Shown in pieces: positions 1 through 64,000 of a DNA stretch of 64,000 nt. Where the stretch lies: positions 1 through 64,000 of the forward strand of contig JALSRK010000055.1 of assembly GCA_026984795.1 (NCBI GenBank). Reading direction: 5' to 3'. The DNA is from Solibacteraceae bacterium (GTDB lineage: Bacteria > Acidobacteriota > Terriglobia > Bryobacterales > Bryobacteraceae). A program made the position numbers and the translations under genes. The notes under the pieces were generated by a model, which was not told where the DNA came from, searched no databases, and worked only from the letters and a program-made list of their open reading frames with translations. The first letter of the stretch is position 1, and each line of letters begins with the position of its first letter.

Positions 1-53
1 TCCCAACGGCAACCTGTCCCGGTTTTCGTCGTCTCAACACGGGAGTCCATACC

Positions 54-182
54 AGACTGTCCCCGAAATCTCCCGGCTCGTGGCCGCTTGGGGTGCGATT
101 TGGGAATTGAGTAGACTGTCCCCGAAATCTGGAAATCTGGGAATTGAGTAGACTGTCCCCGAAATCTGTCCCCGAAATCTGG
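54..182 (+). repeat. Cluster of REP-like elements, forward copies
   Basis: Three tandem, partly overlapping copies of an element with core GAATTGAGTAGACTGTCCCC followed by GAAATCT are seen: partial at 54-71, fuller at 100-130 and 131-180. The last has its GTCCCCGAAATCT tail doubled. The same core recurs at 6038-6071 and, inverted, at 528-568, 783-820 and 5961-5994. All copies lie in non-coding DNA. Short, palindrome-prone, intergenic and oriented copies suggest a REP/MITE-type element spread by a transposase elsewhere in the genome. Confidence 0.6.
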
Positions 183-527
183 ACCCTTCGCGGTACGCCC
201 GGTGCGGCTTCGGTTGCGCGGGCGTCTCCGGGAGTGGGGACGGATGACGCCAAATTGGCGCGCAACATTGTGAAAACGAGAAGTGCTTTGGTTTGTTTGG
301 GTTGTCGGGATGTGTGACGCGTCCGGCGCCGGCGGCGTCATGCGGTCCCGGCAGTGAGTTCACGGGAAGAAAAAGCGAAGACGAGACAGATCCCCGCCCG
401 CCGCTCGGCATTGGATCGGGCCTCCACGGCAAGAGCGCCGGAGCGCCGCCCGGGCACTTCGCACTCGAGGTACCCTGCGGCTGGATGTATCTTTCTTCAC
501 CGCTCATCTCATCGGAACCCATCCCTC

Positions 528-568
528 AAATCGGTGACAGGCTACTCAATCCCCAATTTCTGCTGCGG
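528..568 (-). repeat. REP-like element, inverted copy
   Basis: On the minus strand this reads GGGGATTGAGTAGCCTGTCA in its core, a variant of the forward element at 100-180 with CACC in place of CCCC. It ends in a GCTGCGG-type flank that the copy at 783-820 shares. Confidence 0.5.
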
Positions 569-597
569 CATCTGGCGCGTCGAGACACGGGCCCTCC

Positions 598-635
598 GCC
601 GATTTGGTGATTGCGTTGCCTGTCACCGAAAAAGG
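598..635 (+). repeat. Second dispersed repeat type, copy 1
   Basis: A 38-nt stretch starting GCCGATTTGGTGATTGCG and ending CCGAAAAAG recurs with few changes at 3872-3909. The two copies differ mainly in TGCCTGTCACC versus TGACTGTCCCC, the same CACC/CCCC alternation seen in the other element, so both are likely parts of one repeat family. Confidence 0.5.
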
Positions 636-782
636 CGCGCCGACACCCCGAAGAAGGGCGCGCCGCCGGAGCTCGTCCCTCCGATTTGTACCGGGTGATC
701 GCGGCCGGGGCGGCCTGCACCGGCCGTAACTCGTTGCTGGGGCGGCCGATTTCCGCCCGGAACCGGTTGTGATCCGCCCAAA

Positions 783-820
783 CCGGTGACAGTCTACTCA
801 ATTCCCGATTCGTGCTGCGG
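783..820 (-). repeat. REP-like element, inverted copy
   Basis: The plus strand reads CCGGTGACAGTCTACTCAAT followed by TCCCGATTCGTGCTGCGG. This is the reverse complement of the forward element, again with the CACC variant. It is flanked by the same GTGCTGCGG-like tail as the copy at 528-568. Confidence 0.5.
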
Positions 821-1011
821 GGGACCTGGCGCCTGCGGGTTGCGGCGCGACGTTCGGCTGAGCAGGTGCGCAATTGGGCCAAACCACAGAGCCGCAGAGC
901 ACACCGAGAATTGGAATTCCTGACTTCGGCGGGCCGGGGGGAGCGCCAATCTGTCTGGTCGCCGGCGCGTCTGAGATGCGGTGGGGCGCCAATGGGAACT
1001 CGAGCGGCCCG

Positions 1012-1207
1012 AGCGGTTTCTACAACTACGGGGAGCGGACCTGGCGCGCGGGCAGCGCCACGTCCGATTGTGACCCCGCGTGTGTGCAGTGGACATCTAC
1101 GACTTCGACGATTGCCTGACCGGCCCCGGGGAGGGGGCGCATCAAGTTATTCCGTGTCAGAAGCATATTGCGGTCGATGTTACAACGTGTGCACCGACTG
1201 CCGTTGA
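1012..1207 (+). pseudogene. Frameshifted remnant of the Cys-rich mini-protein gene
   Basis: Read across three frames, this stretch matches the intact mini-protein at 2314-2628. Frame one gives GFYNYGE...TSDCDPACVQ, a one-base loss near 1080 leads to VDIYDFDDCLTGPGEG, and a net two-base gain near 1140 leads to YSVSEAYCGRCYNVCTDCR and a stop. The matching pieces in the intact gene are GFYNYGE, VDICNFDNCLMGPGEG and YCVAEDYCAYYDPCNICY. No signal peptide is recognisable upstream. It sits 24 nt before the 263-aa gene, the same layout as the intact pair (23 nt), so it is the decayed half of a tandem duplication rather than a chance match. Confidence 0.75.
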
Positions 1208-1231
1208 GTCGATAGCGGCGGAGGGAAGAAT

Positions 1232-2023
1232 ATGTTCGCCAGGAGGTTCCGGCGAAAGATCTGGCCGGCTGCGGTGGGGATTCTGACGCCATTGTGTGCG
1301 CTGCCCGCACTCGCGCCGGGAACCGATCTTGTTCCCTTTACGGCGACGAGGGTGCAGAAATTCGAAGACAACACGGGCAACCATCTGATCTATGTCGCCA
1401 GCGTGGCCTTCCGCAGCGATGGCTCGTGGGTCGAGTGGCGCCAGCGGGTGAATGGCAAGCCGGTCGATCTGCGAGCGGTGATCGATGTCGAAGCCGGGAA
1501 GCGGACGGTCATCGACGGCAAGACGAAATCGATCACGACTTATGAGCTTTCGGAACGGCAGATGAAACGAATGCTCGATAGCCGGCGCGGCGGCTGTGAC
1601 AAGCCGCTGCGCGGGAGCGTGATCGAGCCGTGGCACAAGGTTCCCGAGAAGATCTCCGGCTTCGAGGTGGAGAAGGCGGTGGTCGAGGCCAAACTGCCGC
1701 CGGGCTTGGGAATCGGTGAGAAGAATCGCATCGAGATCTGGCGGGCGCCGGAATTGGGCTGTGCCGAGCTTCGAGTGATCACCACGATGATCGACTCCGG
1801 GGGCAATGTGGTGATGAGAATCCGGCGTGAGATGACCGCCATCACGCCCGGTGAGCCGGCGTCCACCTACTTTCAGATCCCGGCCGACTATACTGAGCGT
1901 TCTCCAGCCGAAATCTTCAAAGGAGCGCGGCAGTTCGAGGACGCCGGTTGCCGGGGCTGCTCCGTGTCGGGTTCTCTCCTGGACGAGGTGTATCGTGGGA
2001 GCCGCAAGCGCCAAGAGGAGTAG
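1232..2023 (+). CDS. Exported protein of unknown function, paralogue 1
   Basis: 263 aa. The N-terminus has basic residues (RRFRRK), a hydrophobic stretch and an ALA-type cleavage region near residue 28, so it is probably exported. I recognise no family. The mature part is rich in beta-prone segments, has about four cysteines (CDK near residue 122, CAE near 175, and a CRGC pair near the end) and a charged C-terminus. The ATG at 1232 follows a good ribosome site (GGAGGG). Central regions are identical at the DNA level to the paralogue at 2652-3443 (80 nt from 1394 and 95 nt from 1598), while the termini differ. Its partner mini-protein gene just upstream is broken. Confidence 0.75.
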   Translation: MFARRFRRKIWPAAVGILTPLCALPALAPGTDLVPFTATRVQKFEDNTGNHLIYVASVAFRSDGSWVEWRQRVNGKPVDLRAVIDVEAGKRTVIDGKTKSITTYELSERQMKRMLDSRRGGCDKPLRGSVIEPWHKVPEKISGFEVEKAVVEAKLPPGLGIGEKNRIEIWRAPELGCAELRVITTMIDSGGNVVMRIRREMTAITPGEPASTYFQIPADYTERSPAEIFKGARQFEDAGCRGCSVSGSLLDEVYRGSRKRQEE

Positions 2024-2313
2024 TTCCGCAAACCGCAGACGGCCCGATCAATCCCTGATCTCGGCTGCTGGAGCAGAGGCGCCTGGGCTGGCGCTCACGG
2101 GCGACCCCGGCGGAGATTCGGCGGCTCTTTTCCCTCTCGCGGCCGATCCACCCCGGCCGCTTGATGCCCCACAACGCGCCGATCTGGCGGCCGGAAATCG
2201 TGAGAAACTTCCCGTACTAATCTGTATTGATAGCCTATCGGAATCATTGCTTCCTGAATGACGATTTCTGTTGACAGTTTTTTTGGGGGTAGAATCGAAC
2301 TCGGAGGTTAGCC

Positions 2314-2628
2314 ATGGGGGAACGACTCAGACTGACAAAGTCGAGAATGCTGCTGGGAACGACGCTTCTCGCAGTATTGCTCATCGCGACCCTTTACCAC
2401 GGTCCTGTGTATTCCAGCTCGGATACCTGCGATCCGGCCGGCTTTTATAACTATGGAGAGTGGACGTGGCACATGTGCGGCCCTACTTCCGACTGTGACC
2501 CAGACTGGTGTGAGGTGGACATCTGCAACTTTGACAATTGCCTGATGGGCCCCGGCGAAGGGCACATCCGGTATTGTGTGGCTGAGGACTATTGCGCGTA
2601 TTATGATCCGTGCAACATCTGCTACTGA
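2314..2628 (+). CDS. Cys-rich exported mini-protein
   Basis: 104 aa, preceded by GGAGG seven bases before the ATG. Residues 9-30 form a basic-then-hydrophobic secretion signal. The mature part of about 70 residues has ten cysteines in a regular pattern (DTC, HMC, SDC, DWC, DIC, DNC, RYC, DYC, DPC, NIC) and is rich in Asp, Tyr and Trp, which fits a small disulfide-bonded extracellular or periplasmic protein. I recognise no family. It lies 23 nt before an exported 263-aa protein, and the same pairing exists upstream with the mini-protein broken, so the two were duplicated together and are probably co-expressed. A secreted ligand, toxin-like peptide or metal-binding protein is possible; nothing decides. 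Confidence 0.7.
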   Translation: MGERLRLTKSRMLLGTTLLAVLLIATLYHGPVYSSSDTCDPAGFYNYGEWTWHMCGPTSDCDPDWCEVDICNFDNCLMGPGEGHIRYCVAEDYCAYYDPCNICY

Positions 2629-2651
2629 GCCGATGACGGAGGGAAAGGGCT

Positions 2652-3443
2652 ATGTTTGGAGGAAGGAAGCGGTCCCGGACGAAACTCACTCAACTGGCCG
2701 TGCCGCTGTTGCTTTGTGCGGCGCCGGCTCTGGCCACTGGGAGTGAACGGGTGCCGTTTACGGCGACCAGAATACAGGAATTCCAGAACAGCGCTGGAAA
2801 CCGCGCTATTTACGTCGCCAGCGTGGCCTTCCGCAGCGATGGCTCGTGGGTCGAGTGGCGCCAGCGGGTGAATGGCAAGCCGGTCGATCTGCGGGCGGTC
2901 GTCGATGTCCAGGCCGGGAAGCGGACGGTCATCGACGGGAAGACGAAGTCGATCACGACCTACGATCTCCCCGAGCGGCGGCTGCGGGGGATGCTGGAGA
3001 ACCGTCGCGGCACGTGCGACAAGCCGCTGCGCGGGAGCGTGATCGAGCCGTGGCACAAGGTTCCCGAGAAGATCTCCGGCTTCGAGGTGGAGAAGGCGGT
3101 GGTCGAGGCCAAGCTGCCGCCGGGTCTGGAAATCGGCGAAAAGAAGCGAGTGGAGATCTGGCGGGCGCCGGCGTTGGGCTGCGCCGAGCTTCGGGTGGTC
3201 ACGTCTACGATTGACTCAGATGGCAAAGTGGTTGTGACAACGCGGCGCGAGTTCACGGCGATCACGCCTGGCGAGCCGGCGTCGAGCTACTTCAAGATCC
3301 CGAGTGGCTACACCGAGCGCTCTCCCGGCGAGGTCTTTGCGGAAGCGGCGCGTCTGGAAGGTAGAGAGTGCCAGGAGTGCGCGGGAGCACGCTCGCTGCT
3401 GGACGAGGTGTACCGCGGGAGCCGTCAGCGCGAAGAGGAGTAG
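2652..3443 (+). CDS. Exported protein of unknown function, paralogue 2
   Basis: 263 aa, the same length as the paralogue at 1232-2023. It has a signal peptide (RKRSRTKLTQ then a hydrophobic run ending ALA near residue 28), and the mature protein has conserved segments such as VPFTATR, YVASVAFRSDGSWVEWRQR and SVIEPWHKVPEKISGFEVEK. The Cys positions (CDK, CAE, CQEC) are kept. The start has GGAGGG upstream. It forms a likely two-gene unit with the intact Cys-rich mini-protein. The function is unknown; outer-envelope or extracellular location is inferred from the signal peptide only. Confidence 0.75.
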   Translation: MFGGRKRSRTKLTQLAVPLLLCAAPALATGSERVPFTATRIQEFQNSAGNRAIYVASVAFRSDGSWVEWRQRVNGKPVDLRAVVDVQAGKRTVIDGKTKSITTYDLPERRLRGMLENRRGTCDKPLRGSVIEPWHKVPEKISGFEVEKAVVEAKLPPGLEIGEKKRVEIWRAPALGCAELRVVTSTIDSDGKVVVTTRREFTAITPGEPASSYFKIPSGYTERSPGEVFAEAARLEGRECQECAGARSLLDEVYRGSRQREEE

Positions 3444-3494
3444 CTCGGTTCCGATCCCTGTCGCTGGGACCCTGCTCGTCTAGAGTACGGCTCA

Positions 3495-3542
3495 CGCCTG
3501 TGCAGAGCGCCGAGACCGAAAGGGGACGCCTCTGCACAGGCG
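3495..3542 (+). terminator. Hairpin, probable terminator of the duplicated unit
   Basis: CGCCTGTGCAGAG at 3495-3507 pairs perfectly with CTCTGCACAGGCG at 3530-3542 (13 bp, 22-nt loop). The run CTGTTTTG follows. It lies 52 nt after the stop of the 263-aa gene. Confidence 0.5.
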
Positions 3543-3871
3543 CTGTTTTGCGTGTCCGGGAGAGCTGTGGATCGCTGATTCCCTGTCCCCCCGCCCCGAT
3601 CCAACGGCGGAGAAGGCGGCTATTCTTTAGAGAGGGGATAAGGGACGCCAGGTGAACAGATGCGGTAATGCCCCGGAGGGTGTCCCACCGGCAGTTGAAG
3701 ATTGGAACGGCGGTTCGGCCCGACCCCAAGAGAGCCGGGCAGGTGAAGAACAACGTTGAAATCGAGAGGCGCCGGAAGATTGTGTCTTGACCCGGTCGCA
3801 GCCTATTCACTTCCCCCCTTCCTGTTACGCGATGCGGCGTGTTGCAACGCTGGCTCGGCGCCGTCTGCGCC

Positions 3872-3909
3872 GCCGATTTGGTGATTGCGGTGACTGTCCC
3901 CGAAAAAGT
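3872..3909 (+). repeat. Second dispersed repeat type, copy 2
   Basis: It begins GCCGATTTGGTGATTGCG and ends TGTCCCCGAAAAAG, nearly identical to 598-635. It ends two bases before the stop codon of the lyase gene on the other strand. Confidence 0.5.
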
Positions 3910-3911
3910 GG

Positions 3912-5795
3912 TTATTCGCGGGTGAATTCGTGGCGGGCTTCGAACACCGTGCTCGCCGCGCGGCGGCGGACGATCAGGGCATCGACCATGCTCGTCGGGT
4001 CGCGGCCGGGTCCGGCGGCAATGTAGATTTCGGTGCCCGGGGCGCCCTTCATCCGGATGATGAGCCGGACGGCGCCGTCGGTCCAGACCGCATGCCAGTC
4101 GCCGTCCGTTTGTCCCCGCAGCCGAATCTTCAGGTGCTGATAGCCATTGGCGTCGCCCAGGGCCCCGCCTGGTTCCATCTCGACCCCGGCGACCCGAAGC
4201 CGGCCCGGGGCATGAAATGCCCAGTCGTAAGTGTGCTCAATCTCCGAAGAGCACTCGAAGCGGTCCTGCAGTCCTTCGCCGTCCAGCCGCAGGCGGCGGC
4301 GCAACCGGACGCCGGGATAGGCCCCATCGGCGCTGGCCTCGAGGATGGTCACGCCGGCTTCCGTCTTCCAGTCCTTGAGGCGGCCGTCGGCGCGGGCCTG
4401 GAGCTTGCCGTCCACCGAGACCGTGTTGTGGGCGATGGTGGTGCGGTACCACTCCCGGTGCAGCGGCACCCCGTAATGAATAGAGCCGGGATCGAGTCCG
4501 CCCTGCCGGCCGGCGCCGTAGGTGACGATGTTCAGCATGTCCGGGTGGCCGTGGCCGCCCCCGTACGTGCCAAAGCGGACGGCGACAGCCATGGCCGGCG
4601 AACGGAGCACGGCGTAGCCGGCCTGGCGCAGTAGCGTGCTGTGGGTGGGGATCACCGGCCCTTCGGGAACTTCGGGGACGCCGTAGAGGAGCGCCTCGAG
4701 CGTATCGCGGTTCGTCCGGGCCACCAGGCGGCCGTGGGCCGGGCGCTTCCAGCGGGCATAGGCGATTTCGTATAGCGGCCCGTAGACCAGCAGGTTCCTG
4801 CCGGCGTTGTCGTTGAAGCCGGGCGGGTCGCCGTTGGGCAGCGCCAGGGCGAGCGGGGCGTCATAGAGCGAACGGTAGCGATCTGAATAAAGATCGATGC
4901 CGGCGTGGCGGGCGGCTTCGGCCAGCGGCCAGAGGGCCCGCATCGTGTACTGGTGATAGCCGAGCGAGCCCTCCCACCACAGGCCGCCTTCGGTGACCCC
5001 TTTGGCGATCTGGACGCGGAAGCCGCGCTCGGGGTCGTCGATGGCCTCCCGGATCAGCTCCTGGTTGCCGGTGGCGAATCCGGCCAGGCCGACGGCCGAG
5101 TTCTTCCAGCACTGGATGTTATGGATGCCCATGCGATGGGAGCGGATGGTCTCGGCGGAGGCAAGCAGCAGGTCCTGTTCGATGCGCCGCCGGGCTTCTT
5201 CGGGGATCGTGTCCCGGACCAGCGCGTAGCCGAAGGCCACCCGGATGAGCCAGACGCTCTCGTCCAAGGTTTGGGCCATCACGTGGGCGCCGCCCACCTT
5301 GGGTTCCCCGTGGATGTCGTGCAGCGGGTAGGAACGGTAGCGTTCCGCGTACCCGATCAGTATCTCCGCGGCCCGCCGGGCGAAGGCGGCGTCGCCGGTG
5401 AAGCGGTAGGCCAGCCCCAGGTCCCGGACGGCGCGGCTGTAGCGCATGTGGGTCCAGTAGAGGACCACCGAATCGTAGGGCTCGCCGCGATAGACGGTCC
5501 CGCAGACCGGGCAGCGGTGCTCGGTGGGCGAGTCGGTGACCAGGCGGGCGCCATCGCGGCGGCAGCTATACCAGTGGGGCCACTGGCCGCCACGGTCCGG
5601 CAGCTCGAGGGGACGGCTGAGCTCCTGGCGGGCCCGCCCGAGCAGCTCCTCCAGCACCCGCTTCGCCCACTCGTGCTCCGCGGCCTTGCGCCGGGCGGCC
5701 TGGATCTCCGCCTCGCTGATCAACAGATAACCGCCCGCGGCGGCGAGTGAAGAGGTGAGCATGAGGACTACGGCGGCCAGCCGCAGAATTCGCAT
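3912..5795 (-). CDS. Heparinase II/III-like polysaccharide lyase
   Basis: About 627 aa, exported: the N-terminus MRILRLAAVVLMLTSSLAAA is a signal peptide. The layout fits alginate/heparinase-type lyases. An alpha-helical toroid domain covers about residues 25-340, with a Cys-containing motif (CRRDG...CPVCGTVY) near residue 75, and a heparinase II/III-type beta-sandwich follows from about 390 with the characteristic GGHGHPDMLNIV and REWYRTTIAHNTVSVDG segments. Family members cleave uronic-acid-containing polysaccharides by beta-elimination; the exact substrate cannot be told. Two ATGs are available (5804 and 5795). I chose 5795 because a -10-like TAGCAT covers the upstream ATG and would make 5795 a leaderless start. 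The C-terminus abuts a repeat element. Confidence 0.85.
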   Translation of the reverse strand: MRILRLAAVVLMLTSSLAAAGGYLLISEAEIQAARRKAAEHEWAKRVLEELLGRARQELSRPLELPDRGGQWPHWYSCRRDGARLVTDSPTEHRCPVCGTVYRGEPYDSVVLYWTHMRYSRAVRDLGLAYRFTGDAAFARRAAEILIGYAERYRSYPLHDIHGEPKVGGAHVMAQTLDESVWLIRVAFGYALVRDTIPEEARRRIEQDLLLASAETIRSHRMGIHNIQCWKNSAVGLAGFATGNQELIREAIDDPERGFRVQIAKGVTEGGLWWEGSLGYHQYTMRALWPLAEAARHAGIDLYSDRYRSLYDAPLALALPNGDPPGFNDNAGRNLLVYGPLYEIAYARWKRPAHGRLVARTNRDTLEALLYGVPEVPEGPVIPTHSTLLRQAGYAVLRSPAMAVAVRFGTYGGGHGHPDMLNIVTYGAGRQGGLDPGSIHYGVPLHREWYRTTIAHNTVSVDGKLQARADGRLKDWKTEAGVTILEASADGAYPGVRLRRRLRLDGEGLQDRFECSSEIEHTYDWAFHAPGRLRVAGVEMEPGGALGDANGYQHLKIRLRGQTDGDWHAVWTDGAVRLIIRMKGAPGTEIYIAAGPGRDPTSMVDALIVRRRAASTVFEARHEFTRE

Positions 5796-5802
5796 GCCCC
5801 TC

Positions 5803-5808
5803 ATGCTA
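5803..5808 (-). promoter_or_regulatory. -10-like box for leaderless lyase transcript
   Basis: TAGCAT on the minus strand lies 7 nt before the ATG at 5795, and no Shine-Dalgarno sequence is present. The same box at the same distance precedes the GH116-like gene. Confidence 0.4.
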
Positions 5809-5960
5809 TCACCGCGGGTCTCCGGCCGAAGACACCGGGCCGGCGCTGTCATTGGTATGTGACTTGTCCGGTGGAATTCGCACATGAGTTGTCCGCTCGC
5901 GGTGGCAACCGGGGCTGGGCTGTGTGGGAGGCGAGAATCACGCAGGCGCCGGTGACACGC

Positions 5961-5994
5961 ACCGGTGACGGGCCACTCGATCCCCGATCCCTGC
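5961..5994 (-). repeat. REP-like element, inverted copy
   Basis: The plus strand reads ACCGGTGACGGGCCACTCGA followed by TCCCCGATCCCTGC, a diverged reverse copy of the dispersed element. It forms an inverted pair with 6038-6071. Confidence 0.4.
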
Positions 5995-6037
5995 CGGGGC
6001 AGTTGAGAGCTTTCCGGCTTACGGTCGCTGGGGGCGC

Positions 6038-6071
6038 GAATTGGGAATTGAGTAGACTGTCCCCGATTTGG
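6038..6071 (+). repeat. REP-like element, forward copy
   Basis: GAATTGAGTAGACTGTCCCC followed by GATTTGGG, with a GAATTGG flank as in the copy at 100-130. It lies about 75 nt upstream of imuA. Confidence 0.6.
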
Positions 6072-6144
6072 GGGCGCTTGACTCGCGGCGGGTTTCGTCT
6101 CACAATAGAGGCGAAGAAAAGGCGAAGACAAGGCTCCCGTTCTC

Positions 6145-6789
6145 ATGACCGCTGCTGTTCCTGCTTCCGTCCTCATCGCCGGCCCCCGGCGGCGCCGCGA
6201 GACCGCTCCGACCGGCATCGCCGCCCTGGACTGCCTCGTGGGCGGCCTGGAGCGGGGCGCGGTGGCCGAGATAACCGGTCCGGCTTCCTCGGGCCGGACT
6301 ACGGCTGTGGCGGCGTGCTTGCGCGAAGCCACAAGCCGCGGAGAATGTGTAGCTTACATTGATGCCTCAAACGCGGCGGACCCGGCTTCGCTGGCGGGGG
6401 CCGGGGTGGAGTTCGAGCGCCTGCTCTGGGTCCGGTGCGGCCGCAATGCCGAGGCCGCCTTGAAGGCCGCCGACCTGGTCCTGCACGCCGGGGGCTTCGG
6501 GCTGGTCTGCCTGGACCTGGGCGGCGTCTCCCGGAGGGAGCTCAACCGCATCCCGTTCTCCTGGTGGTTCCGCTTCCGCCGGGCCATCGCCGGGACGCGG
6601 ACGGCCTTCGTAGTGTTGAGCGACCACCCGGCAGCGGGCAGTTGCGCCGCTCTCCGGCTGCGGTTCGAAGCTCCGGAGCCGGCCTTCTCGGGCCGGGGAC
6701 CGGGGCGGCTCTTCCGCGGGTTCCATTCCCGGCTGCGGGCGGAAGCCAATGGGCGGGAGCACGCCGTCTCGTTTTCCGCCGCCGCTTGA
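6145..6789 (+). CDS. imuA: ImuA-like RecA-fold mutasome protein
   Basis: 214 aa. The N-terminal layout of a RecA-like core is present (TGIAALD, then a P-loop GPASSGRT at residues 45-52), ending in a basic C-terminus. ImuA works with ImuB and DnaE2 in mutagenic translesion synthesis. The P-loop lysine is replaced by Arg51, so ATP hydrolysis may be weak or absent; I recall that short acidobacterial ImuA-like proteins often look like this. It is the first gene of imuA-imuB-dnaE2, with imuB starting six bases after its stop. SOS control is typical of the family, but no operator is visible. Confidence 0.85.
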   Translation: MTAAVPASVLIAGPRRRRETAPTGIAALDCLVGGLERGAVAEITGPASSGRTTAVAACLREATSRGECVAYIDASNAADPASLAGAGVEFERLLWVRCGRNAEAALKAADLVLHAGGFGLVCLDLGGVSRRELNRIPFSWWFRFRRAIAGTRTAFVVLSDHPAAGSCAALRLRFEAPEPAFSGRGPGRLFRGFHSRLRAEANGREHAVSFSAAA

Positions 6790-6795
6790 GATCCG

Positions 6796-8088
6796 ATGTA
6801 TGCCTGCATCCACCAGACCGCCCCGGACCGCCCCCTGACGGCGGAGCTGCAGGCGCTGGCCCGGGCCTTCTCCCCGGTGGTGGAGACCGCCGGCGAGCGG
6901 ACCGTGGTGTTTCCCATCGACGGGCTGGGCCGGCTGTTCGGCCCGCCGGACCAACTTGCGGCCGAGATCGCCCGCCGGGGCGCCGAGATGGGACTGGTGG
7001 CCAACCTGGCCATCGCCGCCCAGCCGGACACGGCGGTGCTGGCCGCCCGCCACCTGCCCGGGGTGCACTGGATCCGGCCGGGAGAAGAGGCCCGTTCGCT
7101 CGCCCCGATTCCGCTGAAGGCGATGGAGCTGCCTGAGGAGCTCCACCAAACGCTGAAACTCTGGGGCCTGCGGACGCTGGGCGATGTAGCCGGGCTGCCG
7201 CCGATCGGGCTGGCGGAGCGGCTGGGCGAGGAGGGCGTCCGGTTGTACGAGCTGGCCACCGGCCGCGCCGTGCGGCCGCTGCATCTGGACCCGCCCGAGA
7301 GCCGCTACGAGGAAACGGTGGAGCTGGATGATCCGCTGGACAACCTGGAACCGCTGCTGTTCCTGCTCTCCCGGAGCCTCGGGGAGCTGTGCCGCCGCTT
7401 GCAGGGCGACGGCCGGGCGGCGAACCGCATCCGGCTGGAGCTCGGGCTGGAAGACGGCGGGCGCCACGAGCGCATCCTGGAACTCCCCGTTCCCCAGGCC
7501 GGAGCCGAAGCGCTGGGGAAGATCCTGCGGCTCGATCTCGAAGCCCATCCGCCGCCGGCGCCGGTGACGGCCGTCCGGCTGGAGCTGCGGCCCGCCGATC
7601 CGCGGCCGGCGCAGCACGGGCTCTTTCTGCCGCCGGCGCCGCCGCCGGACAAACTGCAGCTCACGCTGGCCCGCCTGGAAGCCCTGGTGGGGAAGGGCAA
7701 CCTCGGCTCGCCGGTCTTACTGGACACCCACCGCCCCGGCGCGTTCGCTATTCAGCCGTTCGCTCCGCGGGAGGAACGGGCGGGACGGGCGGCGGAGACC
7801 CGGGCGCCAGCGCCGGAGGGGCCGCCGAGGCTGGCGATGCGCCGTTACGAGCCGCCGCTGCCGGCCCGGGTGCGCCTGCGGGCGGAGCGGCCGGCGTATC
7901 TCAGCGCCCGGGGGATCGCCGGCGAGGTGGCCGACGCGGCCGGTCCCTGGCGGATCACCGGCGAATGGTGGGACGCCCGCGCCTGGGCCCGGGACGAGTG
8001 GGACGTGCAACTGGCGCGGGGCGGCGTCTACCGGATCTATTGTGCGCTGGATACCCGCGCCTGGTTCGTGGAGGGGGTCTATGATTGA
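6796..8088 (+). CDS. imuB: ImuB-like Y-family polymerase homologue, short N-terminus
   Basis: 430 aa. ImuB is a catalytically inactive Y-family relative that bridges the beta clamp and DnaE2 at lesions. The little-finger and C-terminal parts are clear: a helix-hairpin-helix region around LWGLRTLGDVAGLPPIGLAERLG and the ATGRAVRPL segment, then a C-terminal region with a repeated W-rich motif (ITGEWWD). The N-terminus is short: from MYACIH it goes almost at once to ALARAFSPVVE, skipping the roughly 60 residues that usually carry the first half of the palm. This cannot be fixed by an upstream start because imuA ends six bases before. Its stop overlaps the dnaE2 start by eight bases, so the genes are translationally coupled. 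Confidence 0.85.
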   Translation: MYACIHQTAPDRPLTAELQALARAFSPVVETAGERTVVFPIDGLGRLFGPPDQLAAEIARRGAEMGLVANLAIAAQPDTAVLAARHLPGVHWIRPGEEARSLAPIPLKAMELPEELHQTLKLWGLRTLGDVAGLPPIGLAERLGEEGVRLYELATGRAVRPLHLDPPESRYEETVELDDPLDNLEPLLFLLSRSLGELCRRLQGDGRAANRIRLELGLEDGGRHERILELPVPQAGAEALGKILRLDLEAHPPPAPVTAVRLELRPADPRPAQHGLFLPPAPPPDKLQLTLARLEALVGKGNLGSPVLLDTHRPGAFAIQPFAPREERAGRAAETRAPAPEGPPRLAMRRYEPPLPARVRLRAERPAYLSARGIAGEVADAAGPWRITGEWWDARAWARDEWDVQLARGGVYRIYCALDTRAWFVEGVYD

Positions 8089-11000
8089 GCTGCTCCAGCG
8101 GGACCTCTTCGCGGGACAGGGCTACGCCGAGCTGCACGCCCGGTCGGCGTTCAGCTTCCTCGAAGGGGCTTCCGAGCCCGAGGAACTCGTCGAGCGGGCC
8201 GCCGAACTGGAGCTGCCGGCGGTGGCGCTGCTCGACCGCGACTCCCTCTCCGGGGCCCCGCGCTTCCATCTGGCGGCCAGGAAGGCCGGCCTGCGGGCCC
8301 TGATCGGGGCCGAGGTCACCTGCACGGGCGGAGCCCGGATCGCGCTGCTGGCGGCCAGCCGCACCGGGTATCAGAACCTCTGCCGCCTGATCACCGAGAT
8401 CAAGCTGCGGGCGCCCAAGGGCGAACATGCGGCGACGTGGGAGGACCTGGAAGCGCACGCGGCGGGGCTGGTCTGCCTCACCGGGGGCGAGGAGGGGCTG
8501 CTTCACCGGGCGCTCGCCCAAGGCAGGGAAGAGGCCCGGCGCCTGCTCGAGCGGCTTGCCGCCGTCTACGGCCGCGGCCAGGTCTACGCCGAGATCCAGC
8601 GCCACTTCCACCGGGACCAGGAGGCGCGCAACCAGGCTATTGTCGAACTCGCCCGGGCGCTCCGGCTGCCGCTCGTGGCTACCAATGGGGCCGATTACGC
8701 CCGCCCGGAGCGGCGGGAGCTTCAGGACGTGCTCACCGCCCTCCGCCACAAGACCACCCTGAAGGGGGCCGGCCGGCTGCTGGCCCGCAACGCCGAGCGG
8801 CACTTGAAGCCCGCCGCCGCCATGGCCCGGCTCTTCGCCGACTTGCCCGAGGCGGTCAACAACACGAAGGAGCTGGCCGCCCGGCTGGAGTTCACTCTGG
8901 CGGATCTCGGCTACGAGTTTCCGCGCTATCCGGTCCCGCCCAGGGAGACCATGAACAGCCTGCTACGGCGGCTGACCTTCCAGGGGGCCCGGGAGCGCTA
9001 CCGGCCCTTGCACGATAAGGCGCGGCGGCAGCTCGAGAAGGAGCTGGCGCTGATCGAGAAGCTGGATCTGGCGGGTTACTTCCTGATCGTCTGGGACATC
9101 GTCCGCTTCTGCCGCCGGCGGGGCATCCTGGTCCAGGGCCGGGGCTCGGCGGCCAACAGCGCCGTCTGCTACTCGCTGGGCATCACGGCGGTGGATCCGG
9201 TGGGCATGGACCTGCTGTTCGAGCGCTTCCTCTCCGAGGAGCGGGGCGAGTGGCCGGACATCGATCTGGACCTGCCCAGCGGCGAGGAGCGCGAGGAGGT
9301 GATCCAGTACGTCTACCGCCGCTACGGCCCCCGGGGGGCGGCGATGACGGCCAACGTGATCACCTACCGGGAGCGGTCGGCGGTGCGCGACATCGGCAAG
9401 GCGCTCGGCTTCCCGGAGCCGGAGATCGCCCGGCTTTCGAAGATGGTGACGGCCTACGCCTGGGAAGACCCCGAGGACACGCCGGAGCGCCGCTTCCGCC
9501 TGGCCGGCTTCGATCCGGCGAACCCGCTGGTGGCGCGGTTCCTCTCGCTCTACGAGCAGATCCGCGACCTGCCGCGGCACCTGGGCCAGCACTCCGGCGG
9601 CATGGTCGTCTGCCAGGGGCGGCTGGACGCGATCGTGCCGCTGGAGCCGGCGACGATGCCCGGCCGGGTGGTGATCCAGTGGGACAAGGACGACTGCGCG
9701 GCGATGGGCATCATCAAGGTGGACCTGCTCGGCCTCGGCATGATGGCCGTGCTGCGGGACACGATCGAACTGGTGCGGCGGCGCCACGGCGATGAGGTCG
9801 ATCTGGCCCATCTGCCGCCGGACGATCCGGCCGTCTACGCGGCGCTGCAGCGGGCCGACACGATCGGCGTCTTCCAGGTGGAGAGCCGGGCGCAGATGTC
9901 CTGCCTGCCGCGGCTGAAGCCCCGGCGCTTCTACGATCTCGTCGTCGAGGTGGCGATCATCCGCCCAGGCCCCATCGTGGGCAAGATGGTGCACCCCTAT
10001 CTGCGCCGCCGGGCCGGGCTGGAGCCGGTGCGCTATCCGCATCCCTCCCTGAAGCCGGTGCTGGAGCGCACGCTGGGGGTGCCGCTGTTCCAGGAGCAGC
10101 TTCTGCGGATGGCGATGACGGTGGCGGGCTTCTCCGGCGGCGAAGCCGAGGAGCTGCGCCGGGCCTTCGGCTTCAAGCGGTCCGAGAAGCGGATGAAGGA
10201 GGTGGAGGAGAAGCTCCGCGCCGGGATGGAGCGCATGGGCATCCCGGGGGAGGCGCAGGAGGAGGTCGTCCGCTCGATCACGTCGTTCGCCCTGTACGGC
10301 TTTCCGGAGTCCCACGCCGCCAGCTTCGCGCTGCTCTCCTACGCCAGCGCGTGGCTAAAGTGCCACTACCCGGCCGCCTTCGCCGCCGCGTTGCTGAACA
10401 ACCAGCCGATGGGCTTCTACCACCCGTCCACGCTGATCAAGGACGCCCAGCGCCACGGCGTGCGCTTCCGCCCGGTGGACGTGCTCCGCTCGGACACGGT
10501 GTGCACTCTGGAGCCGGAAGAGGACGGAGAGAGGGGAGCCGCAGAAGGGCGGTTCGCGGTGCGGCTGGGCTTGAACTACGTGAAGGGGCTGCGGGCTTCC
10601 ACGGCCGAGGCGATCGTCGCCGAGCGCCGCCGCGGGCCGTTCCGCTCCATCGATGACCTGGTAAGGCGCGTGCCGGGCCTGCGCAAGGACGAACTGGCCG
10701 CCCTGGCCGCCGCCGGGGCGCTGAACCCGCTTCAGCCGGAAGAGAAGGCGCACCGGCGGGCAGCGCTGTGGGACGGGGCGCTGGCCAGCCGTCCGCCTGG
10801 ACCTCTATTTATGGGAGAGGAAACCGCCGGGCCGGCCCCGCTGGCGCCCATGAAGCCCATCGAGCGTCTGGCGGCGGACTTCGAGAACACCGGCGTCTCG
10901 ATCGGCCCGCACCCCATGCGCCTGTTCCGGGAAGAGATGAAGCGGCGGGGCGTGAGGACGGCGGCGGAGCTGGCGCGGCTCCGGGACGGAATGACGGTGC

Positions 11001-11266
11001 GGGTGGCCGGAGCGGTGATCACCCGCCAGCGGCCGGGCACCGCCAAGGGGTTCGTGTTCCTGAGCCTGGAGGACGAGACGGGCATCGCCAACGTCATCGT
11101 CGAGCCGGAGCTGTTCGCGCGGCGCCGGGCGGTGATCGTCGAGAGCCCGTTCCTGCTGATCGACGGCGTGCTGCAGAACCAGGAGGGGGTGATTCACGTC
11201 CGCGCCGGTCGCATCCATCCGCTGGCGTTGCCGGCCCGGGCGGCCGAATCCCACGATTTTCATTGA
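8081..11266 (+). CDS. dnaE2: Error-prone DNA polymerase III alpha subunit
   Basis: 1061 aa from the ATG that overlaps the imuB stop. It has a PHP domain at about residues 10-270 (starting YAELHARSAFSFLEGAS), the pol III alpha palm with the metal-binding PDIDLDLPSGE motif near residue 395, fingers, a helix-hairpin-helix region near 855 and a C-terminal OB fold near 980-1040 (VRVAGAVITRQRP...FVFLSLEDETG). Length and the missing C-terminal clamp/tau region fit DnaE2 rather than replicative DnaE1. With ImuA and ImuB it performs damage-tolerant, mutagenic synthesis. A hairpin directly follows the stop codon. Confidence 0.95.
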   Translation: MIELLQRDLFAGQGYAELHARSAFSFLEGASEPEELVERAAELELPAVALLDRDSLSGAPRFHLAARKAGLRALIGAEVTCTGGARIALLAASRTGYQNLCRLITEIKLRAPKGEHAATWEDLEAHAAGLVCLTGGEEGLLHRALAQGREEARRLLERLAAVYGRGQVYAEIQRHFHRDQEARNQAIVELARALRLPLVATNGADYARPERRELQDVLTALRHKTTLKGAGRLLARNAERHLKPAAAMARLFADLPEAVNNTKELAARLEFTLADLGYEFPRYPVPPRETMNSLLRRLTFQGARERYRPLHDKARRQLEKELALIEKLDLAGYFLIVWDIVRFCRRRGILVQGRGSAANSAVCYSLGITAVDPVGMDLLFERFLSEERGEWPDIDLDLPSGEEREEVIQYVYRRYGPRGAAMTANVITYRERSAVRDIGKALGFPEPEIARLSKMVTAYAWEDPEDTPERRFRLAGFDPANPLVARFLSLYEQIRDLPRHLGQHSGGMVVCQGRLDAIVPLEPATMPGRVVIQWDKDDCAAMGIIKVDLLGLGMMAVLRDTIELVRRRHGDEVDLAHLPPDDPAVYAALQRADTIGVFQVESRAQMSCLPRLKPRRFYDLVVEVAIIRPGPIVGKMVHPYLRRRAGLEPVRYPHPSLKPVLERTLGVPLFQEQLLRMAMTVAGFSGGEAEELRRAFGFKRSEKRMKEVEEKLRAGMERMGIPGEAQEEVVRSITSFALYGFPESHAASFALLSYASAWLKCHYPAAFAAALLNNQPMGFYHPSTLIKDAQRHGVRFRPVDVLRSDTVCTLEPEEDGERGAAEGRFAVRLGLNYVKGLRASTAEAIVAERRRGPFRSIDDLVRRVPGLRKDELAALAAAGALNPLQPEEKAHRRAALWDGALASRPPGPLFMGEETAGPAPLAPMKPIERLAADFENTGVSIGPHPMRLFREEMKRRGVRTAAELARLRDGMTVRVAGAVITRQRPGTAKGFVFLSLEDETGIANVIVEPELFARRRAVIVESPFLLIDGVLQNQEGVIHVRAGRIHPLALPARAAESHDFH

Positions 11267-11272
11267 GCTCCA

Positions 11273-11294
11273 GGCCGCCCTCCTCCGGGCGGCC
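11273..11294 (+). terminator. Hairpin after dnaE2
   Basis: GGCCGCCC and GGGCGGCC form a perfect 8-bp stem with a 6-nt loop, starting seven bases after the dnaE2 stop. There is no clear T-run, so termination is plausible but unproven. Confidence 0.45.
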
Positions 11295-11337
11295 GTCTAG
11301 ACCGCCACGGCCCGGAGCCATTTCGGTGAGTCGAAAG

Positions 11338-11360
11338 GGGGCGCCCGGCAGAGGCGCCCC
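11338..11360. terminator. Hairpin between convergent dnaE2 and porin-like gene
   Basis: GGGGCGCC and GGCGCCCC pair over 8 bp with a 7-nt loop. It lies 27 bases beyond the stop codon of the minus-strand outer-membrane gene and may serve both directions. Confidence 0.45.
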
Positions 11361-11386
11361 GGAGGAACCCGCTTTTCGGCTCCCGC

Positions 11387-12031
11387 TTAGAACCGGAAGA
11401 TCCAGCCGACGCTGGCTTCGCCCTGATTCATGAAATGGTCGTTGCTGATGCCCCAGCAGAAGCCCCACCAGTCGCACCAGACGCCGCCGGGCGTGGAGTA
11501 CAGGTAGGTGGGAGTCCAGCGCATCTGGAGCCGGACGCCCATGTTCTGGCTGAGGAACATCTTCAGGCCGCCGCCCAAGTGGAACGAGCCTTTGGTCTGG
11601 GAACCGTCGCCGGCCGCCGCGCGCGTAGCGCCGCCGCCGACGAGCAGGAACGGGCGGAACCTCGATTCGATATCGCCGAAATTATAGACGATGCTGCCGA
11701 AATACTGGTCGATGTCGGCGTCGGCCGTTCCGACCAACCCGCCGGCGCTCGCCTTTGCCTCGGCTCTGCTCGCCTGGCGGTTCCACATGAACTCCAGCGC
11801 GAAGTGCTCGGTGAAATTGTAGGCCACGTTGACGCCGTAGGCGGCGCTGGACTTGAACTTGATCTCCTTCACGTTCGAGCCCGGGATGCCCGGCCGGTCA
11901 CTGTCCAGGAAGACCGGAACCGTCCCGCCGAACTTGTATCCGAAGGTCGGAGTGATTTCGAATCTCTGAGCCGCCAGCCCGGCCGCCATCACGACCAGCA
12001 GCGACGACACTCGCAGAATACGTAGTATCAT
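11387..12031 (-). CDS. Small outer-membrane beta-barrel protein
   Basis: 214 aa with a signal peptide (MILRILRVSSLLVVMAAGLAAQ). The mature protein begins with barrel-like FEITPTFGYKFGG, alternates hydrophobic and polar residues and ends in the terminal aromatic VGWIFRF expected of an outer-membrane strand. This fits an eight-strand OmpW/OmpA-like or opacity-type barrel. The loop WCDWWGFCWG near the C-terminus is unusually rich in Trp and Cys. AAGGTG lies upstream of the start. Its role (structural, adhesin or uptake) cannot be decided. Confidence 0.75.
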   Translation of the reverse strand: MILRILRVSSLLVVMAAGLAAQRFEITPTFGYKFGGTVPVFLDSDRPGIPGSNVKEIKFKSSAAYGVNVAYNFTEHFALEFMWNRQASRAEAKASAGGLVGTADADIDQYFGSIVYNFGDIESRFRPFLLVGGGATRAAAGDGSQTKGSFHLGGGLKMFLSQNMGVRLQMRWTPTYLYSTPGGVWCDWWGFCWGISNDHFMNQGEASVGWIFRF

Positions 12032-12478
12032 TCAGCACCTTTTTAGAGATTTGGATTTTGGGCCTTCCTGGCAGATGCCGAGGGTCTGAAAAAAGATGCG
12101 CGAAAACGCCCGGACAGGGTGGAAGGAATCAAGACATTGTCGATCGATTATTGGGGACGCGGCGGAAAAAACCCGAAACTCGCAGGTGCGCTCTTGCAGA
12201 GGGGCGCGCCGGGCTCCGGCGAGAGCCTGAGAGGCGTGGGCGGCGGCCACTGAAGCGTGGGTGAGCGGCGATCGAGAGGCGACGGCTCGGGATCCTGGAA
12301 CGATGCGCGCGCCGCCGAGTGACCGGCGGTGAGCTTCCTGATGCGGACGGTGGCTCTTTTGCTTGCAACGCGGGGCGGGAGGTGGCACTATAATGATATA
12401 AGAAGATCTGAAACTATTATATCGTCCAGCGCCGCGCCGTCGTGCGGCCCGTCCCGGAAACGGAGAAAGAACAGAGCC
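12032..12478. other. Long leader region upstream of locus A
   Basis: No gene is supported. The left part faces the start of the minus-strand barrel gene. The right part changes to an AT-rich promoter-like patch at 12387-12423 about 60 nt before the kinase-like gene. Confidence 0.5.
12387..12423 (+). promoter_or_regulatory. AT-rich promoter with inverted repeat, locus A
   Basis: It contains a perfect TATAAT (12389-12394), followed at once by GATATAA (12395-12401) and TTATATC (12417-12423), a 7-bp inverted repeat with a 15-nt loop that could be an operator or a 5' hairpin. No good -35 box is found; TTGCAA at 12363 is 20 nt away. A related string (ACTATTACAGATAAGCAGAC) lies upstream of the second TSUP permease gene. 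Confidence 0.45.
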
Positions 12479-13291
12479 ATGGCCATCATTACGATCTCGC
12501 GGGGCTCGTTCAGCGGCGGGAAGCTGCTGGCCGAGCGTCTGGCGGCGGAGCTGGGCTTCCGGTGCGTGGACCGCGACGTGATCGTCGAGCGCGCGGCCGC
12601 CTATGGCGTCTCCCACCGGGAGCTGCGCGACGCCCTGGAGAAGCCCCCGGGGTTCCTCGACCGTTTCCAGCACAAGAAGTACCTCTACCTGACCCTGATT
12701 CAGGCCGCTCTCACCGAAGAGGTGAAGGCCGGCAAGGTGGTCTACCATGGCCACGCCGGGCACCTGCTGCTCAAGGGCGGCAGCCCGGTCTTCCGAGTGC
12801 GCATCATCGCACCGCTCGAATTCCGAATCGCCATGGCCCGGGACCGGCTGCACCTGAGCCGGGACGAGGCGATCCGTCACATCGAGAAGATGGACCAGGA
12901 CCGCAAGCGCTGGGCGCAGTATCTCTATGGCGTGGACTGGACCGATCCACGTCTCTACGACCTCGTCATCAACCTGGAAAACCTGACCATCGACGACGCC
13001 ACGGATGCCGTGGCGCACCTCATCCGCCGCCTGAAGTGTTTCCAGTTCGACCCGGCGTGCCGATCGGCGATGGAGGACCTGGCCTTGGCGAGCAAGGTGA
13101 AAGCCGCCCTGGCGCTGGAAAAGGCCACCGGCCATCTGGAGTTCGAGGTGAGGGCCGCGGCGGGCCGTGTTTCGATCCGCGGCCGGGTGCCCTCGCCCGA
13201 GTTCATCGAGACGGTGCGCGACGTCGCCGAGAAAGTGGCCGGGGTGAAAGAAGTGGACCTTTCCGGCGTGGTCACGCCGACCCACGCATAA
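12479..13291 (+). CDS. Cytidylate-kinase-like protein with BON domain, copy 1
   Basis: 270 aa. The N-terminal two thirds resemble the cytidylate-kinase-like family: IITISRGSFSGGK at residues 3-15 as a divergent P-loop (Lys15 is followed by Leu, not Ser/Thr), DRDVI near 35, RVRIIAPLEFRI near 110, and a closing segment QYLYGVDWTDPRLYDLVINLENL. Residues of about 205-265 look like a BON domain (SKVKAAL...VSIRGRVPS...AEKVAGVKEVDLS), a module usually linked to membranes or phospholipids. GGAGAAAG precedes the start. Two other 270-aa copies lie at 51130 and 53134. The next gene is a TSUP permease 49 nt on, so a membrane-linked regulatory or phosphotransfer role is inferred; real CMP kinase activity is doubtful. 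Confidence 0.8.
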   Translation: MAIITISRGSFSGGKLLAERLAAELGFRCVDRDVIVERAAAYGVSHRELRDALEKPPGFLDRFQHKKYLYLTLIQAALTEEVKAGKVVYHGHAGHLLLKGGSPVFRVRIIAPLEFRIAMARDRLHLSRDEAIRHIEKMDQDRKRWAQYLYGVDWTDPRLYDLVINLENLTIDDATDAVAHLIRRLKCFQFDPACRSAMEDLALASKVKAALALEKATGHLEFEVRAAAGRVSIRGRVPSPEFIETVRDVAEKVAGVKEVDLSGVVTPTHA

Positions 13292-13340
13292 GGAGACCCA
13301 GCGGCATGTGGACGGAACGCAGCAGAGGACACTCACCGAG

Positions 13341-14450
13341 ATGTCGATCCTATTACCTGTTGCAGGCTTGAGCATCAATCTTTTTTTGCTCGTGGGCGCC
13401 GGCGCCATGATCGGATTCCTTTCCGGGTTGCTCGGCGTAGGCGGAGGGTTCCTGCTCACGCCGATATTGATCATGATCGGCATCCCGCCCACTGTTGCCG
13501 CGGCTTCCGACTCCTGCCAGATCGTCGGCGCCTCCTCTTCGGGGGCGGCGGCGCATTTTCGTTTGGGCAACGTGGACTACCGCATGGGCGGCATCCTGTT
13601 GCTCGGAGGGCTCACCGGAGCCGCCATCGGCGTGCGAATCATCCGCGTGTTGCGCATGATGGGCAATGCCGACCTGCTGATCTCGCTCACCTACATCTTT
13701 GTGCTCGGCACGGTGGGCACATTGATGTTCCTCTCGAGTATCCGTAATCTGCGGCGCGGCACGATGCCAGTGGGCGGCCGGAGCCATCGTCCCGCGGGCA
13801 GGACGATTCTGGACCGGCTGCCGTTCCAGGTGTCTTTCCCCCACTCCGGCGTCCGCCACTCAATCCTGGTTCCGTTCTTCGCCTGCGTGCTGGTCGGCAC
13901 GCTGGCCGCCATCATGGGCGTCGGCGGGGGCTTCATGATGGTGCCGATGATGGTCTACCTCCTGCGCATGCCCCCTCACGTGGCTGTGGGTACAGACCTG
14001 TTCCAGATCATCTTCACCAGCGCCGGGATCACCTTCCTGCAAGCAACGACCAACTACACGGTGGACATCGTGCTGGCCCTGCTGCTGGCCGCCGGCTCGA
14101 CGATCGGGGCCCAGGTGGGGGCTCGCGTGAGCCGCTTGCTGCGCGGCGAACACCTGATGATCATCCTGGCGGTGATGGCCCTGCTGGTGACGGTGAAGAT
14201 GATCATCGGCGTGGTGAGCGCTCCGGAGAGCCTGCTGAAGCCCGCCGCGGAAGTGACGGCGGAAGTGGAAACCGACACCGAAGCCGACGAAGAGGCGGCG
14301 CGATGGAGGAAGCCTGTCTGGAAAATCGGCAACCCGACCGACCGGACAGCCCGTGAGTCTGTGTCCCGCAGCTTCTTCCTCGTCCACTTGTACCGCTGGC
14401 TGACCGGCGCCGGGATGCCGGAGCCCGCCTTTGCCGGAGGCGTCTCATGA
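13341..14450 (+). CDS. TauE/SafE (TSUP) family permease, copy 1
   Basis: About 369 aa from ATG 13341, chosen because LLPVAGLSI aligns with the start of copy 2. A GTG at 13308 would add eleven residues. The protein has the two-fold TSUP repeat: GFLSGLLGVGGGFLLTPILIMIGIP near residue 24 and AAIMGVGGGFMMVPMMVYLL near 190, with about eight membrane segments, a loop of about 40 residues in the middle and a cytoplasmic-looking acidic stretch (EVETDTEADEE) near the end. The C-terminal extension of about 60 residues is absent from copy 2. TSUP proteins move sulfite, sulfoacetate, sulfolactate or similar anions; the substrate here is unknown. The next gene starts inside its last codons (ATGA overlap). 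Confidence 0.85.
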   Translation: MSILLPVAGLSINLFLLVGAGAMIGFLSGLLGVGGGFLLTPILIMIGIPPTVAAASDSCQIVGASSSGAAAHFRLGNVDYRMGGILLLGGLTGAAIGVRIIRVLRMMGNADLLISLTYIFVLGTVGTLMFLSSIRNLRRGTMPVGGRSHRPAGRTILDRLPFQVSFPHSGVRHSILVPFFACVLVGTLAAIMGVGGGFMMVPMMVYLLRMPPHVAVGTDLFQIIFTSAGITFLQATTNYTVDIVLALLLAAGSTIGAQVGARVSRLLRGEHLMIILAVMALLVTVKMIIGVVSAPESLLKPAAEVTAEVETDTEADEEAARWRKPVWKIGNPTDRTARESVSRSFFLVHLYRWLTGAGMPEPAFAGGVS

Positions 14451-15256
14451 AACGAACCCCCGCAGTTCTCCTCACCTCTGTCCTGGCCCTGGGACTCGCC
14501 GCCCAATCCCGATCCACCATGGACCACGTCGAGGAGTCTTTCGAGCCCCAGCTCTCGGTCCGCCCGGAGACGATCTACATGCGGGCTTTCTATTCCGGGG
14601 CCGTGCTCCACATCGAGGGCCGTGTGCGGGAGGGCTCGGAAGCCATCGTCATCATCCGCGGGCCCCACGACAAGGAGCTGTTCAACAAGAAGGTTCGTTA
14701 TGGGCCGATCTGGATCAGCTCGGGCAAGGTGGAGATCTCGCGGGCGCCGTCACTGTTCTTCGCCTTCCCGAGCCGGCGCGTGGACTCGTTCCTGCCGCGG
14801 GAGGTCATCGACGACTACGAGCTGGACGAAACGGCGGTACGGGACCGGATGAGGGTGCACGCTTTCGGCGAGGAGGTCGACCAGGCGCTGATGCGCCGGC
14901 ATTTCTTCAACCTCAAACGCCAGGAGGGCCTGTATGAGACCTTCGACGGGGTGCTGGAACTGAAGCCGGCGGGCGATGGCGCCTCTACCTTCGCCTTCGA
15001 CTTCCACTGGCCGAAGACCGCTCCGCCACAGACCTACGAGATCGAACTCTACGAATGCCGCGAGGGACAGGTGGTGGGAGAGGCGGGCCGGAGTCTGAAG
15101 CTGGTGCTCACGGGCTTTCCCGGCTTCGTGCACAATCTGGCGATGCAAAAAGCCCGCTGGTACGGGCTGTTCGCCGTGCTGTTCGCGATCTCGTTCGGCT
15201 TGGGGATCGACTTCCTGGCCCGGAAGATCTTCGGCCGCTCCGCACGCGCGCACTAG
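14447..15256 (+). CDS. TIGR02186-like membrane protein (Alph_Pro_TM type)
   Basis: 269 aa, with a signal peptide at residues 1-20, a large periplasmic beta-rich part (LSVRPETIYMRAFYSGAVLHIEG, then VIIRGPHDKELFNKKVRYGPIWI) and one membrane helix near the C-terminus (WYGLFAVLFAISFGLGIDFLA) followed by basic residues. This matches the TIGR02186 / putative transmembrane family that, from memory, often sits beside TauE/SafE permeases. It overlaps the permease gene by four bases, so the two are coupled and the protein is likely an accessory subunit or periplasmic partner of the permease. No catalytic residues can be named. Confidence 0.75.
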   Translation: MKRTPAVLLTSVLALGLAAQSRSTMDHVEESFEPQLSVRPETIYMRAFYSGAVLHIEGRVREGSEAIVIIRGPHDKELFNKKVRYGPIWISSGKVEISRAPSLFFAFPSRRVDSFLPREVIDDYELDETAVRDRMRVHAFGEEVDQALMRRHFFNLKRQEGLYETFDGVLELKPAGDGASTFAFDFHWPKTAPPQTYEIELYECREGQVVGEAGRSLKLVLTGFPGFVHNLAMQKARWYGLFAVLFAISFGLGIDFLARKIFGRSARAH

Positions 15257-15262
15257 AGCCGC

Positions 15263-17527
15263 TCACTCGATCACGGCCACCTCGTGGTCGAGGATCCGGG
15301 CGACGTCGAACACGGCCCAGCGCCCGCTCCGGGCAAGGGGCCGGTCTTCCTCCGATACCAGAAAGCGGACCCCGGCGACGCTCATTTCCGGGGGGAGCCG
15401 TACGCTCACCGTAAACGGGCCCACCGGTATGAGCTCATGTACCGGGGAACGCCACGTTCCGGCGCTGGTCAGGTTCACCAGGTGCAGGATCAGCCGGTCC
15501 TGCTGCCGGTAGAGGTGGCAGTCGATCAGGCCGCGGCCCCGGACGCGCAGCGGAATACCGTCACGGCAGGCCCACCGGACCAGGTTGGCGAGCAAGCGGC
15601 CGTGGTCGGGCAGGTTGTCGCGGGCGAACCGGCGGTCGATGTCGGCGGCCAGCCACGCCAGACGGGCGCCGCCGTCTTCCCGCAGCACCAGCGCGGCGAT
15701 ATCGGTCTCGGGTTGCCGCATCCACGAGGTCTCGGGCGGGTAGGCGGGAAAATGCGGCACCAGCGTGAGCGGGACGGTGGCCCCTTTGCCCGCCTCGACC
15801 TCCACGAGCAAGCCGCCGAAAGGGAGAATATCGGTCTCCTCGAAGCCGTCGAGAACTTCATGCCGGGGTTTCGAGACCACCGGCTCGTTGCCCGATCGGG
15901 GTCCGTAGACATCCCTCCCGACCGGAGGCGTGAGGCGGAGATACGTGTGGTCCCGGCCGCTCCAGCCTTCGACTTCGCCAAGGGAGCCGTGGCGTTTGCC
16001 GGTGGCCCGGATCCCGAAAAGCCCCGCCAGTGCCGGGGCGGGTCTCGGATCGCCCCACTCGTCGTAGAACCCGGTTTCGCCGGTGGCGATGAGGCTGCCG
16101 CCGGAAGCGGCGTAGCGGCGCACGGCTTCGATTTGCGCGTCGGTCATCGCCCCCAAACTCGGCAGGATCAGCGCAGCCAGCCCGGGACCGTCCCGCGCGA
16201 TGTGGTCGGCGTGCACCGGCAGGTAGGGGATGCGCGCCCGCACCAGCGCCTGGATCCAGCCGTAGTAGGGATGGGCCACCAGCTCCCGAGCGTTGTCGCG
16301 GCCGAAAAAGTCGGCGTTCTGCTGGGAGTAGACCACGCCGACTGCGGCGATGGGACGGCGGTGGAGCAGGTACTCTTCGTTCTTCTGATGCCAGCGATAG
16401 ACGGGCACAGCGATCTTGAACTGGCGGCGGTCCCACTGATAGGCGCCCACGTGGTGCCACCAGGGCTGGATGCCGCCGGCGAAACCGGAATACATCCACA
16501 GGCGGCTTTCCGGCGGCGAGGCGGCCGATTTGCGGAACACCGGGCTGCGCTGATATGTGGCCATGCTCTCCGGGATGATCTTGTCCCAGCCGAGCAGGCC
16601 GTGGAGACGCTTGCCCATCTCGGCGTTCTCCTGGAAGCCGATCTCCACGCTGCGGCTCTGATCGTCGAGCATCACCATTTCGGAGCGTTCGCAGATGGCC
16701 TTGACGTCGCGGAAGCGGGCGCCCTGGCTGATGAAGTCGCCGCCGATCATGCCCACCCAGATGCAGTCCTCGCCGCCGGCCTCTTTCGTCACCCGGTTGT
16801 TCAGGTCCCAGATCTCGAGGCGGCGCTGGTAACTCCAGCGAATCCACTCGCGGTAGTCGGGGTCGTCCCAGTCTTTCTTCCTGGGGAGTTCGCGGCCGGT
16901 GGCGCGGCGGAAACGCTCGCGAGAGTGCTTGCAGTAGCAGATCCGGTTGCGGCCGAGGCCGCTCCAGGAGTTGTCGGTGAAGCCTTCGGGTTTCTCCCAG
17001 GCGATGATCTCGCGGAGCACTTCAGGAAGATACTCTTCGTAGTACGGCCCGTCGATGCAGGTGATGTAGCGGTCGCCGGCCCGGTACGGTTCACCCTCGG
17101 CATTGACGGCGAACCAGTCCGGGTGGGCGCGATAGAAGTCTTCGGCAGTGCGGTTGGAATCCATCCGCGCGAAGACCACCAACCCGTCCTCGTGGGCGGC
17201 GCGGGTGATTTCGCCGTAGAGGTCGCGATCGCCGAGGAATCTGGCGCGGTAGTGCAGCTTGAAGCGGCTGGGGTAGTAGGCAACGATACCGCCGGCGTTG
17301 ACGACGATGCCTCGAGTGCCGGTGCGGCGCCAGTGCTGCCGCCACCAGTCGAGGTCGTAGCGGGTGGGATCGAGTTCGTTGATGTTCGTCTGGCCCCAGC
17401 GCACCACCCGGCGGTACCAGGGAAGATCCGCCGCGCGGGCCGGGAGTACGAGGAAGGAAACGGCCGGTGCAGCGGCGCGGAGCAGGTCACGGCGGGAGAG
17501 GGAGCCCGGTTCTGCCGCGGTCTTCAT
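15263..17527 (-). CDS. Secreted glycoside-hydrolase-like protein
   Basis: 754 aa with a Tat-type leader (SRRDLLRAAAPAVSFLVLPARA). The region of about residues 35-400 has the feel of a TIM-barrel hypothetical glycoside hydrolase (GHL6/GH42-like: RGIVVNAGGIVAYYPS, GLVVFARMDSNR, FTDNSWSGLGRNRICYC). A beta-galactosidase trimerisation-like alpha/beta domain follows at about 400-620 (AAVGVVYSQQ...LILPSLGAMTDAQIEAVRRYAASGGSLIATGETG), with a beta-sandwich at the end. It probably acts on a plant- or microbe-derived glycan; catalytic acids were not assigned. TATGCT lies 8 nt before the ATG and there is no ribosome site, suggesting a leaderless transcript. Confidence 0.7.
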   Translation of the reverse strand: MKTAAEPGSLSRRDLLRAAAPAVSFLVLPARAADLPWYRRVVRWGQTNINELDPTRYDLDWWRQHWRRTGTRGIVVNAGGIVAYYPSRFKLHYRARFLGDRDLYGEITRAAHEDGLVVFARMDSNRTAEDFYRAHPDWFAVNAEGEPYRAGDRYITCIDGPYYEEYLPEVLREIIAWEKPEGFTDNSWSGLGRNRICYCKHSRERFRRATGRELPRKKDWDDPDYREWIRWSYQRRLEIWDLNNRVTKEAGGEDCIWVGMIGGDFISQGARFRDVKAICERSEMVMLDDQSRSVEIGFQENAEMGKRLHGLLGWDKIIPESMATYQRSPVFRKSAASPPESRLWMYSGFAGGIQPWWHHVGAYQWDRRQFKIAVPVYRWHQKNEEYLLHRRPIAAVGVVYSQQNADFFGRDNARELVAHPYYGWIQALVRARIPYLPVHADHIARDGPGLAALILPSLGAMTDAQIEAVRRYAASGGSLIATGETGFYDEWGDPRPAPALAGLFGIRATGKRHGSLGEVEGWSGRDHTYLRLTPPVGRDVYGPRSGNEPVVSKPRHEVLDGFEETDILPFGGLLVEVEAGKGATVPLTLVPHFPAYPPETSWMRQPETDIAALVLREDGGARLAWLAADIDRRFARDNLPDHGRLLANLVRWACRDGIPLRVRGRGLIDCHLYRQQDRLILHLVNLTSAGTWRSPVHELIPVGPFTVSVRLPPEMSVAGVRFLVSEEDRPLARSGRWAVFDVARILDHEVAVIE

Positions 17528-17535
17528 GGCAGCAC

Positions 17536-17541
17536 AGCATA
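17536..17541 (-). promoter_or_regulatory. -10-like box for leaderless GH-like transcript
   Basis: TATGCT on the minus strand lies 8 nt before the ATG at 17527, with no Shine-Dalgarno sequence between. Confidence 0.35.
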
Positions 17542-17597
17542 TCCCAAAGCGGAACTCGATGGGAAACGCCGTCCCCCGGGCCGGCGCGGCAGCGTCG

Positions 17598-18470
17598 CTA
17601 GTAGATTTCAGGGACGAAGCGGCGGCCGAGCAGCGGGGTGACGTCGTCGTAAGCCTTGCTCTCGTCGCGCTCCGGCAGGACCACTTTTTCCCGAGGAAGC
17701 TCCTCGTAGGGGATCAGACTGAGCAGGTGGGCGATGCAGTTCAACCGCGCCCGGCGCTTGTCGTCGGCGCGGACGACATACCAGGGGGCGTGTTCGGTGT
17801 CGGAGGCGGCGAACATCATGTCGCGGGCGCGGGAGTAGTCGTACCAGCGGCGGCGGGACTCCAGATCCATCGGACTGAGCTTCCACTGCCGGAGCGGGTC
17901 GTCGATGCGTTTCTGGAACCGCCGCTCCTGCTCCTCGTTCGAGACGCAGATCCAGTACTTGACAAGGATGATGCCGTCCTCGACGAGGAAGCGTTCGAAG
18001 TCGGCGATGTTGTCCAGAAAACGGTCGTATTCTTCCTCGGTGCAGAAGTTCATTACCCGCTCGACGCCGGCGCGGTTGTACCACGAGCGGTCAAACAGCA
18101 CCACCTCGCCGGCGGCCGGCAAATGTTGCAGGTAGCGCTGAAGGTAAAGCTGGGTGCGTTCGCGGTCGCTGGGCACCGGCAGGGCGATGACGCGGAAGAC
18201 GCGCGGGCTGACCCGCTCGGTGATGCGGCGTATGATGCCCCCCTTCCCCGCAGCATCCCGGCCCTCGAAGATGACGACGATCCGCAGGCCCTTGTACTTG
18301 ACCCACTCCTGGAGCTTGACCAGCTCGATCTGCAACTTGCGCAGCTCGGCTTCGTACTTCTTCCGGGACATTTTGGGCTTGGGCTTCCCGTCGGAGACCA
18401 CCGACATTGGAGGGATGGCCACTTTCACCCGCTTGCGATCCTTGCGCGCCATATCGACTAGGCTCATCAT
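17598..18470 (-). CDS. ppk2: Polyphosphate kinase 2
   Basis: 290 aa, single-domain PPK2. The Walker A motif EGRDAAGKGG (about residues 69-78), the lid RITERVSPR and the FDRSWYNRAGVERVM motif are intact, followed by RQWKLSPMDLESRRRWYDY and APWYVVRADDKRRARLN. PPK2 transfers phosphate between polyphosphate and nucleoside di- or monophosphates in the cytoplasm. The basic N-terminal 30 residues precede the core. Two adjacent ATGs begin the gene (18470 and 18467). It is a single gene between a secreted enzyme and a small membrane protein, with no operon partner. Confidence 0.92.
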   Translation of the reverse strand: MMSLVDMARKDRKRVKVAIPPMSVVSDGKPKPKMSRKKYEAELRKLQIELVKLQEWVKYKGLRIVVIFEGRDAAGKGGIIRRITERVSPRVFRVIALPVPSDRERTQLYLQRYLQHLPAAGEVVLFDRSWYNRAGVERVMNFCTEEEYDRFLDNIADFERFLVEDGIILVKYWICVSNEEQERRFQKRIDDPLRQWKLSPMDLESRRRWYDYSRARDMMFAASDTEHAPWYVVRADDKRRARLNCIAHLLSLIPYEELPREKVVLPERDESKAYDDVTPLLGRRFVPEIY

Positions 18471-18551
18471 GCCATAAGCCGCCCGCGGGGTCCAGGGCTT
18501 TTCGGAGTTATTTGTCTTGTATATGTACTAGAATGGACAGGGGAGGTGAAC

Positions 18552-18920
18552 ATGGCGCAAACAGCTCTGCTGGAGAGGAAGCCCGGACCGCTTCTCTGGT
18601 GCGCCCGGGCGTTGGCGTTGCTGTGGGTGGGCTTCTGGCTGTATTTCGCCATCGGCTCGGGGATCGGCGAGGGCGCCGGCGCCGGCGGGCTGGTCGTCCA
18701 TATACTGTTCATGCCGCCGGCGCTGCTCTTTCTGGCGGCGTTTCTGCTGGCCTGGTACCGCCCGCGGGCCGGGGCCATCGCGCTGGGGTTGATCGGCGTG
18801 GCGCTGGCGGTGATCTACCTGCTGGTTGCGAACCGCGCACAGCCTTACGTACTGGCGCTACTTGTGGGGCCGCCGGTGGGTGCGGCGGTGCTGTTCTGGT
18901 TCGGCGAGCATCGCGAGTAG
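18552..18920 (+). CDS. Small four-helix membrane protein
   Basis: 122 aa from the ATG after a GGGGAGGTG ribosome site. An in-frame GTG at 18546 would overlap that site. Four hydrophobic segments are clear (ALALLWVGFWLYFAIG, ILFMPPALLFLAAFLLAW, IALGLIGVALAVIYLLV, VLALLVGPPVGAAVLFWF), followed by a short charged tail. I do not recognise the family with certainty. No neighbour suggests a role. Confidence 0.65.
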   Translation: MAQTALLERKPGPLLWCARALALLWVGFWLYFAIGSGIGEGAGAGGLVVHILFMPPALLFLAAFLLAWYRPRAGAIALGLIGVALAVIYLLVANRAQPYVLALLVGPPVGAAVLFWFGEHRE

Positions 18921-19063
18921 CCGGCCCCCGCCGAACGTTCGCGCCCCCGCTCGGGGTTTCTCCAACCCTTCGGCCCTCCTATCCGCCCCATAAGTTATTT
19001 CTATTGGACGGCTTCGCCGGGAGGCGCTAGGCTAGTGGTTTACTGGGGCGGCGCTGACCGACT

Positions 19064-19099
19064 CGTCCCTTCCCGCAGCCGGAGCCGCGGGAAGGGACG
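19064..19099 (+). promoter_or_regulatory. Strong hairpin in the glnA upstream region
   Basis: CGTCCCTTCCCGC (19064-19076) pairs with GCGGGAAGGGACG (19087-19099), 13 bp with a 10-nt loop. It lies 144 nt after the small membrane protein and 63 nt before glnA, so it is either the terminator of the former or a structured glnA leader. No T-run follows. Confidence 0.4.
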
Positions 19100-19162
19100 G
19101 GGAGGTCGGGCGAACTGTCCCCTGTATCAGCGAGGAAACAACCAGCCGTCCATGGAGGATGA

Positions 19163-20572
19163 ATGAGTCCAAAAGAAGTCTTGGAATTTGCTAAGGAAAA
19201 CGGGGCCAAACAGTTTGATCTCCGCTTTACAGACCTTCCCGGCTTGTCGCAACACGTCACTTATCCGATCTCGGAACTGTCGGAGGAAGCCTTTGAAGAG
19301 GGCTTCGGCTTCGACGGCTCGAGCATCCGTGGATGGGCGGCCATCAACGAGAGCGACATGCTGCTGAAGCCCGACCCGGGCACCTCGTATATGGATCCGT
19401 TCGCCGCGGTTCCGACGCTGGTGATGCTGTGCGACATCGTCGATCCGATCACCCGGCAGCACTATGAGCGCGACCCGCGATGGATCTCCCGCAAGGCGGA
19501 GCAGTACCTGCAGTCTACCGGTATCGGCGACGCGGCCTATTTCGGGCCGGAGGCTGAGTTCTTCATCTTCGACAGCGTCCGGTTCGATCAGAACCAGCAC
19601 AGCGGCTATTACTTCATCGACGCCGAGGAAGGGCGCTGGAACTCCGGCCGCGAAGGCCAGAACCTGGGCTACCGGCCGCGGTACAAGGAGGGCTATTTCC
19701 CCACGCCCCCGACCGACCACCACCAGGACCTGCGGAGCGAGATGGTGCAGACGATGATCCAGTGCGGTCTGGAGGTCGAGTGCCACCACCACGAAGTGGC
19801 CACCGGCGGCCAGGGCGAGATCGACCAGCGGTACGCGACGCTGGTGAAGTGCGCCGACAACTTGATGCTTTACAAGTACGTCGTGCGCAACGTGGCCTAC
19901 CGCCACGGCAAGACGGTCACCTTCATGCCGAAGCCGATCTTCACCGACAACGGCAGCGGCATGCACGTCCACCAGTCGATCTGGAAAGGCAGCCAGCCGC
20001 TGTTTGCCGGCGACGGCTACGCGGGCCTGAGCGACACGGCGATGCACTACATCGGCGGCCTGCTCAAGCACGCCCGGGCGCTTTCCGCGCTCATCGCACC
20101 GACGACGAACAGCTACAAGCGCCTGGTGCCGGGTTTCGAAGCCCCGGTGAACCTCGCCTACAGCCGGCGGAACCGCTCGGCGGCGGTGCGCATCCCGATG
20201 TATTCGGCCAGCCCGAAGGCCAAGCGGATCGAGTTCCGGCCGCCGGATCCCTCGTGCAACCCGTATCTGGCCTTCTCGGCGATGCTGATGGCGGGCCTGG
20301 ACGGCATCCTGAACAAGATCGATCCCGGCGAGCCGCTCGACAAGGACATCTACGACCTCAGCCCCGAGGAGCTGCGCGGGGTTCCGTCGATGCCGGCCTC
20401 CCTCGATGAGGCGCTGGACTGCCTCGAAGAGGACCACGAGTTCCTCACCAAGGGCGATGTCTTCACCGAGGAACTGATCGAGACCTACATCAGCTACAAG
20501 CGCACCAACGAGGCCGAGGCGGTCCGGCTTCGGCCGCACCCGTACGAGTTCGCGCTCTACTACGACATCTGA
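19163..20572 (+). CDS. glnA: Glutamine synthetase type I
   Basis: 469 aa, normal for GSI-beta. It makes glutamine from glutamate, ammonia and ATP in the cytoplasm. Visible marks are the beta-grasp N-terminus with [12 protein letters not shown], the catalytic [11 protein letters not shown] segment, [10 protein letters not shown], the glutamate loop [13 protein letters not shown] and [12 protein letters not shown]. The adenylylation loop DIYDLSPEE is present with the tyrosine at residue 397, so control by GlnE-type adenylylation is likely. GGAGGA precedes the start. A perfect 15-bp hairpin follows the gene. Confidence 0.97.
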
Positions 20573-20600
20573 GCGCCGAAATCCTCCCAAGCCTCCTTCC

Positions 20601-20634
20601 CCGTGGAGGGCGGTCGCTGGACCGCCCTCCACGG
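20601..20634 (+). terminator. Terminator-like hairpin after glnA
   Basis: CCGTGGAGGGCGGTC pairs perfectly with GACCGCCCTCCACGG (15 bp) around a GCTG loop, 28 nt after the glnA stop. The downstream T content is low, but the stem is very strong. Confidence 0.65.
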
Positions 20635-20776
20635 ATTCTGCCATGTAAGTCTCCTTCAACAGCAGCGGTTGCCGGCCGTCCGGTTCCAACAGCGGCGCGG
20701 GCGGCGGCGCCGGTGGCGCTTTGCCGATGTTGCATCGGCGTGGCCGAGCCGGTAACTTGGGATTAGGATCGCCTGT

Positions 20777-20866
<90 letters not shown>

Positions 20867-20937
20867 CGCCTTCTGTTCGAGTTTCCTTTCCGCGCACGGG
20901 TTCGGCGGGCGATCGTTGCCCAACGTAGGCGCAATCT

Positions 20938-23727
20938 CTAGGAAAGCTGCAACTCCAGGCTCGCCGCCGGGGTGATGCGGACCGTGGATCCCAGCGTCAC
21001 CGCCGTGCCCTCGCCGTCGGCGGCGGCTTCGGCGGGGATCGAGGCCTGCCCCGCGCGCGCCTGGGCCGAGCTGTAGCGGCCTGGCGCCAAGCGGATGCGC
21101 CGGCAGGCCAGCGCGCCGCGCCGGGTTTCGATCTTCAGCCTCGCCCGGGAGCCGTCCCGCGCCACCTCGAAACGGCCCCAACCCGACGGCACGCTCCAGA
21201 AGCCGGCGAACGGGTTGGCCTGCAACCGCGGCGACAGGGCCAGCGCCTGCTCCGGGGCGGAGTAGTCAAACCCGCAGGCGCCCAGCACGCCGGACCAGGC
21301 CGCCAACGCCCGGGCGTAGTGGTGGCCGCACTCGGGCTCGTTCCAAGGGTTGCGCCGGACGCCGTCGTGGCGCAGCCGGGCCGCCTCGAAGAGCCTCTCA
21401 CCCTCGGCCGCCATGCCCTCGAAGAACATGTGCGCCGCCACCTGGTACTCGATCCCTGTCCAGACCTCGGCGAAGTAGGGGAACGGGTTCACCGGGCGCT
21501 TGCGGCCGGCATAGTCGCAGATCACCAGGCCGGCGTCGTCGTTCAGCGCGTAGGTGCGCTGGACGGACTCGTGTTCGGAGAGATCCGCCTTGAAGTTGTA
21601 TTTGAAGATGGATTCCAGCGCCTTGCGGGCGTGGTCCGGATCCACCAGGTCTCCCAGGCCGGCCACCCGGGCGAAGTACTGCCCGAGCACCTGATCGGCC
21701 AGGCAGCCCTCGCCCATCTGGAAGTCCGGGTGTTCGGGGTCCGCCGTCCCCATGCCCACCATCAGTCCCTCGGCGATCTTCTCCCGCGGGCGGCCCTGGA
21801 CTTTCTGTATATAGAACTCCCCGTTGAAGAGGTTCTCGTCGATCCAGTGGCGCCCGTTCTCGAACAGCCGTCGGTACTCGTCCGCCGAGGCCTGGTCGCC
21901 CACCGCCCGGGCCATCTCCTCGGCCGCCCGCAGCCCGCCCAGGTACCAGATGCCGGAGAGCGGGTTGGGGCCGAAGAACTCGATGTCGTAGGTGTTGTGC
22001 TGGCAGCCCTCCATGACGCCGTCGCGGTCGGCGTCCCAGCCGTTCTCGATCCAGGCGAACTCGATGGCGCGCTTGGCCTGCGGCCAGAGTTTGCGCAGCC
22101 AGCCGGTGTCGCCGGAGAGCTTCCAGTCCAGATAGAGCTTCATCAGCGTGCCCATCTGGCCGTCGGCGGCCGCCCGGCCCCAACGCTTGCGGCCCAGCGG
22201 CAGGTAGTAGCGGAACTCTTGCAGGCCCCGCTCGTCCACCAGCCAGCCGAACTGGCGCTCCCGGAGCGAGCGCGACAGCTTGGGAAACAGGAAGGCCAGC
22301 ATCGACTCGTAGTTCCAGACGTGGGTGCAACTGCCGAAGCAGCAGCCGGACTGGTCGTTGCAGCCCTCGAAGGCGTGGAACTCGCCGTCGGCGGTGCGGA
22401 AGCAGGTGTTCGTGCGCAGCGTGGAGAGGTTGCTCAGGGCGGCGTCGATCACCGCGGGGGGAAGCGAGGTGGACTTCATCGTCTCGACGAAGTCGCGCGT
22501 GCCCTTCTCGAGCTCCTCGAGCCGGCCGGCGGCGGACTCGGCGGCCGCCCAGGCGTCGGCGAACTGCCGGCAGTAGTGGTTGCCGATGAGCATCTCCTCC
22601 CAAGGCGGCTGCTCCTCGCCGGACCAGGGGTTGCGCCAGCCGCAGCGCTGCGGCGTGCGGTTGGGGAAGTGCCAGGCTAGCAGGAAAACGAAGTGCGCGT
22701 CTTCGCCGGGCTCCAGGGTGCGGCTGAGACAGAGGGAGCCGACGGGCTGAGGGATGGGGTGCCGGGCCGGGTCGAGGCGGCCGTCCTCGCTGAAGTCGTC
22801 CCAGAAAGCCAGCGGGCCGACGCGCCAGCGGGAGCCGCCGCGCCAGCCGGTCAGGTGGGTCGATTCGCCCCTCCAGCCCACGGCGCAGAGGGCGAACGTG
22901 CCCTTGAGCGGGTCCTTGGCGTCCGTGAACGGGTTGTCCATGAAGAGGCCCTCGAGCGGGCCTGCTTCGCGGTAGGTGTTGCGGCGTCCAGGGGCTCCGC
23001 GGCGGCTGGCTTGGCCTACGGGGTTGTCGATGCTGTAGGCGAGGGAGACGTCCACGGCTTCCCGGCCCGGGTTGTGGACCCGGTAGTCGAGCACCGCCAC
23101 CGGGTGGCCCGAGGCGTCTTCGTCCAGCGGGATGAAGGGGCTCCAGGCCTCGAGCTCGACGGAAACGGGCAGCTTGGGATCGGCGAACGCTACGCGGGCG
23201 AAGGGGAACTCGCCGGTAAAGACGGCCTCCTCGAGGCGGGGCAGTCCGGGGACGTTGTAGGCGCCGAGCCCGTCGCGGCCTTCGTACGGGGGCAGGATGC
23301 GGGCCTCGAGCACGCGCGCCACGGGCTTGCCGCCGGCCTGCCGCGCCCAGATGGCGGGGAAGGCGTAGTTGGGGGAATAGCCCTTGTCGGGACGGTTGAA
23401 GATCTCCCAGTCGCGGAGCTGGCCGCGGCCGCCTAGGGAGATCGACCCGGTCCCGATGCCGCCCAGGGGGAAGGCGATGGTGCGGAGGGCCTCGCCGCGA
23501 AAGACGCGGGGGAACTCGACCCGGCGTTCGGCAGATCTCCCGCCGGCTTCCGATTCGCCGGCCCGGCTTTCCGCCCCCCGGCCGGCAGCGAGCGGCGCCG
23601 CAGCCCCCGGACCCGCCGCGGCCGCCACGGCCATCTGTTTCAGGAAGTCCCGCCGGTCCGAGCCGCCGCCGGTATCGGGCTGGCCCCCGGCCGGCCGATC
23701 GTTGCGCGCCGCTTTCTCGTCCATCAT
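20938..23727 (-). CDS. GH116-like (GBA2/DUF608) secreted glucosidase
   Basis: 929 aa. The N-terminus carries a Tat-like motif (SDRRDFLKQMAVAAAA), so export folded is likely. Residues of about 85-420 resemble the GBA2 N-terminal beta domain (RTIAFPLGGIGTGSISLGGRGQLRDWEIFNRP). The (alpha/alpha)6 domain then follows with the family segments EGCQHNTYDIEFFGPNP and LNDDAGLVICDYAGRKRPVNPFPYF, which in GH116 carry the catalytic carboxylates. Relatives hydrolyse beta-glucosides or beta-xylosides; the substrate is open. The start at 23727 is preceded at 7 nt by TAGCAT and has no ribosome site. Confidence 0.88.
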   Translation of the reverse strand: MMDEKAARNDRPAGGQPDTGGGSDRRDFLKQMAVAAAAGPGAAAPLAAGRGAESRAGESEAGGRSAERRVEFPRVFRGEALRTIAFPLGGIGTGSISLGGRGQLRDWEIFNRPDKGYSPNYAFPAIWARQAGGKPVARVLEARILPPYEGRDGLGAYNVPGLPRLEEAVFTGEFPFARVAFADPKLPVSVELEAWSPFIPLDEDASGHPVAVLDYRVHNPGREAVDVSLAYSIDNPVGQASRRGAPGRRNTYREAGPLEGLFMDNPFTDAKDPLKGTFALCAVGWRGESTHLTGWRGGSRWRVGPLAFWDDFSEDGRLDPARHPIPQPVGSLCLSRTLEPGEDAHFVFLLAWHFPNRTPQRCGWRNPWSGEEQPPWEEMLIGNHYCRQFADAWAAAESAAGRLEELEKGTRDFVETMKSTSLPPAVIDAALSNLSTLRTNTCFRTADGEFHAFEGCNDQSGCCFGSCTHVWNYESMLAFLFPKLSRSLRERQFGWLVDERGLQEFRYYLPLGRKRWGRAAADGQMGTLMKLYLDWKLSGDTGWLRKLWPQAKRAIEFAWIENGWDADRDGVMEGCQHNTYDIEFFGPNPLSGIWYLGGLRAAEEMARAVGDQASADEYRRLFENGRHWIDENLFNGEFYIQKVQGRPREKIAEGLMVGMGTADPEHPDFQMGEGCLADQVLGQYFARVAGLGDLVDPDHARKALESIFKYNFKADLSEHESVQRTYALNDDAGLVICDYAGRKRPVNPFPYFAEVWTGIEYQVAAHMFFEGMAAEGERLFEAARLRHDGVRRNPWNEPECGHHYARALAAWSGVLGACGFDYSAPEQALALSPRLQANPFAGFWSVPSGWGRFEVARDGSRARLKIETRRGALACRRIRLAPGRYSSAQARAGQASIPAEAAADGEGTAVTLGSTVRITPAASLELQLS

Positions 23728-23734
23728 GTGCCCT

Positions 23735-23740
23735 ATGCTA
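23735..23740 (-). promoter_or_regulatory. -10-like box for leaderless GH116 transcript
   Basis: TAGCAT on the minus strand, within CGATAGCAT, ends 7 nt before the ATG at 23727. It has the same hexamer and spacing as at the lyase gene (5803-5808). Confidence 0.4.
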
Positions 23741-23954
23741 TCGCCGAAAGGCGGGGATGGGAAGGGGGAGGAGGCCTTGGGAGCGACGCAAGTCGCTGGT
23801 TCCATGAGATCCGGCGAGAGCCTCCTTGCCGGGACGGGTTGCTCTCTGCTCGTCAGACGACGGAGCCTCCGGAAAACGCGGGGGCGGATCAGTTGCTAGC
23901 ATGGCAGTGAAATGAAGCAAGCGGCGCTGCGGACTCTCAGACGGGAGAGGACGC

Positions 23955-24467
23955 GTGTGGACCGTGTTTAACTTCTTACCGCTTGCCGGGTTGGCGGCGG
24001 CATTCGTCGCGGTCTTCGCGGTCGTGACAGGAAGAAGGCCGGGCAACGGCGTGTACAAGTGCGCCGTCGGCCTTGCGCTCGCGGGGGCGTTCGTTGTTAT
24101 CTGGCTGAACCTCGCCGTCGGCATCATCGGCGAGCCGGACAACCTCGCCAACTTGATGTACGTCGGAGTACCAGCCGTCGGGGGCATCGGCGGCGTGGTA
24201 GCGCGCTTCGAGCCACGCGGGATAGCGCGGACGCTGGCGGCGACAGCGGGAGCCCAGGCGGCGGTTGGGGCCATTGCCCTGGCCGCGAGCTTCCAGCCCC
24301 GAATGGGCTTGGCGGTGCTGAACGGCGCCTTCGTCGCGCTGTCTGCCGGATCGGCCTGGGTGTTCGAGAGAGCGGCGGGGGCGAGCGCGCGGGGGAGTGA
24401 AGGCGGTCCTTTCCGGGCCAGTATACACGATCACCGACGTCAGGACAGCTTGGGGAAGTGGACCTAG
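23955..24467 (+). CDS. Small membrane protein, unknown
   Basis: 170 aa from a GTG preceded by GGAGAGGA. Four hydrophobic segments (LPLAGLAAAFVAVFAVV, AVGLALAGAFVVIWLNLAVGII, AVGGIGGVV and LAATAGAQAAVGAIALAASF / AVLNGAFVALSAGSAWVF) are followed by a polar tail of about 40 residues. I recognise no family. The tail may be partly out-of-family sequence because base composition falls just downstream. Confidence 0.6.
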   Translation: MWTVFNFLPLAGLAAAFVAVFAVVTGRRPGNGVYKCAVGLALAGAFVVIWLNLAVGIIGEPDNLANLMYVGVPAVGGIGGVVARFEPRGIARTLAATAGAQAAVGAIALAASFQPRMGLAVLNGAFVALSAGSAWVFERAAGASARGSEGGPFRASIHDHRRQDSLGKWT

Positions 24468-24645
24468 TAGTGGGACAGTATCAAGGGCTAAGCGTAGTCG
24501 GTGGCGGTAATAGAGGATGCGGCGCGCCGTAAGAGATCGACAAGTGTGAAGCCGAGATCGAATTAACTGTTTGCAATATGGTGATCTCCACTTCATTTCC
24601 GTTTCGGACAAAATATCATGTCAAGTTAAATCAAGGAGTGGAAAG

Positions 24646-25068
24646 ATGCTTGATCCCATGACCTTAATACAGAGTATCGGTCCCATTGTCGGTAAAGCTA
24701 CTGATATCGCCAAGACCTTGAAGAACCGGGAGCTGCTTGCCGTTGTCACTGAGCTCCAACAGAAACTATTGGAGTTACAACAGACCCTTCATGAAGTTCT
24801 CCAGGAGCGTGACCGCTTAAGAACGCAGGTTGCGGAATGGCAGCGCTTGGACCAGATTGCCGAGGATTTGGAATTCCAGCCAGAGAACGGGTTTTATGTC
24901 CGGAAGTCGGAGTCCGACCAGGGGAGTGTCATTCCTTACTGTCCTTTGTGTTGGGATGACAAGCGAAAGCTTATTCATCTGATTGTAGGTCTCACACCGG
25001 GAACCTACTGTTGCCCAGCTGATGGTTCTTCATACTGGACAGAACAGTTGCGGCGGTCTATGGAGTAG
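24646..25068 (+). CDS. Coiled-coil zinc-ribbon-like protein of low-GC origin
   Basis: 140 aa from the ATG after AAGGAG. Residues of about 25-65 form a Leu/Gln-rich coiled coil (LLAVVTELQQKLLELQQTLHEVL). The C-terminal half has CPLC and TYCCPADGSSY, a likely four-cysteine zinc ribbon. Codon use and GC content (clearly lower than neighbours, with many A/T third positions) point to recent acquisition. I have seen similar proteins near mobile or defence genes, but no function can be stated. The next feature is an MNT/HEPN pair on the other strand. Confidence 0.65.
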   Translation: MLDPMTLIQSIGPIVGKATDIAKTLKNRELLAVVTELQQKLLELQQTLHEVLQERDRLRTQVAEWQRLDQIAEDLEFQPENGFYVRKSESDQGSVIPYCPLCWDDKRKLIHLIVGLTPGTYCCPADGSSYWTEQLRRSME

Positions 25069-25337
25069 CGGGCCGTCCTCGTTCCCCGCCGCGGCCCAAT
25101 TGGGGGCACAAGCTGGCCCCAGGTATTGGAGGTAGTTATCACGTTCGCCGAGGACAGCCGGGTGGTCCCAAATGGGTCCGGCGTGCTCGCAAACTATCTC
25201 GGTTCAGCACAATGGGAGCAGCTTCCGCTCAGCTAGAGACAAAAAGCCGCAGGCGGCGATGCGTTCCGGAACGGGACGGGGCAGACATCGGGTACGCCGG
25301 GCCGAACTCGATGTTCAGATCAAGGGTGCCCCTTTTC

Positions 25338-25730
25338 CTACGTTCTCAAGACCCCCTCAGCCCACACCCTCGTGCGTCGAACGCATTCGAGTGCCCATCT
25401 TCGATCGAAAGGTTCTTCCGGCTCCTCCGGCAGCTCTTCGTATCGGAACGCGGCAGCGAAGGGGGTGAGGAAGCGGACATCTTCTAGGTCGTGAGGAAAG
25501 GCGATACCGGCAGTACGGACGGCGTCGATCAACTCTACGATGTCATGCGTGTGCCGCCACGTCTGGCCTCGGGCAGCAAGCACAGCCTTGAGGATCTTTT
25601 CCACAGCCTGCTGAGCATGGAAGCCGATAACTTCGTCTGACGCTTGCGGGTCCGGCACGAGTTTCGTGACGGTGTATTCGTCCTGCGCCGCTTTGCGGAG
25701 CAGCAGCTCGGTGTGCTCACGCTGCGGCAT
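25338..25730 (-). CDS. HEPN-domain protein (putative toxin half of MNT/HEPN pair)
   Basis: 130 aa, all-helical HEPN type: LLRKAAQDEYTV, then IGFHAQQAVEKILKAVLAARG and THDIVELIDAV, as in the common PF05168-like HEPN proteins. In MNT/HEPN pairs the HEPN partner is often an RNase-like toxin. The usual RX4-6H motif is not evident in the C-terminal helix (RRWALECVRRTRVWAEG), so activity is uncertain. It starts inside the nucleotidyltransferase gene (14-nt overlap), showing coupling. Confidence 0.8.
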   Translation of the reverse strand: MPQREHTELLLRKAAQDEYTVTKLVPDPQASDEVIGFHAQQAVEKILKAVLAARGQTWRHTHDIVELIDAVRTAGIAFPHDLEDVRFLTPFAAAFRYEELPEEPEEPFDRRWALECVRRTRVWAEGVLRT

Positions 25731-26034
25731 CGAAGACCCTTCCCTGTCTGGCGGCTTCGTAGAGGACGGTACCGGGGGTGTTCGACCACTTTTCGAAGGT
25801 CTCGTGGCTGACGACGAGGATGTCCACCGGGATCCCTAGCGGACGGAGCACGTCGCGCAACCGTACCATTTCCTTCCGGCGTGCCTTCACCTCCGGCTCG
25901 ATCACCAGGAAGTCGAGATCGCTCTGCTCTCCGCCCTCTCCGCGCCCGTGCGAGCCGAACAGAATGATCGTCGCGCCCGGGGCCGCCTGCTGGAGCAGGG
26001 CCACGGCCTTTGTAATCGTTGCTTCGTCGATCAT
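25717..26034 (-). CDS. MNT-type minimal nucleotidyltransferase (putative antitoxin)
   Basis: 105 aa from ATG 26034. The pol-beta-type motif FGSHGRGEGGEQSDLDFLV (about residues 26-44) keeps Gly27-Ser28 and the metal ligands Asp39 and Asp41, and a third acidic residue is likely in IPVDILVV. MNT proteins paired with HEPN can AMPylate the HEPN toxin and silence it. It is followed by the overlapping HEPN gene, so the pair is probably a toxin-antitoxin module acquired with the neighbouring low-GC gene. Confidence 0.85.
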   Translation of the reverse strand: MIDEATITKAVALLQQAAPGATIILFGSHGRGEGGEQSDLDFLVIEPEVKARRKEMVRLRDVLRPLGIPVDILVVSHETFEKWSNTPGTVLYEAARQGRVFDAAA

Positions 26035-26225
26035 CAGCTTTGTTCCAATGGCACCGCTGCCGGGGTGTGCCGGCCACCTAGATCCCCACCCGGGTAGCCC
26101 GTCCCGCCGCTTTGCAAAGCCGGCCCGGCGCGCACCTCGGTTGCCCTTCCGGCGCCGCGGCGACATTCACGACGCTCCACGACAATTGTATGAAAACCGC
26201 GAACCCGGGCAAAACAGCGACATGC

Positions 26226-27704
26226 TCACCCCTCCTTCTTCCTCAGCAGCCTCCCGCCCTGGTTCACGGGCTTGTCACGGTAGATCTGCGGCGGGCGGTT
26301 GGGGCCTTGGGGTTCGGGGGGCGTCCAGCCGGTCTCTTGTTTCAATCGCTCGAGGCGCTGTTTCATGTCGGCCAGGACGGTGGCGTATTCCGGATCGTCG
26401 ATGACGTTGCGCATCTCGTGGGGGTCCTTTTCGAGATCGTAGAGCTCGTTGGTGTCGGTCGGGTCCAGGTATTCGATGTATTTGTAGCGCTCGGTCCTCA
26501 CCGCGACGATGGCCGGGTGCTCCCAGATGCGCTCGGCGTACTCGTAGAACATCTCGGTCCGCCAGTCTTCCACCGTCTGGCCCTCGGCCAGAGGCAGGAA
26601 GCTGCGTCCGGCGACGCGCTCGGGGATCGGGACGCCGCAGGCGTCGAGGATCGTCGGGCAGACGTCGATGTTCAGCACCATCTCGTCGCGCTGCTGGCCC
26701 GCCGGGATTCGCGCCGGCCACCGGACCAGCATGGGGATGCGCAGCGCCTCTTCGTACGGGAACCGCTTGTCCACCAGATGATGCTCGCCCAGGAAGAAGC
26801 CGTTGTCGCCGACGAAGATGATCAGCGTGTTCTCGGCGAGCTTCAGGCGGTCCAGCTCGTCGAGGATCTTGCCGACGTTCTCGTCGGCGCTCATGATGCA
26901 GCGGTAGAAGTCTTTGATGTAAGGCTGCCAGCCGCCCTTGAGCTGGTCGGGACCGTCGAAGAAGCGGTCCACGTGGATCCAGGCGTCGCGCACCCAGCGG
27001 GACTTCTTGGATTTCGAAAAGTCCTCGTTCCAGCTCTCCGGCTTGGGGATCTCGACGTCGGCGAAGACGCTCTTCAGCCGTTCCGGCGGCAACTGCTCGG
27101 CGTGGGGGCTCTTGAAGCCGGTGCACAGGCAGAAGGGCTGCCGTTTCGTGGCCGCCTCGCGCAGGAACCGGACGGCGAAATCGCCGACGACGTCATCGAC
27201 GTGGCCGGGGATCTCCTGCTCGACGCCGTTCACGTTCATCAGCGGGTCGTAGTAGCGGCCCTGGCCGGGCAGCACGCACCAGCTATCGAAGCCCGGCCGG
27301 GGCGAGCTGTCGCGGCCGATGTGCCACTTGCCGGCGTAGCCGGTGAAGTAGCCGGCGTCGTGCAGCAGCATCGGGAAGGTCACGGCGTGCTTCTCGAAGT
27401 ACTCCGAGGCGCGGTTGTATTGCACTTTGTGCTGGTGGGCGTACTGGCCGGTGAGGAAGGAGGCGCGGCTGGGGCTGCAAAGGCTGGTGGTGACGAAGGC
27501 GTTGCGGAACCAGGCGCCCTCGCGGCCGATGCGGTCCATGCCGGGGGTCTTGACGTAGGGGTGCCCGGCGAGACTGAGCAGGTCCCAGCGCTGGTCGTCG
27601 GTGATGATGTAGAGGACGTTCGGGCGGGCCTCGGCCCGGCGGCAGCCGAGCAGGCCCGCGGCCAGGGGTGCGGCGGATTGCAAGAATGCCCTGCGAGTCT
27701 TCAT
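26226..27704 (-). CDS. Exported type I sulfatase
   Basis: 492 aa. The leader MKTRRAFLQSAAPLAAGLLGC has a Tat-like start and a lipobox (LLGC, Cys21), so the enzyme may be a lipoprotein. The alkaline-phosphatase-fold core starts NVLYIITDDQRWD with metal ligands in TDD. The formylglycine motif is C76-S-P-S-R80 with the following ASFLTG. Later metal-site segments include FVGDNGFFLGEHHLVDKRFPYEE. Such enzymes remove sulfate esters from glycans, fitting the nearby lyase and GH genes. Maturation needs a formylglycine-generating enzyme encoded elsewhere. TAGAAT lies 6 nt before the ATG, with no ribosome site. Confidence 0.92.
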   Translation of the reverse strand: MKTRRAFLQSAAPLAAGLLGCRRAEARPNVLYIITDDQRWDLLSLAGHPYVKTPGMDRIGREGAWFRNAFVTTSLCSPSRASFLTGQYAHQHKVQYNRASEYFEKHAVTFPMLLHDAGYFTGYAGKWHIGRDSSPRPGFDSWCVLPGQGRYYDPLMNVNGVEQEIPGHVDDVVGDFAVRFLREAATKRQPFCLCTGFKSPHAEQLPPERLKSVFADVEIPKPESWNEDFSKSKKSRWVRDAWIHVDRFFDGPDQLKGGWQPYIKDFYRCIMSADENVGKILDELDRLKLAENTLIIFVGDNGFFLGEHHLVDKRFPYEEALRIPMLVRWPARIPAGQQRDEMVLNIDVCPTILDACGVPIPERVAGRSFLPLAEGQTVEDWRTEMFYEYAERIWEHPAIVAVRTERYKYIEYLDPTDTNELYDLEKDPHEMRNVIDDPEYATVLADMKQRLERLKQETGWTPPEPQGPNRPPQIYRDKPVNQGGRLLRKKEG

Positions 27705-27710
27705 GCCGGC

Positions 27711-27716
27711 ATTCTA
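27711..27716 (-). promoter_or_regulatory. -10-like box for leaderless sulfatase transcript
   Basis: TAGAAT on the minus strand ends 6 nt before the sulfatase ATG, and no Shine-Dalgarno sequence is present. Confidence 0.4.
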
Positions 27717-27741
27717 TTCCATCCCCGCGCCGGCGGCGAGT

Positions 27742-29028
27742 TTACTGCTGCGCGCCGCCGACGCGCCGCCAGGTCCACGTGCCGGAGGCCTCGTCGGATT
27801 CGCAGTAGGTCCAGTCGCCTTCCATGGTGTTGCCGTCGGGGCTCACCCGCAGCTTCACTTTGCCCCAGTGATAGCTGCCGTCGCGGGGCGTGTCGCAGCG
27901 CTGGTTGGAGTCGGCTTCCACCCAGTAGCCGGTGACCTGGAGGCCGGCCAGGGTGAAGAAGACCCGGCCCTGATCGGTGGTGTAGTTGCCGTGGAAGCGC
28001 CCGGAGCCCACCGCCCGCAGATCGAGCGTGCCTTCGGTGCCTTCCCACGTGCCGGCCAGTGAAGCGGCCGAACCCGCTCCCGCGGGCGCCGCCTGCGCCG
28101 TCCGCCGCTGGGCCGCGTTCGCCGGAACCACCATGACGTCCACCCGCCGGTTCCGCGCCCGGCCTTCGGGAGTGTCGTTGGAGGCGACGGGTCGCGATTC
28201 GCCGTAGCCGTAGACCTCGAATCGGTAGTCCTTCAGCGCTTCCCGCCGCGCCAGATAGTCCCGGACCGCTTGGGCGCGGCGCTCGGAGAGGTCCTGATTG
28301 TGCTGTTCAGTACCCGTGCTGTCGGTATGGCCTTCGATGACCACGGTGCCCGGGCCGGCGGCGGTAATCTGGGTGACGAGCTTTTCGAGCGCGGATCTGG
28401 CCTCCGGTTTCAACTCCGCCCGGTCCACGTCGAACAAGACGGCGCTTTGCAAAGAGAACCGGCGCGCCGAGCCGATGGCGCCCACGGCGTCGATGTCGGC
28501 TCCGGGCCAGCTTCCCCCGCAAGCGGTCTCGAGGTCGCGGAGCTTGACGTAGTGCATGACCGCCCCTGGCGGAATCTGCCCGGCCAGGTCCACTTCAGCT
28601 TTGCCGCCGCTGATCTTGCCGACGCGGATCCAGTTGCGGCCGTCGGCGGAGACGGAGAGTTCGGTCGGCTCGATGTCCGGGCCGATCTCGAAAACATAGA
28701 GGTCGGGACCGGGCACATCGACGAGCGAGTTGTCCACGAACCGCAGCACTAGCTCGCCGCCGCAGCCGAGGGTGACGTACCGGCCGGGCGTCTGGTCATC
28801 GTCATAGTCGGGAATGCCGAGGGCCCCCGAAGGCTGGCTGTCCTTTTCATCGGCGTGGGGCGATCCGATGGCGAAGGAAACCACCTCATCGGCGAACGAG
28901 ACGTCGCCCAGGGGAAAGTAGACCGTGCCTCCGTGGCCGTCGGCGTAGGACTTTCCGGAGGCGGACGCTTGAGCGAAAACGGCGCACGGCGCCGCAAGCA
29001 ACACCAGTATGAGAGAAGCCCAGCGCAT
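27742..29028 (-). CDS. OmpA-family protein with extra N- and C-terminal domains
   Basis: 428 aa from the ATG after GAGGAGGAG. A signal peptide (residues 1-20) leads to a beta domain of about 190 residues (FPLGDVSFADEVVSF...DDQTPGRYVTLGCGGELVLRF...) of galactose-binding-like appearance. The OmpA C-terminal peptidoglycan-binding domain spans about 195-310 (VLFDVDRAELKPEARSAL, IEGHTDSTG, NQDLSERRAQAV, YGESRPVASNDTPEGRARNRRVDVMV). An Ala-rich linker then joins a lipocalin/DUF-like beta domain (GTWEGTEGTLDLRAVGSGRFHGNY). It likely anchors an envelope structure to peptidoglycan. Confidence 0.85.
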   Translation of the reverse strand: MRWASLILVLLAAPCAVFAQASASGKSYADGHGGTVYFPLGDVSFADEVVSFAIGSPHADEKDSQPSGALGIPDYDDDQTPGRYVTLGCGGELVLRFVDNSLVDVPGPDLYVFEIGPDIEPTELSVSADGRNWIRVGKISGGKAEVDLAGQIPPGAVMHYVKLRDLETACGGSWPGADIDAVGAIGSARRFSLQSAVLFDVDRAELKPEARSALEKLVTQITAAGPGTVVIEGHTDSTGTEQHNQDLSERRAQAVRDYLARREALKDYRFEVYGYGESRPVASNDTPEGRARNRRVDVMVVPANAAQRRTAQAAPAGAGSAASLAGTWEGTEGTLDLRAVGSGRFHGNYTTDQGRVFFTLAGLQVTGYWVEADSNQRCDTPRDGSYHWGKVKLRVSPDGNTMEGDWTYCESDEASGTWTWRRVGGAQQ

Positions 29029-29113
29029 GGCACTCTCCTCCTCGAGCGGGTTGGGGCCGCGCGAAACCCGAGCGTGGGCCAACACCCGGCTGCGGCCCAG
29101 GCAGCCTAGTATA

Positions 29114-29767
29114 CTAACTCACCGCCGGCTGGAACTGGGGCAACTCGAGGAGCTGGGGGAAGAGCTGCTGGACGAAATCGACCGCCGTTTCGGTGGCCGC
29201 GGCCACGTCGTGATCGCGCAGCGGAACTACCACGCGAATCAGGGCCGTGTCGGAGCGGCGGTAGCGGAGGGCGTCGAGGACGAGGTAGATCTTGGCCCAG
29301 TATTCGCTCGCCACCACACGGTCGCGTGACTGGTACCAATAGAGGACGAGGCTGGCGGCGTCGCCCTTCTCGACGATGTAGCGGTTCACCGTGATCGGCT
29401 CCGGGCGGCCGGGGATCGGGATCCGGAGTTCGCCGCTCTGGGTGGGGGCCCAGCCGCTGCCGGGCAGGCAGTTCTTCGGCGAGTGGGGCGCCTTGCCGGT
29501 CCGCTGGCTGCGGAAGTAGGCGATGTAGAGGTTCAGCTCCGGGCGTCCCGGGGCGCCATAGAACCAGGTGATCGCATCGTCGGCCTGCAGCACTTCCCGG
29601 ATCCGGTCCTCGATGACGCCTTTGCGGGTGACCTCCCAGGGGCCCAGCTTCTCCGGGAATTCCGCCAGGGGCTTTTGCTCGGGCACGCGCTCCTCGGACG
29701 GGAGTAGCAGCAGCCCCCCGGCCTGGAGAAGCAACACGGCGCAGACGATGATCGCTTCTTTCCGCAT
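29114..29767 (-). CDS. EpsI-like exosortase-associated protein (DUF3485)
   Basis: 217 aa. An N-terminal membrane segment (AIIVCAVLLLQAGGLLLL) is followed by the EpsI-type domain with FPEKLGPW, YFRSQRTGKAPHSPKNCLPGSGW and RYIVEKG...LVLYWYQSRDRVVASEYW. EpsI proteins accompany exosortases and exopolysaccharide/PEP-CTERM systems, sometimes fused to the exosortase. No exosortase or PEP-CTERM protein is visible in this window, so the partner is elsewhere or the gene is an orphan. It stands between an OmpA-like and an aldo/keto reductase gene. Confidence 0.85.
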   Translation of the reverse strand: MRKEAIIVCAVLLLQAGGLLLLPSEERVPEQKPLAEFPEKLGPWEVTRKGVIEDRIREVLQADDAITWFYGAPGRPELNLYIAYFRSQRTGKAPHSPKNCLPGSGWAPTQSGELRIPIPGRPEPITVNRYIVEKGDAASLVLYWYQSRDRVVASEYWAKIYLVLDALRYRRSDTALIRVVVPLRDHDVAAATETAVDFVQQLFPQLLELPQFQPAVS

Positions 29768-29887
29768 GACGGCGCCTCAAGCGGATCTTTATCTTCACGG
29801 TAACAGAAGCCCCGGCCAGGCCCGGGTCGAGCAGGTTTCCGGTCCGGAGAACGGGCCCGGCGCAGCTCTCCGCGGCGGCGGATCCGC

Positions 29888-30784
29888 TCAGGCATTCAGA
29901 TGCTTGCCGATGCGCTCGATGGCTTCGTCGATCTCCGACGGGGCCTTGTAGCCGATGGTGATCGCATCCACGGTGCCCAGGCGCATGACGAAGCCGATGG
30001 CTTTGTCCCGCTGCTCGGGCGTGCGGAACCGGCCTTCGCCCATCACCTTCATGCCGATGACGCCGACGCCGGCGGAGTGGATCTTGCCGATGTGGGAGAC
30101 CACCTCATCGACGTCGCCCTTCTCCTTCGTGCGGCTCTGGAGGGCGTCCATTCTGGTGCCGTCGTGGTTGATGCGCAGCAGGGCCACGTCGAGCCAGTTG
30201 GTCATCTTCGGGAACTGCCGGAGCGGCAGGAGCCCGTGGCAAGAGGCCCCGTGGGCGAGGATGATCTTCTTCTGTTTCGCTTCTTCGAGGACATCCTGCA
30301 GCCGCTTGTAGCGCTCCGGCCAGTCGGGGGTCCGGACGCAGTGGAGCAGCAGGATGTCGAAGTAGTCGGTGTCCAGCTCCTTGCGGTAGCGGTCGATGGT
30401 CTGCCAGGGATCGGCGGTTTCGCTCAGCCGGTATTTGGTCATCAGCCGGTAGGAGTCCCGGGGAATGCCTTTGAGCGCTTCGGCCAGGCGCTCGTGCATC
30501 AAGTGGTAGGCGTCGGCCGATTCGAAGAAGCGGATGCCGCGGTCGTAGGCGTGGCGAACCAGGCGGTTGAATTCTTCCTGAGCCAGCTCCCGCTGGACGC
30601 GCCCGCCGAAGGTGCCGGTGCCGAAAGCCAGGCGCGTGACTTCGACACCCGAGTTGCCCAGCGGCACCCAGTCCGTGGCCGATTTCTTCGCCGCCTTAGC
30701 CGGCTGGATGGCGCCCCCTGCCGCCAAGGCCCCGGCAGCCGCCGCCGTGCTTCGGATAAAGTCCCGGCGTGTCACCTTGCCCAT
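29888..30784 (-). CDS. Tat-exported aldo/keto reductase
   Basis: 298 aa. The leader VTRRDFIRSTAAAAGALAAGGAI is a twin-arginine signal, unusual for an NAD(P)H enzyme but common among acidobacterial and planctomycete members of this group. The AKR barrel shows FFESADAYH (the usual FDTA aspartate is Glu, the tyrosine kept), MTKY (Lys) and LLLHC (His). The C-terminal cofactor loop is GYKAPSEIDEAIE. It may reduce sugar- or aldehyde-type products outside the cytoplasm. GGGAGGG precedes the start. Confidence 0.88.
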   Translation of the reverse strand: MGKVTRRDFIRSTAAAAGALAAGGAIQPAKAAKKSATDWVPLGNSGVEVTRLAFGTGTFGGRVQRELAQEEFNRLVRHAYDRGIRFFESADAYHLMHERLAEALKGIPRDSYRLMTKYRLSETADPWQTIDRYRKELDTDYFDILLLHCVRTPDWPERYKRLQDVLEEAKQKKIILAHGASCHGLLPLRQFPKMTNWLDVALLRINHDGTRMDALQSRTKEKGDVDEVVSHIGKIHSAGVGVIGMKVMGEGRFRTPEQRDKAIGFVMRLGTVDAITIGYKAPSEIDEAIERIGKHLNA

Positions 30785-30853
30785 GAGTCAGCCCTCCCGT
30801 GTGCAGGTTAGTCTCACGCTAGCACACCCGGCGGGGCGGCCGCTCGGGGTGCG

Positions 30854-32101
30854 TCAGCGCGGCGCCGCGTTCAGCCCCTGGATGACGGCCTTGGCCCCAC
30901 CGAGGGAGATGGCCGGTCCGCGCCCGCCGGACTTGCGGCCCGTGTCAGTGACGATGTTGCCGCTGATCACCAGGCGCTCGGGGTCCTTGACGGCGCGGAT
31001 CGCCTCTTCGGCGGTTCCGGAGAAGACGTTGCCGGTGAGGACGACGTCCCGGGCGCCTTCTATCAGAACGCCCGCGGCGTACCCTTTCTTTGGCCATTCG
31101 GCGGCGAAGTCTTCTTTGCGGATGGTGCGGCCCTCGCCGACGTAGCTGTTCGAGAAGTTGTTGCCGGTGACGGTGATGCGGCCGCTCGCCGGGCCGATCC
31201 GCAGCGACCAGGAGGGATTGATGGTGAACGTGTTGGCGCTGACGGCCGAGCCCCAGGCGTCGCGCAGGTCCACGCCGCCGCCGTTGTTGTGGGCGAGCAC
31301 GTTGGCGCTGACGGTGATGCCATAGGAGTCGCGGCCGATGACGACGGCGGTCCCGGCGCACTCCTCGATCATGTTGCCCGACAGCACGGAGCCGTAGGTG
31401 TTCTCGATGACGACGCCGTGGCGCAGGTGGTCGTCGATGTTGTTGCCGTTCATGCAGAGGTTGAAGCTGTCGATGGCGCGGACGGCGTCCTGGTTCTCCT
31501 CGAACTGGTTGGCGTTGACGACGATGTCGTGGCCGGCGATGATGTTCAGCCCGGCCCCGGCGTTGTAGGTGATGATCGAGTCGGAGATGCGGGGATCCTC
31601 GTAGCAGTCCACCATACGGATGCCGTCGCCGCCGTTGTGATCGATGGCCAGGTTGTGGACGAGCAGCTCGTTGACGCCCTCGGCAAGGATTCCGTGGCCG
31701 GACTTCGGGTTGCCGGTGATGCGGAAATCGGCCAGTTGCACGCGCCACAGCCTGAGGCGGCGCTTCTCGGCGGCGGTGGCGGCTTCGGCGTAGGCGGGGG
31801 CCCGGATGATGAGGGCGGGTTGTCCCTTCCGGTTCTTGTTGACGATCACCGTGGCCGTTCCGGAGCCTTCCACGCGGAGGTCGCCGCGGGTGATCCGCAG
31901 TGGCTCGGTGATCTCGTAGCGCCGGGGCGGAATCTTGACGAGCCCGCCGGCCGGGGCGGCGTCGAAGGCCTCTTGCAAAGTGGCGTAACGGCCGGCATCG
32001 ACGAATACAGGACTTCCCTGCTCTGCCGCCTTCGTAAACCACGCCAGGGCTACGGCGACCGCCACGCCTGCGGTCGCTATCCAAACGGCCTTGTACGACA
32101 T
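30854..32101 (-). CDS. Exported right-handed beta-helix protein
   Basis: 415 aa from the ATG after AGGAGGG. A membrane or signal segment ([18 protein letters not shown]) is followed by the pectate-lyase-like opening [31 protein letters not shown]. Then come many beta-helix rungs with N-ladders ([50 protein letters not shown]). Proteins of this build bind or cleave polysaccharides such as pectin or mannuronan; no catalytic residue could be fixed, so the enzyme class is open. It is divergent from pgk, sharing a 69-nt promoter region. Confidence 0.82.
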
Positions 32102-32170
32102 GCTGACCCTCCTGGGCGAAACGGATATGATGGTCGTGAGTACATCATAATTCCCAAGCGAGAAATCATC

Positions 32171-33334
32171 ATGGCCAAACTCTCCATCCGCGATCTCGAT
32201 CTCAAAGGCAAGCGCGTGTTCATCCGAGTGGACTTCAACGTTCCCATCAAGAACGGGGAGATCACCTCCGACAAGCGCATCCGGGCGTCGCTGCCGACCA
32301 TCCAGTACGCTCTCGAGCAGGGCGCCGGCGTCATCCTGGCGAGCCACTTGGGCCGGCCCAAGGGCAAGCGCGTTCCGGAGATGAGCCTAGCCCCGGTGGC
32401 CAAGCGCTTGAGCGAGCTGCTGGGGCGGCCGGTGAAGATGGCGCCCGACTGCATCGGTCCGGAGGTGGAAGCGATGAAGCCCGCCCCCGGCGAGGTGCTG
32501 CTGCTCGAGAACGTCCGCTTCCATAAAGAGGAGACGGACAACGATCCGGAGTTCGCCAAGAAGCTGGCTTCCCTGGCCGACGTCTTCGTGCTGGACGCCT
32601 TCGGTTCGGCGCATCGCGCCCATGCTTCAGTGGTGGGGGTGGCCAAGGCGCTGCCTCAGGCCGCCGCCGGCTTCCTGATGGACAAGGAGCTGGAGTACTT
32701 GGGCAAGGCGATCACCAACCCCGAGCGCCCCTGCATCGCGATTCTGGGCGGCGCGAAGGTCAGCGACAAGATCGAGGTGATCGAGAACCTGATGAAGCTG
32801 GTGGACAGGCTCCTGATCGGCGGGGCGATGGCCTACACCTTCCTGCGGGCCCAGGGCAAGCCCACGGGCAAGTCGCTCGTCGAAGAGGACAAAGTGGACC
32901 TGGCCCGGGAGCTGATGGAGAAGGCCGGCGACAAGCTGATGCTGCCGGTGGACCACGTGGTGACCTCGGAGCTGAAGGAAGGCGCCGAGGCCGAGGTAGT
33001 CGAGACGATTCCGGACGGCAAGATGGCGGTGGACATCGGCCCGAAGACCGTCGAGGCGTACAGGGCGGTGATCGCCACGGCCAAGACGATCATCTGGAAC
33101 GGGCCGATGGGCGTCTTCGAGATCCCGCCCTTCCACAAGGGCACGGTGGCGATCGCCCAGGCGGTGGCCGAATCGGGCGCCATCTCGGTGGTCGGGGGCG
33201 GCGACTCGGTGAAGGCGATCGACGTGGCCGGCGTGGCCGACAAGATCACCCACATCTCGACCGGCGGCGGCGCCTCGCTCGAATTCCTCTCGGGCAAGGA
33301 GCTGCCCGGCGTAGCGGCGCTGACGGACAAGTAG
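32171..33334 (+). CDS. pgk: Phosphoglycerate kinase
   Basis: 387 aa, normal for bacterial Pgk. It carries the substrate-binding segments [18 protein letters not shown] and [12 protein letters not shown], the nucleotide domain motif [23 protein letters not shown] and the C-terminal GGGDSVKAI...[11 protein letters not shown]. It makes ATP from 1,3-bisphosphoglycerate in glycolysis. It stands alone, without gap, as it does in many acidobacteria. A short stem, AGCGCC/GGCGCT, just after the stop may end it. Confidence 0.97.
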
Positions 33335-33350
33335 CGCCGGCAGCGGGCGC

Positions 33351-33911
33351 TCAGCTTCCCGCCGGCCGGGCGCAGTAGTCGAACAAGAGCTGCCATTCGG
33401 CCCGCTGGATCTCCAAGGCCAGCTTCTCTTCCTCGGAGCCGGGCCTCCGGCGGGCCGCTTCCACGAAGTCGATGAAGGCGAACGGGTCCCACTGTTCGCC
33501 CAATGGGAACGAAACTTTCGGATAGCGGTCGAGAATCTCGGCCGCCGCGGCATGCAGGGGTTCGAAGACCGGATGCCGGCCCGTCCGGCGGAACCAGTAA
33601 GCCGAATTGCCCGGATCCGGCTCCTGCCGGTGCATGATCGCGTGCCAGAAGCTCCCCTCCGGGGTGTGGACCCGCTGCGCGGTGCGGTGCGCCTCGTCCA
33701 GGCAGGAGAAGTAGAGCCACAGCCCTGCGTACGCCGCCTCCGGGTGCGGCGCCCCTGAGAACAGTTCCCGCGGAGACGCCTGTTCGATCTTCCGGGCGGC
33801 TTCCTGGTTCGAACAGTTCCCAAGGGCCAGGGGCATCAAGCGCATCCCGCCGCCGTCGAGGGCGAGGATGGAAGCCACCCGGGGTCCGTAGAGGGCTGCG
33901 TCGAACTCCAT
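33351..33911 (-). CDS. Conserved protein of unknown function
   Basis: 186 aa from ATG 33911. It is soluble and rich in aromatic and acidic residues, with a striking central segment AGLWLYFSCLDEAHRTAQRV...EGSFWHAIMHRQEPDPGNSAYWFRR. I know similar hypothetical proteins in acidobacteria but no function. The His/Glu/Asp-rich centre would suit a metal site, but this is a guess. TACACT lies 7 nt before the ATG and there is no ribosome site, so it is another leaderless candidate. Confidence 0.75.
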   Translation of the reverse strand: MEFDAALYGPRVASILALDGGGMRLMPLALGNCSNQEAARKIEQASPRELFSGAPHPEAAYAGLWLYFSCLDEAHRTAQRVHTPEGSFWHAIMHRQEPDPGNSAYWFRRTGRHPVFEPLHAAAAEILDRYPKVSFPLGEQWDPFAFIDFVEAARRRPGSEEEKLALEIQRAEWQLLFDYCARPAGS

Positions 33912-33918
33912 GTATGGT

Positions 33919-33924
33919 AGTGTA
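33919..33924 (-). promoter_or_regulatory. -10-like box for leaderless hypothetical gene
   Basis: TACACT on the minus strand ends 7 nt before the ATG at 33911. Confidence 0.35.
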
Positions 33925-33926
33925 GC

Positions 33927-34015
33927 GAACCGCCCTGGCGGGCATGGGGGGGAGGGCCTGGCGCAGTGCCGGACGCGGCCCGGCCTAGAACCGCCCTGGC
34001 GGGTATGGGCGGGAG
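33927..34015. repeat. Short direct repeat pair
   Basis: GAACCGCCCTGGCGGG at 33927 and again at 33988 begins two 28-nt copies that differ at only two positions, 61 nt apart, in the intergenic space between divergent genes. Each copy contains the self-complementary CCGCCCTGGCGG. Confidence 0.55.
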
Positions 34016-34117
34016 ACATGCCCACCGGCGGAGCCTGTGGCGTCCTGACGCCGTCTCCGGGACGTGGGGGCCGGAGTTCCGGCCGCTCCAGGGGACTGGC
34101 GGGGTTGCGGCCTCGGT

Positions 34118-34146
34118 TTGCTTCGACATTTTTCCTGTGTTATGTT
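34118..34146 (+). promoter_or_regulatory. Probable sigma70-type promoter
   Basis: TTGCTT (34118-34123), a 17-nt AT-rich spacer and TATGTT (34141-34146). The first in-frame ATG at 34142 lies inside the -10 box, which argues for the later ATG at 34169 as the true start. Confidence 0.4.
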
Positions 34147-34168
34147 TTATGCAAAACGAGTGCTGCCT

Positions 34169-34504
34169 ATGCCCGTCTATCGCATTTACCGCTTGAACGA
34201 GAAACGCCGCCAGCAGTTCCGGTGGGCTCCGCACGCCAGCGGAGCGGCTGATGTCAAACCCAGAGACTATACCGAGGACGGCTCCGTCGAAGGCTCGACG
34301 CCCTACGCCGCCTGGCACCGCTTGAAAGGGACGGAAGCGGCTCTGGGGTTGGGGGATCTGCTCGAGGATCCCGCGGGCAAGCTCTACATCTGCAAGTACG
34401 TGGGTTTCGAAGAGGCGCGGTGGAAGATGCCGGAAGCGAGCGCCGAAGCCGGGCCGGAGCGGGCGGAAACCCCGGCGGCTGTCGCGTCTGCAGCGCGAGC
34501 TTGA
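34169..34504 (+). CDS. Small conserved acidobacterial-type protein
   Basis: 111 aa starting MPVYRIYRLNEKRRQQFRWAP. Its core runs to GKLYICKYVGFEEARWKMPEA, followed by a low-complexity Ala/Glu tail. I recognise the N-terminal pattern from hypothetical proteins of acidobacteria but know no function. It is soluble and basic at the N-terminus, perhaps nucleic-acid binding. The next gene, a 2H phosphoesterase, starts 22 nt later on the same strand. Confidence 0.65.
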   Translation: MPVYRIYRLNEKRRQQFRWAPHASGAADVKPRDYTEDGSVEGSTPYAAWHRLKGTEAALGLGDLLEDPAGKLYICKYVGFEEARWKMPEASAEAGPERAETPAAVASAARA

Positions 34505-34511
34505 GTTCGGC

Positions 34512-34517
34512 TACCTT
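34512..34517 (+). promoter_or_regulatory. -10-like box for leaderless 2H gene
   Basis: TACCTT ends 8 nt before the ATG at 34526, with no ribosome site in between. The gene may also be read through from the preceding one. Confidence 0.3.
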
Positions 34518-34525
34518 ATTCAAGA

Positions 34526-35113
34526 ATGGCCTCCCCGGATTCGCCTCCCCGTGATGTGGCGCATACAGTCGATGAATACGCCCTCGTAGCGTATGTGCCG
34601 CCCCCGCTCGGCCCTTACCTGGATGTGGTCCGCCGCCGGATCGCTCCTTGGATGTCTCCGGGTCGGGCACATGTAACCGTACTGCCACCCCGTCCGCTCA
34701 ACGGCAACGCCGCCGGCGCCTGGAAGGAGTTGAAGCCCCGGCTCTCTTCGGCGCCGCGATTCCACGTGGAGGCGACCGAGATCCGGGTGTTCGACCTCAC
34801 GGGGGTAATCTACCTGGACGTCGGCGAAGGCGCCGAGGAGTTGCGCCGGCTGTACTCAGCAGCCAACCGGGGCTTGTGGGCATATCGCGATCCATATCCG
34901 TACCACCCCCACATCACCCTGGCGAAGGGGGGACCGCCCGAGCGGCGCGAGGCGGTGCTCGAGCAGGCCAGATCTCTCTGGGAGCGTTACGATGGGCCGC
35001 GGCGGTTCGTCGTGGAGCGCCTCCACTTCGTCCAGAACACGGTGCTGGACCTGTGGATGGACTTGGACGCCGTCGAGCTTTCCGCCGACGGTCATTCGAA
35101 GAGCTTGATCTGA
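34526..35113 (+). CDS. 2H phosphoesterase (2'-5' RNA ligase-like)
   Basis: 195 aa. Two HxT motifs define the family: His49-Val-Thr51 (HVTVLPP) and His129-Ile-Thr131 (HITLAKG), about 80 residues apart as in LigT/CPDase-like enzymes. They act on 2',3'-cyclic phosphate or 2'-5' linked RNA ends. The physiological substrate in bacteria is mostly unknown. The last 22 nt overlap the end of the convergent minus-strand gene. Confidence 0.85.
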   Translation: MASPDSPPRDVAHTVDEYALVAYVPPPLGPYLDVVRRRIAPWMSPGRAHVTVLPPRPLNGNAAGAWKELKPRLSSAPRFHVEATEIRVFDLTGVIYLDVGEGAEELRRLYSAANRGLWAYRDPYPYHPHITLAKGGPPERREAVLEQARSLWERYDGPRRFVVERLHFVQNTVLDLWMDLDAVELSADGHSKSLI

Positions 35114-35574
35114 TCCTCCGCCGGCGGCACCCGCTTCCGGCGGCGCAAGGGGCTGCCGATCACGCCCAGCACTTTGAGGTCCCGCAGCGCCTCCCGGGGA
35201 ATGAAGAGGCGCTGGTTGTTTGCCGACGGGTCCGGGGGCACGACGGAGAAGCCTTGCGGTTCCAAATGAAGCAGATCGTTGGCGAGAACCCCGTCCAGGA
35301 AGTCTCCGTCCCGGAACAGCATCCGGACCCACAATCCTTCGGTCTTCGGCCGGGTGGTGAAGATCTTGCGTTCCCGCTGCCAGGCCGCCCCTTGGAAGTC
35401 CTTGACGAAACAGACCGCCTTGATCTCCCCGTAGGGAACCGTGGTGACGTTGCCCTCCACCGAAAGCAACTCGATGCCCTCTTCGCCCAGCCATGAAGCG
35501 AGATTCACAAAACCCCTGAGCGACTCCCGCTCAAATCGCTGCACGACGACCCGTTTGCTGGTGGACCCGGGCAA
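35092..35574 (-). CDS. Conserved protein of unknown function
   Basis: 160 aa, cytoplasmic, beta-rich: RVVVQRFERESLRGFVN, then IELLSVEGNVTTVPYGEIKAVCFVKDF and WVRMLFRDGDFLDGVL. Repeated short strands with basic residues suggest a small SH3/PilZ-like or Sm-like barrel, but I cannot assign it. Such proteins recur in acidobacterial genomes. It is divergent from xerD, with 59 nt between them. Confidence 0.7.
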   Translation of the reverse strand: MPGSTSKRVVVQRFERESLRGFVNLASWLGEEGIELLSVEGNVTTVPYGEIKAVCFVKDFQGAAWQRERKIFTTRPKTEGLWVRMLFRDGDFLDGVLANDLLHLEPQGFSVVPPDPSANNQRLFIPREALRDLKVLGVIGSPLRRRKRVPPAEDQIKLFE

Positions 35575-35602
35575 GCCACAAAACCCGCACGAAGACTTTA
35601 AA

Positions 35603-35626
35603 ACAATTTCGCAGATATTGTATCAT
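35603..35626 (+). promoter_or_regulatory. AT-rich xerD promoter with palindrome
   Basis: ACAAT (35603-35607) and ATTGT (35617-35621) form an inverted repeat. TATCAT (35621-35626) ends 7 nt before the xerD ATG, with TTAAAA as a possible -35 at 35598. The palindrome overlaps both boxes and may be an operator for the divergent pair. Confidence 0.35.
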
Positions 35627-35633
35627 TGGCACG

Positions 35634-36527
35634 ATGTCGGGGCAGGTCTCCATGTCGGCGGCGATGCGGGGCTTTCTGGATTTCTGCCGGATCGAGAAAG
35701 GGCTTGCCGCCAACACGGTGGCGGCCTATGAACGGGATCTGTCTGGTTTTCAAGAACTTGTGGGGAACGCCGAGACGATTCCGGGCGGCGGGGAGATCGG
35801 CCGCTATCTGGATTCCCTCCGCGCCTCGGGCCTCAGCGCGAGCACCATCGCCCGTAAGCTCACCACGCTGAGGAACTTCTACCGGTTCCTGTTGCGCCAG
35901 GAATGGATCGCCTCGGACCCGACCGCCATGCTCAGCCTCCCGCGGCAGTGGAAGAGCCTGCCTAAGTATCTCACTCTAGAGGAGATAGATCGTCTGCTCG
36001 CGGCTCCCGACCCGGCCAGGCCCACGGGGTTGCGAGATCGGGCGATGCTGGCGCTGCTCTACGCCACGGGTATGAGAGTGAGCGAATTGTGCCGGGTGCG
36101 CACCACGGATCTCGACCCGGATCTGGGGGTGATCCGGGTTTTCGGCAAGGGCGGCAAGCAGCGGATCGTGCCCGTGGGGCGGCCGGCGCTGGCGGCCGTC
36201 GCCGAATACGTGGAAACCGGGCGGCCACGGCTGCTCGGGGTCCGAAACAGCCCTTATCTGTTCGTCAGCGCCCGGGGCAAGCCATTGACTCGTCAGGGCT
36301 TCTGGAAAGCGTTGGCCGGTTATGGAAAGGCGGCGGGCGTGGCGCGCCGGCTGAGTCCGCACATCGTGCGGCATAGCTTTGCCACTCATCTGCTCGAGGG
36401 CGGAGCCGATTTGCGGAGCGTGCAAACCATGCTGGGTCACGCCGACATCTCCACCACCCAGATCTACACGCACGTGATGCGCTCCAGGCTCCGGAGAATT
36501 GTCGATGAATACCATCCCCGCGCGTGA
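35634..36527 (+). CDS. xerD: Tyrosine recombinase XerC/XerD
   Basis: 297 aa with an N-terminal SAM-like core-binding domain (about 8-95) and a catalytic domain. The active-site set is complete: Arg148 (ATGMRVSEL), Lys near 172-175 (FGKGGKQR), His243 and Arg246 (HIVRHSFATHLLEGGADLRSVQ), His269 (LGHADI) and Tyr278 (QIYTHV). Length and motifs fit the housekeeping dimer resolvase acting at dif rather than a phage integrase; XerC versus XerD is not certain. No ribosome site is seen, and a TATCAT box 7 nt upstream suggests a leaderless message. Confidence 0.9.
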   Translation: MSGQVSMSAAMRGFLDFCRIEKGLAANTVAAYERDLSGFQELVGNAETIPGGGEIGRYLDSLRASGLSASTIARKLTTLRNFYRFLLRQEWIASDPTAMLSLPRQWKSLPKYLTLEEIDRLLAAPDPARPTGLRDRAMLALLYATGMRVSELCRVRTTDLDPDLGVIRVFGKGGKQRIVPVGRPALAAVAEYVETGRPRLLGVRNSPYLFVSARGKPLTRQGFWKALAGYGKAAGVARRLSPHIVRHSFATHLLEGGADLRSVQTMLGHADISTTQIYTHVMRSRLRRIVDEYHPRA

Positions 36528-36679
36528 ACGGCGGCCGGTGAAGCGGCCGGCGGCGTCCCTCGGCCCGGGGACGAGGCGAAGTCCGGCCCCAACGGGGCCT
36601 TGGCGGTCCGGGACAGGCACGGGCGGGCACCGTCCCTCCGGCCGTGGCCCGGCGGTTTGATGCGATCGGAGCGGGTACC

Positions 36680-38074
36680 ATGAGCGACTACCTGTTCATG
36701 CTCGAGAGCCACCTCACTCCGGCTCAGCGGGAAGCACTGGCGGCGGTGGAAAAGGCTGCTGCGGACAGAGACTGCCAGCTTTACCTGGTGGGGGGCGCGA
36801 TGAGGGATATGATGGGCGGCTTCCCCATCCGCGACCTGGATTTCGCCGTCCAAGGCAGCGGACTCGTGCTGGCCAATCAACTGAAGAGGAAAGCCGGCGC
36901 GCAAATCGTAGAAACCGATACTCGCCGCAAGACCGCCGAGCTGAAGTTCCCCAACGGCGTCACCGCTGAAGTCGGAATGCTGCGGAGCGAAAGGTTTCCG
37001 CAGCCCGGAGGCCGGCCCGTGGTGAAACCGGCCGATATCCACGAGGATCTGGTGCGCCGGGACTTCACCATCAACTCGGTCGCTCTCTCCCTGCACCCGG
37101 CCTCCCGGGGGCTGCTGCTCGACCCCACCAACGGCATCGGCGACCTGGAACGGCGCGAACTCCGGGCCAATTCCAACTACGGGCTCTACGACGACCCCGT
37201 TCGGATCCTGCGGCTGTTGCGGTTCCAGATTCGGCTTGGGTTCGCGATTCAGGAACGCACCGAGGAGCAATACAGGAACGCCCGCGAGGCCGGGGTCGTG
37301 GAGCTGGTCCAGCCCCGGGACCTGTTCCGCGAACTCCAGGCCATCGCCGCGGAGACCGCTTCCGCCGAAGTAGTGAAGAAGCTCGCCGACGAAGGCCTGA
37401 TGGAGCTGTTTTCTCCCGCGCTGCGGGGGCCGAAGCTGAATCTCACCGCCCTCGCCCGCCTGGACAAGGCGCGCCAGATGCTCCCTCATGGAATCGATCT
37501 CCACCTCGACAATCTGGCCCTTTTCTTGTATTTCCTGACGGAGAAGCTCACTCCGAGAGAACATGCCGCGTTCGTCAAGAAGCTGGCGATCACCAAGGAG
37601 GAGGCGGAGCGGTGGAGGCGTCTCGAGGCCAGATCCCGGACCCTCGAGCGGGATCTGAAGTCGAAGACCAGGCTGCGGCGCACCTCCGAGATCTTTCACC
37701 GCTTGCGCCGGGCGCGGGGCGAGGAGATTCTCTTCCTTTATCTCCACTCCCGGGAGCGGCTGGTGCGCGACCGCATCCGGAATTTCCTCGAGAAATATCT
37801 CTACATCGCGATGGAAGTCACCGACCGGGATGTCACCGCCGCCGCGGGGCTCGAGGCCGGACATCCGAAATTCACCGCCATCAAACAAGAGATGGTCGCC
37901 GCCCGCCTCGACGGCCGGAAGTGGACCCCGCCGCCTCATCTGGCGCCCAAGTCGGAGCCTGCGGGGAGCGAGCGGCGCCCGGCGAAAGCCAGAAAGGGAG
38001 GGCGCCAGAAGACCGCGGGCGCTGGTGGACCGCCGCCCTCCAAGACCAACAAGCGGGCCGTCCGGCGCGGCTGA
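36680..38074 (+). CDS. Class II tRNA nucleotidyltransferase / poly(A) polymerase family
   Basis: 464 aa. The pol-beta-type head has LVGGAMRDMMGG and RDLDFAV (catalytic Asp52 and Asp54), followed by RRDFTINSVAL and the RNA/ATP-binding DDPVRILRLLRFQIRLGF. It adds CCA to tRNA or A tails to RNA; the adjacent tRNA-Ser gene already encodes CCA, so a repair role or poly(A) activity is possible. No HD domain is seen. The C-terminal 60 residues are a Lys/Arg-rich disordered tail (RKGGRQKTAGAGG...KRAVRRG), likely RNA binding. truA follows on the opposite strand. Confidence 0.88.
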   Translation: MSDYLFMLESHLTPAQREALAAVEKAAADRDCQLYLVGGAMRDMMGGFPIRDLDFAVQGSGLVLANQLKRKAGAQIVETDTRRKTAELKFPNGVTAEVGMLRSERFPQPGGRPVVKPADIHEDLVRRDFTINSVALSLHPASRGLLLDPTNGIGDLERRELRANSNYGLYDDPVRILRLLRFQIRLGFAIQERTEEQYRNAREAGVVELVQPRDLFRELQAIAAETASAEVVKKLADEGLMELFSPALRGPKLNLTALARLDKARQMLPHGIDLHLDNLALFLYFLTEKLTPREHAAFVKKLAITKEEAERWRRLEARSRTLERDLKSKTRLRRTSEIFHRLRRARGEEILFLYLHSRERLVRDRIRNFLEKYLYIAMEVTDRDVTAAAGLEAGHPKFTAIKQEMVAARLDGRKWTPPPHLAPKSEPAGSERRPAKARKGGRQKTAGAGGPPPSKTNKRAVRRG

Positions 38075-38126
38075 CACACCCGGCCCCTGGCCGCCGTTTT
38101 TCTTCCGGACGAAGGCGATCCCGGCG

Positions 38127-38873
38127 TCAGTAGTCCACGCTCACCAGGAACAGTCCCTGCGGCGGAGCCGTAGGCCCGGCCTTCCCTTCCACCTCGCCGG
38201 TGAGGAAACGCCGGACCGTTTCTTCGTCGGCTTTGCCTCTGCCCACTTCGATGAGCAGGCCCACGATGTTGCGCACCATGTGCTTGAGAAAGCCGTCGCC
38301 GCGCACCCGGTACACGAGACGGTCCTGAACCGGGCGCTCGATACGGGACGAGAAGATCGTCCTTCGCTTGGATCGGCCCAGGGCGTCGCTCTTGTCGGCG
38401 GCCGCGAAGCAGGTGAAATCGTGCCGGCCTTCCAGAAGGGGCGCGGCAGCGGCTATCCGTGAGACCTCCAGCGGATAAGGATAGTGATACACATACCGGC
38501 GCTCGAAGGGCGAGCAGATTTCTCCCAGAAAAATACGGTATTCGTAAGTTTTTGCCTTAGCATCTCGAATTGGATGGAAACTCTCCTCCACCTCCTTGAT
38601 TTCGAGCACTCGGATGTCAGGCGGCAGCAGGCGGTTCATGGCCTTCCGGAGGTTGGCCGGGGGGATCGGATTGGACAGCGTGAAGGCCGCCACCTGGGCG
38701 AGGGCGTGGACGCCGGCGTCAGTGCGGCCGGAGCCGGTGACGGAGACAGGGGCGCCTTCGATCTCGCCGAGCACTTGCTGCAGACAGCCTTGGACGGTCG
38801 GGCGAGCCGGTTGGATCTGCCAGCCGGAGAAACCCGTTCCGTCGTAACAGAGCGTGGCTTTCAGACGCCTCAT
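38127..38873 (-). CDS. truA: tRNA pseudouridine synthase A
   Basis: 248 aa, the usual length. The catalytic aspartate lies in GSGRTDAGVHA (Asp52). Other family segments are YDGTGFSGWQ, FHPIRDAKAKTYEYRI, RHDFTCFAA and FLKHMVRNIVG. TruA converts U38-40 in the anticodon arm of many tRNAs. It converges on the CCA-adding enzyme gene, so two tRNA maturation genes lie side by side. Confidence 0.95.
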   Translation of the reverse strand: MRRLKATLCYDGTGFSGWQIQPARPTVQGCLQQVLGEIEGAPVSVTGSGRTDAGVHALAQVAAFTLSNPIPPANLRKAMNRLLPPDIRVLEIKEVEESFHPIRDAKAKTYEYRIFLGEICSPFERRYVYHYPYPLEVSRIAAAAPLLEGRHDFTCFAAADKSDALGRSKRRTIFSSRIERPVQDRLVYRVRGDGFLKHMVRNIVGLLIEVGRGKADEETVRRFLTGEVEGKAGPTAPPQGLFLVSVDY

Positions 38874-39097
38874 CTATTTGCAGCGCTGGTCCGTCAAAGC
38901 CCGCTTGCCGGGCCGCAAACGCCTACTATACCATTGGATTTTCGGGTTCACGGACGAGCCGCCGGGCGGTGGGCCGGGCGGCGAAACGAACAGCCCTTGC
39001 CTTCTACTCGAGAATCGCAAACGAGGGAACACGGTGCGCCTTCGACAACGTATATATCCCATAAGGGTTGCGCCGTGGGAATTCGGGGACTGAGTTC

Positions 39098-41032
39098 ATG
39101 AGGACACTACAACGAGTCGTCGCGATGTTTTGCGCCGCCATACTGGCGGCTCCAGCCGGTTGGGGCCAGCAGGCCGTCTACTCCTGGCAGAAGCGCCAGC
39201 GGAACCGGTTCATCGATCCTTACACGCCGAAACGGATCGAGCCGATCAAACTGGCCAATTCCGACCGCCTGGAAAGACTGTTGCGCGCGGGGAAGCTCTA
39301 TCTCTCGTTGCAGGACGCAATCGCGCTTGCCCTGGAGAACAACCTGGACATTGAGATCTCCCGTTATGGTCCGCAGATCGCTCAAGCCGACCTGATGCGC
39401 GCCAAGGCGGGAGGACTGTTGCGGGGCGTGCCGCAGACGGTGCAGACGGGGCCGGAAACGGTCCAGACGCAAGTGGCCGGCGGGGCCACCGGCGGCGCGG
39501 GACGCGGGGCCGGGGCGGTGCGCGCAGCGGCGGGGGGCGGCGGCGCCGGCGGCGTGACGGCTGTCGAGGCCGGCGGCGCCGTCATCACGCAGACCGGGGT
39601 CGCCACCCCGAACTTCGACCCGAGTTTCTTCACCCGCTACAGTTGGTCCCACCGCTCCGACCCTCAGTCCAACACCATCACCACCGGCACGAACTCGCTG
39701 ATCTTCGAAAGCCACTCCTGGAACATCGGATTCACGAAGAACTGGGCTTCCGGAACCGGCTTCCAGTTCGGGTGGAACAACTTTCGCTTCAAGAGCAACA
39801 ACACGCGCAGCGACCTGAACCCGGGCTGGTCGTCGAACTGGCAGGTCCAGATCACCCAGCGGCTGCTGCAGGGCTTCGGCCGGGCGGTGAACGCGCGCAA
39901 CATCAAGATCGCCAAGAACAACCTGCGCGTCTCGGACCTCGTTTTCGAACAGCAGGTCATCGAGACCGTCTCCTCGATCGTGAAGCTCTACTGGGACCTG
40001 GTGGCCTTCGCCGAAGACGTGAAAGTCAAGAAGCAGGCGCTGGCCCTGGCCCAGAAGCTTTACGAGGACAACAAGAAGCAGGTCGAAATCGGCACCCTGG
40101 CGCCGATCGAGATCACCAGCGCCGAAGCGCAGGTCGCGCGGCGTCAGCAGGAACTGACGGCCGCCGAGACGGCCCTGTTGCAGCAGGAAACCGTCATCAA
40201 GAACGCCCTGAGCCGAACCGGGGTCTACAGTCCGCTGCTGGCGGACGCCCGGATTATTCCCACCGACCGTCTGCCGAAGCCGACGTCCGGTGAGATGCTG
40301 GAGCTGACGAAACTGGTGGACACGGCGGTGAAACGCCGGCCGGAGATCGAGCAGACGCGGATCAACATCGAGAACACGAAGATCGGTATGGCCGGCAGCC
40401 GGAGCCAGTTGCGGCCCGCCCTGGACGCCATGGTCTTCTACAACCACAACGCGCTCGCCGGCGACGTGAACAGCCTCGCCCGCCCCCCGTTCATCCCCAA
40501 TCCCGACGCCTTCTTCGTCGGCGGTTATGGAACCGCGCTGAAACAACTGTTCCGGCGGAACTTCCCGGACTACGGCTTCGGCATCCAGTTGAACATCCCG
40601 ATCCACAACCGCTCGGCCCAGGCCGACTACATCCGCGACGCCCTCCAGTTGCGCCAGCAGCAGTTGCGGGAGCGGCAACTGCTCAACAACATCCGCGTGC
40701 AGGTGGAGAATGCGCGCATCGCCCTCGTACAGGCCAAGGCTCTCTACGATGCGGCGGTCAAGGAGCGCCAGTTGCAGCAGGCCACGCTCGAAGCCGAGCA
40801 GAAGAAATACGCTCTGGGGGCTTCCACCGTGTTTTTCGTCATCCAGTACCAGCGGGACCTGGCCCAGGCGCAATCGGCCGAGGTCGCGGCCATGGCCGCT
40901 TACGCCAAGGCGAAGGTCGATCTGGAGCGCGCCATCGGCCGTCTGCTCGAGACGTACCACATCAGCATCGAGGAGGCCAAGGCCGGCGTCGTCTCGCGCC
41001 CCCCGGACCTCCCGGCGCCCCCGAAGGGGTGA
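39098..41032 (+). CDS. TolC-type outer-membrane efflux protein
   Basis: 644 aa. A signal peptide (to GWGQQ, residue 25) is followed by two outer-membrane-factor repeats rich in coiled-coil helices (ISRYGPQIAQADLMRAKAGG; SSIVKLYWDLVAFAEDVKVKKQALALAQKLYEDNKKQVEIGT; and the second repeat near IRVQVENARIALVQAKALYDAAVKERQLQQATLEAEQKKYALG). Residues of about 128-160 form an unusual Gly/Ala loop (GGATGGAGRGAGAVRAAAGG) not typical of TolC. No inner-membrane pump or adaptor gene adjoins it. It would form the outer-membrane channel of a type I or RND export system. Confidence 0.9.
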   Translation: MRTLQRVVAMFCAAILAAPAGWGQQAVYSWQKRQRNRFIDPYTPKRIEPIKLANSDRLERLLRAGKLYLSLQDAIALALENNLDIEISRYGPQIAQADLMRAKAGGLLRGVPQTVQTGPETVQTQVAGGATGGAGRGAGAVRAAAGGGGAGGVTAVEAGGAVITQTGVATPNFDPSFFTRYSWSHRSDPQSNTITTGTNSLIFESHSWNIGFTKNWASGTGFQFGWNNFRFKSNNTRSDLNPGWSSNWQVQITQRLLQGFGRAVNARNIKIAKNNLRVSDLVFEQQVIETVSSIVKLYWDLVAFAEDVKVKKQALALAQKLYEDNKKQVEIGTLAPIEITSAEAQVARRQQELTAAETALLQQETVIKNALSRTGVYSPLLADARIIPTDRLPKPTSGEMLELTKLVDTAVKRRPEIEQTRINIENTKIGMAGSRSQLRPALDAMVFYNHNALAGDVNSLARPPFIPNPDAFFVGGYGTALKQLFRRNFPDYGFGIQLNIPIHNRSAQADYIRDALQLRQQQLRERQLLNNIRVQVENARIALVQAKALYDAAVKERQLQQATLEAEQKKYALGASTVFFVIQYQRDLAQAQSAEVAAMAAYAKAKVDLERAIGRLLETYHISIEEAKAGVVSRPPDLPAPPKG

Positions 41033-41489
41033 GCGGAGCACTCGTCCCTCTGCTTGCTCCAGCCACGCGGTTCCATTCTGGAACGGCGCCTCCCAAAACG
41101 GGACCCGATCCTTGCCCGGGCCGCCGGAGGCGTCCCAAACTTCTTTGATTTCTGCATGCTTTGCGCAGAGGTGCGCCTTTGGCACGCCGGCTGCAAGAGA
41201 AAGGAGCGAAATGAAGCGAGCAAAGGGCTCAGGAAACGATAGGGTTGCTCCTCTTCTCTTGCGATTCTGCTCTCTGATCTCCGCTGCTTCCCCAATCACT
41301 CCTGTGTGGACCTTCCCCTACGCACCTTCCCAACCGGTTTCCTGAGCCCCAGACCTCGACGAGCCGCTTGCGCACCGCCGGTCCGCTTCTCAGCCGGTGT
41401 CAAAACCTCGGCACCCGCCAACTCCCCGTCTCGGGGCCGGCGCCTGCCGCTTTGCCGCACCGGCATGCTCGCGGGCGGGCGCCTGTGGG
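41033..41489. other. Intergenic stretch with a sigma-54-like site and a tiny reading frame
   Basis: No convincing gene. A sigma-54-like element at 41179-41196 is followed by AAGGAG and a 44-codon frame at 41211-41345 (starts MKRAKGSGNDRVAPLLLRFC). The frame might be a short leader or chance. The glycosyltransferase start lies 145 nt after it. Confidence 0.4.
41179..41196 (+). promoter_or_regulatory. Sigma-54 (-24/-12) promoter-like site
   Basis: TTGGCACGCCGGCTGCAA matches the TGGCACG-N4-TTGCA pattern with only the first T of the -12 element changed. The GG and GC dinucleotides are correctly spaced at 12 nt. It would drive the glycosyltransferase-methyltransferase gene or the small frame before it. 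An enhancer-binding activator would be required. Confidence 0.4.
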
Positions 41490-42929
41490 ATGATGGCTCT
41501 TTCCGGTCACATGGAGCCCGACCTGCTCTCCATCCTTGTCCCGCTCTACAACGAGGAGGAGTATATCGGGGAGATCTTGCGGCGGATTCTCGCGGCGCCG
41601 CTTCCCGAAGGCCTCCGCCGCGAGATCATCGTCGTTGACGACGGCTCCACCGACGATTCGGCGCGAATCGCCGAGGAGTTCGCCGGCAGACACGAGGGGG
41701 TGGTGCGAGTCTTCCGGCAGCCGCGGAATCTCGGGAAAGGAGCGGCCATCCGCCGCGCCGTCCGGGAGGCCCGCGGCGCCTACTGCATCATCCAGGACGC
41801 CGATCTAGAGTACGATCCCCGGGACTATCCCAGCGTTCTGGAGCCCCTCCTGAGCGGGGCCGCGGACGCCGTTTTCGGCTCGCGTTTCGCTACCCACGCC
41901 CGCCGCCGCGTCCTGTACTTCTGGCACAGCGTCGCCAACCGCCTGCTCACCACGCTGGCCAACGTCGCCGCCGACCTCAACCTTACCGATGTGGAGACCT
42001 GTTACAAAGCCTTCCGCACGTCGCTGCTGCGGTCGATCCCGATCCGCTCGAACCGCTTTGGCTTCGAGCCCGAAATCACCATCAAGCTGGCGAAACGGCA
42101 GGCCCGGATCTTCGAGGTCCCCATCAGCTACGAGGGCCGGACTTACGAGGACGGAAAGAAAGTCGGTCTCCGCGACGCCTTCGAAGCCGTCTGGGTGATC
42201 TTCCGCAACTGGTTCACCGCGGACCTGTATGCGGACTCCGGCGGGGAGATTCTCGACGCCTTCTCGGTCACGCCGCGCTTCAACCGCTGGATGGCCGATA
42301 CGATCCGCCCGTATTGCGGGCGGCGGATCCTCGAAATCGGGGCCGGCATGGGCAATTTGACCCGGCAGTTGGCCCGGCGACGGGAGCGGTACGTCGCCAC
42401 GGATATCGATCTGGAGCACCTGAGCCGTCTCGAGAAGCGCCTGCGGCACCATGTCAACCTGGAGACGGCGGTATGCGACCTGTCCCGGGCCGAAGACTTC
42501 GTGCCGTTCACCCGGCAGATGGACACCGCCGTCTGCCTGAACGTGCTGGAGCACGTCGAGGACGACCTGGCGGCGCTCCGGAACCTCCACTCGGTCCTGG
42601 AAAGGGGCGGAAGGGCCATCATCCTGGTCCCGGAAGGCCAGCGGATCTATGGCAAGCTGGACGAGGTTCTCGGCCACTACCGGCGTTACAGCCGTGAGTC
42701 TCTCAGGGAGCGTCTCGAGCAAGCGGGTTTCACTGTCGAGCGGATCTTCGGCTTCAACCGCATCTCCCGGCCGGCGTGGTATCTGAGCGGCAAGCTCCTC
42801 CGGCGTTCCCGGATCAGCCGGCTTCAGCTCCGCCTGTTCGACTGGACCGTCTGGTTGTGGCGCAGGCTGGACGCCCACATCCCCTGGAAGCCCGTTTCGA
42901 TTGTCGCCGTCGCCCGGCGGGAAGACTGA
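41490..42929 (+). CDS. Glycosyltransferase family 2 fused to a SAM methyltransferase
   Basis: 479 aa. Residues of about 10-240 are a DPM1-like GT2 domain: LSILVPLYNEEEYIGEIL, IIVVDDGSTDDS, LGKGAAIRRAV, the metal-binding IIQDADLEYDP, and VETCYKAFR...FGFEPEIT. Residues of about 262-479 are a class I methyltransferase with ILEIGAGMGNLTRQLA, VATDID, and CLNVLEHVEDDLAALRNLHSVLERGG. The fusion suggests transfer of a sugar to a lipid carrier and methylation of the same or a linked glycan, at the inner membrane face. The start could also be ATG 41511. Confidence 0.88.
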   Translation: MMALSGHMEPDLLSILVPLYNEEEYIGEILRRILAAPLPEGLRREIIVVDDGSTDDSARIAEEFAGRHEGVVRVFRQPRNLGKGAAIRRAVREARGAYCIIQDADLEYDPRDYPSVLEPLLSGAADAVFGSRFATHARRRVLYFWHSVANRLLTTLANVAADLNLTDVETCYKAFRTSLLRSIPIRSNRFGFEPEITIKLAKRQARIFEVPISYEGRTYEDGKKVGLRDAFEAVWVIFRNWFTADLYADSGGEILDAFSVTPRFNRWMADTIRPYCGRRILEIGAGMGNLTRQLARRRERYVATDIDLEHLSRLEKRLRHHVNLETAVCDLSRAEDFVPFTRQMDTAVCLNVLEHVEDDLAALRNLHSVLERGGRAIILVPEGQRIYGKLDEVLGHYRRYSRESLRERLEQAGFTVERIFGFNRISRPAWYLSGKLLRRSRISRLQLRLFDWTVWLWRRLDAHIPWKPVSIVAVARRED

Positions 42930-42953
42930 GGCTTGCGGCCCCGCCGGCGGGTT

Positions 42954-43874
42954 TCAGGGAGAGCGGCTCTTTCCTCCCTGGCCGACGGCGATCGCCGCTC
43001 CGGCGGCCCCGCCGGCGATCACCCCGATGATGGCCACTTTCGTGCCCGCCGACATTCCCCCGGACGGTTTCGGCTGGGGCTTCGGAGCGGCCGGGGCTTC
43101 CGGTCTGGCCGGAACTTCCGCTCCCAGAGTCTCGGCGACCGAACTGCAGCCGCCTTTGGCGATCGGCGTCAGCGTGCTCACGTCCACCACCTGGGAAGCC
43201 ACTTTCGACTCGGCCGACGTGTCCGTCGTGCCGGCGATCTGGACCTGATCGCCCCAGTGGGCGGCGAAGTCGAAATCTCCGCGGAGTTCGACCAGCAATC
43301 GGGTCGTCCGGTCATACAGTACGAACACCCCGTTCTTCTTCAGTACACAGCCGACGAAATTCGACGGCGGCGCCAGCTCTTCGGTTTGGGTTTCAAACTG
43401 CAGGGCGGCGCCCGCGGGCATGTTGGCGATGCGCACGCCGGCTGCATTGAAGACCCGGAGGGATCCCGTCAGCGCCGCCACTTGTACGGCCCTGCCGCCG
43501 GTCAGCAGGATCCGCAACTTTGCGTCGCCGGATTCCGGCTCGATCTTCAACCGCCGCGCGTAGACCGGGTAGCGCCCCCTCACTTCCCCTCCCCCGGCCT
43601 CCAGTTCCAGGTGGTCGCGGCGTACCCGCACTCGGGTTTCGGCCCCCAGTAGCACGCTGGGTCCGTGCTTCAGCTTCAGCCGGGAGGGCGCCTCGCCCGT
43701 CTCCAGCAGGGAACCGTCGAAGAGGGTCGCATTGTTGAGGACCCGCGCGTGATCGAGGCGGAACTCTCCGCTCGAGACCACCGTCCCGATGGCCGGCTGA
43801 GCCCGCAGGTGTCCGGCCGCGGCGGCGCAAAGGGCGCCCAGCGCGACGGCCAGCCCCCGTCTTCGGATCGGCAT
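42954..43874 (-). CDS. FecR-domain exported protein with C-terminal membrane helix
   Basis: 306 aa. A signal peptide (MPIRRRGLAVALGALCAAAAGHLRAQ) precedes a FecR-like beta region (SGEFRLDHARVLNNATLFDGSLLETG, SVLLGAETRVRVRRDHLELEAGGGEVR). A Pro-rich linker and a Gly/Ala-rich helix (VAIIGVIAGGAAGAAIAVG) finish the chain. Single FecR-domain proteins of this type are common in acidobacteria and are not iron regulators in any shown case. TACTGT lies 6 nt before the ATG, with no ribosome site. It is divergent from the TPR gene. Confidence 0.78.
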   Translation of the reverse strand: MPIRRRGLAVALGALCAAAAGHLRAQPAIGTVVSSGEFRLDHARVLNNATLFDGSLLETGEAPSRLKLKHGPSVLLGAETRVRVRRDHLELEAGGGEVRGRYPVYARRLKIEPESGDAKLRILLTGGRAVQVAALTGSLRVFNAAGVRIANMPAGAALQFETQTEELAPPSNFVGCVLKKNGVFVLYDRTTRLLVELRGDFDFAAHWGDQVQIAGTTDTSAESKVASQVVDVSTLTPIAKGGCSSVAETLGAEVPARPEAPAAPKPQPKPSGGMSAGTKVAIIGVIAGGAAGAAIAVGQGGKSRSP

Positions 43875-43880
43875 ACGATA

Positions 43881-43886
43881 ACAGTA
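43881..43886 (-). promoter_or_regulatory. -10-like box for leaderless FecR gene
   Basis: TACTGT on the minus strand ends 6 nt before the ATG at 43874. The surrounding CATAC...GTATG is an inverted repeat of 5 bp. Confidence 0.3.
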
Positions 43887-43910
43887 TGTCCCGCGCGGGA
43901 CGGCTGTCAA

Positions 43911-45179
43911 ATGAAGCCGGCAATCAAGTGGCGATGGACGCGCAGATTGGGGTTCGGGTTGGCGGCCGCCACCCTCGCCGGGGCCGCGGTGCGCTCGGCC
44001 CGGCTGGCGGCCGCCGAGAAGCTCTTCTTCAGCGGCCGGCCTGAAGCGGTCCGCCGGGCCGTGCGCTTGGAACCCCGGCGGGCCCTCTACCGGTTGGGGG
44101 CCGCCGAGGCGCGGGCGCTCGAGGGCAAAGATCCCCGGGAGCAACTCCGGGCGGCGGTGAAGGCCAACCCGTACGACGCCTCGGTTCGGATTCGCCTGGG
44201 TATGGAGGCCGAAGCCCGCGGCGATCTGGGCGAAGCCGAGGCGGAATTGTTGGAGGCGGCTCGCAGAAGCCGCAAGTATCTCCCACGCTGGACGCTGGCC
44301 GGCTATTACTTCCGCCATGGCGGGGGGCAGCGCTTCTGGGTCTGGGCCCGGGAAGCTTTGTCGATCGCCCCGGGAAGCCCCGACGCGCTCTTCGACCTCT
44401 GCTGGAAGAGGGAGCCCGCCGCCGAGACTGTCCTGGCTCGGGCCATCCCCGAGCGGCCGGAGATCAAGATCGCCTTCGCTGAGTTTCTCGGGCGCCGTGG
44501 CCACTGGGCGCAGGCCGCCCGCCTGGCTCCGGAACTGCTCCATCGGCCCACCCGGCGGCAAACTCCGCGGCTGCTGGCGCTCCTCGATGGCTTCGTTTCG
44601 CACCAGCAAATCCCAGCCGGCGTCGAGATCTGGAACGGACTCTGCCGCCGGGGCTGGCTGCCTTGGGCCGGGAAGGGCGCCCGCTCGTCCCAGTGGCTCA
44701 CCAACCCGCGGTTCGCTCGTTTTCCCAGCGGCCACGGCTTCGATTGGCGGTTGCACGAGTTGCCCGGCGCGTCTTTCCACCCAGCGCCGGGGGGCGGCCT
44801 CCGGATCGAACTCAGCGGGCGCCAGCCGGAACGCACGTGGCTGCTTCGGCAATGGGTCCCGGTGTTCGCTTCCGGCCCGCTGCGCTTGAAGTGCCGCTAC
44901 GAGGTCAGCACCGGCCGCGACGCTGCCGGGAACCGCCCGACGGGCGTACGCTGGCGTATCTGGGCAGCGGCGCCTCGGGAGGGCCTCCTGGGCGAGTGCC
45001 GGCTGCTCCGTGCCGCCCCCGCCGGAGGAGCCGCCGCCGGCTTCGTTGTTCCGTCCGGGGTGCGCTTGCTCCGGGTGGAGCTGGTTCACGAGCGGCAGCC
45101 CGGGAATTCGCGCTTTCGGGGCCACGTCACGCTCAGCCGGGTTACACTCGAACTACAGGAGGGCCTCGAGAAACCTTGA
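43911..45179 (+). CDS. Membrane-anchored TPR protein with C-terminal beta domain
   Basis: 422 aa. One N-terminal membrane segment (LGFGLAAATLAGAAVRSARLAAA) is followed by TPR-like helical pairs to about residue 250 (AVRLEPRRALYRLGAAEARALEG, PYDASVRIRLGMEAEARGDLGEAEAELLEAAR). From about 275 there is a beta-sandwich resembling carbohydrate-binding modules (GHGFDWRLHE...LRIELSGRQPERTWLLRQWVPVFASGPLRLKCRYEV). Similar proteins sit in acidobacterial exopolysaccharide regions. Its stop codon overlaps the start of the Sel1 gene (TTGA), so they are coupled. Confidence 0.75.
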   Translation: MKPAIKWRWTRRLGFGLAAATLAGAAVRSARLAAAEKLFFSGRPEAVRRAVRLEPRRALYRLGAAEARALEGKDPREQLRAAVKANPYDASVRIRLGMEAEARGDLGEAEAELLEAARRSRKYLPRWTLAGYYFRHGGGQRFWVWAREALSIAPGSPDALFDLCWKREPAAETVLARAIPERPEIKIAFAEFLGRRGHWAQAARLAPELLHRPTRRQTPRLLALLDGFVSHQQIPAGVEIWNGLCRRGWLPWAGKGARSSQWLTNPRFARFPSGHGFDWRLHELPGASFHPAPGGGLRIELSGRQPERTWLLRQWVPVFASGPLRLKCRYEVSTGRDAAGNRPTGVRWRIWAAAPREGLLGECRLLRAAPAGGAAAGFVVPSGVRLLRVELVHERQPGNSRFRGHVTLSRVTLELQEGLEKP

Positions 45180-47611
45180 ATCCGAGCTTGCGGCGGGTGG
45201 CGACGCCCGGAATACTCCTTCTCCTTCTTTCCGCGGGTTTGCCGCCACTGCCGGCGACGGCCGATTTGAAGTCCGGGATGGCCGCCTATGCGGCAGGTGA
45301 TTTCAAGAAGGCCGTGGCGGAACTCACTCCCGCTGCAGAGGCCGGCGATCCGACGGCGCAGTTCACCTTGGCGTTTCTGTATGCCAACGGCAAAGGGGTG
45401 AAGAAAGACGAGGCGATGGCCCTCCATTGGTACCGCCGGGCGGCCGAAGCCGGGCACCGGGACGCGCAATACGCCACGGCGTACATGTACTTCACGGGTC
45501 TGGGCTTGCCGAAGCCGGACAAGGCGGAGGGTGTGCGCTGGTACCGGCTCGCAGCCGAGGCGGGCCACATCGCCGCCCAATATGCGATGGGGATCCTGTA
45601 CGCTTCCGGCGACGGAGTCGAGAAGGACGAAGCAGAAGCCGTAGTCTGGTTTCGAAAGGCGGCCGAACAGGGCCACACCGACGCCCGTTATCACTTGGGG
45701 CTCGCCTACGCCGAAGGCCGAGGCGTGGAGAAGGACGAGGTGGAAGCGCTTCGCTGGTTCCAGCTCGCCGCCGCTCGCGGTCACCCGGCAGCCGCCCGCA
45801 GGCTGGGCCAGGCGTACCTGAACGGCGCGGGGACCGAAGTGAACGTTGCGGAGGGTCTCTTCTGGTTGCGGAAGGCGGCGAACCGGGGCGACCCTCAGGC
45901 GCAATTGCAACTGGCCCGCCTTTTCGACGAGGGCAAGGCCGTTCAGCAGGACCTCGGGGAAAGCTTCCGGTGGTACCTGGCGGCGGCCAAGAACGGCGAT
46001 CCCGAAGCTGCCTTCGCCGTCGGCTTCGCCTACGCCAATGCCAAGGGCGTTGAACGCAACTTGCAAGAAGCGGCCCGATGGTACCGCCGGGCGGCCAAGC
46101 AAGGCCACGCCGGCGCCCGGATGGCTCTGACTCTGCTGATCGCCGGTGGCGAAGTTCAACCAGCGGATCCGGCCGAACTGGCGGCGGCCCGGCGTCTGGC
46201 GGCCGAGCAGGGCGATCCCGACGCCCAGTACGAGTTGGGCCGTATGTATGCCGAAGGCGCCGGAGTGGAGAAGAACCTCGAGGAGGCCCTGCGCTGGTAC
46301 CGGGCGGCGGCCCAACTGGGACACCGGGAAGCGCAGAAGGAGGCCGCTCGCATGTATGCCGAGGGTGTTGGGACGGAGCGTGACCCCGGTGAGGCCGTCC
46401 GCTGGTACCGCGCCCCCGCCGAGCAGGGCGACGTCGCCGCCGAGCTCTATCTGGCCAACGCCTATGCCACCGGCGAGGGTGTCGGGAAGGATCCAGCGGC
46501 CGCCGTCCGCTGGTACCGAAAAGCGGCCGAGCAGGGGAATGCGATTGCCCAATACAACCTCGGATATGCTTACGCCAACGGACTGGGAGTCGCCCGTAAC
46601 GACTCGGAAGCGGTCCGGTGGTACCGCCTGGCGGCCGACCAGGGCTATCCGGACGCCCAGAGCAACCTCGCTTTCATGTACTTCCACGGCCGGGGCGTGC
46701 CCCGGGACTATATACAAGCCCACATGTGGGCCAGTCTGGCGGCCGATCGAGGCGATGAGGTTGCCAAGAACAACCGCGACGCGCTCGCCCGGCTGATGAC
46801 CCCGGAACAGATCGCCCTGGCGCAGGAGATGGCGGACCAATGGCGGAAGGGCGCCGGGCTCCCTCAGGGCGGCGTCTCTCGAGCGCTGTCCGCGCCGCCA
46901 GCCGACTCGGGACCAACGCCGGCGCCGCCCCCGCCGCCGAATTCCCCTCCCTCCCGGCCCCCGGCTCCCTTCCGGGTCGCAGAGTTCTCCGGGACCCCCT
47001 CGGCCACCGGAACCGGCTTTGCCGTTGGGGCGGAGGGACAGGTAGTGACGGCGAGCCATGTCGTCGCCGGTTGCCCCCGGATTGCTGTCCGGACCGGGGG
47101 GTCCCGTTTCCCGGCGGGCATTCTCTCCCTCGACGTGGGCACGAACCTGGCTGTTCTACGGACCTTCGGCGTGGCCCTGAAGCCTCTCCTGTTCGCCGAA
47201 AGCGACGACCTGCGCCTGGGCGACGTCGTGCACGCGGTCGCGTTTCCGTTTCCGGCCGGCGAGAAGGCTTCGCCCCACGTCGTTTCCGGCCGCATCCGGG
47301 GCACGGTCGGGCCGGACCGCGACCCCCGGCTTTTCCAGATCACGGCGCCGGTCACCGCCGGGCAGGACGGCGGACCCTTGCTCAACGCCGCCGGCGAGGT
47401 CGTGGGCCTCGTTTTTAGTGAGCTAAGCCCGTTTCCTGCGGGTGGCGTATCCAAGGGGGTGCGGTACGCGCTAAAGGCCTCCTTGATCCAGGAGCTGTTA
47501 CAGGATGCCCGGGTCGCGTTCCGGGTGGGCGGCGGAGAGGCGAAAGAGAGCCCCCAGCAGATTCTGGGACACGCGGCCGCCTCGGTGGCCATCGTCGAGT
47601 GCTGGCAGTAA
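45176..47611 (+). CDS. Sel1-repeat protein with C-terminal trypsin-fold pseudoprotease
   Basis: 811 aa from a TTG that overlaps the previous stop, with AGGAGG 13 nt upstream. It is exported (signal peptide ending PATA near residue 29). About thirteen 36-residue Sel1 repeats span roughly 50-520 (pattern GD..AQ..LG..Y..G.GV.KD..EA..WYRKAAE). After a Pro-rich linker a trypsin/HtrA-like domain covers about 605-800. The histidine is kept (SHVV, His628), but the catalytic Asp position is Asn657 (LDVGTNLAVL) and the catalytic Ser is Asp731 (GQDGGPLL for GNSGGPLL), so peptidase activity is not expected. A role as a periplasmic scaffold or substrate sensor is inferred. Confidence 0.85.
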   Translation: MNPSLRRVATPGILLLLLSAGLPPLPATADLKSGMAAYAAGDFKKAVAELTPAAEAGDPTAQFTLAFLYANGKGVKKDEAMALHWYRRAAEAGHRDAQYATAYMYFTGLGLPKPDKAEGVRWYRLAAEAGHIAAQYAMGILYASGDGVEKDEAEAVVWFRKAAEQGHTDARYHLGLAYAEGRGVEKDEVEALRWFQLAAARGHPAAARRLGQAYLNGAGTEVNVAEGLFWLRKAANRGDPQAQLQLARLFDEGKAVQQDLGESFRWYLAAAKNGDPEAAFAVGFAYANAKGVERNLQEAARWYRRAAKQGHAGARMALTLLIAGGEVQPADPAELAAARRLAAEQGDPDAQYELGRMYAEGAGVEKNLEEALRWYRAAAQLGHREAQKEAARMYAEGVGTERDPGEAVRWYRAPAEQGDVAAELYLANAYATGEGVGKDPAAAVRWYRKAAEQGNAIAQYNLGYAYANGLGVARNDSEAVRWYRLAADQGYPDAQSNLAFMYFHGRGVPRDYIQAHMWASLAADRGDEVAKNNRDALARLMTPEQIALAQEMADQWRKGAGLPQGGVSRALSAPPADSGPTPAPPPPPNSPPSRPPAPFRVAEFSGTPSATGTGFAVGAEGQVVTASHVVAGCPRIAVRTGGSRFPAGILSLDVGTNLAVLRTFGVALKPLLFAESDDLRLGDVVHAVAFPFPAGEKASPHVVSGRIRGTVGPDRDPRLFQITAPVTAGQDGGPLLNAAGEVVGLVFSELSPFPAGGVSKGVRYALKASLIQELLQDARVAFRVGGGEAKESPQQILGHAAASVAIVECWQ

Positions 47612-47649
47612 GGAGCCGGCGCCGGCGCCCCATCCGCCGTGGGCCCGAG

Positions 47650-48507
47650 CTACCGCTTCGGCGGGAGCGGCGTCGGGAAGGTCTGCGAGAGATAGTCATG
47701 CCATCCGAGGTGGTCCTCGTCGGCAAGCATCCACAGGATGCCGAGCCCCCCGGCGGCGACGCTCAGCAGCGCCCAGAGGCTGCGCTGCGCCAGTTGGATT
47801 CGGGTGGGCCGCTGGTCGGTGAAAGTGAACAGACGCAAGTGGCCCCACGCCATACCCGGCGTTTCCCCGCGAGCCAAGCACCATAAGGCGGTGTAAAGGA
47901 AGAGGACGGCGGTCGCCGCTACCCCATGGACGTAGAGCGGTGCATGTTGCAGCAGGCCTGCCCCGCCCATGGCGGTTACCGTGAGGGCCAGCATCGCCAG
48001 CGCCGCCACGATGAGGGCGGCATCGAAAGCGGAGGCGGCCAGACGCTGGAACGCTGTCGCCACCGGCCGCCGGGAGCTCCTCACCGAGCGAACCCCGCTC
48101 TTCATCGCCCGCCCTGTGGGCAGTCTTTGGACGGTGAACTCCAGCCGCTGCTGGCCGGCTTCTTCGAGCTTCTCGAGCCGCCGCGAGGCGCGGGACCGCC
48201 GTGGGCGCCGCGAAGCTTTTCCGCCCCGCTTCTCGATCACCGGCCGGTAGTTTTCGAAGCGCAACACGGGCTCCGGGAAAAGTGTCTTCTGGCGGGGGGG
48301 CAACGCGGGAGCCTTCTCTCGCACGGCAGCGGTCACCTCAGCAGGGATTCGCTGGCACTGATCGAGCCGGGGCGCCACACTCTCCCGCAGCGGCGCCACG
48401 GTTGCCGCCGGGGTACCCTGCATCGTCTCGTAATGCAACCGCCGCCCGCAACGGCGGCACCGATGGTCGCTCTCGCTGTTCTGCGTTCCACAATACGTGC
48501 AGTTCAT
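47650..48507 (-). CDS. Zinc-ribbon plus RDD membrane protein
   Basis: 285 aa. The N-terminal zinc ribbon has Cys3, Cys6, Cys17 and Cys20 (CTYC...CRRC). A long basic, Arg-rich linker (RRPRRSRASRRLEKL) leads to an RDD-like membrane domain from about 150: ATAFQRLAASAFDAALIVAALAMLAL, then a second and third helix with PGMAWGHLRLFTFTDQRPT and a closing DEDHLGWHDYLSQTF. RDD proteins are small membrane proteins of mostly unknown role. GGAGAG lies upstream of the ATG. Confidence 0.82.
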   Translation of the reverse strand: MNCTYCGTQNSESDHRCRRCGRRLHYETMQGTPAATVAPLRESVAPRLDQCQRIPAEVTAAVREKAPALPPRQKTLFPEPVLRFENYRPVIEKRGGKASRRPRRSRASRRLEKLEEAGQQRLEFTVQRLPTGRAMKSGVRSVRSSRRPVATAFQRLAASAFDAALIVAALAMLALTVTAMGGAGLLQHAPLYVHGVAATAVLFLYTALWCLARGETPGMAWGHLRLFTFTDQRPTRIQLAQRSLWALLSVAAGGLGILWMLADEDHLGWHDYLSQTFPTPLPPKR

Positions 48508-48721
48508 AATGTGCTCTCCGCTGCGTTCCGGCGCCGAGCCCGGCGGCTCCCGGCGCCTGCCGGCTGTCTCGTGCCCGGGGCCTGAGATGGTCGCTTGCGG
48601 GTTCAGCAGCCCACGTGTTAGTAGTGGTCAGTTGGCCACCCGGGCACCCACACCTCGGCAGTACTCGTCTCCCTTCTTTACCATATTTCGAGCAGTTTGT
48701 CACGTTCTTTTATCTAACAGA

Positions 48722-51004
48722 TTGAGCTCCAACCTCTTATCGTCTGGCTGGAGCATTCTCTTCAGTATCTCCCTGGCGGTGTTGGCGCCTCTGGCGGCTC
48801 AGCAGCCACCCAAGCCCGTGCCGGCGCCTCGGATCAACCCGCCGGGGCCCGGTGAGGTCTACGTCCGCGCCGTGCATCAGGAAGTCGAGGGGCCTGTCCG
48901 GCGCCTGAAGGGGGCGGCCGAGATCGAGACCCCGGAAGTGCTCTTGAGAGCCGATTCCATCGAGTACAACGAGAGGACCGGCGAGGCCGTCGCCGAAGGC
49001 CACGTCCGCTTCCGGAACTTCGTCTCGGGAGAAGAACTGGAGGCCGTCCGCGTCGAATACAACGTCCGCGAGAAAACCGGTAAATTCTACCAGGTCCGGG
49101 GCAAGGCGATCGCCAAGGTGGAGCCGCGCCGCGGGCTGCTGATCACTTCGAACCCCTTCGTCTTCCAAGGCAAGTGGGCCGAACGGCTGAAGGACCGCTA
49201 CATCTTGCACCATGGTTTCCTCACCGACTGCCGCCTGCCCAAGCCGATCTGGACCCTCCGCGCCCCGAAGTTCGACATCATCCCGAACGACCGCGCCCTC
49301 GCCTACAAGTCCACCTTCCGGATCCGGGGTATCCCCCTCCTTTATGCCCCCGTCTTCTACAAGTCCCTGAAACGCCAGCCCCGCAAGAGCGGCTTCCTGA
49401 CCCCCAACATCGGCAACAGCTCCCGGCGCGGATTCATGCTCGGAGCCGGCTATTACTGGGCGATGAGCCGCAGCTACGACCTGGCCTACCGGGCGCAGTA
49501 TTTCAGCCAGCGCGGATTCGCCCACCATATCAACGCCCGGGGGCGCCCCACCCAGGGCTCCGAGTTCGACGCTTATCTCTACGGGGTCGCTGACCGCGGC
49601 CGCACGATCGGGGGCGGGCGGCGTCTCAAGGCCAGCGGTTTCCTGGCCACCGTCACGGGCAAAGCCGACCTCGGCCGCGGCTTCACCTCCCGCTGGGATA
49701 TCAACTACCTGAGTTCGTTCCTGTTTCGCCAGGAGTTCACCGAGTCCTTCAACGAGGCGGTCTTCTCGGAGGTGCAGTCGGTGGGCTACGTGACCCGGAA
49801 CTGGTCGCATTACGGGCTGGACTTCGTCTTCCGCCGCATCGAGAACTTCAACAGCACCAGGGAAGGCGACAAGATCGCCATCCGCAAGCTGCCGTTCGTC
49901 CGCTTCAATATGCGCGACCGCCAGATCCACCGGAAAGTGCTGCCGGTCTGGGTGTCCCTGGATACGAGCTTCGGCCTGCTGCGGCGCAACCAGCCGGCGT
50001 TTCAGACCCGGAAGTTCGTAGCCCGAACGGACCTCATGCCGCGGGTGATGACGGCGATCCGGTGGAAAGGCTTCCATCTCGTCCCGGCCGTGGCCGTCAG
50101 GGGCACGCACTGGGACTCGAGCTGGAAGGACGGCAAGATCAGCGGCGACGGCGTCGTGCGGACCACGGGGGAATTCACCCTCGACTTCCGCCTGCCCTCG
50201 GTAGCGCGGGTGTTCGACGGGCCGCAGTGGTTGGGTGACAAAGTGAAGCACGTCATCGAGACCCGGGCCGGGTTCCGCTACGTCACCGGCATCCACGATT
50301 TTTCGCGGTTCATTCTCTTCGACGAGACCGATCTGCTCTCCAACACGAACGAAATCGACTACTCGATCACCAACCGGCTGTACGCGAAGCGCGCCGGTCT
50401 TGTCCATGAGGTGCTGACCTGGGACCTGTGGCAGGCGCGCTACCTCGACCCGGACTTCGGCGGCGCCGTAACACCCGGACGCCGCAACGTTCTGCAGAGT
50501 TCGCTGCGGCTCACCGGCTACGCTTTCCTGGATGGCCCCCGGCGCTACTCACCGGTGATCTCCAGCCTCCGCGTCAGCCCGCGGCCCGGGTGGGGGATCA
50601 CCTGGCGGGCCGACTACGATCCGTTGCGGGGGCGCTTTTCCAACAGCGAGATCATGGCCGACGTGCGCCTGCGGCGCAAGTACTTCGTCTCCCTCGGCCA
50701 CAGCCGCATCTACAGCTCGCCCGTGCTCAGCCCGCGCGCCAACCAGATCCGCGGCCTCGTCGTCGTCGGGCAGCCGAACAAGCGCGGCTGGAACGCCGCC
50801 TTCAGCGCCATCTACGACTTCCGCCAGGAAGTGATGCGTTTCGCCACTACCCAGGTCACCTACAACTTCGGCTGCTGCGGCATCAGCTTCCAGTACCGCC
50901 GCTTCGGCTTCGGTACCCGCCAGGAAAACCAGTTTCGGGTCGCTTTCGCCATCGCCAACATCGGCACGTTCGGCACCCTCAAGAAACAGGAACGGCTCTT
51001 CTGA
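48722..51004 (+). CDS. lptD: LptD / OstA-like LPS-assembly protein
   Basis: About 760 aa from TTG 48722, a provisional start that gives a signal peptide (NLLSSGWSILFSISLAVLAPLAAQ). Longer in-frame starts exist upstream (ATG 48587) but read through unlikely sequence. Residues of about 45-150 are the OstA N-terminal jelly roll (LLRADSIEYNERTGEAVAEGHVRFRN), followed by a long beta-barrel with many alternating strands up to the C-terminus. It inserts LPS in the outer membrane with LptE. The usual LptD disulfide cysteines are not clearly placed. It ends 125 nt before the second kinase-like gene. Confidence 0.88.
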   Translation: MSSNLLSSGWSILFSISLAVLAPLAAQQPPKPVPAPRINPPGPGEVYVRAVHQEVEGPVRRLKGAAEIETPEVLLRADSIEYNERTGEAVAEGHVRFRNFVSGEELEAVRVEYNVREKTGKFYQVRGKAIAKVEPRRGLLITSNPFVFQGKWAERLKDRYILHHGFLTDCRLPKPIWTLRAPKFDIIPNDRALAYKSTFRIRGIPLLYAPVFYKSLKRQPRKSGFLTPNIGNSSRRGFMLGAGYYWAMSRSYDLAYRAQYFSQRGFAHHINARGRPTQGSEFDAYLYGVADRGRTIGGGRRLKASGFLATVTGKADLGRGFTSRWDINYLSSFLFRQEFTESFNEAVFSEVQSVGYVTRNWSHYGLDFVFRRIENFNSTREGDKIAIRKLPFVRFNMRDRQIHRKVLPVWVSLDTSFGLLRRNQPAFQTRKFVARTDLMPRVMTAIRWKGFHLVPAVAVRGTHWDSSWKDGKISGDGVVRTTGEFTLDFRLPSVARVFDGPQWLGDKVKHVIETRAGFRYVTGIHDFSRFILFDETDLLSNTNEIDYSITNRLYAKRAGLVHEVLTWDLWQARYLDPDFGGAVTPGRRNVLQSSLRLTGYAFLDGPRRYSPVISSLRVSPRPGWGITWRADYDPLRGRFSNSEIMADVRLRRKYFVSLGHSRIYSSPVLSPRANQIRGLVVVGQPNKRGWNAAFSAIYDFRQEVMRFATTQVTYNFGCCGISFQYRRFGFGTRQENQFRVAFAIANIGTFGTLKKQERLF

Positions 51005-51102
51005 GAAGCACGGCCGTCCGCGCTCCCCTATCCCTGCCGCCGGATGCCAGCGCCCATATGCGGATCTCAAGAGCGGAATACCGTCTTCTCCCGGCAAGGG
51101 AC

Positions 51103-51108
51103 TATCAT
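51103..51108 (+). promoter_or_regulatory. -10-like box before kinase-like copy 2
   Basis: TATCAT within ACTATCATGG, 21 nt before the ATG at 51130. A matching GCTATCATGG stands at the same distance before copy 3 (TATCAT at 53107-53112), and ACTATAATGA precedes copy 1. No -35 box is convincing. Confidence 0.35.
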
Positions 51109-51129
51109 GGGGAGGGGAAGAGGTCCGCC

Positions 51130-51942
51130 ATGCCCATCATCACCATATCGAGAGGCTCGTTCAGCGGCGGCAAGGCCCTGGCCGAGTGCCTGCGCCGCCG
51201 GCTGGGCTTCCGCACGATCGACCGCGACGTCATCGTCCAGCGCGCGGCAACCTACGGCGTTTCCGAGAAGGAACTGCAGGAAGCCCTCGAGAAACCGCCT
51301 TCTTTCCTGGAACGGTTCCAGCACAAACGCTACCGCTACCTGGCCATCTTGCAGGCCGCTCTCGCCGAGGAGGTGTGTCCCGGGAAGGTGATCTACCACG
51401 GCCACGCCGGGCATCTCTTACTCAAAGGAGGCAGCCCGGTGCTGCGTGTGCGTGTCATTGCCCCCCTCGAGATGCGTATCAAGATGGCGCAAGACCGCCT
51501 CGAGATCGGCCGCAGCGAAGCGATCTCCTACATCAAGAAAGTTGATGAGCAGCGGCGCCGCTGGACCCAGTTCCTCTACGGCGTGGACTGGACGGACCCG
51601 TCGCTCTACGACCTCGTCATCAACCTCGAGCACATCGACATCCCCCGTGCGTGCCAGATTGTGGCCGATGCGGTCAAGGGCCAGAAATGTTTCGAATACG
51701 ACGAGCAGTGCCGCGATCGCATGCGCGACTTCGTCATCGCCAGCAAGGTGAAGGCGAACCTGGCGATCAACGACGCCACCTCCGATCTCGAAGTGGAGGT
51801 GGACTGCCACGAGGGACTCGTACGCATCGCCGGCAGGATTTCTCGGGTGGAATTGGTTCCCGAGGTGGAACGGATCGCCATGAGCGTGCCGGGCGTCACG
51901 AAAGTCGATCTGAGCAATCTCACGCCGCCTGTTCCTGACTGA
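51130..51942 (+). CDS. Cytidylate-kinase-like protein with BON domain, copy 2
   Basis: 270 aa, the same length as copies 1 and 3. It has ISRGSFSGGKALAE (P-loop Lys followed by Ala), DRDVIVQRAATYGVSEKEL, IYHGHAGHLLLKGGSPVLRVRVIAPLEMRI and YGVDWTDPSLYDLVINLEH. The C-terminal BON-like part is SKVKANLAINDATSDLEVEVDCHEGLVRIAGRIS...AMSVPGVTKVDLS. By eye it is closer to copy 1 than to copy 3. GGGGAGGGG lies before the start. The second TSUP permease gene follows after 139 nt. Confidence 0.8.
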   Translation: MPIITISRGSFSGGKALAECLRRRLGFRTIDRDVIVQRAATYGVSEKELQEALEKPPSFLERFQHKRYRYLAILQAALAEEVCPGKVIYHGHAGHLLLKGGSPVLRVRVIAPLEMRIKMAQDRLEIGRSEAISYIKKVDEQRRRWTQFLYGVDWTDPSLYDLVINLEHIDIPRACQIVADAVKGQKCFEYDEQCRDRMRDFVIASKVKANLAINDATSDLEVEVDCHEGLVRIAGRISRVELVPEVERIAMSVPGVTKVDLSNLTPPVPD

Positions 51943-51994
51943 TCACCCCCTGGACCGTGCGGCGCGGCCTCTTGTACTCGTGTCAAGAATCGTC

Positions 51995-52020
51995 TACTAT
52001 TACAGATAAGCAGACCTGAA
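51995..52020 (+). promoter_or_regulatory. Promoter-like patch shared with locus A
   Basis: ACTATTACAGATAAGCAGAC followed by CTGAA resembles ACTATAATGATATAAGAAGA followed by TCTGAA before copy 1 (12387), with small gaps. It lies about 60 nt before the GTG start of the permease. Confidence 0.35.
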
Positions 52021-52081
52021 TATATTCTTGTGCCCCGCGGGCGCTTCCGTCTGCGATCACACGGAAAGGACGGGTTCCACC

Positions 52082-53032
52082 GTGCATGTCCTGTTGCCCG
52101 TCGCCGGCCAGAGCGTGGCGCTGCTCTTGCTGGTCGGCGTCGGTTCTCTGGTTGGTTTCCTTTCCGGTCTCCTAGGCGTGGGCGGCGGCTTTTTGATGAC
52201 GCCGATCCTGATCATGATCGGGATTCCCGCCACGGTGGCCGCCGCCAGCGATTCCTGCCAGATCGTCGCGGCCTCTTCCTCGGGCCTGGCGGCCCATTTC
52301 CGCCTCGGCAACGTGGACGTGAAGATGGGTCTGGTGCTGCTGGCCGGCGGCATATCCGGAGCGTCCGTGGGAGTGGAAGTCATCAAGTGGTTACGCCAGA
52401 TCGGCGATGCCGCCGTGCTCATCGACATCACTTATGTCGTGATGCTTACTTTGATCGGGGGTCTGATGCTGGCGCAATCGCTGAGGACGTTAAGCCGGGG
52501 GCGCGCGCTCAGAAATCACTCGAAGAGCGTCCGGCCCCTGGCCTTCGGCCGGCGGCTGCCCCTGCAGATGGAATTCCGGCGATCGGGCGTGCGCCACTGT
52601 GTTTTCGTTCCATTTCTCTTATGCAGCGCAGTCGGTTTCCTGGCCGCAATCATGGGAGTCGGCGGCGGCTTTATCATGCTGCCGATGATGGTCTATGTTC
52701 TCGGCATGCCGGCCCACGTCGCGGTGGGAACGAGTCTGTTCCAGATCCTGTTCATGTCCAGCGGCATCACCATCGAACAGGCGTCGCTCAACCACACCGT
52801 GGATGTCGTGCTCGCCTTGACCTTGGCCCTCGGGTCGACGATCGGGGCACAGTTCGGCGCCGCCGCGAGCAAGCGGCTGCGGGGCGAACAGTTGGTGATT
52901 ATCCTGGCGATTCTGGCGCTGCTGGTGGCGGCCAAGATGCTGGTGGGCCTTTCCGCCACACCGCCGTCGATGCTCGAGCCGGCCGTCGAGGTCTCGACGG
53001 CGGCGCCTCCGGCTGACGTCCTTTCCGCTTGA
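52082..53032 (+). CDS. TauE/SafE (TSUP) family permease, copy 2
   Basis: About 316 aa from the GTG at 52082, with GAAAGGA 11 nt upstream. It aligns along its length with copy 1: VLLPVAGQSV, GFLSGLLGVGGGFLMTPILIMIGIP, CQIVAASSSGLAAHFRLGNVDVKMG, AAIMGVGGGFIMLPMMVYVLGMPAHVAVGTSLFQILFMSSGIT. It stops about 60 residues earlier, without the acidic C-terminal extension. About eight membrane segments. No TIGR02186 partner follows; a third kinase-like gene comes 101 nt later. Confidence 0.87.
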   Translation: MHVLLPVAGQSVALLLLVGVGSLVGFLSGLLGVGGGFLMTPILIMIGIPATVAAASDSCQIVAASSSGLAAHFRLGNVDVKMGLVLLAGGISGASVGVEVIKWLRQIGDAAVLIDITYVVMLTLIGGLMLAQSLRTLSRGRALRNHSKSVRPLAFGRRLPLQMEFRRSGVRHCVFVPFLLCSAVGFLAAIMGVGGGFIMLPMMVYVLGMPAHVAVGTSLFQILFMSSGITIEQASLNHTVDVVLALTLALGSTIGAQFGAAASKRLRGEQLVIILAILALLVAAKMLVGLSATPPSMLEPAVEVSTAAPPADVLSA

Positions 53033-53133
53033 GCCGCTTCCCCGCCCGCCGGCTCGGCCGGCCGGACGCCGGCGACGGTCGCTCGTAGTTCCCACCTGCC
53101 TGCGGCTATCATGGCAACAGGACGTCAGGATTC

Positions 53134-53946
53134 ATGTCCGTAGTGACCATCTCCCGGGGCTCGTTCAGCGGCGGCAAGAAACTGGCTGAGTGTCTCGCCC
53201 AGCGGCTCGGCTACCGCTGCATCGACCGTGACGTCATCGTCGAAAAGGCGGCCGCCGCCGGCGTGTCCCAGCAGGAGCTGCACGAAGCTCTCCAGAAGCC
53301 GCCGACGTTCCTCGAACGGTTTACTCACAAGAAGTACCTCTACCTGACCCTGATCCAGGCAGCTCTGGCCGACGAGGTTCGCACCGGGCGCGTGGTCTAT
53401 CACGGCAACGCCGGTCATCTGCTCCTCACCGCCGGCCCCCCAGTCTTGCGGGTGCGGCTCATCGCCCCCTTGAGGCTCCGCGTGGCGATGGCGCGGGAAC
53501 GCCTGCGACTGACTGAGCAGGAAGCGGTGGACTACATCCGCCGCCGTGACGACGAACGCCGGCGGTGGACTCAGTATCTGTACGGGGCCGATTGGGGCGA
53601 CCCGTCGCTTTATGACGTCGTCGTCAACATTGAGTACATCACCGTTCCGGAGGCTTGCCGGGCTTTGGCGGCCCTGGTTCGCGCCCGGGCCTCGTACGAG
53701 TTCGGCCCCGAGTATCGCGCCATTCTCGAAGACCTCGCCACCGCCAGCCGCGTCCGCGCCAAGCTCGCGCTGACGCCGGAAACCTCCCACCTGGAATTCA
53801 GCGTCCTCTCCCGAAACGGCGTCGTCCACCTTCGGGGCAAGGTTCCGAATCTCGATCTTCTTCCCCGAATCGAACAGATCGCAGTCTCGGTGCCCGGCGT
53901 CCAGAAAGTGAACCTCACTGAGGTTTCGCCGGCTCCCCAGGTTTGA
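53134..53946 (+). CDS. Cytidylate-kinase-like protein with BON domain, copy 3
   Basis: 270 aa, the most diverged of the three. The N-terminus VVTISRGSFSGGKKLAE is kept, HGNAGHLLLTAGPPVLRVRLIAPLRLRV replaces HGHAGHLLLKGGSP, and DERRRWTQYLYGADWGDPSLYDVVVNIEY follows. The C-terminal BON-like part is ASRVRAKLALTPETSHLEFSVLSRNGVVHLRGKVP...AVSVPGVQKVNLT. It precedes the third permease operon with a 350-nt gap. As in the other copies, the P-loop lysine lacks a following Ser/Thr, so kinase chemistry is uncertain. Confidence 0.8.
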   Translation: MSVVTISRGSFSGGKKLAECLAQRLGYRCIDRDVIVEKAAAAGVSQQELHEALQKPPTFLERFTHKKYLYLTLIQAALADEVRTGRVVYHGNAGHLLLTAGPPVLRVRLIAPLRLRVAMARERLRLTEQEAVDYIRRRDDERRRWTQYLYGADWGDPSLYDVVVNIEYITVPEACRALAALVRARASYEFGPEYRAILEDLATASRVRAKLALTPETSHLEFSVLSRNGVVHLRGKVPNLDLLPRIEQIAVSVPGVQKVNLTEVSPAPQV

Positions 53947-54297
53947 AGGGCGCGTGCGCAACCGGCTGTGAAATCAACGAGTCCAGACGGTATTGTGGCA
54001 ATTCCCGACAGGCGCGGCCCGAGCAGGTGTCCAACGGTGCGACGGAAGACCATGCCAAGGCGCGGCGCCCGGGATGCCGGTCTCGGCGTCCCGGTTCAAG
54101 CCCCGGATTGTGCGCCGCCGTTCGAGCGCCCTGCTGAGGGACCGGGGTGGTCTCCGAGGACGCCTGAAGGGGCCCGGATCATTCGTCCCCTCCCCGGCGC
54201 CGTGGCTCCCCGTGGTCGTATCATACGTTCTAAAGGCGTTCCCAGGCCCGGCCGGCCTTGTCCGGCTGAGAACCGGGGGTGTCCGGGGACTTTCTCG
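53947..54297. other. Intergenic stretch, nothing recognised
   Basis: GC-rich sequence between kinase-like copy 3 and the small membrane protein. I find no gene, RNA, repeat copy or clear promoter here. Confidence 0.5.
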
Positions 54298-54594
54298 ATG
54301 TTCGGCATTCAGGCTCTTCTTGTTCGCGCCGCCGCTTTACTGTTGGTCCTGCCGGCCGGGTTGGCTGCCGCAGGCGCAGCCGGCCAGCGCCTTGTCTTCG
54401 TCGCCGACTCGCGCCGCTATGCCGGCTGGCAAGCCTGGTTTACGAACCTTTACAACGAGAGTCTGGCGCAGTTCACGCTGCTGACCATCGTACTCGTGCC
54501 GTTGCTGGCGCTGGCGCTGAGCAGCGTGATGGGGTTTTTTCTCAGCCGCACCGGAATCGACCTGAAGTCCCGGCCTGGCGGCGGCGCACACTGA
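54298..54594 (+). CDS. Small membrane protein beside TSUP permease
   Basis: 98 aa. A signal-like N-terminal segment (LVRAAALLLVLPAGLAAAGA) is followed by a periplasmic stretch of about 30 residues (VFVADSRRYAGWQAWFTNLYNESL) and one strong membrane helix (FTLLTIVLVPLLALALSSVMGFFL), then a basic end. From memory, a small protein of this build is found beside TSUP permeases in Desulfovibrio (the DVU0150 kind); this is not verified. The permease gene starts 37 nt later, so it is probably its partner. Confidence 0.65.
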   Translation: MFGIQALLVRAAALLLVLPAGLAAAGAAGQRLVFVADSRRYAGWQAWFTNLYNESLAQFTLLTIVLVPLLALALSSVMGFFLSRTGIDLKSRPGGGAH

Positions 54595-54631
54595 TCGGAC
54601 TGTTCTTGAGAAAGGTGAAGGCATAGAGACG

Positions 54632-55705
54632 ATGGACTGGCTCCACATGACCATGCCGATCGCCGGGGTCGAGGTCTTCTGGCCCGGATTGGTGATTCTC
54701 GGCCTGGGCGTCGGCATCATCGGGAGTTTCTTCGGCATGGGCGGGGGATGGATGGTCACCCCCGGTCTGAACATCCTCGGCTTCCCCATGGCATTCGCGA
54801 TCGGCACCGACATCACCTCCATGGCGGGCAACTCCTTGATTTCAACGATGCGGCACGCCAGATTCGGCAACGTCGATTACCGCCTGGGCGCCGTTATGGT
54901 GATCGGGACGGTAAGCGGTTTCGAGGCCGGGGCCCAGATGATCATGTGGCTCGAGTCCCTCGGCCACGTCGATCTGTTCGTCCGGGTCGGCTATCTCGTT
55001 TTGCTGGCCCTGATCGCCTGGGTGATCTTCACCGATGTCCAGGCCAAGCGGCGCCGGGATGCGGAACTCCGGGCCGCCGGCCGGGCCGCTTCGGGCGACG
55101 AGGGCGGAATCCAGTGGCACAGGAAGTTCCACCGGCTTCGCATCCCGCCGATGATCCATTTCAAGACCTCCGGCATCTATTGCTCAGTCTGGCTGCCCAT
55201 CGGCGTCAGCTTCCTCACCGGGTGGCTGGCCGGGATCCTGGGCATCGGCGGCGGCTTGATCCGATTGCCCGCCCTGATCTATTTGATCGGCGTGCCGACC
55301 CATGTGGCCGTCGGCACCGATCTTTTCGAAGTCGTCATCAGCGCCTTGTATGGCTGCGGCTCCTACACTTACAAAGGGCGCACGGAACTCCTCGCGGCGG
55401 TCATCATGCTGTGCGGGGCCGCGCTCGGGGCCCAGATCGGCGCGGTGGCGACCAAGTACGTCAAGGGTTACGGAATCCGGCTCTTCTTCGGCGTGGCGGT
55501 GGCCGGCTGCGGGCTCTCGATCGCTTTCAAACTGGCCGCCTCGGCCTTTCCGGCGGCGCGCTGGTTCTTTGACCCGGCCGCGGCAGTACTGATCCTCGGT
55601 CTCGTGGTTGCCCTGGCGGGTTTCATCGTCTTCAAGTTCCTGCGCGGGGCGCGCGAAGAGATCGCCATGAAGCGGGCGCAGCAGAGAAGCTACGTGGAGA
55701 AGTGA
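54632..55705 (+). CDS. TauE/SafE (TSUP) family permease, copy 3
   Basis: 357 aa. It is a different subgroup from copies 1 and 2: GIIGSFFGMGGGWMVTPGLNILGFPMAFAIGTDITSMAGNS in the first half and LAGILGIGGGLIRLPALIYLIGVPTHVAVGTDLFEVVIS in the second. A cytoplasmic basic loop (DVQAKRRRDAELRAAGRAASGDEGG) divides them. About nine membrane segments, ending in a basic tail (REEIAMKRAQQRSYVEK). The stop codon lies two bases before the next start, so it forms an operon with the small membrane protein and the lipoprotein. Confidence 0.88.
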   Translation: MDWLHMTMPIAGVEVFWPGLVILGLGVGIIGSFFGMGGGWMVTPGLNILGFPMAFAIGTDITSMAGNSLISTMRHARFGNVDYRLGAVMVIGTVSGFEAGAQMIMWLESLGHVDLFVRVGYLVLLALIAWVIFTDVQAKRRRDAELRAAGRAASGDEGGIQWHRKFHRLRIPPMIHFKTSGIYCSVWLPIGVSFLTGWLAGILGIGGGLIRLPALIYLIGVPTHVAVGTDLFEVVISALYGCGSYTYKGRTELLAAVIMLCGAALGAQIGAVATKYVKGYGIRLFFGVAVAGCGLSIAFKLAASAFPAARWFFDPAAAVLILGLVVALAGFIVFKFLRGAREEIAMKRAQQRSYVEK

Positions 55706-55707
55706 GG

Positions 55708-56292
55708 ATGGGAGCGATCTTCAGCCTATGCCGCCGAAGCGCTCCGGCGGCGGCTGCGGCGCTCTGGCTGGCCGCTTGCGGGGGGTTGGGGAAGGTCGAA
55801 CAGGGTATCGTGATCGCCGCCGACGGCGAAGTGCTCACCTTGATCCTTGACTCGAATCCCGGCGGCGAGCCGCGGTATGATCGGCTGCCGCCGGTGAAGG
55901 TGAGGATTCCGGAGGACCCCGATCAAATGGGGCCCGCCCCTGCCGCCGGCGAATTGCTCGGCCTCGATACCGCCGCCGGACGCGTTGCCGTATACGACCG
56001 GGCGGCGGGGCGGATCCTCACCATCCGCTTTGAACTCGTCGAGCTGACGGGCGGTGTCTACCCCGACGATCCCCGGGTCAACGGCGGGCGGCTGCCCCGG
56101 ATCGATGAGCAGCGCGGCGCCGTCACCCTCTACTGGCCGCGGACGCGGGAGCTCGCCACGATCCGTGTCGATCCGAAATACCTCCGATTGCCGCCCGATA
56201 CCTGGCGCGCCGGGGACGAAGTCCGATACTACTTCAAAGATCCCGGCCGGGCCCTGCGCATGATGAACGTCTCGAAGGCCGGTCTTCAATAA
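55708..56292 (+). CDS. Putative lipoprotein linked to TSUP permease
   Basis: 194 aa from ATG 55708, which has GGAG nine bases upstream; a GTG at 55702 is too close to that site. The signal peptide ends in a lipobox, LAAC with Cys24. The mature part is beta-rich (GIVIAADGEVLTLIL, PPVKVRIPEDPDQMGPAPAAGELLGLD, RILTIRFELVELTGGVYPDDPRV, LRLPPDTWRAGDEVRYYFKDPG). It resembles, from memory, the DUF4881-type lipoproteins found beside TSUP permeases in Desulfovibrio. It may be a periplasmic binding or gating partner. The PEP-synthase-like gene follows after 107 nt. Confidence 0.7.
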   Translation: MGAIFSLCRRSAPAAAAALWLAACGGLGKVEQGIVIAADGEVLTLILDSNPGGEPRYDRLPPVKVRIPEDPDQMGPAPAAGELLGLDTAAGRVAVYDRAAGRILTIRFELVELTGGVYPDDPRVNGGRLPRIDEQRGAVTLYWPRTRELATIRVDPKYLRLPPDTWRAGDEVRYYFKDPGRALRMMNVSKAGLQ

Positions 56293-56399
56293 GAGTCCCC
56301 CCGGGCGGCGAGGGCCGTTGCCGCCGTCCTTCGCCTTACTGCCGTCCACGATTCCGGCTCTCTTCACCGGGTTCTGGGTGTTGGAGGTCCCGTGCTACA

Positions 56400-59003
56400 G
56401 TGAAGCCAGCGGGGATGTTCCACTGGCCTTTCAGGCGGAAGCAGAGCGCGGAGCCTCCGGCCCCGAAACCGGTGGACGGGCTACAGCGGTTACGTGAGAA
56501 GTACCGGAATTTCCGCGAGCTGCTGGCGCTGAACACTGAATGCCTGGAGGTGATCGTCGGCCTCCAGGAGGATCTCACCTATATCCCGCCCCGCCGTGAG
56601 ATCGTGGGGCCGCGGCTGGATTCCATATTCACCAAAGCTCGCGGCATCGTCTCCGCGCTCGACAGGCTCGTGGGATTTCGGCAGGTGAAGCTCTACGAGG
56701 CCCTGGATCGCCAGCAGGACGAGGTCGAGCGCTACATCGCGGTGCGGGAAGAGCTCTCCCAGCCCCGCATGGCCGCCTGGATGTACGAGATCGGCATGGA
56801 GGACGTCGCCGAGGTTGGCGGGAAGGCCGCCGCCCTTGGTGAGGTGCGCCGGAAACTGGGCATTCCGGTGCCGGCCGGCTATGTCCTGACCACCGAAGCG
56901 TACTGGCAGTTTTGCGGCGTGCCGAACTGGCGCAAGATTCGCGACTCGATCCACGAACTCGAGCCCAACGATCTGGATGCCCTGCGCGAAGTCTCCGGCA
57001 TGCTCCAGGAAACGGTGATGGAAACCCCGCTGCCCCGGGCTATCGAAGTAGCTCTGCTCGACCGCGCCCGGGCAATGGGAGCCAAACGCTTCGCCGTGCG
57101 CTCGAGCGCCGTCGGCGAGGGGCCGGAGGGGGGCGCCCGCACGCTCGCCGGGCAGTTTCTCAGCGTCATCAACGTGCCGGTCGAGGGCCTGGTCGAAGCT
57201 TACAAGCGGGTCGTCGCCAGCCGCTTCAGCGAACGGGCGCTCGCTTACCGCCTCTCGACCGGCCTGCTCGAAGCCGAAACGCCGATGGCCGCCCTCGTGC
57301 TGCCGGTGATCCGGGCGAGGGCCTCCGGCATCCTGTACACCCGGGACCCGGGCAACCCGAAGAGCAAGGAGCTGTGGATTACCGCCACCCGCGGTCTCGG
57401 CCTGGACATCGCCAGCGGGAAGATGCCGGCCGACCTGTTCGTCGTCTCCCGGAGACGGCGTTACCAGACCATCGAAGCGCACATCGCCCGGAAACAACAG
57501 GAGATTCTGCTGCGTCCGGAGGGCGGCGTCGAACACCGCGAGCTTCCCCTGGAGGAATCGGGGGCCCCGAGCCTCGGACCCGAGGCAGTGGCCAGACTGG
57601 CCGAGTATGGCGTCAGGCTCGAGGAGTACTTCGGGGCGCCGCAGGATGTCGAATGGTCGCTCGATGAGGAAGGCAGGATCTGGATTCTCCAGACGCGGCC
57701 CCTGGCCGTGGTGGAGGCCGCCAAAGGCCGGGGGAAGCCGAAAGCGAAGGAAAAACCACTCGTCTCGGGCGGACGGACCATCTACCCCGGACAGGTCTCC
57801 GGACCGGCATACCGGATCGAAGACCTCCACCGCTGCGGCGAGCCTCCGGACGGGGCTGTCGTGTTCCTGCGGCGAGCCTCCCCGGAAATCGTCAAGCTCT
57901 TCCCGCGGATCACCGGGTTGGTGGCTGAATGGGGCAACGTCGCCGGACACGCGGCGGCGCTGCTGCGGGAGTTCAAGATCCCGTCGGTGTTTCTCATGGA
58001 GGGAGCCCTCGAGAAGATCAGCCCTGGCGAGACCGTAAGCCTCGACTCGATCCGCACCGCCATATACTCCGGCCGGCTGTGGGAGAGCCGGCCGGCGGAC
58101 CGTACAGGAGCGGTCTCGCCGCGCGATGCCTCTGACGATCCGATCGGCACTCATATCCTGAGACTCAACCTGCTCGATCCTCAGGCCCACGATTTCCGTC
58201 CTGCTGGATGCAGATCGATCCACGACGTCTTGCGCTATTGCCACGAGAAGGCCATCGAGGCCATGTTCACCGTCAACGACGTGGAACTGGAACAAGGGGC
58301 GGTCCCCGCCAAGCATCTCAAGACCCATCTCCCATTGAACCTGTCGGTTCTGGATCTGGGAGGCGGTCTCAGGATGGAGGATTCCTCCGCCGGTGAAGTC
58401 ACCCCGGAAGAAATCGTCTCACTGCCCTTCAAGGCTCTCTGGCGGGGTGTCACGCACCCTCAGGTGAGCTGGAAACGCGAGATGCCGGTCAGTCTGAGCG
58501 ATCTGGCTTCGGTTGTGGCCGGCTCGCTAAGACCTCAGGACTACCTCACCCGGCCGCTGGGCGGAAAGAGCTATCTGCTGGTGGCCGAAGAGTATATGAA
58601 TCTGAACGCCCGGCTGGCCTATCATTTCACTCTCGTCGATGCCAGCCTCACCGAGATCCCCAGCAAGAACTACATCGCCTTCCGTTTCGTCGGGGGCGGC
58701 GCCACCCCTTTCCGCAAGAACTTGCGGGCCATTTTTGTCGAGCAGGTCCTGGCCCATTACGGCTTCCTTGTAGATCGCCGGGGCGACCTGGTCAACGCCT
58801 GGCTGAAGAAAGCTCCGGCGCCGGAGACGTTCGACGCCCTCGATATTCTCGGCCGCCTGCTTGCTTGCGCCAGCCAGCTCGATATGTTCATGAGTTCTCA
58901 CGAGGTTATGCGGTGGCACGTCCGCCAGTTCCTGGAGGGCAACTACCGGTTCGCGCGCCGAGAAGGAGATGCCCGGGCCGCCGGCGGTGCGCGTCCCGCT
59001 TGA
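56400..59003 (+). CDS. PEP-synthase-like protein without PEP/pyruvate barrel
   Basis: 867 aa from a GTG with GGAGG 12 nt upstream. A helical N-terminal region (about 25-120) is followed by a PPDK/PEP-synthase ATP-grasp domain at about 130-440 (VGGKAAALGEVRRKLGIPVPAGYVLT, KRFAVRSSAVGEG, ILYTRDPGNPKSKELWI, DVEWSLDEEGRIWILQTRPL). A phosphohistidine swivel domain spans about 455-560, with GNVAGHAAALLREFKIPSVF and His517 kept. The expected TIM barrel is absent; instead there is an unrelated domain of about 300 residues (SVLDLGGGLRMED..., KNYIAFRFVGGGATPFRKNLRAIFVEQVLAHYGF). It may phosphorylate itself from ATP and pass phosphate to an unknown acceptor. Confidence 0.82.
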   Translation: MKPAGMFHWPFRRKQSAEPPAPKPVDGLQRLREKYRNFRELLALNTECLEVIVGLQEDLTYIPPRREIVGPRLDSIFTKARGIVSALDRLVGFRQVKLYEALDRQQDEVERYIAVREELSQPRMAAWMYEIGMEDVAEVGGKAAALGEVRRKLGIPVPAGYVLTTEAYWQFCGVPNWRKIRDSIHELEPNDLDALREVSGMLQETVMETPLPRAIEVALLDRARAMGAKRFAVRSSAVGEGPEGGARTLAGQFLSVINVPVEGLVEAYKRVVASRFSERALAYRLSTGLLEAETPMAALVLPVIRARASGILYTRDPGNPKSKELWITATRGLGLDIASGKMPADLFVVSRRRRYQTIEAHIARKQQEILLRPEGGVEHRELPLEESGAPSLGPEAVARLAEYGVRLEEYFGAPQDVEWSLDEEGRIWILQTRPLAVVEAAKGRGKPKAKEKPLVSGGRTIYPGQVSGPAYRIEDLHRCGEPPDGAVVFLRRASPEIVKLFPRITGLVAEWGNVAGHAAALLREFKIPSVFLMEGALEKISPGETVSLDSIRTAIYSGRLWESRPADRTGAVSPRDASDDPIGTHILRLNLLDPQAHDFRPAGCRSIHDVLRYCHEKAIEAMFTVNDVELEQGAVPAKHLKTHLPLNLSVLDLGGGLRMEDSSAGEVTPEEIVSLPFKALWRGVTHPQVSWKREMPVSLSDLASVVAGSLRPQDYLTRPLGGKSYLLVAEEYMNLNARLAYHFTLVDASLTEIPSKNYIAFRFVGGGATPFRKNLRAIFVEQVLAHYGFLVDRRGDLVNAWLKKAPAPETFDALDILGRLLACASQLDMFMSSHEVMRWHVRQFLEGNYRFARREGDARAAGGARPA

Positions 59004-59034
59004 CCGGCGGAAACAGCCCTCGCTAGCCTGATCC

Positions 59035-60432
59035 TTGGCCCCCGGAACCTGCAATCCGCCCCGCATTGTCTTGGCCGGCCTGGCCGGCGACTCGGGAAAA
59101 ACCCTCGTGTCGCTCGGCCTGCTGCTCGCGGCCCGCGAAGCCGGCTTCCCGGTGGCCGCCTTCAAGAAAGGCCCCGATTACATCGACGCTGCCTGGCTGC
59201 GATGGGCGTCCGGCCGCCAGGCCCGGAACCTCGACAGCTACTTGATGGGGTTCGAAAAGTGCGCCGCTTCGTTCGTTCGCCATTCGGCGCGGGAGGGGTT
59301 GAACGTCATCGAAGGCAACCGCGGGCTGTTCGACGGCGCCGACCCGGAAGGGACGCACTCCACGGCCGAGTTGGCCAAGCTCCTCGGCGCCCCCGTCTTG
59401 TTGATCCTCAATGCTACGAAAGTCACCCGCACGGCGGCGGCGTTCGTGTTGGGCTGCCAGTATCTCGATCCGAAGCTGCACGTGAGCGGGGTGATCCTCA
59501 ACCGCGTCGGCACCGTGCGGCAGGAGCGTATCTTGCGTGAGGCCATCGAGAACGCTTCCGGGGTTCCTGTGCTCGGCGTGCTGCCGAAGGTGCGGCCGGA
59601 GAGGGTGCTGCCCGGACGCCACCTGGGATTGATCACCCCGGCCGAGCATCCCCGGATCGGAGAGGTCGAGGCCAACGTCCTGACGCTCGTTCGGGACAAC
59701 GTGGATTTCGACCGGATCCTCGAGATCGCCCGCAGCACGCCGCCCCTGCCGGAGCCCCCCGTTGATCGCGCGCCGCTGCCCGACGGCTCCGGCGTCCGGA
59801 TCGGCTTCGTCACCGATTCGGCGTTCACCTTTTACTACCCGGAGAACCTGGAAGCGATCGAGGCATCAGGCGCGCAGCTGGTCCCGGTCTCACCGCTGGA
59901 GTCGTCCGGCCTGCCGCCGGAGTTGCACGCTCTCTACATGGGCGGCGGCTTTCCGGAAACGCACGGGCTGCGCCTGTCGGAGAACCGCGCCTTCTTGAGG
60001 AGCCTCCGGGAGACGGCGCTGGCTGGGCTGCCGGTCTACGCCGAGTGCGGCGGGCTGATGCTGCTGGCCCGGGCGATCCGCTGGAAGGGCGAGCGCTATG
60101 AGATGGCCGGCGTGCTCCCTGTCGAAGTCGAGGTCACCGCCCGCCCTCAGGGCCACGGCTACACCGAGCTCACCGTGGACCGCCCGAATCCGTTTTACCC
60201 GGTGGGGCTGCGCTTCCGCGGCCACGAGTTCCACTACTCGCGGATCGTCCCCGGCGAGGAGATGCCCGCCGCCGCTTGCGCCGTCACCCGGGGCGCCGGC
60301 TCCTACGACTTCCGCGACGGCCTCGTGGTCGAAAACACCTTCGCCGCTTACACCCACGTCCACGCGCTGGCGACGCCGGAGTGGGCGGCGGGGCTGCTGG
60401 GCGCCGCCCGGCGGTACGCGGATCAGGCGTAG
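59035..60432 (+). CDS. CobB/CbiA-type a,c-diamide synthase (possibly siroheme amidase)
   Basis: 465 aa from a TTG; the start is uncertain by a few codons. The N-terminal P-loop NTPase part has VLAGLAGDSGKTLVSLGLL and FKKGPDYIDAAWL. The C-terminal glutamine amidotransferase part has ALYMGGGFPETHG, YAECGGLMLL with the nucleophile Cys338, and AYTHVHA. CobB/CbiA amidates cobyrinate side chains. Close relatives (DsrN) amidate siroheme in dissimilatory sulfite reducers. No other cobalamin or dsr gene is present here, so cobalamin versus siroheme cannot be decided. It begins 31 nt after the PEP-synthase-like gene. Confidence 0.85.
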   Translation: MAPGTCNPPRIVLAGLAGDSGKTLVSLGLLLAAREAGFPVAAFKKGPDYIDAAWLRWASGRQARNLDSYLMGFEKCAASFVRHSAREGLNVIEGNRGLFDGADPEGTHSTAELAKLLGAPVLLILNATKVTRTAAAFVLGCQYLDPKLHVSGVILNRVGTVRQERILREAIENASGVPVLGVLPKVRPERVLPGRHLGLITPAEHPRIGEVEANVLTLVRDNVDFDRILEIARSTPPLPEPPVDRAPLPDGSGVRIGFVTDSAFTFYYPENLEAIEASGAQLVPVSPLESSGLPPELHALYMGGGFPETHGLRLSENRAFLRSLRETALAGLPVYAECGGLMLLARAIRWKGERYEMAGVLPVEVEVTARPQGHGYTELTVDRPNPFYPVGLRFRGHEFHYSRIVPGEEMPAAACAVTRGAGSYDFRDGLVVENTFAAYTHVHALATPEWAAGLLGAARRYADQA

Positions 60433-60445
60433 GCGAGCGGCCCGT

Positions 60446-62890
60446 TCACCGCGTGCGTTCCAGGATCGACTCCATCAGCACCACCGTATAGGGCTGCCAC
60501 GTCGAGAGCAGCCAGTTCAACCGCACCGTTCCATCCGCCAGAATGTGGGTGAAACGCGGGATCAGGTACGGCCCGTACAGTTCCCCTTTGGCGCCCAACT
60601 GCGGCGTCTTGCCGTCGCCGATGTAGCGGCCGTAGGCCGGCCCCCAGCCGTAGTCCTTGGCCGGGTCGAACAGGACCATCGAGTCGCTCCACGGTCCCCA
60701 GGGCTGCGTCGCCGCACGCAGCCGGATGGTCTTCTGCTGGGCGTTGTAGGTGGCCAGCCATAGGCCAAGTTCAGCGCTGTAGTGGATCAGCGGCTCGCCG
60801 AACGCCCAGGCGTGCATGGCGCGGCTCTCCGGGCTGAGTCCCGGGCCGTGCTCGATGCGGAACAGCGCCATGGCGTCGGACTCCTTCGGCGACCAGGTGA
60901 GCTGCGGGTCGCCCCCCGCCGGGAACTGCGCTCCGGAGAGGAACCGCACCGCCTGCCGGTCACCCGCCCGCAGGCTCTCGAGCGGCGCCGCCGCCAGGTA
61001 CACGTCGGGATTGTCGTGGTTCCCGCTGCCGAAGATCAACACCCACTGGTCCGAACTGCAGGCCGTCATTCCCGGCAGCGGGCCGCTCACCGGCGCCGCC
61101 GCGATATCGATGAAGTGCGTCCGGCCGAAGTCGTAGACTTTCCGGAACGTGTAGCCGCCGTCCTCGGAGCGGGCCAGCAACGACCTTCCCGCCGAGTCCA
61201 CCGCAAACCAGACGAACATCGTCTTGCCGTCGCTCAGTCCCGCCACCGGCACGTTGAGCGTACCCAGGTCCACGCAGTCGTCCTTGCCCTCGTCCGGGCA
61301 GGAGATGCGCGGATTGGCGTAGCCCCGGCCGCGGCTCGGGTCTTTGAGGAACGTCAACCGGAACTCTTCTGGTCCTTTCGCCTCGGTCCAGGCGATGGCG
61401 TCGTCGTGGCGCTCGTCCCAGCCGGGCGCCTCGGGGTCGGAGTCGCCGAAGAGGAAGTAGAGCTTGCCGCCGTGCTCGAACGGGGCCCCGAGGTCGGTCT
61501 GGGCGATGCCGAAGCGCGTTTCGGTCTGCTGGCGGGTCGGCTTCAGCGTCTCGAAGTCCAGGTCCCCGATCACCTGCTCGAGCTTGCGCGTCGTCAGCAG
61601 CCGGAACGGCGGCCCGTTCTCCGCGCTTTGCGTGCCGGAGCCGGCCTGGCCGAGCTCGAACTCCATGCGGCCGACGTTCAGGTTGTAGGTGACGAAGCCG
61701 CCGCCCGAAGCGGTGAAGTAAAAGTGCCGCGGCCCGGCGTCCTTCGGGATGATGCTCGGGATGTAGCCGCCCGGGAACATGCCGGCTCTCCGCCACGGTC
61801 CCCACGGCTTCGGCGCTTCGTAGAGAACGCCGGCCGGGATTGGATCCTTGACTCCCGGCAGCCCGAGCTGCTCGCCCGGCGCGATGTCGGCCAGACCGGA
61901 GAGGAACAGGTAGCGCCCGGCGCCCTCGTGGTAGATGGCCGAGCCCTGAGCGGCCGTCGCCAGCCCTTCGAGGGGAGCCGCTTTGTCCCGCTCTTCGTAT
62001 CCCACCCAGCGCGGTTCGCCGCCGTTCTTCCAGCCGGCGAAGTATTCGTAGGCCCGGTAGTCCAGCACCGGATCCGGCCCCCCGCCGCTCCGCACGCGCA
62101 CCCGGGCCAGGTAGACCTGCTGCAGCTCCGGCTCCTCGCCGATCTCCTCGCCGATGCCGAGACCGTAGAGGTACCCGTCCCGGTTCAGCCGGTAGGCCTG
62201 GCCCATGTTGATGAACATCATCACCCGGAAGGGGCTGTCTTCGCCCCACGGCGAGTCCGGAATGGCCTTCCAGGACTCTCCGTCGTTGTCCGAATAGGCC
62301 ACGTAGCCGTAGGTCGGCTCGCCCGGCGGGTAGTGCAGGTGCATGTACATCCGGCCGCCGATGAAGACCAGGCTGGAGGGTTTGTCGGAGTGCTCGAACA
62401 CGCGCAGGTCGCCGTAAGGGATATGCCGGCTCACCACGCACTGGTTGGGTCCGTCACAGGTCTCGAACTTCGGCGCCGGGCCTCTCAACTCCACCAGGCC
62501 CGCCGGCGTGTACTGGCACAGCGGCAGGCACTGCGCGCAACTGAAGACCTGGCAGTACTCGTTGTCCGCCTCCTTCGGGCGGTAGCAGCCCGGCGACTCC
62601 TCGACGTATGCCTCGTCGAACTCGTCCGGCTCGTCCATCAGCAGCGTCGGCAGGCAGCCGTTCATCCCGGTGGCGTCGCCGAAGGCCAGGAACAGCCGGT
62701 CGTCGTCGTCCCAGGTGGCTGTCCACAGGTCGCCGGGATAAGGGATCTTCACGAAATCCCCGGCGATCCGGACCGATTCGATCACCCCGCTCCGGGCTGC
62801 GCCCGCCGCCTTGCCGCCGGCCGGTTCCGCCCCGGCGCCCTCGCCCAGCAGCAGCACCGCCGCGATGAACAACAACGCCTGTCTTTTCAT
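60446..62890 (-). CDS. Exported DUF4185-like beta-propeller protein
   Basis: 814 aa from ATG 62890, with AGGAGG upstream. The signal peptide (MKRQALLFIAAVLLLGEGAGAEP) leads to two sialidase/propeller-like halves with DUF4185 features: TATWDDDDRLFLAFGDATGMNG and, later, LGAPFEHGGKLYFLFGDSDPEAPGWDERHDDAIAWTEA, WGPWRRAGMFPGG and WGPWSDSMVLFDP. Between about residues 100 and 155 lies a Cys-rich stretch (PGCYRPKEADNEYCQVFSCAQCLPLC ... CDGPNQC) of unknown role. Such proteins bind or cleave glycans, but no enzyme activity is proven here. Its 3' end lies 13 nt from the convergent CobB-like gene. Confidence 0.8.
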   Translation of the reverse strand: MKRQALLFIAAVLLLGEGAGAEPAGGKAAGAARSGVIESVRIAGDFVKIPYPGDLWTATWDDDDRLFLAFGDATGMNGCLPTLLMDEPDEFDEAYVEESPGCYRPKEADNEYCQVFSCAQCLPLCQYTPAGLVELRGPAPKFETCDGPNQCVVSRHIPYGDLRVFEHSDKPSSLVFIGGRMYMHLHYPPGEPTYGYVAYSDNDGESWKAIPDSPWGEDSPFRVMMFINMGQAYRLNRDGYLYGLGIGEEIGEEPELQQVYLARVRVRSGGGPDPVLDYRAYEYFAGWKNGGEPRWVGYEERDKAAPLEGLATAAQGSAIYHEGAGRYLFLSGLADIAPGEQLGLPGVKDPIPAGVLYEAPKPWGPWRRAGMFPGGYIPSIIPKDAGPRHFYFTASGGGFVTYNLNVGRMEFELGQAGSGTQSAENGPPFRLLTTRKLEQVIGDLDFETLKPTRQQTETRFGIAQTDLGAPFEHGGKLYFLFGDSDPEAPGWDERHDDAIAWTEAKGPEEFRLTFLKDPSRGRGYANPRISCPDEGKDDCVDLGTLNVPVAGLSDGKTMFVWFAVDSAGRSLLARSEDGGYTFRKVYDFGRTHFIDIAAAPVSGPLPGMTACSSDQWVLIFGSGNHDNPDVYLAAAPLESLRAGDRQAVRFLSGAQFPAGGDPQLTWSPKESDAMALFRIEHGPGLSPESRAMHAWAFGEPLIHYSAELGLWLATYNAQQKTIRLRAATQPWGPWSDSMVLFDPAKDYGWGPAYGRYIGDGKTPQLGAKGELYGPYLIPRFTHILADGTVRLNWLLSTWQPYTVVLMESILERTR

Positions 62891-62973
62891 CGAAACACCT
62901 CCTCTGCGGTTCGCTCTTACGGTTCCGGATCTGCCGCCGCAGGCGCCGCCGTCCCCGGAGCCTCGGTTCTTCT

Positions 62974-64000
62974 CTATTTCCTGCGAATGACGTAAGTGTG
63001 GCGCGGCTCGGTGTAGAAGCCGCCATGAATCTCGAACGGCCGGCCCTCGGCCGTCACGTCCTCCACGGTGGCGTCGCCGCTCACCGGGTACGGGAAGCGT
63101 TTGAACGAGAACAAGACGATGTCGTCGGAACCGTCTTTCGTCCAGGCCACCCCGAGCCATTCGTCGCCCCGGCCCACCAGATGCCGGTGCTGCATCCATG
63201 GCAGCACGCGCATGTAGTCGCGGTTCGTCTGCACGATCATGTCCACCTGGCTGTCGGACCACTGTTCGGTCAGGCTCAGGCTGAAGATCGACACGATGCC
63301 CTTGGAGGCCAGCGTCCGGTAGTAGCTGTCGCCCCGGATCATCGTGTCGGCCGCATACCGGTAGAGGCCGTACTCGCGGCCCTCGATCTTCTCGAACGCC
63401 GCCCAGGCCTCCTCCGCCCCGCCGCCGAAGAACGAGCCCTCCCAGCCGAACCCGCCGCCGGAGATGCCGAATGGGCTTACGCCCTCGATATAGATCTGGT
63501 TCAGCTCCATCTCCCGCCACGCCTTCTGCATCTCGATGGACCGCACCAGCGACGGGACCGGCTGCCGCGCCCGTCCGTCGGGGTAGACGCCGAACGTCAG
63601 CCACGAGTCCACCAGGAAGCCGGCGAACGGGGCCGTCTGGTTGAGCCGCTGCATCTCGCCGACGGCGTAAGAGAACCACCCGCTGTCCATCCGCACGCCG
63701 ACGATGTCTCCGTAGTCGGCGTCCTCGGGCACGCCGGAGATCTTCCAGCGGATCCAGTCGGGATTCTCGACGAGCAGCGGCGAGGAGTTCGACAGGTGCC
63801 CCGGCGTCACCCACAGCAGCAGGTCGATGCCCAGATCCCGGGCCTTCTGCGACAGGTAGCGAAAGCCCTCCTCGCCACCGAGAGCCGGGCTTACCTTCAT
63901 CGACCACGGCGCGTTGTTCGAGCCGAACGACCGGCTTCCGTCCAGGTACTTCTCCGGCGGATGATGCGCGTCGGCGTCCCACGGCCCGTCCAGCATGAAG
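62974..64000 (-). CDS. Glycoside-hydrolase-like TIM-barrel protein, 5' end outside window
   Basis: At least 342 codons, open at the right edge. The visible C-terminal part runs from FMLDGPWDADAHHPPE through LGIDLLLWVTPGHL, VGVRMDSGWFSYAVGEMQRLNQTAPFAGFLVDSWLTFGVYP and a final beta domain (DDIVLFSFKRFPYPVSGDATVEDVTAEGRPFEIHGGFYTEPRHTYVIRRK). The strand order and the Asp-rich ends are like GH36/GH-D alpha-galactosidases, though the family is not certain. It is followed by the DUF4185-like gene on the same strand after 83 nt, so the two may form an operon. Confidence 0.7.
   Translation of the reverse strand, partial: FMLDGPWDADAHHPPEKYLDGSRSFGSNNAPWSMKVSPALGGEEGFRYLSQKARDLGIDLLLWVTPGHLSNSSPLLVENPDWIRWKISGVPEDADYGDIVGVRMDSGWFSYAVGEMQRLNQTAPFAGFLVDSWLTFGVYPDGRARQPVPSLVRSIEMQKAWREMELNQIYIEGVSPFGISGGGFGWEGSFFGGGAEEAWAAFEKIEGREYGLYRYAADTMIRGDSYYRTLASKGIVSIFSLSLTEQWSDSQVDMIVQTNRDYMRVLPWMQHRHLVGRGDEWLGVAWTKDGSDDIVLFSFKRFPYPVSGDATVEDVTAEGRPFEIHGGFYTEPRHTYVIRRK

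Follow-up and report, generated by a model that had tools for sequence, protein, structure and literature searches.

A candidate accessory module of dissimilatory sulfur metabolism: a kinase-like/BON protein with TSUP, TIGR02186 and PEP-synthase-like partners

Described relatives and the genes of locus A

In Desulfovibrio vulgaris, the sigma-54 regulator DVU0151 is predicted to act on the DVU0150-DVU0146 operon, whose function is listed as transmembrane transport; the TSUP/PSE substrates are called unknown (PMC4641369). According to a comparative study of the sulfate transporters of sulfate reducers, no function could be predicted for the TSUP proteins that abound in these organisms (PMC5840216). 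TauE of Cupriavidus necator, a TSUP that has been studied, is a proposed sulfite exporter (Weinitschke 2007, as cited in PMC3949148). The papers that we consulted on Acidobacteria with dsr genes, and on further non-classical sulfate reducers, mention neither TauE, TSUP (where searched) nor cytidylate kinase. We use the label KBON for a protein that joins a Cytidylate_kin2 domain to a BON domain, and the label PEPS for a PEP-synthase-like protein. The initial annotation held that the function of a KBON, TSUP and TIGR02186 combination is undescribed, and within open-access papers we likewise found no published description of it.

In this study, we analysed a window of 64,000 nucleotides from a Solibacteraceae bacterium, in which all of the features described below lie on the plus strand. 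Pfam profiles and alignment confirmed the three genes of locus A where the initial annotation had placed them. KBON-A (12479..13291) has a CMP-kinase-fold domain (Cytidylate_kin2, PF13189; E=1.3e-38, 133 bits, cut-off 28) and a BON domain (PF04972, E=1.2e-9), and it has no signal peptide. A weak, possible -10 element, TATAAT, was read directly from the sequence upstream (12389..12394), and AT-rich GATAA/TGATAT stretches that are TATAAT-like also lie upstream of KBON in other loci (L008, L013, L015, L033). The TSUP (TauE/SafE) permease gene follows at 13341..14450 (PF01925; E=1.9e-45, 155.8 bits, cut-off 32.6); the open reading frame extends from 13308, and alignment to homologues places the likely start at the ATG at 13341 (MSILLPVAGLSI) and not at the GTG at 13308. 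The TIGR02186 (Alph_Pro_TM) gene, at 14447..15256, overlaps the TSUP gene by 4 bp. Its product matches PF09608 (E=5.3e-39, 134.7 bits, cut-off 24.5) and is modelled (pLDDT 90) with an N-terminal hydrophobic helix, an Ig-like beta-sandwich and a C-terminal transmembrane helix. A fold search returned generic Ig-like matches only (best Z 9.6), which are uninformative on function. Because the score of 66.5 against the NCBIfam TIGR02186 equivalog is under the cut-off of 255, we consider this protein a divergent member, of the same superfamily and a different subgroup.

TSUP and TIGR02186 genes overlap or nearly abut across phyla, as surveyed with profiles built from resolved open reading frames. 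The pair of Alphaproteobacteria (Sinorhizobium meliloti pSymB, Ruegeria TM1040) shares the families, the two-gene order and the start/stop overlap with locus A. However, KBON, PEPS and sulfate-reduction genes are absent nearby in the three regions read, and the alphaproteobacterial TIGR02186 protein is only about 24% identical to that of locus A. Because the pair occurs there without KBON, the gene arrangements suggest that TSUP-TIGR02186 is the more general unit and that KBON is an added partner.

The variant copy, locus B

The initial annotation described locus A as repeated in whole 36 kb away. Locus B (51130-60432) does contain two KBONs and two TSUPs, but TIGR02186 is absent from it, with a single match in the whole genome, and it carries additional DVU0150-family, DUF4881, PEPS and CobB/DsrN-like genes. 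The order is KBON-TSUP-KBON, followed by a DVU0150-type operon, PEPS and the DsrN/CobB-like gene. KBON-B1 (51130..51942; Pfam, start by homology) is 61% identical to KBON-A; TSUP-B1 (52082..53032; alignment and hmmsearch, reading frame open from 52028) is 59% identical to the locus A permease; and KBON-B2 (53134..53946; Pfam) is 56% identical to KBON-A. Each of the three KBONs of the window groups with the KBON of a different acidobacterial locus, and we therefore rejected a recent duplication of locus A into locus B.

The next three genes encode a DVU0150-family small membrane protein (54298..54594; NF040783, 74.7 bits, cut-off 70), TSUP-B2, of the type that accompanies DVU0150-family and DUF4881 genes (54632..55705; PF01925, E=7e-40), and a lipoprotein-like DUF4881 protein whose gene overlaps TSUP-B2 by 4 bp (55702..56292; PF16222, E=3e-40). 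This order recurs in L008, L015, L019, L024, L026 and L082. In its DVU0150-family gene, which TSUP and DUF4881 genes follow, locus B resembles the D. vulgaris operon, a comparison made on DVU0150 and the listed transport function, whereas KBON is not described in that operon (PMC4641369). The PEPS gene (56400..59003) encodes a PPDK_N domain (PF01326), a phosphohistidine swivel domain (PF00391) and a conserved C-terminal region that has no Pfam match, and a CobB/DsrN-like glutamine amidotransferase gene, which matches cobB models, begins 31 bp past it (59035..60432). Elsewhere, the gene order is PEPS-DsrN-sat (L010) or PEPS-dsrD-DsrN (L008 and L082).

Association with sulfate and sulfite respiration

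KBON loci were found in 12 phyla. The initial annotation took the locus A genes to be a coupled module, a reading that conserved adjacency in distant phyla would favour, and a TSUP gene lies within 10 kb of KBON in 24 of 33 loci, counting contexts that reach 7 kb or more in each direction. Complete KBON/TSUP/TIGR02186/PEPS sets are present in several phyla. Among 247 Acidobacteriota genomes, 12 carry TIGR02186 and 12 carry full-length PEPS; all of these are KBON-positive, and 11 have both genes (p=7.5e-17 each), so that TIGR02186 presence is nested within KBON presence. Generic PEP synthases match the PEPS profile over positions of about 92-571 only. The single module of the initial annotation therefore stands, but that reading missed PEPS, a frequent two-component system and the link to dissimilatory sulfate/sulfite reduction.

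The neighbours of KBON include aprBA, sat, qmoABC, dsrAB, dsrMKJOP and siroheme genes, and at some loci they form a single same-strand run with KBON. One such run reads aprBA-qmoABC-sat-KBON-KBON-MFS-KBON-TSUP-PEPS (L118); at another locus, KBON is flanked by qmoA and dsrP (L110); and the reductive-type genome G256 holds three KBONs inside an apr-sat-qmo-dsr cluster. The window's own genome has dsrA, dsrB and aprA. KBON is also present in the sulfate-reducing acidobacterium MAG CO124 (PMC10564751; loci L014 and L033). In the 247 Acidobacteriota genomes, KBON occurs in 17 and dsrA in 23, with 16 having both, one KBON only and seven dsrA only (p=7e-19). dsrA was found in 37 of the 46 genomes of KBON loci, which mostly belong to other phyla. 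The remaining nine lack a dsrA match, and some of them have module partners (L039, L047, L060); incompleteness of the bins may account for only some of these cases. In Desulfobacterota, strong KBON occurs in 31 dsrA-positive and 4 dsrA-negative genomes (p=4e-7). At the level of gene content, KBON, TIGR02186 and full-length PEPS co-occur with one another, and with dsrAB/aprA, much more often than chance would predict, and the association of the module with sulfur respiration is well supported. By its co-occurrence with reductive dsrAB/aprA, the module belongs to the dissimilatory sulfate-reduction gene set as an accessory member. Because many sulfate reducers lack strong KBON, including 69 dsrA-positive Desulfobacterota genomes, it is neither required nor a core member.

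We regard it as highly unlikely that the KBON family serves signalling or stress responses in general and owes its sulfur link to hitch-hiking by inheritance within dsr-rich lineages. Related genomes are not independent, and weaker KBON paralogues occur in dsrA-negative Desulfobacterota (20 of 70 KBON genomes at E<1e-40). However, the association persists at genus level (dsrA in 11 of 11 acidobacterial KBON genera, p=2e-12), and KBON is embedded in sat-apr-qmo-dsr clusters in several phyla. Moreover, KBON is absent from 57 dsrA-bearing Bacteroidota genomes, whose lower-scoring dsrA is probably of the reverse type and which are probably green sulfur bacteria running Dsr in reverse; for the same reason, we rejected KBON as a generic dsr marker.

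An alternative that we consider doubtful, but not negligible, is that the module is an exporter of toxic sulfite or other intermediates in a stress response under a histidine kinase/response regulator (HK/RR) pair, and is not a sulfate importer. By analogy, the proposed sulfite exporter TauE would favour it, and 15 of the 33 contexts have HK/RR genes no more than 10 kb away. In addition, the complete Acidobacteriota genomes G073 and G121, which are sulfite-only candidates, carry a lone KBON and dsrA with neither aprA nor module partners nearby. Against this alternative, KBON-less reductive Dsr organisms are common, and KBON tracks aprA, a sulfate-activation gene, better than dsrA alone; in Acidobacteriota, aprA occurs in 14 of 17 KBON-positive genomes and in 2 of 7 dsrA-positive genomes without KBON.

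KBON, PEPS and a proposed role

The AlphaFold model of KBON-A (pLDDT 90) is closest to the solved structure 3hdt (Z 20.4, rmsd 1.9 over 164 residues). KBON shares fold and family with the Cytidylate_kin2 structures 3hdt and 3fdi (Z 19.4 for the latter), but these have no BON domain, and their GR motif is replaced in KBON by a YHG(H/N)AGH signature. The fold is also common to CMP kinases such as those of E. coli and S. aureus (Z about 15), whereas KBON adds the BON domain, does not conserve the Walker-A lysine and scores 40.5 bits against the 102 required by the CMP/dCMP kinase equivalog TIGR02173. R8, R32, R116, R142 and the YHG-x-AGH motif are invariant or nearly so and lie on the nucleotide-kinase fold. 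Across 84 KBONs, position 14 is Gly or Ala and position 15 is Lys in only 43. We therefore rejected the simple reading of KBON as an active cytidylate kinase, although an atypical P-loop is also seen in 3hdt and 3fdi, which leaves the loss of kinase activity unproven. An anti-phage defence role was set aside as well, PADLOC giving only a weak 18-bit match.

Like the PEP synthase/PPDK/rifampin phosphotransferase superfamily, PEPS has ATP-binding and phosphohistidine domains, and it retains the phosphohistidine site and ATP residues; H517, R234, R433 and C604/H608/H615/H742 are conserved. In contrast to that superfamily, it has its own conserved C-terminal region, and no PEP/pyruvate-binding C-terminal barrel was detected, PF01326 and PF00391 being the only matches at E<=0.001.

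PPi is a product of Sat, and AMP is a product of Apr. KBON might be an active nucleotide kinase that turns the AMP produced by AprAB back into ADP, while PEPS would process the AMP and pyrophosphate of Sat/Apr and the permease would be a mere regulon neighbour. The NMP-kinase fold, the retained PEPS residues and the position of both genes beside sat/apr are consistent with this scheme, which we nevertheless think improbable: the P-loop lysine is not conserved, TSUP is paired with KBON in most loci, and KBON persists in G073 and G121, which are dsrA-positive and aprA-negative.

The interpretation that we favour, with moderate confidence, assigns these genes to an accessory module of reductive (dissimilatory) sulfur metabolism, in which a TSUP-TIGR02186 sulfur-oxyanion transporter would be regulated by cytoplasmic KBON and placed under phosphoryl control. 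Observations on the other side are the alphaproteobacterial TSUP-TIGR02186 pair with neither KBON nor dsr genes close by, the lone KBON of G073 and G121, and the nine KBON genomes with no dsrA match. TSUP and the membrane-anchored, extracytoplasmic TIGR02186 protein would form one transporter unit, most likely for sulfate uptake or sulfite movement. More tentatively, KBON may regulate this unit: its conserved Arg/His set could bind a nucleotide or oxyanion, e.g., AMP, APS or sulfate, and the BON domain could attach it to the membrane or to the permease, which would match transport to the sulfate-activation state of the cell. PEPS, with its intact phosphohistidine site, and the frequent HK/RR pair would supply the phosphoryl-based control. 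A bolder version, which we judge unlikely, would make the module a new kind of sulfur-oxyanion transport system in sulfate respirers, energised or under phosphate control, in which PEPS phosphohistidine formed from ATP would feed HK/RR and KBON, and KBON would gate TSUP-TIGR02186 by the level of sulfur nucleotides.

The module bears on how sulfate and sulfite cross the membrane in non-classical sulfate respirers. It singles out one TSUP subtype, with a fixed set of partners, whose distribution in about a dozen phyla follows that of the reductive sulfate pathway and which the sampled probable reverse-Dsr oxidisers lack; therefore, it is a concrete, testable candidate. Because it accompanies sulfate/sulfite-respiration genes so widely, we consider it a strong candidate for a component of sulfur transport or its control that is still missing from this metabolism, and KBON and its partners may serve as a genomic marker of reductive versus oxidative Dsr metabolism in uncultured lineages.

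Gene content and protein features of the module

Pfam searches recovered in locus A the three genes that the initial annotation had placed there: KBON, a protein with a Cytidylate_kin2 domain and a BON domain (12479-13291, forward strand), is followed on the same strand by a TauE/SafE permease (TSUP; start at 13341 by homology) and by TIGR02186 (Alph_Pro_TM), which overlaps TSUP by 4 bp. The claim that the whole is repeated 36 kb away holds for KBON and TSUP but not for TIGR02186, which has one copy in the genome and none in locus B. This downstream locus (51130-60432) reads KBON-TSUP-KBON-DVU0150-TSUP-DUF4881-PEPS-CobB/DsrN, where PEPS is a PEP-synthase-like protein (56400-59003). All three strong KBONs of the genome lie on this contig, as do its single TIGR02186 and its single full-length PEPS. 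A polyphosphate kinase 2 gene close to locus A (17598-18470, reverse strand) is probably unrelated to the module because it was absent from every other KBON locus examined. An AT-rich stretch upstream of KBON (GATAAC/TGATAT, then CTCNGAAA-like letters), common to 12387-12425 and to loci L008, L013, L015 and L033 of other genomes, is possibly a shared promoter or operator.

The predicted KBON structure has a pLDDT of 90, and a fold search with its kinase domain returned 3hdt (Z 20.4) and 3fdi (19.4), followed by CMP kinases at about 15. R8 is present in 84/84 copies, and the two glycines of the GG motif are each conserved in 81/84; position 15 is Lys in 43/84 and Gln, Glu, Thr, Ala or others in the rest. 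The BON domain is probably cytoplasmic, because no signal peptide is apparent at the KBON N-terminus (MAIITISRG). The TIGR02186 model (pLDDT 90) comprises an N-terminal helix, an Ig-like beta-sandwich and a single long C-terminal helix, and its fold search gave no specific match. PEPS retains the phosphohistidine H517 together with R234 and R433, and its C-terminal region, which had no Pfam match, carries invariant C604, H608, D609, R612, H615 and H742. Generic PEP synthases align to only part of the PEPS profile. Full-length PEPS thus stands apart as a PEP-synthase-like family, marked by a conserved C-terminal region of its own.

Association with sulfate-reduction genes

The module is associated with sulfate reduction, and the gene order places the two together. 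A single scan with the three window KBONs as queries yielded 79 loci, mostly from metagenome bins, and the KBON tree carries 12 phylum labels, including Acidobacteriota, Myxococcota, Chloroflexota, Bacteroidota, Gemmatimonadota, Zixibacteria, Poribacteria, Elusimicrobia and Omnitrophota. When all surrounding ORFs were clustered without prior expectation, the clusters after KBON, TSUP and PEPS were response regulators, TIGR02186, AprA, histidine kinases, QmoA/B/C, AprB, Sat and others. Curated NCBIfam models confirmed cluster representatives of aprA (902 bits), aprB (201), sat (359; TIGR00339), dsrK (728), dsrO (319), dsrP (478), dsrB (484) and dsrC (117); the qmoC representative scored 233, under the model cut-off of 300.

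Among the 33 KBON contexts that extend 7 kb or more to both sides, TSUP lay within 10 kb in 24, as the initial annotation had expected of KBON homologues, PEPS in 18, TIGR02186 in 14 and a sulfate-reduction gene in 20; at least one of these occurred in 29. Marietou et al. give nine TSUP genes for Desulfovibrio vulgaris (PMC5840216), and therefore we estimate a chance of about 5% that a random 20 kb stretch contains one. The clearest ARRANGEMENTS are those of L118, L110, L061 and L113-L115. L118, from a genome of the window's own class, runs on a single strand as aprB-aprA-zinc ribbon-YkgJ-qmoA-qmoB-qmoC-sat-KBON-KBON-MFS-KBON-TSUP-PEPS. In L110 (Bacteroidota), KBON adjoins qmoA and is separated from dsrP by a single gene; L061 reads aprBA-zinc ribbon-YkgJ-histidine kinase-TSUP-TIGR02186-PEPS-response regulator-response regulator-KBON; and in genome G245 (L113-L115), five KBONs and several PEPS are spread over the 55 kb that precede aprBA-qmo-dsrAB.

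Genes of siroheme biosynthesis (SUMT, CysG N-terminal) are recurrent neighbours of KBON (L010, L013, L015-L018, L030, L033, L034, L070, L073, L080, L113), which is consistent with the cofactor need of Dsr. In several phyla, the interval between aprA and qmoA often encodes two small unstudied proteins, a CxxCxxCC protein (YkgJ-like, PF03692) and a zinc ribbon of the Ogr/Delta type (L008, L013, L023, L033, L061, L083-L085, L108, L109, L117, L118; zinc ribbon only in L083). In L043, L050 and L074, a short histidine-kinase-like protein (cluster 19) is directly downstream of KBON and TSUP is absent nearby; these KBONs possibly form a separate functional sub-branch.

Distribution across genomes

In 247 Acidobacteriota genomes, with KBON called at E<1e-60, a threshold set after the score gap was seen, KBON occurs in 17, dsrA in 23 and both in 16 (p=7e-19 by genome, uncorrected for kinship; p=2e-12 by genus, this collapse being the sole kinship correction). 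The lone KBON-positive genome lacking dsrA is 64% complete and has aprA. TIGR02186 and full-length PEPS each occur in 12/247 genomes, all 12 KBON-positive in both cases, and aprA accompanies each in 11/12, the exception being G136 (67% complete). PEPS is often multi-copy in KBON-positive Acidobacteriota, and its full-length form is found there only in such genomes. Two complete Acidobacteriota genomes with dsrA and without aprA (G121, G073) carry one KBON each (L111, L112), with no module partner nearby.

The dsrA gene is present in 37 of the 46 genomes with KBON loci. Among 198 Desulfobacterota genomes, strong KBONs occur in 31 with dsrA versus 4 without (p=4e-7), and 69 dsrA-positive genomes have no strong KBON; weaker paralogues are more loosely tied to dsrA. 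In Bacteroidota, 59/395 genomes have dsrA, 57 of them lower-scoring and probably green sulfur bacteria, with oxidative or reductive type assigned from score, genome size and operon rather than a dsr tree. One of the 57, a single contig with two dsrA copies, matches Chlorobaculum tepidum. KBON was found in 0/57; the two reductive-type genomes differ, with three KBONs in G256 and none in G845.

Proposed role of the module

The D. vulgaris operon DVU0150-DVU0146 is a predicted sigma-54 target without an assigned substrate (PMC4641369). Excerpts of the account by Marietou et al. (PMC5840216) describe sulfate reducers as rich in TSUP genes of unassignable function and do not mention KBON, and the terms we searched retrieved no mention of the module in open-access papers on acidobacterial sulfur metabolism. 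We propose that KBON would be a cytoplasmic regulator, which is the least certain step of the mechanism. TSUP and TIGR02186 would form a single transporter, a reading supported by their start/stop overlap, which is widespread and is present in the Alphaproteobacteria pair as in the module. Given the gene context and the record of the TSUP family, of which TauE is a proposed sulfite exporter (PMC5840216, PMC3949148), the substrate would most likely be sulfate or sulfite.
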